Shown in pieces: positions 1-14,664 of a stretch of 14,664 nt of DNA. Under the pieces are notes generated by a model that was given only the letters and a program-made list of their open reading frames with translations, did no database searches and was not told the DNA's origin. The first letter of the stretch is position 1. Every line of letters begins with the position of its first letter. Position numbers and translations under genes: made by a program. Location: contig JBFLYA010000068.1 in assembly GCA_040757115.1 (NCBI GenBank), positions 3,624-18,287 on the forward strand, read 5' to 3'. The stretch is from a bacterium. GTDB taxonomy: Bacteria; UBA9089; CG2-30-40-21; SBAY01.

Positions 1-2298
1 GTAGAAATCAAGATGTACCCAATAGTAGAGTCGGGGTGGAATATGGGGGCTATTTATGTTCGAGGGAAACTAATTGCCAGTGGAACGAAAGACAGACCGA
101 TTGTTTTTACCTCTTTCTATGATGGGAGTAATGAAAAAATCTGGCATTGGAATGGGATAGTATTTGAGAATGGGGCGGGGACAATGACTTACTGCACCGT
201 AAAGTTTGGAGGGATAGGGATGATTGGAAATGCCTCGCCGAGTATCCGAAATTGTTATATTTCAGATGTAAATGGGGTGGGGATAGTTTTTATGAAAGAT
301 AGCTATGGTAGTCCTATTATTCAGGATAATATTATCACCAATAATTCAAAGGGAATTGAGATTATATTCCCTTATAGTGGTGTTCCGAGAATCAAGCGTA
401 ATTTCATCTATAATAATCGGGAATGGGGATTGAGGCTCGATAGTTATTATGAGGCACCAAAGGGAACGCTGTCGGTAACAGATAATTGGTGGGGACATCC
501 AACAGGACCTTACCATTCCCAATATAATCCGCAAGGTAAAGGGGATAAAATACAGGGAGCAAAGGTTATGTTTGACCCGTGGATAGGGAAAGACTTTGTT
601 ATTACTCCGAGTAGTGGGACTGTAGGTAGTTTAGTTAGTATCGGTGGGCGAGGATTAGAGGCATCAATAGGTATATGGATATTATTTGGCAATAGTGGGA
701 CTATCTCCTGGATGACTACTAATGCGGAGGGTTCATTTACGGCTAATTGGACGGTACCTGTTGAGAAGGCGGGAAAGAAGGAGATAGCCCTCTTATATCC
801 TGAATTAGGTAAAGGGATGATAGGTAAGATGTTATTAACCTATTTTGATATTTTAGCTGAAGAGATAGCCTATTTAAAGATTACGCCTGGATCGATGACT
901 ATAGGGTGTGGAGGTAGTTATGATTTTGAGGCACAGGGATATGATAAATGGGGAAATCCGTTAGCCAATTTAAATTATGCATGGCAAATATCATCTGATT
1001 TAGGTACTATTTCACCAACATCAGGTTACTGGACAATATTTAAAGCAGGAACGAGAGCAGTTACAGGTACAATTACTGCTACATCAGGGTCAATTACAGG
1101 AAATGCTCTTATTACCTTATCTGCTACTCCACCACAATATCCGATGAGCGGGACAATAGTATTTTTAAGTGGAGAGGTTGATAAAGGAGAGATATGGCTA
1201 ATGAAGGCAGATGGAAGTCAACTTCAGAAGGTAAATATACAGCAGATAAAAGCACCATATTATCCAAAACTATCAAAGGATGCAAAATCTCTAATTTATG
1301 GGGTAGGAGGGTCTGAATGGGCAGGAACTTTATACTTAAAGGATTTGATGAGTGGGAATGAAATAGTCTTACAACCATACGAAGTAATAATTGCTAAAGG
1401 TTGGGATTGGAATACTAAAGGGGATAGAATTTATTATCATTATTATGGTCCTTCCCAGTATAACGGTTCCGATAATTGTGTCAACTATTGGATATCTCCA
1501 GATGGGATAAAAAAGGGAAGGTTATTAGAAGATGGGACGAACAGAAGTCTACCTGCGGTAAATCCCGATGAGAATTTATTACTGCTTAGAGGGTGGAGAC
1601 AGATTAGACTTTTTGATTTAATAACAGATACAAAGATATATAATGAGCGGATGCTATTAGATGGAGTTAAGAAAGAAACTGAAGCACGATTTTCACCAAA
1701 TGGTAAACGGATTGGATATATTGATGAGGCAGAAAGTAATCTTTGGTTGATAAGTATTGATGGAAAGATAAATCGGAAAATAACGAATAATGGTAGTGTT
1801 ACTTATTTTTCATTCTCACCCGATGGGACAAGATTAATTTATTCAAGAAATGGTGACTTATGGACGATAAATATAGATGGGACAGGAGAGCAAAATATTA
1901 CCAATACACCTGATATACAGGAGCGGCAGGTAGATTGGGTAGCAGGGATAGCACCTGTTTTTAGCCAGGAAATGCCTAAACCAGCACCAATATTAATTAA
2001 GGAGATAAATGGTTATCCAGCGGATTTAACTGGTGCCTATGTTTATCCCAATCCAACTGATGGGAGTAAATTAGTCTTTGCTGGCTTAACACAAAATGTC
2101 AGGATACGGGTATTTACGGTAGCAGGGGAGGAGGTGTTTGAAATAGATATTGTCGAACCCAATATTCCCGAGCCAGGTAAATGGCGATGGAACTGTCGAG
2201 GTTCACAAGGACAAAGACTTGCCTCAGGGATATACATATACCTGATTACTAATGAGTTGGGACAGAAAAAAGTAGGGAAATTGGGGATTGTAAGGTAG
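1..2298 (+). CDS. Exported beta-helix / Ig-like / PD40 propeller protein with C-terminal sorting-type domain (5' partial)
   Basis: The frame is open from base 1, so the N-terminus lies outside the window; residues are numbered from the Met codon at 13. Domains in order: a right-handed parallel beta-helix (about 1-180, repeated short N/D/G-rich strands, closing motif DNWWGHPTGP at 147-156); an IPT/TIG-like sandwich (about 186-280, starting ITPSSGTVGS); a second Ig-like domain (about 286-372); a TolB/PD40-type propeller (about 380-645, blades with FSPNGKRIGYI and FSPDGTRLIYS); and a C-terminal beta domain (about 675-761) starting YVYPNP and ending LASGIYIYLI...KVGKLGIVR. The last resembles FlgD-like or type IX secretion sorting domains, which implies export to the surface or medium. 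No catalytic residues are recognised; a binding or adhesive role is inferred. It ends 531 bp before pilM and has its own transcription unit. Confidence 0.85.
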   Translation, partial: VEIKMYPIVESGWNMGAIYVRGKLIASGTKDRPIVFTSFYDGSNEKIWHWNGIVFENGAGTMTYCTVKFGGIGMIGNASPSIRNCYISDVNGVGIVFMKDSYGSPIIQDNIITNNSKGIEIIFPYSGVPRIKRNFIYNNREWGLRLDSYYEAPKGTLSVTDNWWGHPTGPYHSQYNPQGKGDKIQGAKVMFDPWIGKDFVITPSSGTVGSLVSIGGRGLEASIGIWILFGNSGTISWMTTNAEGSFTANWTVPVEKAGKKEIALLYPELGKGMIGKMLLTYFDILAEEIAYLKITPGSMTIGCGGSYDFEAQGYDKWGNPLANLNYAWQISSDLGTISPTSGYWTIFKAGTRAVTGTITATSGSITGNALITLSATPPQYPMSGTIVFLSGEVDKGEIWLMKADGSQLQKVNIQQIKAPYYPKLSKDAKSLIYGVGGSEWAGTLYLKDLMSGNEIVLQPYEVIIAKGWDWNTKGDRIYYHYYGPSQYNGSDNCVNYWISPDGIKKGRLLEDGTNRSLPAVNPDENLLLLRGWRQIRLFDLITDTKIYNERMLLDGVKKETEARFSPNGKRIGYIDEAESNLWLISIDGKINRKITNNGSVTYFSFSPDGTRLIYSRNGDLWTINIDGTGEQNITNTPDIQERQVDWVAGIAPVFSQEMPKPAPILIKEINGYPADLTGAYVYPNPTDGSKLVFAGLTQNVRIRVFTVAGEEVFEIDIVEPNIPEPGKWRWNCRGSQGQRLASGIYIYLITNELGQKKVGKLGIVR

Positions 2299-2421
2299 GA
2301 TAAAATTCGGATTGCGGATTTGGGATTTTGGATTTAAATTCTGAATCCCGAACCTCGATTTTTGGTGGTGTCTTAATCTCTGGTGTTTCGTGAATTTTTT
2401 ATGATTTCTTTTGCCTTTAAT

Positions 2422-2516
2422 CTTTGCGTTCTTTGCGGTTGATTTCTTTGTGTTCTTTGCGATTAAAAAAGGATAAATCGCAAAGGGCACAAAGTAGTAA
2501 CGCAAAGGACACAAAG
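2422..2516. repeat. Long imperfect inverted repeat of CTTTGCG/CTTTGTG units
   Basis: The left arm (2422-2464) is built from CTTTGCG, CTTTGCGG, CTTTGTG and CTTTGCGATT modules. The right arm (2476-2516) is the complement of the same modules in mirrored order, with an 11-nt loop. Several arm differences are T against C, which would leave G-U pairs in RNA read from the plus strand. It lies about 125 nt after the stop of the surface-protein gene, so it could act as a 3' end structure, but there is no clean terminator U-tract. It looks like a dispersed intergenic repeat rather than a gene. Confidence 0.7.
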
Positions 2517-2727
2517 GGAAGAAAATAGGTAAAACATTTTTTATCAACTCAACTTCAAAGGATAAGTTGCAAAAAAATCATCAGGCTTTTGAGTCTAATT
2601 TTGCCATCTTTGAACAAAATAAACAGATTGATAAGGATAAAGAGAGCTTTAGATAGCCTCAATAGTAGCATAAAATTTACGAAAGTTCAGATAAATAAAA
2701 AAAAATAAAATTATGGTGATAAAATTC

Positions 2728-2756
2728 TTGACAAATAATTGTGGATATGATATTAT
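2728..2756 (+). promoter_or_regulatory. Sigma-70 promoter of the pilMNOPQ operon
   Basis: A perfect -35 TTGACA (2728-2733) and a -10 TATTAT (2751-2756) are separated by exactly 17 nt. Initiation would be near 2763, giving a leader of about 67 nt. That leader ends with a strong Shine-Dalgarno GGGAGGA (2812-2818) upstream of the pilM ATG. No operator is evident. Confidence 0.75.
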
Positions 2757-2829
2757 TTATTCCTAATCATAAAATAAAATCGTTTGACAGAAAAACAAGT
2801 AATAACCAGCAGGGAGGAAATTTAAGATA

Positions 2830-3933
2830 ATGTTGTGGGGAAGAGAAAAAGTACCAGTAGGATTAGATATTAGTCATGATTGTATCAAGGTGGTTAAACT
2901 CAGAAGAACCGATAGTAAAATAATCCTGGATGCAATTGGTATGACCAAAATCTCTCCAGAACCATTAGATGAAGATGCCTTAGGGGCTAAACAGGAATTA
3001 TCGGTTAAAGCTATTAAAAATTTACTCGTAACTCATAAAATCGATACTAAAAAAGTGCGAAGTTCTGTTTCGGGGAATTCAGTGGTAGTTAGATATATCA
3101 AACTTCCTTATATGAGTGAAACAGAATTGAAAGATGTTATCAAATTTGAGGCGGAAGAACATATTCCTTTTGATATTGAACATGTAATTATAGATTTCCA
3201 GATAATTAAAGAAACCGTAGAAAAAGACGAACGAATGATATTAGTCTTATTAGTTGCGGCTAAAGAAGAGTTAATTTATGACCATATGGAGATATTACAT
3301 CGAGCCGGATTAGAAACTGTTCATATCAATGTAGATACCTTTGCCACTGAAGACGCTCTGACTTACGGGGTAGGAGAAGAAGATGTTATTGCCTTAGTTG
3401 ATATAGGTGCCCGTATGACTAATATCAATGTGGTTGAAAATAAAATCTCCTGCTTTAATCGGGATGTCCTGGTTGGCGGTAACGACTTTACAGAGGGTAT
3501 TAGAAGAGAATTAGGAGTAAGTTTTCAAGAAGCGGAAAAGATAAAGGAAGAAGAAGGAATAATCCTTTTACCAGAAGAAATTACCACGGCTGTTACTCCT
3601 GCTGTAAGTGGGAGTGATAAAGCCGCACAAATATCTTATGCGATTGAATCTGTCGGGGCAAGATTATTAGATGAATTAGAGCGTTCTTTTGCGTATTATT
3701 ATACTCAATTACCTGTTTATCGTAAAAATATCGACCGAGTAATTATAAGCGGTGGAAGTGCAAAACTTGCTAATCTTGATAATTTCCTCTCAAATGGATT
3801 AGGAATGTCTGTGGTGATAGGAGACCCTTTTGCGAAAATATCTATCCCTCCAAAGTTCGATCAAACATATATCAAGAAAGTATCTCCCGCATTCGCGGTC
3901 TCATTAGGGTTGGCGATGAAAGGAGTAATGTGA
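2830..3933 (+). CDS. pilM: Type IV pilus assembly protein PilM (actin-like ATPase)
   Basis: PilM is the cytoplasmic actin-like member of the type IV pilus alignment complex; it binds the N-terminal tail of PilN and links the motor side to the inner-membrane PilNO pair. The 367-residue length is typical. Visible motifs are the phosphate-1 segment VGLDISHDCIKVVKL (10-24), the PilM-typical LPYMSETELKDVIKFEAEEHIPF region (92-114), the phosphate-2 segment ALVDIGARMTNINVV (188-202) and the adenosine-type IISGGSAKLANLDNFL (315-330). The ATG is set by the GGAGG at 2813-2817. It is the first gene of the operon, and its stop is 4 nt before pilN, suggesting translational coupling. Confidence 0.95.
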   Translation: MLWGREKVPVGLDISHDCIKVVKLRRTDSKIILDAIGMTKISPEPLDEDALGAKQELSVKAIKNLLVTHKIDTKKVRSSVSGNSVVVRYIKLPYMSETELKDVIKFEAEEHIPFDIEHVIIDFQIIKETVEKDERMILVLLVAAKEELIYDHMEILHRAGLETVHINVDTFATEDALTYGVGEEDVIALVDIGARMTNINVVENKISCFNRDVLVGGNDFTEGIRRELGVSFQEAEKIKEEEGIILLPEEITTAVTPAVSGSDKAAQISYAIESVGARLLDELERSFAYYYTQLPVYRKNIDRVIISGGSAKLANLDNFLSNGLGMSVVIGDPFAKISIPPKFDQTYIKKVSPAFAVSLGLAMKGVM

Positions 3934-3937
3934 ACCG

Positions 3938-4477
3938 ATGACAGAAATTAATTTGATGCCACCGGTAGTGGTAGAAAAGAAAAAAGGACAATGGCGAAAT
4001 GTATTTATTGGATTAATACTTAGTCTCATAGTCGTATCATTAGGTCTCTGGTATGCAGGACTTGTAATCAAGGTAAAACAAAAGGAGGCAAAATTAGAAA
4101 AGATTACACAGCAAATTGCTGAATTACAACCACATCTGATAGAAATAAGACGATTAGAGGCTGAAATTATTGAAAAAAAGAAACGAGTAGATGTAATTGT
4201 CCAATTAGATAAAGGTAGATTTGTTTGGGCTAAATTGTTAGACGAAATGGTTATGTGTCTTCCATCAGGACTCTGGTTGGGAGGATTTGTAAATACCACA
4301 GGCAATGAATTAAATTTGAACGGACAGGCTTTTGATAACTTCTCTATCGCAAGATTTATGAGTAATTTAATAAATTCACAGATTTTTACAAATATAACAT
4401 TAGGAAACATTGAAAGTTCAGCTATTAGAGAATATCCGATTAAAACTTTTTCTATCAAATGTAATTTTAGAGGATAA
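3938..4477 (+). CDS. pilN: Type IV pilus inner-membrane protein PilN
   Basis: PilN is a bitopic inner-membrane protein that binds PilM through its cytoplasmic N-terminus and pairs with PilO in the periplasm. The PilM-binding signature is clear: INLMPP at residues 4-9. A membrane helix (about 22-44) is followed by a charged coiled coil (about 45-95) and a small alpha/beta periplasmic domain (about 96-179) with the fimbrial-assembly PilN pattern (LPSGLWLGGFV). The length of 179 is normal. The likely ribosome site AGGAG (3921-3925) lies inside the end of pilM. The stop is 2 nt before the pilO start. Confidence 0.93.
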   Translation: MTEINLMPPVVVEKKKGQWRNVFIGLILSLIVVSLGLWYAGLVIKVKQKEAKLEKITQQIAELQPHLIEIRRLEAEIIEKKKRVDVIVQLDKGRFVWAKLLDEMVMCLPSGLWLGGFVNTTGNELNLNGQAFDNFSIARFMSNLINSQIFTNITLGNIESSAIREYPIKTFSIKCNFRG

Positions 4478-4479
4478 CA

Positions 4480-5034
4480 ATGAAACTTGATATACAAATT
4501 TTAAAACCTATTCTTCTATCTTTAATATTATTGTGTGGACTTGCTTACCTATTCTTTACCTATATGTATAAGCCTATATGTAATAAAGACTTAGAATTAG
4601 ACCAGAAAATACTGGCAAAAGAAACGGAATTAAGAGAAACCCTGAAAATAGTAGAGAATTTAGATGCAAAAAGGGCAGAATTTGAAAAGGTAAAATCAGA
4701 GCTCGAATATGTCATTAATCGATTACCGACTAAAGAAGAAATACCCCAATTATTAGAGACAATAACTAAAATGGCAATAAAATCAAATATTAATTTGATT
4801 TCTTTTAGACCAGAATCTATGGTAACTAAAGAAGTCTATAATGAAATTCCGGTAGGACTACATATCAAAGGAACATATCATGATATAGGGTTGTTTTTAA
4901 CTAATATTGGAAATTTTGAGAGAATTATTACTCCATCTAGTATTAAGATGAATGCGGTAATTGCAACGGAAAAAGATCCATCTACCACCACAGCAGATAT
5001 GCGTATTACTGCCTTTGTCTATAAAGAACATTAA
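4480..5034 (+). CDS. pilO: Type IV pilus inner-membrane protein PilO
   Basis: PilO is the partner of PilN: one membrane helix (about residues 10-30), a periplasmic coiled coil (about 35-75, charged heptad pattern) and a ferredoxin-like C-terminal half. The segment INRLPTKEEIPQLLETITKMA and the later GTYHDIGLFLTNIGNFERIITPSSIKM fit the PilO family well. Length is 184. The start follows the pilN stop by 2 nt, and AGAGGATAA at 4469-4477 probably serves as its ribosome site, so translation is likely coupled to pilN. Confidence 0.92.
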   Translation: MKLDIQILKPILLSLILLCGLAYLFFTYMYKPICNKDLELDQKILAKETELRETLKIVENLDAKRAEFEKVKSELEYVINRLPTKEEIPQLLETITKMAIKSNINLISFRPESMVTKEVYNEIPVGLHIKGTYHDIGLFLTNIGNFERIITPSSIKMNAVIATEKDPSTTTADMRITAFVYKEH

Positions 5035-5076
5035 AAATGGAATATCTAATTTCTACCAGAAATCATAGGGAAAATA

Positions 5077-5625
5077 ATGAAAATGAAGCGTAAATTTTTT
5101 ATCTTAAGTTTAATCTGTGGGCTAAGTCTAATTATCGGTTGTGCGAAGAAAGAGGAAAAAAAGGTAGTTGTTCTACCTCCACAAATTCCGATAGCAAAAC
5201 CAGAGATGTATATTCCAGAAAAATATGAATACAAATCCGCTCTAACACGGGACCCATTTGTTCCTTTAATTGTTAGTGAAGTAAAACCTGTGGCTGGAGA
5301 TAAAGGTTTAAAGTTATCAGAAATAAATATCCTTAATTTAGAATTGTCGGGTATCATCTGGGATAAAAAAGAAATAATGGCTCTTTTTCACGATGGAAAT
5401 CATTTTGGATATATCCTTAAAAAGGGGAATTTGTATGCGGATAACTATAGACCAATTGCAGGTATTTGGGGTAAATTTATAAAAAATAGAGAGGTCTTTT
5501 TACAACAGGGAAAAACAGAAGTTAACTTTTTTATAGGGAAACCTAAAATAACAAAGATAAAAGGAGCCGCAATAGGAGCTCAACAAGAAATGGAAGAAAT
5601 TCCATCAGAAGAAACTAAACTTTAA
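5077..5625 (+). CDS. pilP: Type IV pilus lipoprotein PilP
   Basis: PilP is an inner-membrane lipoprotein that bridges PilNO to the secretin PilQ. The N-terminus MKMKRKFFILSLICGLSLIIGC is a lipoprotein signal with lipobox LIIGC (Cys 22). A charged, proline-rich disordered stretch follows, then the PilP hallmark LTRDPFVPLI (about 51-60) and a beta-rich domain with LSGIIWDKKEIMALF. The start is ambiguous between ATG 5077 and the in-frame ATG 5083: AGGGA at 5067-5071 is 5 nt from the first and 11 nt from the second. A small AT-rich hairpin (5049-5063) sits in the 42-nt gap after pilO. Length is 182 residues, normal for the family. Confidence 0.9.
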   Translation: MKMKRKFFILSLICGLSLIIGCAKKEEKKVVVLPPQIPIAKPEMYIPEKYEYKSALTRDPFVPLIVSEVKPVAGDKGLKLSEINILNLELSGIIWDKKEIMALFHDGNHFGYILKKGNLYADNYRPIAGIWGKFIKNREVFLQQGKTEVNFFIGKPKITKIKGAAIGAQQEMEEIPSEETKL

Positions 5626-5627
5626 AA

Positions 5628-5637
5628 AAAGGAGTGA
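5628..5637 (+). promoter_or_regulatory. Ribosome binding site that fixes the TTG start of pilQ
   Basis: AAAGGAGTGA ends 6 nt before the TTG at 5644, and no ATG or GTG in frame lies at a usable distance. The TTG codon begins a typical signal peptide (MKKLTQLYLIF), so the TTG start is well supported. Confidence 0.75.
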
Positions 5638-5643
5638 TTAAAA

Positions 5644-7716
5644 TTGAAAAAATTAACCCAATTATATTTAATTTTTACCTTAATTATCCTTCCTGCATTA
5701 GCGATGGCAGCGATGAGTTTGATGGATATTAAAGTAAGTGAAGAGGATGCGAAAATAAGGATAAATATTATCACGGATAAACCGATGGTAAAATATAATT
5801 CCTTTACTGCGGATAAACCCCCGGCGATTGTTATTGAACTTGATAATACTCAATGTGCAGAAAAAGAATTAATCATTGGCCGTAATGGTATCAACCGAAT
5901 TAATTGTATCCCACAAGAAGGTCCTAAGACAAAGATAGTAATTAGCATTATTAAAGTCTTTCCCTACGAGATTCAACAAGTAAAAAATAGGCTTGAAGTG
6001 ATAATTGATAATCCCTATCATAGTTATCAACTCAATAAGATAGATGTAAAAGAGGATGAGTCCAAAATAAATCTATTAATTTCATCAAGCGCTACACCTC
6101 AATATAAATATTTTGACCTGGCTAATCCCACACGGATTATTGTTGATTTCCTTAATGCCACGAATAAAATAGGGGAAATTAAAACAACCAGTAAGTTTAT
6201 TAAGAGTATCACTCCAGGTCAAAGGCAAACAGAGCCAGTAAAGGTAGCCAGGGTTATGGTTGAATTAACAGAATTTATGCCATATCAAGTTGTTAGTGAT
6301 GAAAATCAGGTAACGCTTGAATTGACTAAATACCCGCTGGAGGAGGTAAAGAAAATTACTCCTGTTTCTACAAAAGAGACTCCAAAAGAAATATTACCAG
6401 AAATTAAAATGACACCCCCAATAGCAAAGAAATTACCCACAAAGGAAATAAAAGAAAAGGAAAAACCTGCATTACCGGAAATTAAAGAGGTAAAAAAACC
6501 TGTGGAATCTAAACCTGTTCTACCTAAAACAAAACCCGAAGAAGAAAGAAAAGAAGAGATGTTATCTTTAGATTTTAAAGACGCTGATATACTTGATGTT
6601 TTGAGAATTATTGCTCATAAAGTCGGAATGAATGTTTTACCAGGAAAAGAGGTAAAGGGGGTTGTTACGGTTAAATTAGAGAATGTTTCATGGCGCAAGG
6701 CGTTAGATTTGATTTTAAGAAACTTAGGTTATGCATATATTATTGATGATAATATCATTCGTGTTGATATACCAACATTACTCTTAGGAGAAACTACAAC
6801 ACGAATATTTAAACTTAATTATGCGAAAGCATCAGACATGGCAGGAATAGTTATGAATATGATGACGACCCTATCCACTCAGCAGGCAAAACAAATGGGT
6901 GGGGCAGCACCTATGCTGGGAACAGTTATCCAGGATGCAAGAACGAATGCCCTCATTGTGACCGATATCCCTTATAATGTAAATCAGGTGGCGGGAATAA
7001 TTGAAAAGTTAGACACCATTACACCTCAGGTGATGATTGAAGCCAAAATTGTCGAGGTAACATTAGATACGAAAAATATGTTTGGATTTATGTGGTCAAT
7101 AGAAGATAAAAGACACAATTTTGCTGTTGGGAGTTATCAGACTGAAGGTTGGGCAATGGGTGATAGGGGTGAATTTTTATATTCTAAACTTACCTCTGGA
7201 CATAATATAGAAGCTCTTATTAATGGTTTGGTGATTGAAGGAAAGGCAAATGTCCTCTCTACTCCTAAAATATTAGCCTTAGATAATGAAAAGGCAGAAA
7301 TAATTGTAGGAGAAGATATCCCTTATCAACAGACGCAAGAAAGTGAACAAGGAAAAATTTTAACCAGTGTTAGTTTTCGCGAGGTAGGCATAAAGTTAGC
7401 CGTTACCCCGCACATTAATCCGGATAATTATATCCTTTTAGATGTAAAACCAGAGGTTAGCTCTTTGAAAGAATGGGCTTATCAAATGCCAGTAATATCT
7501 ACAAAAGAGGCTACTTCCAAATTGGTTGTGAAAGACGGAGATACAGTTGTTATTGGTGGAATTATTGATGACCAGGGCACAGAAAAACTTAATAAAGTTC
7601 CATTCTTTGGTGACCTGCCATTTGTTGGTTCTTTATTCCGCAAAAAACTGACCGAAAATCGAAAGATAGAACTTCTCATATTTATTACTCCAACGATAAT
7701 AAAACCCACCATCTGA
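5644..7716 (+). CDS. pilQ: Type IV pilus secretin PilQ
   Basis: PilQ forms the outer-membrane channel through which the pilus passes. The product has 690 residues and starts at TTG. Order of parts: signal peptide (1-22); two AMIN domains (about 26-123 and 131-229) of the kind that bind peptidoglycan; a Lys/Pro/Glu-rich linker (about 231-306); an STN/N0 domain (307-374, LSLDFKDADILDVLRII); an N1 secretin_N domain (385-458, with DARTNALIVTDIP at 431-443); and the secretin core (470-690). The core contains IEGKANVLSTPKILALDN, VGIKLAVTPHI, VVIGGII and the closing VPFFGDLPFVGSLFR. The core ends about 10 residues after the last strand. It closes the operon, as in most pil clusters. Downstream, 7 nt after the stop, a repeat element begins. 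Confidence 0.95.
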   Translation: MKKLTQLYLIFTLIILPALAMAAMSLMDIKVSEEDAKIRINIITDKPMVKYNSFTADKPPAIVIELDNTQCAEKELIIGRNGINRINCIPQEGPKTKIVISIIKVFPYEIQQVKNRLEVIIDNPYHSYQLNKIDVKEDESKINLLISSSATPQYKYFDLANPTRIIVDFLNATNKIGEIKTTSKFIKSITPGQRQTEPVKVARVMVELTEFMPYQVVSDENQVTLELTKYPLEEVKKITPVSTKETPKEILPEIKMTPPIAKKLPTKEIKEKEKPALPEIKEVKKPVESKPVLPKTKPEEERKEEMLSLDFKDADILDVLRIIAHKVGMNVLPGKEVKGVVTVKLENVSWRKALDLILRNLGYAYIIDDNIIRVDIPTLLLGETTTRIFKLNYAKASDMAGIVMNMMTTLSTQQAKQMGGAAPMLGTVIQDARTNALIVTDIPYNVNQVAGIIEKLDTITPQVMIEAKIVEVTLDTKNMFGFMWSIEDKRHNFAVGSYQTEGWAMGDRGEFLYSKLTSGHNIEALINGLVIEGKANVLSTPKILALDNEKAEIIVGEDIPYQQTQESEQGKILTSVSFREVGIKLAVTPHINPDNYILLDVKPEVSSLKEWAYQMPVISTKEATSKLVVKDGDTVVIGGIIDDQGTEKLNKVPFFGDLPFVGSLFRKKLTENRKIELLIFITPTIIKPTI

Positions 7717-7722
7717 TTTTTT

Positions 7723-7994
7723 GTAACCGTTCACCGCAAGATGCCACAGAGACGCAGAGAAAAAATTAAAAACTATTTACCATAAGCTTCATTCCATCTC
7801 TGATTTTCATCAGAGCAAGCTTTTTGAGGACTGACATCTCATGATTGATTAACAATTTGGTTTTGATGTCCTATGTATTGCAATGATTGCCTCAATAATC
7901 TTTTCTATTATCTGATTTATTTCCATGTCTTCTCCGTTCCTCTGCGTCTCTGCGGTAAATTACCACCTGAACGGTTACTGCGGTGAACGGTTAC
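7723..7994. repeat. 272-bp repeat element with perfect 16-bp terminal inverted repeats (copy 1)
   Basis: GTAACCGTTCACCGCA at 7723-7738 recurs exactly inverted at 7979-7994. Inside both ends lies a second inverted module, CAGAGACGCAGAG (7746-7758 and its complement near 7941-7953). On the right side the GTAACCGTTCA motif is doubled (complement at 7968-7978 and 7984-7994, 16-bp period). No transposase is present, so this looks like a non-autonomous MITE-like element. I could not identify a clear target-site duplication. A second, degenerate copy starts at 14196. The element fills the gap between convergent pilQ and hflX and overlaps the hflX 3' end. Confidence 0.75.
7798..7825 (+). terminator. 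Possible pilQ terminator hairpin inside the repeat
   Basis: CTCTGAT (7798-7804) and ATCAGAG (7809-7815) form a perfect 7-bp stem with a TTTC loop, followed by CAAGCTTTTT. Flanking AAGCTT palindromes at 7784-7789 and 7817-7822 could extend the stem. The T-run is short and displaced by a few bases, so termination is only possible. The same hairpin core is kept in the copy at 14264-14336. Confidence 0.3.
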
Positions 7995-9075
7995 CTACAT
8001 TCTTTTCTATCCTCATTCTCAAAAGAGTTTGAACGAGTTGGTCTATGTTTTCTCCTGATAGGGCACAGAGAGCAACACTATACGGCGTTTTATTTAACCA
8101 TTTTGAAATTTGATTTGCATCATCGAGTTTATCAATTTTATTAAAAACAGTCACCACTGGTGTTGAGAGAACATCTAACTGTTTTAACACCGTTTGAACA
8201 CTATCCATTTGTAATTCTAAGTAAGGGCTACTGACATCAACAATATGTAAAAGTATATCTGCCTCTTGAACCTCTTCTAATGTCGCACGGAATGAAGAAA
8301 CTAAATGATGGGGTAAATTCTGGATAAAACCAACCGTATCAATAAGAAGTAATGCCTGGTGTTTATTGAGGGTAAATTTAGAAATTTTGGTATCCAGAGT
8401 CGTAAATAATCTATCTTCAACCGTAACATCTGTTTTGGTTAATGTTTTAAGTAAGGTTGATTTGCCGGCATTGGTATATCCGACAAGAGCGGCGATAGGG
8501 AATTTCTGGCGTGCCTTTCGTTGTTCCTTGCGGACTTTTGCGACCTTTTGAATATCTTTGTTAAGGTGGCTGATTCTTCTTTTAATTCGGCGTCGGTCAT
8601 ATTCCAATTCGGTTTCACCAGGTCCTCTTGTGCCAATTCCACCCCCTAATCTTGACATCAAAACCCCTAATCCTATTAATCTTGGGAAAAGATAATTCAA
8701 CTGGGCTAATTCTACCTGAAGTTTCGCCTCTGAGGTGTGTGCCCGCTGGGCAAATATATCCAGAATTAATTCCGTGCGGTCAATGACTCTAACTTCGATT
8801 GCCTTTTCTATGTTTCTTACCTGGCTTCCAGTTAAATCATTATCAAAAATAACCAATTCTGCTTGACTTTGCTCAACCAGTTGTTTTAACTCATCAATCT
8901 TGCCTTTTCCAATATAAGTAGATACATCTGGTGAGGTTCTACTTTGAGTAATAGCATCACAGACAATTGCCCCTGCACTTTTAGCCAATGCGGCTAATTC
9001 TTCAAAGGAATAATTAAACTCTCCGTCTTTTATGCCGGCTATCTTCACACCAACTAAAATCGCCTTTTCGCTAAT
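7975..9075 (-). CDS. hflX: GTPase HflX (probable AUU start)
   Basis: HflX is a ribosome-associated GTPase that splits or rescues stalled 70S/100S ribosomes under stress. Numbered from the GTG at 9048, it shows the HflX signature RLGGGIGTRGPGETELEYDR (133-152), G1 GYTNAGKST (190-198), switch FTTLDT (215-220), G3 DTVGF (237-241), G4 NKID (303-306) and G5-like CALSG (328-332). The GTG at 9048 lacks the family's first strand and has no ribosome site. The frame stays open upstream to 9075 and encodes ISEKAILVGVKIAG, matching the usual HflX opening (EK-ILVG), and a perfect GGAGGT lies 9 nt before the ATT at 9073-9075. I therefore place the start there (366 residues). The last residues, NRSPQ and the stop, come from a repeat terminus. 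Identity is certain; the start codon is inferred. Confidence 0.9.
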   Translation of the reverse strand: MSEKAILVGVKIAGIKDGEFNYSFEELAALAKSAGAIVCDAITQSRTSPDVSTYIGKGKIDELKQLVEQSQAELVIFDNDLTGSQVRNIEKAIEVRVIDRTELILDIFAQRAHTSEAKLQVELAQLNYLFPRLIGLGVLMSRLGGGIGTRGPGETELEYDRRRIKRRISHLNKDIQKVAKVRKEQRKARQKFPIAALVGYTNAGKSTLLKTLTKTDVTVEDRLFTTLDTKISKFTLNKHQALLLIDTVGFIQNLPHHLVSSFRATLEEVQEADILLHIVDVSSPYLELQMDSVQTVLKQLDVLSTPVVTVFNKIDKLDDANQISKWLNKTPYSVALCALSGENIDQLVQTLLRMRIEKNVGNRSPQ

Positions 9076-9084
9076 CTAAACTCC

Positions 9085-9090
9085 ACCTCC
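9085..9090 (-). promoter_or_regulatory. Shine-Dalgarno site of hflX
   Basis: On the minus strand GGAGGT (complement of 9085-9090) lies 9 nt upstream of the ATT at 9075-9073, and 36 nt upstream of the first conventional start (GTG at 9048). This spacing decides the start in favour of ATT. The site directly abuts the repeat array at 9091. Confidence 0.65.
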
Positions 9091-9376
9091 AGAAAAGTAG
9101 AGAGTAGAAAGTAGAAAGTAGAAAGTAAAGAAAACATCACTCCTCACGCTTATCTCCTTATCTCCCACTTTCTATCTCCTACCACTATTTTTGTATCCAC
9201 CCTGTGGACATGGCCGTTCTCCTGAAAATAGGAAGTAGAGAGTAGAAAGTAGAGAGTAGAAAGTAAAGAAAACATCACTCTTCACGCCTATCTCCTTACC
9301 TCCCACCTTCTATCTCCTACCACTATTTTCATCCTCCTTGTGCCCACTCCCTGTGGGCATGGGCGTTTCTCCCTGA
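9091..9376. repeat. Tandem pair of heptad-carrying repeat units with head hairpins
   Basis: Two similar units of about 140-150 bp lie head to tail. Each has an AGTAGAR heptad block (five 7-bp copies at 9096-9130 and five at 9234-9268), then AAAACATCACTC and CACGC, a pyrimidine-rich part (TATCTCCTTA, TCCCAC, CTTCTATCTCCTACC), and a palindrome followed by CATGG-CGTT-CTCC. The palindromes are TCCAC/GTGGA (9196-9208) and TGCCCAC/GTGGGCA (9341-9359). A third copy lies inverted near 14426-14539. This array fills most of the gap between the TPR gene and hflX; no gene is visible. It should lie in the hflX leader or end the TPR transcript. Confidence 0.75.
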
Positions 9377-9403
9377 ACCTGCCAACCATTGCCTGTTGTT
9401 TCA
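9374..9403 (-). repeat. 30-bp segment shared with the htrA leader
   Basis: Read on the minus strand this begins TGAAACAACAGGCAATGG and matches 12466-12495 on the plus strand at 28 of 30 positions. In both places it reads in the direction of the downstream gene (hflX here, htrA there). It could be a repeat fragment or a shared cis element; the sequence alone does not decide. Confidence 0.6.
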
Positions 9404-9421
9404 TTTCAGATGGCTAAATAG

Positions 9422-11362
9422 TTACGGTAATTTAACCACATCATTTATGCCAATGAATTTTAAGGTCATCGGGGTAATTATTAGTGCCTTTGAGATTTCA
9501 GGTTCGACTGCGACTACCTTAATTTTCCCTATTGACTCAGGTTTTTTTATCCGCTGAGTAAATGGGTCTAATTCACCTTCTCTTTTCCAGACCTCAAGTA
9601 TCTGGTCAGGTTTTAACCCGTGTATTTTACCAAGATTGATAATCACTTTATCATCAGCAAGCCTCATTATCACTCCTTGAGTAGGGATAGTATTTATAAC
9701 CTTTTCAGCTAAAAATGTCAATGCCTTAATTAATTTATCCTTTCCTCTCACCGGGAGTTGAGTTTTTAATATCTTTTTCACGGTTTTAAGGTCAATCAAT
9801 TCAGCATTAATATCAATCCTTTGTTCAGTTTCATTTATTTTTAGTGCCAGGGCAAATTCAGCCTTTAACTTTCGCCCCACATCTATAATCTCCTTTTCAT
9901 CATTAAGAATAAGTCCTCCTTCTGTTAAGGTTATATGTGGAAATTGGTTCAGGATACTGCGTAAGATTTTAAGTGTAATTTCTTCCATCTCGAAGTGAAT
10001 TGGATTTGATGGATAGGCACAAACAACTAAGTCTATTTCTGATACAGGAATCTGGTCTATTTTTTCCTTTTTAACTAATGAGGTTTCATCCTCAAAGTAT
10101 AGTCTTTCAAGCCTATCTTTTGCCTCTAAGTTAGTTGGGGTTAATTCAACCACTTTTATTAATTCGTCAATGGCTAATTGTTTCCTGCCAATAAGTTCAT
10201 AGAGTTTAGCCAGAGCGAGGCGGGTGTTCGGATTCTGAGGGTCAAGGAGGATAGATTTTTTAAATTCAAAAGTGGCTAAAGTCAAGAATCCTTCCTGGAG
10301 ATAATTTTCCGCACTAATGAGATGCTTTTCACTATCTTTTTTGCGTAAAGGTGAATCTACCGGTAGCCGATTAAATTCTAAAATAATCTGCTCTTCTCTA
10401 AATAATGCAACCTCATCGTTTGTGTCAAGAGATAGTGTTGTTTCAAATTCATTCAAGGCATCATCAAACATCCCTGATTTCTCATAGATAACTCCTAATG
10501 TATAATGAGCAAGGGAATTAGCGGGTGTGAGTTCGATCAACTTTTTAAATATCGGTAGGGCATTTTTATATTCACCAATTGTTAGATACAACAATCCATA
10601 TTTAGTCAGGGCAACAGGATTCGTCGGATTTAGCTCTACTGCCTTTTTATATTCTGAAATCGCTTTATTAAATAAACCTTTTTGAAAATACAGCTCACCT
10701 AATTTAAGATAGGATGTTTCATTTCTGGGATTAGTCTTTTTTGCCAGATTAAAATAATAAATGGCATTTTTATCATCCTCAAAATCTTTAAGATAGATAG
10801 ACCCCAGTTTGAGGTAAGCCTGAAAGTAGGTTGGGTCAATTTTTGTCGTCTGAAGATATTCTTCGATGCTGTTTTTTATCTTATTATTCTTATATAAAAC
10901 ATTCGCTAAGTAGAAATGTGCCTCAGGATTAACAGGGTCCAATCGAATTGCTTTTTCAAGATTTATTTTTGCACGGGATAATAAATTCTGAAGTTCATAG
11001 CATCGAGCTAAATTAATATATGCCTCAACATAATTTTCATCCAGGCTAATAGCCTTTTTATATGAGGCAGTAGCATCTTTAAACAGTCTTTTGGCTTGAT
11101 ATGCCTTACCGAGATTAAGGTAGGCAGACTTGTAGTAAGGATTAAGTTTTAAGGCAGATTTATATTCGAGGATGGCTTCTGAATACTGGTGGTTGTATAA
11201 ATATTCATTTCCCCTGATATAATGGTCTTGTGCATCCAGGGCCGCTGAAGGTTGGACTGAACCTACTATAATTCCCACAATGAATATCAGGTTTTTTAAA
11301 ATAGAATTATTGGGGAACCGTCTTGAATTATTCTTTTTTAACCTTATCTGATTTTTCCTCAT
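9422..11362 (-). CDS. Exported TPR-repeat protein with CsgG/TolB-like and FlgT-C-like C-terminal domains
   Basis: The product has 646 residues. A basic N-region and hydrophobic stretch (about 21-34, ILKNLIFIVGIIVG) with SAALDA near 39-44 form a signal peptide, so the protein is probably periplasmic. Eight consecutive 34-residue TPRs run from about 44 to 316 (pattern A..YLNLGKAY...G.F..A...YKKAI.L.P), followed by a break and two more at about 344-411. About 443-560 resembles a TolB-N/CsgG-type alpha/beta domain (AEFALALKIN...INAELIDLKT). About 563-646 resembles the FlgT C-terminal SH3-like barrel (VIINLGKIHGLKPDQILEVWKR...IGKIKVVAVEPEISKALII). These last two calls are by pattern only. The start overlaps the upstream gene by 35 bp, indicating coupling; no strong ribosome site is seen. 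Exact function is unknown; an envelope scaffold is inferred. Confidence 0.8.
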   Translation of the reverse strand: MRKNQIRLKKNNSRRFPNNSILKNLIFIVGIIVGSVQPSAALDAQDHYIRGNEYLYNHQYSEAILEYKSALKLNPYYKSAYLNLGKAYQAKRLFKDATASYKKAISLDENYVEAYINLARCYELQNLLSRAKINLEKAIRLDPVNPEAHFYLANVLYKNNKIKNSIEEYLQTTKIDPTYFQAYLKLGSIYLKDFEDDKNAIYYFNLAKKTNPRNETSYLKLGELYFQKGLFNKAISEYKKAVELNPTNPVALTKYGLLYLTIGEYKNALPIFKKLIELTPANSLAHYTLGVIYEKSGMFDDALNEFETTLSLDTNDEVALFREEQIILEFNRLPVDSPLRKKDSEKHLISAENYLQEGFLTLATFEFKKSILLDPQNPNTRLALAKLYELIGRKQLAIDELIKVVELTPTNLEAKDRLERLYFEDETSLVKKEKIDQIPVSEIDLVVCAYPSNPIHFEMEEITLKILRSILNQFPHITLTEGGLILNDEKEIIDVGRKLKAEFALALKINETEQRIDINAELIDLKTVKKILKTQLPVRGKDKLIKALTFLAEKVINTIPTQGVIMRLADDKVIINLGKIHGLKPDQILEVWKREGELDPFTQRIKKPESIGKIKVVAVEPEISKALIITPMTLKFIGINDVVKLP

Positions 11363-11801
11363 TCTTTGATTCTAATTTTTCCACGATATTATCAATTCTT
11401 TTATTTATGTTAGCGATTTCATTCTGGAGACGACTTAATCGCTCACTAACCCTATCTTCAATCTGGTCTTGCCATTTCTTGGCTTTGAACTCTAACCAGT
11501 TCATTAAATCCTCTTCACGACCTTTTTCTTTATCTTCTAATCGCCGCAAAATATCAATTAACAAATTTTGTCTTTCTTCTTCTTTACTTGTCAATGTGGC
11601 TAATTTAGTTGTGATTTCTTCTTTTAAATTTTCTTTCTCCCTCGTTAAACTCGTAATCGTTTGGATATCCTGGTCTCGTAGAGCTCTATATTCTCTGGAT
11701 TCCCGATGATGTCGTTTCGCATCGATAAAAAACAGGATAAAAAACATAATGATGGCTATACAACCGATTGCTGAGAATATAACCTGTAAAATTTGGACCA
11801 T
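11328..11801 (-). CDS. Small membrane-anchored coiled-coil protein
   Basis: I do not recognise a family. The 157-residue product has one N-terminal membrane helix (about 5-27, ILQVIFSAIGCIAIIMFFIL), a basic patch just after it (DAKRHHRESREYR), then a highly charged helical region to the end with heptad-like spacing (about 45-150), ending in a Lys/Glu tail. The basic residues after the helix suggest the coiled coil lies in the cytoplasm. The ATG at 11799-11801 has a good Shine-Dalgarno (AGGAG, complement of 11807-11811) 5 nt away. Its 3' end overlaps the TPR gene by 35 bp, so the two are co-transcribed and may work together. Composition is real-gene-like, not repeat-derived. Confidence 0.75.
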   Translation of the reverse strand: MVQILQVIFSAIGCIAIIMFFILFFIDAKRHHRESREYRALRDQDIQTITSLTREKENLKEEITTKLATLTSKEEERQNLLIDILRRLEDKEKGREEDLMNWLEFKAKKWQDQIEDRVSERLSRLQNEIANINKRIDNIVEKLESKNEEKSDKVKKE

Positions 11802-11936
11802 AAATTCTCCTTTCTATTGGTAATTTAGAGTTCTGCAACGCCAGGAAACTGTAGTTTTTAAGGGGGTATTTAAAACCTCTATTTTTATCAATTTCCTCCA
11901 AAAAGCAAAATGCAAAAAGCAAATATAAAAATTACA

Positions 11937-12025
11937 TATCAAAATGTAAAATTATCTCTTTCCTTTCAGCGTTAAAGTACTTGAAGTCCTTTTTGAAATT
12001 TGATTTGTAATTTTGCATTTTGATA
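11937..12025. repeat. Inverted pair of an 18-bp AT-rich motif with adjacent short tandem repeats
   Basis: The motif at 11937-11954 (TATCAAAATGTAAAATTA) recurs inverted at 12008-12025 with one difference. To its right, TATTTGATATTTA-type units recur up to about 12063; to its left, AAAAGCAAAATGCAAAAAGC is a related partial unit. It looks like degenerate intergenic repeat DNA. No product is expected. Confidence 0.6.
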
Positions 12026-12100
12026 TTTATATTTGATATTTACTATTTGATATTTAATATTTATTTGTTGTCTCCCCCAAATCCTATTTTGCAGAACCAT

Positions 12101-12120
12101 ATTGGTAATTAGTTACCAAT
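12101..12120. repeat. GGTAA palindrome matching the htrA leader
   Basis: ATTGGTAA (12101-12108) and TTACCAAT (12113-12120) form an 8-bp stem around TTAG. The complement of this segment recurs at 12607-12625 just upstream of htrA (19 of 19 bases). It lies 33 bp beyond the fmdB stop, so it could help end that transcript, but it has no U-tract. Confidence 0.55.
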
Positions 12121-12153
12121 TAACCAATTACTTACTTATAATTTCCTGAAGCC

Positions 12154-12363
12154 CTATTTTCCACAACTTTTACAACTTGGAGCAGTGCAGGTGCCACAAC
12201 TTGACCCTGCCGTAGATGATGTTCCTCGTACCCCAAATAATGAGATTAATTTTTTTACCTCATCAGATTCACAATTGGCACATTTAATTATCTCATTATG
12301 AGTTCTTATTAAAACCTCAAATTTATTCCCACAATTTATACATTGATATTCATATATCGGCAT
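12154..12363 (-). CDS. FmdB-type zinc-ribbon regulatory protein
   Basis: The 69-residue product starts MPIYEYQCINCGNKFEVL, the classic opening of the FmdB/CxxC_CxxC_SSSS family. It carries two CxxC knuckles (C8/C11 and C28/C31), then LISLFG and a Gly/Ser/Thr spacer ending in two further CxxC pairs (C56/C59, C64/C67), a common C-terminal extension. Zinc binding is expected; the family's role is poorly defined and called regulatory by homology. A longer frame from 12390 is rejected because that ATG lies inside the -10 box. The ATG at 12361-12363 has no good Shine-Dalgarno, and its leader would be only about a dozen nt. Confidence 0.85.
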   Translation of the reverse strand: MPIYEYQCINCGNKFEVLIRTHNEIIKCANCESDEVKKLISLFGVRGTSSTAGSSCGTCTAPSCKSCGK

Positions 12364-12380
12364 AGATTTTAGTAATTTAA

Positions 12381-12409
12381 AGCATACCACAAAGATTAAA
12401 AAATGTCAA
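12381..12409 (-). promoter_or_regulatory. Sigma-70 promoter of the fmdB-type gene
   Basis: Reading leftward, TTGACA (complement of 12404-12409) and TATGCT (complement of 12381-12386) are 17 nt apart. Initiation falls near 12374, which leaves a very short leader before the ATG at 12363. The -35 box is 13 bp from that of the divergent htrA promoter. Confidence 0.75.
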
Positions 12410-12422
12410 GAAAATTTTTTGG

Positions 12423-12452
12423 TTGACAAAAGTAATTAAGTTGTGATACAAT
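12423..12452 (+). promoter_or_regulatory. Sigma-70 promoter of htrA
   Basis: TTGACA (12423-12428) and TACAAT (12447-12452) are 18 nt apart, with TG one base before the -10 (TGATACAAT), an extended -10. Initiation near 12459 gives an unusually long leader of about 208 nt. It is back-to-back with the fmdB promoter. It looks like a housekeeping promoter, not a sigma-E or sigma-32 type. Confidence 0.7.
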
Positions 12453-12666
12453 TGGTTATCTAAACTGAAACAACAGGCAATGGTTGTCAGATTCAAGTTT
12501 TAGGATTCAAGGGACAAAAGAGAAAATAATATCCCGTGCTCCCTGGGTGTCATGTTGACTAAGTTTTAGACCTGATAAAAGTAGGTTTCCCAACCAGCGA
12601 ACTGATAATTGGTAACTAATTACCATTCACCAATTACCAGTTACCAAGTTTAAGGAGATAATTAAA
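12453..12666 (+). other. Long htrA leader
   Basis: The leader has no gene. It holds the 30-bp segment shared with the hflX upstream region (12466-12495), an unassigned middle part (12500-12600), and an AT-rich hairpin: TTGGTAACT (12609-12617) pairs with AGTTACCAA (12639-12647). The hairpin ends 4 nt before the Shine-Dalgarno AAGGAGAT (12652-12659), which is 7 nt from the ATG. Its position could influence translation, but the Shine-Dalgarno itself is not paired in this fold. Confidence 0.5.
12466..12495 (+). repeat. 30-bp segment shared with the hflX upstream region
   Basis: This is the partner of 9374-9403: 28 of 30 bases match when that segment is read on the minus strand. It begins about 7 nt after the predicted htrA transcription start. 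Confidence 0.6.
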
Positions 12667-14139
12667 ATGAAGAAAAAGATTATTTATGTCATAGGGCTAA
12701 TATTAAGCCTTTTTATTGGTGGTGTAGTGGGGGCAAGGGTAGCTACACATCACGCCATATTCCCACAAAAAACTGTTTTCGTTGCCCAAACTGCGGTAAG
12801 TCAGGGAGGGCTTATTGACTTAGAGAATGCCTTTGTTAAAGTCGCCGAAGAGGTAAAACCAGCCGTGGTGAACATTAGTATCGAAAAAAAGATAAAAGAA
12901 AGAGGAATCTTCCCCGGCTTCAGAAATGAATTTAGTGACCCATTTTTTGATAACTTCTTTAAGGATTTCTTTAAGGAGTTTGAGCCGAGAGAATACACCC
13001 AGCAGAGTTTAGGCTCAGGTGTAATTGTTGATTCAAGAGGGTATATCTTGACCAATAATCATGTGGTTAAAGGGGCAGATGAGATTCAAATCACCCTGCT
13101 TGATGGACGAAAATTTAAAGGCAAGATAGTTGGTTCTGACCCCAAAACAGACCTGGCTTTAATAAAGGTAGAGGTAAAGGATAACCTTCCTTGTGCCCAA
13201 TTGGGTGATTCGGATGAAATAAAAATAGGTAATTGGGCAATTGCCATTGGCAATCCATTTGGATTAGACCATACGATGACCGTTGGTGTAATCAGTGCTA
13301 AAGGCCGCTCAATTGGTGTAGCGGAATATGAAGACCTGATTCAAACCGATGCCTCAATTAATCCGGGTAATAGTGGCGGACCTTTAGTCAATATTCGCGG
13401 GGAAGTAATTGGTATCAATACGGCTATTGTTGCGGGAGGTCAGGGAATTGGCTTTGCTATCCCAATTAATATGGCAAAAAAAATCATCGGTGATTTGATT
13501 GAACATGGTAAGGTAATAAGAGCCTGGTTGGGGGTTTATATTCAAGAAATTACTCCAGAATTAGCGGAAAAATTCAAAAAAGCCCAGCCCAAAAAAGGGG
13601 TTTTAATCGCAACAATTATGCCCAATAGTCCCGCAGAAAAAGCTGGGTTAAAAATGGGTGATATTATTTTAACTGTCGAAGGAAAAGAAATTTCCACGCC
13701 ACAAGAGCTTCAAAAAGAAATATTGAAAAGAAAAACTGGAGATACTGTTAAACTTGAGGTATTAAGGGACGGTAATATTCTTAGTTTTGAGGTCAAATTG
13801 GCACAACTAAAGGAAGAAGATGTTGTTGAAAAAGATGATAATATTTCTTCCTGGCGAGGAATGACGGTTCAAACCCTTACACCAGAGTTATCTCAACATC
13901 TTGGACTGCCTTCAACAGAAAAAGGTGTTTTAATCTCAGAAATAGCACCAGGAAGCGTAGCCCAGAAAATACGATTGCAAGGAAAAGACATAATTAAAGA
14001 AATAAATCATCAGCCAATTGAAAATTTAGCAGATTTTAATAAAATAGTTAAACAAATATCCAGAACAAGTGATGCAATGTTGGTGATTAAACGAGCACAA
14101 CTAACCTTCTTTGTCGTCTTACCAGGAGAAAAAGAGTAA
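12667..14139 (+). CDS. htrA: DegP/HtrA-family periplasmic serine protease with two PDZ domains
   Basis: This is an envelope quality-control protease that degrades or holds misfolded exported proteins. The 490 residues contain an N-terminal signal/anchor helix (5-22), a trypsin-like domain with catalytic His132 (TNNHVV), Asp162 (KTDLALI) and Ser236 (GNSGGP), and two PDZ domains (about 285-378 and 395-485). The N-terminal part has the long Phe-rich loop (FSDPFFDNFFKDFFKEFEP, about 89-107) seen in DegP/MucD proteins before the GSGVIVD strand. All key residues are intact. The ATG is set by AAGGAGAT at 12652-12659. A ccdA-like frame starts 3 nt after the stop, suggesting that htrA once led an operon. 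Confidence 0.95.
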   Translation: MKKKIIYVIGLILSLFIGGVVGARVATHHAIFPQKTVFVAQTAVSQGGLIDLENAFVKVAEEVKPAVVNISIEKKIKERGIFPGFRNEFSDPFFDNFFKDFFKEFEPREYTQQSLGSGVIVDSRGYILTNNHVVKGADEIQITLLDGRKFKGKIVGSDPKTDLALIKVEVKDNLPCAQLGDSDEIKIGNWAIAIGNPFGLDHTMTVGVISAKGRSIGVAEYEDLIQTDASINPGNSGGPLVNIRGEVIGINTAIVAGGQGIGFAIPINMAKKIIGDLIEHGKVIRAWLGVYIQEITPELAEKFKKAQPKKGVLIATIMPNSPAEKAGLKMGDIILTVEGKEISTPQELQKEILKRKTGDTVKLEVLRDGNILSFEVKLAQLKEEDVVEKDDNISSWRGMTVQTLTPELSQHLGLPSTEKGVLISEIAPGSVAQKIRLQGKDIIKEINHQPIENLADFNKIVKQISRTSDAMLVIKRAQLTFFVVLPGEKE

Positions 14140-14142
14140 TTC

Positions 14143-14199
14143 ATGGCTGACATTTCTATATTTCTTGCCTTTGGAACCGGTATGTTATCATTTCTGTAA
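14143..14199 (+). pseudogene. ccdA: 5' fragment of a ccdA-like cytochrome c biogenesis gene, cut by a repeat
   Basis: The frame from the ATG at 14143 encodes MADISIFLAFGTGMLSFL and then stops. This closely resembles the first membrane helix of CcdA/DsbD-type thiol-redox proteins, where FLAF--G-LSFL is normally followed by SPCVLPL. The stop codon (14197-14199) is the TAA inside GTAACCG, the first bases of the repeat element at 14196. The continuation, including the conserved Cys-Pro region, is not found downstream in the window. The call rests on 18 residues, so it is moderate. The gene starts 3 nt after htrA, with AGGAGAAAAAGAG ahead of it. Confidence 0.55.
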
Positions 14200-14350
14200 C
14201 CGTTCACCGCAGAGACACAGAGACGCAGAGAAGAAAATTAAAATTTATGGACGATACGCTTAACATCCCTGATTTTCATCAGTGCAAGCTCTTGAGTACA
14301 ACAACATTAAACTTGCCCTGATGAAAATCAGGGATGGATTAACAAATCTG
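14196..14350 (+). repeat. Second copy of the GTAACCG repeat element (one end only)
   Basis: It opens with the same GTAACCGTTCACCGCA (14196-14211) and then GAGACGCAGAGAA and AAAATTAAAA, as in copy 1. It shares TGATTTTCATCAG-GCAAGCT and GATTAACAA with copy 1 in the same order. In this copy the internal hairpin is complete: CATCCCTGATTTTCATCAG (14264-14282) is perfectly inverted at 14318-14336, and the match extends to 14288/14312 with one mismatch. The opposite terminal repeat is not found before the window end, so the copy is truncated or overrun by other repeats. Confidence 0.7.
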
Positions 14351-14398
14351 GCTTACCTGCTTGCCGAATGTTCAGCAGGAGAATAGCACGCTGATGAC

Positions 14399-14423
14399 GC
14401 GGATGTTGCGGATATTCGCGGAT
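14399..14423 (+). repeat. Short GCGGAT repeats
   Basis: Three GCGGAT units lie at 14399, 14408 and 14418. They are similar to the GCGGATT words just after the first gene (near 2314). This is a small repeat island between the GTAACCG element and the heptad repeat. Confidence 0.5.
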
Positions 14424-14425
14424 AG

Positions 14426-14539
14426 AAAATAGAAGGTGGGAAGTAACGAGATAAGCGTGAGGAGTGATGTTTTCTTTACTTTCTACTCTCTACTCTCTAC
14501 TTCCTATTTTCAGGAGAACGGTCATGAGTCTGCGACTCA
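14426..14539 (-). repeat. Third copy of the heptad repeat with head hairpin, inverted
   Basis: Read on the minus strand it has the same order as the array at 9091-9376: palindrome TGAGTC/GACTCA (14525-14539, loop 3), CATGACCGTTCTCC, TGAAAATAGGA, four AGTAGAR heptads (14474-14501), AAAACATCACTCCTCACGC and a TCCCACCTTCTAT part. It has four heptads against five in the other copies, and its palindrome has a different sequence. Confidence 0.75.
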
Positions 14540-14664
14540 CAAAGTCTTACGGTAAAATGTCAAGTAAAAAATTAAGTTTTTTTAAAAATATTTTTCCTGA
14601 CTTATATCCCTAAAAAGGCACAAAAATAGTATGTTCGGATACAAGTGAATTTTTTAAATATCCA
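14540..14664. other. AT-rich end of the window
   Basis: I see no gene or clear signal. TTGACA occurs on the minus strand (complement of 14559-14564) without a good -10 partner. No remainder of ccdA is recognisable. Confidence 0.4.

Follow-up and report, generated by a model that had tools for sequence, protein, structure and literature searches.

A ccdA stub behind htrA, probably left by an IS66-type MITE that derives from a GxxExxY cassette

In the current study, we characterized the end of a contig at which a gene appears to stop inside a repeat. The window, meaning the whole 14,664-nucleotide stretch that was analysed, corresponds to G000:C68:3624-18287, where G000 is this genome, and it ends where the contig ends (18287). 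Comparisons were made chiefly with a sister genome (G001) and a genome of the same family (G003). An intact htrA/degP-type gene, whose product carries a trypsin-like domain and two PDZ domains according to Pfam, lies near the end of the window (Table 1). Three bases after the end of htrA (14139), an ATG at 14143 opens an 18-codon frame, MADISIFLAFGTGMLSFL (14143-14196), and its stop codon TAA (14197-14199) consists of bases 2-4 of GTAACCGTTCACCGCA (14196-14211), the terminus of a repeat element, just as a first-pass annotation of this DNA had described. Codon 18 is made up of CT and the first G of the element, which starts after TTTCT; since CTN encodes leucine whatever its third base, the peptide is unaltered through codon 18. 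The frame specifies one hydrophobic helix and ends right where relatives carry SPCVLP. The N-terminal transmembrane helix of CcdA, with its AF-G-LSF pattern, is present, the first redox motif (PCxxP, which closes helix 1) is absent because the frame stops just short of it, and the second redox motif (TPCxGP) and the other helices are missing from the contig and from the rest of the genome. Because both redox-cysteine motifs are absent, the stub cannot work, and we regard the frame as the stub of a ccdA pseudogene, created by a MITE. A scan of the window against Rfam gave no match, and a search for promoters and terminators near the junction of ccdA and the element gave chance-level matches only.

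Table 1. Positions of the htrA gene, the ccdA remnant and the repeat elements in the window.
Feature	Position	Strand	Evidence
MITE copy between pilQ and hflX	7723..7994	-	both terminal repeats; duplicated 16-bp tip on the hflX side
htrA/degP-type protease gene, intact	12667..14139	+	Pfam Trypsin_2 2e-36, PDZ_2 4e-25, PDZ_1 2e-8
ccdA 5' remnant, 18 codons and element-supplied stop	14143..14199	+	13/18 match, rank 1, blind match
TCATTTCT, putative left half of the 8-bp target duplication that insertion would give	14188..14195	+	46 sister-element duplications; no GGTTACTCATTTCT in G000
MITE left part, internally deleted GxxExxY cassette	14196..14380	coding strand -	166-bp core at 96-99% in many copies; alignment with full-length cassette
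Terminal inverted repeat GTAACCGTTCA	14196..14206	+	sharp boundary and unrelated flanks in 53 copies; empty sites
Internal 25-bp MITE hairpin	14264..14336 (arms 14264-14288, 14312-14336)	.	96% complementary; DNA fold z -4.8
Second repeat array, CGGATGTTGCGGATATTCGCGGAT then AGTAGAGAGTAGAAAGTA type	14382..14537	+	left edge clear, right edge approximate
End of third, longer multi-copy element	14541..14664	+	continues to the shared end of contig and window

The nearest intact relative of the stub is P0001 of G003 (L100:1489-2154), a DsbD_TM protein (PF02683, 3e-17; solved CcdA structure PDB 5vkv, 2.7e-28) that starts MEHISIFIAFGAGLLSFLSPCVLPLIPAY and is identical to the stub at 13 of the 18 residues. 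The N-termini of 13 relatives served to score 13,226 18-codon starts from about 453 kb of G000; the stub reached 43.3 and the runner-up 20.7, and the matches of the stub fall on conserved CcdA positions. A blind search of G000 with P0001 returned an intact paralogue first and the site of the stub second (E 0.25). On these sequence comparisons, homology between the stub and the 5' end of ccdA can be taken as shown, and the resemblance is not due to chance. A frame directly behind htrA that makes one hydrophobic helix could instead be a chance frame or encode a functional short membrane peptide, with no remnant of ccdA involved; this is scarcely credible, since neither reading accounts for the distance between the stub and the next-ranked start, for matches at conserved CcdA positions or for termination exactly at the terminus of the element. 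Two proposals of the first-pass annotation are thereby upheld: scoring of N-termini and the blind genome search identify the 18-residue frame as the start of ccdA, and both place its truncation by a repeat element just before SPCVLP. While its N-terminal helix resembles that of the CcdA/DsbD_TM family (PF02683; 5vkv), the stub differs in ending before SPCVLP and in lacking TPCIGP, and it is a pseudogene rather than a working member. A literature search that combined CcdA with SPCVLP found nothing.

The element that supplies the stop codon belongs to a large family. The GTAACCGTTCACCGCA 16-mer also bounds the copy between pilQ and hflX on both sides (7723-7738, and as the reverse complement at 7979-7994), confirming that this copy and the ccdA junction have a common terminus. 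At 7976-7994, hflX itself reads into the terminal repeat of the neighbouring element (tail GNRSPQ, then stop), and its C-terminus is element sequence. There are 105 occurrences of GTAACCGTTCACCGCA in G000 and none of a reversed control, and in 53 fetched copies the common sequence begins sharply at the G, with unrelated flanks. Comparison of the left flanks of 40 copies with G001 gave matches that mostly exceeded 90% identity, and it revealed several empty sites; two of them are clean and confirm precise insertion, one for a 255-bp copy flanked by CCTTTTCC and one for a 294-bp copy flanked by CTTTTCTT, each 8-mer being single in the empty site. Across all fetched loci, exact 8-bp direct repeats flank 46 of 225 paired termini, as against 0-3 for lengths 4-7 and 9-12. 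Sister copies have the inverted ends GTAACYRTTCA..TGAAYRGTTAC, and elements with these ends are transposition products. All the hallmarks of a MITE are present, namely terminal inverted repeats, a target duplication of fixed length (in sister copies) and a non-coding interior derived by internal deletion. At least five unrelated interiors have the same tips, and it seems that one transposition machinery moves many repeat types. Interiors of the CACGAAGGGTACGGAG, CGCGGATGGACACGGATG and AAGTAGGAAGTAGG types were seen with GTAACYRTTCA tips and 8-bp duplications (L243, L228, L246, L235, L230, L030 and L200). Among 386 genomes, a stringent end pattern occurs in 121 copies in G000, 118 in G001, 1 in G003 and 0 in the other 383, and the expansion is therefore essentially restricted to the genus. 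At two loci of G001 (L198 and L215), foreign sequence starting TGATATGATAAAGTGTCAAG begins at the same position, after CGCAGAGA, and runs to the contig end; it may be an insertion sequence that targets the element, or else the element's autonomous partner.

Inverted ends that start with GTAA, together with 8-bp duplications, are the signature of IS66. Because the elements described here have both GTAA-starting termini and 8-bp duplications, we propose with moderate confidence that they move by IS66-type transposition. Published IS66 ends begin GTAAGCG and are accompanied by 8-bp repeats (PMC11946415). Like IS66-family MITEs, the elements are about 200-300 bp long, lack a transposase and occur at high copy number; unlike them, they end in GTAACYRTTCA (GTAAGCG on some only), and their interior comes from a GxxExxY gene and not from a transposase gene, with the tips being common to the unrelated interiors. 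G000 holds a near-complete IS66 tnpC (PF03050, E 1.9e-39) with two stops, which lies between GTAACCGTTCAGGTA ends (C277) and is not flanked by a matching target duplication. An intact IS66 transposase bearing these ends was not encountered in G000, and G001 has weak transposase matches only, so that a non-IS66 transposase, from another family that makes 8-bp target duplications, might have moved the elements. We consider this somewhat unlikely, given that GTAA termini and 8-bp duplications occur together as in IS66 (PMC11946415) and that the sole near-complete tnpC sits between the same termini. With an IS66-type enzyme as the preferred mover, mobilization would have occurred in trans.

When their minus strand is read, the copies turn out to be a 472-bp cassette, encoding a 125-residue GxxExxY protein, from which internal stretches have been deleted. 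Alignment with the full-length cassette shows that the copies keep its leader, its first and last codons and both its ends, and full-length GxxExxY copies in G000, which match PF13366 (PDDEXK_3, 2.6e-45), lie between the same termini. The MITE thus derives from a GxxExxY (PD-(D/E)XK-like) cassette. TIGR04256 has 68 matches in G000 and 59 in G001, of which many are fragments, and whereas the full-length copies match PF13366 between the element's termini, the copy at htrA retains just a piece. The full-length cassettes examined have no target duplication. A bolder reading is that of a genus-restricted burst, at about 120 copies per genome, of IS66-type cassettes whose cargo is GxxExxY rather than a transposase and which left many deleted offspring, with GxxExxY perhaps aiding the spread; as a whole it is speculative, and we consider it unlikely. 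If GxxExxY were active in cassette spread, this would help explain why GxxExxY genes sit in CGCAGAGACGCAGAG-type repeats.

The copy at htrA keeps its left terminal repeat and lacks the right ~110 bp, the right terminal repeat and the target duplicate. It is 99.4% identical to the copy on C115 over 166 bp and is therefore young. Compared with other copies, it has a private inversion of the CCTGC..GCAGG loop (14355-14380), as if by a template switch in the small palindrome, and it gives way to a second repeat at ~14382, which is followed by a third at ~14541. The sequence at 14541-14664 recurs in many other G000 contigs, where it follows unrelated flanks and continues to the contig end; G001, G002 and G003 have no listed match to it. 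Short-read assemblies misjoin in sequence such as the 166-bp core, of which many copies are near-identical, and the copy at htrA could really be a complete MITE with repeats from elsewhere joined on to the right of 14361. Such a misjoin is quite improbable, as the private inversion continues into the next repeat, which places the join away from the border of identical sequence; even then, the left junction with ccdA would stay unaffected. Insertion of the MITE at exactly codon 18 of ccdA is what the sister copies lead us to infer, because the right end and the target duplicate of the htrA copy are missing. To gauge insertion damage, flanks were joined and the empty site was checked for a frame of 120 codons or more. 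For the 46 insertions confirmed by duplication, 34 lie outside frames of at least 120 codons, and of the remaining 12 the majority hit one of the last ten codons; it is therefore rare for a surviving insertion to behead a gene at codon 18.

What became of the ccdA body is less plain. The first-pass annotation held that the element had inserted into, or replaced, the start of ccdA; the cut-off by a repeat stands, and interruption and replacement look alike here given the contig end and the absence of the body from the assembly. The assembly of G000, rated 99.9% complete, contains one other DsbD_TM protein, an intact CcdA at G000:C38, and no second ccdA body was found in it by DsbD_TM match or with P0001 from G003 as the query, even at E 10. 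Nor does G000 contain the clean right junction GGTTACTCATTTCT, that is, ..GGTTAC followed by TCATTTCT. The contig ends 465 bp past the stop codon, inside multi-copy sequence, and because it ends in another repeat, a deletion and an assembly gap give the same picture. A variant of our account, differing in the body's fate, is that ccdA was interrupted and not lost, with the body lying beyond the repeats on a short unassembled or unbinned contig, which is how a body between repeats would come out. This is quite possible but not the likelier outcome, since the same completeness and the same three failed searches, for a second DsbD_TM match, for the G003 query and for the right junction, count against it. 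Both redox motifs are present in the CcdA at C38, whose clade differs from that of the G003 protein; therefore, the lineage probably had two CcdAs, and G001 has kept the C38 type only. A 286-bp element with the 8-bp duplication GGGCACAA (L034:2680-2966) lies about 79 bp upstream of the intact C38 ccdA. The intact paralogue probably makes loss of the second ccdA tolerable, and because of it a physiological loss is doubtful, which weakens the earlier suggestion that losing this ccdA would matter physiologically.

The neighbourhood of htrA in relatives gave a different picture from the one expected. The idea that ccdA after htrA is a conserved arrangement was not borne out: in G003 a dnaE-like gene, recognised by sequence, follows htrA, with ccdA on a different contig, and at none of the remaining htrA loci with downstream sequence is ccdA beside htrA. 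Comparison of htrA 3' neighbours in relatives thus returned no ccdA after htrA, the outcome that the first-pass annotation had named as refuting its proposal. A search for HtrA on genome contigs found seven distant loci, mostly deltaproteobacterial, and no close relative. At the DNA level, the region of the window from the end of hflX to htrA has no match in G001 beyond repeats, though that genome is rated 100% complete. An empty htrA-ccdA site was seen in no relative, the G001 assembly being without the region and the G003 neighbour being different. The missing pairing limits the account and does not refute it, because the stub can be identified without it. On present evidence, the pairing of htrA and ccdA is peculiar to G000, and it may be recent.

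Taken together, the ccdA stub very probably results from an IS66-type, GxxExxY-derived MITE that inserted in codon 18 and was later overrun, the body being deleted or displaced. A ccdA gene would have come to sit directly behind htrA, and a non-autonomous, internally deleted relative of the GxxExxY (PDDEXK_3) cassette, moved in trans by IS66-type transposition that duplicates 8 bp of target, would then have inserted after TCATTTCT, within codon 18. Base 1 of the MITE would complete that codon, and the next three bases (TAA) would stop translation before SPCVLP; with translation ending before this first redox motif, no CcdA would be made. At a later stage, two further repeats would have overrun the right part of the MITE, or this part would have been lost, and the body of ccdA would have been deleted or displaced. 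Insertion at this very site, the assignment to IS66, mobilization in trans, the order of these events and the fate of the body are the parts that we infer.

Transposition of MITEs is itself of a known kind, and what makes the case of broader interest is the element family with its GxxExxY cargo. For the scattered GTAACCGTTCACCGCA repeats of this lineage, the analysis defines where they end, shows that they duplicate 8 bp of target and traces them to a GxxExxY cassette with IS66-like tips, and the origin of the 'CGCAGAGACGCAGAG' repeat class therefore becomes testable. The beheading of ccdA illustrates clearly how a mini-transposon can switch a gene off in a redundant background, and the case shows how such repeats prune genomes.
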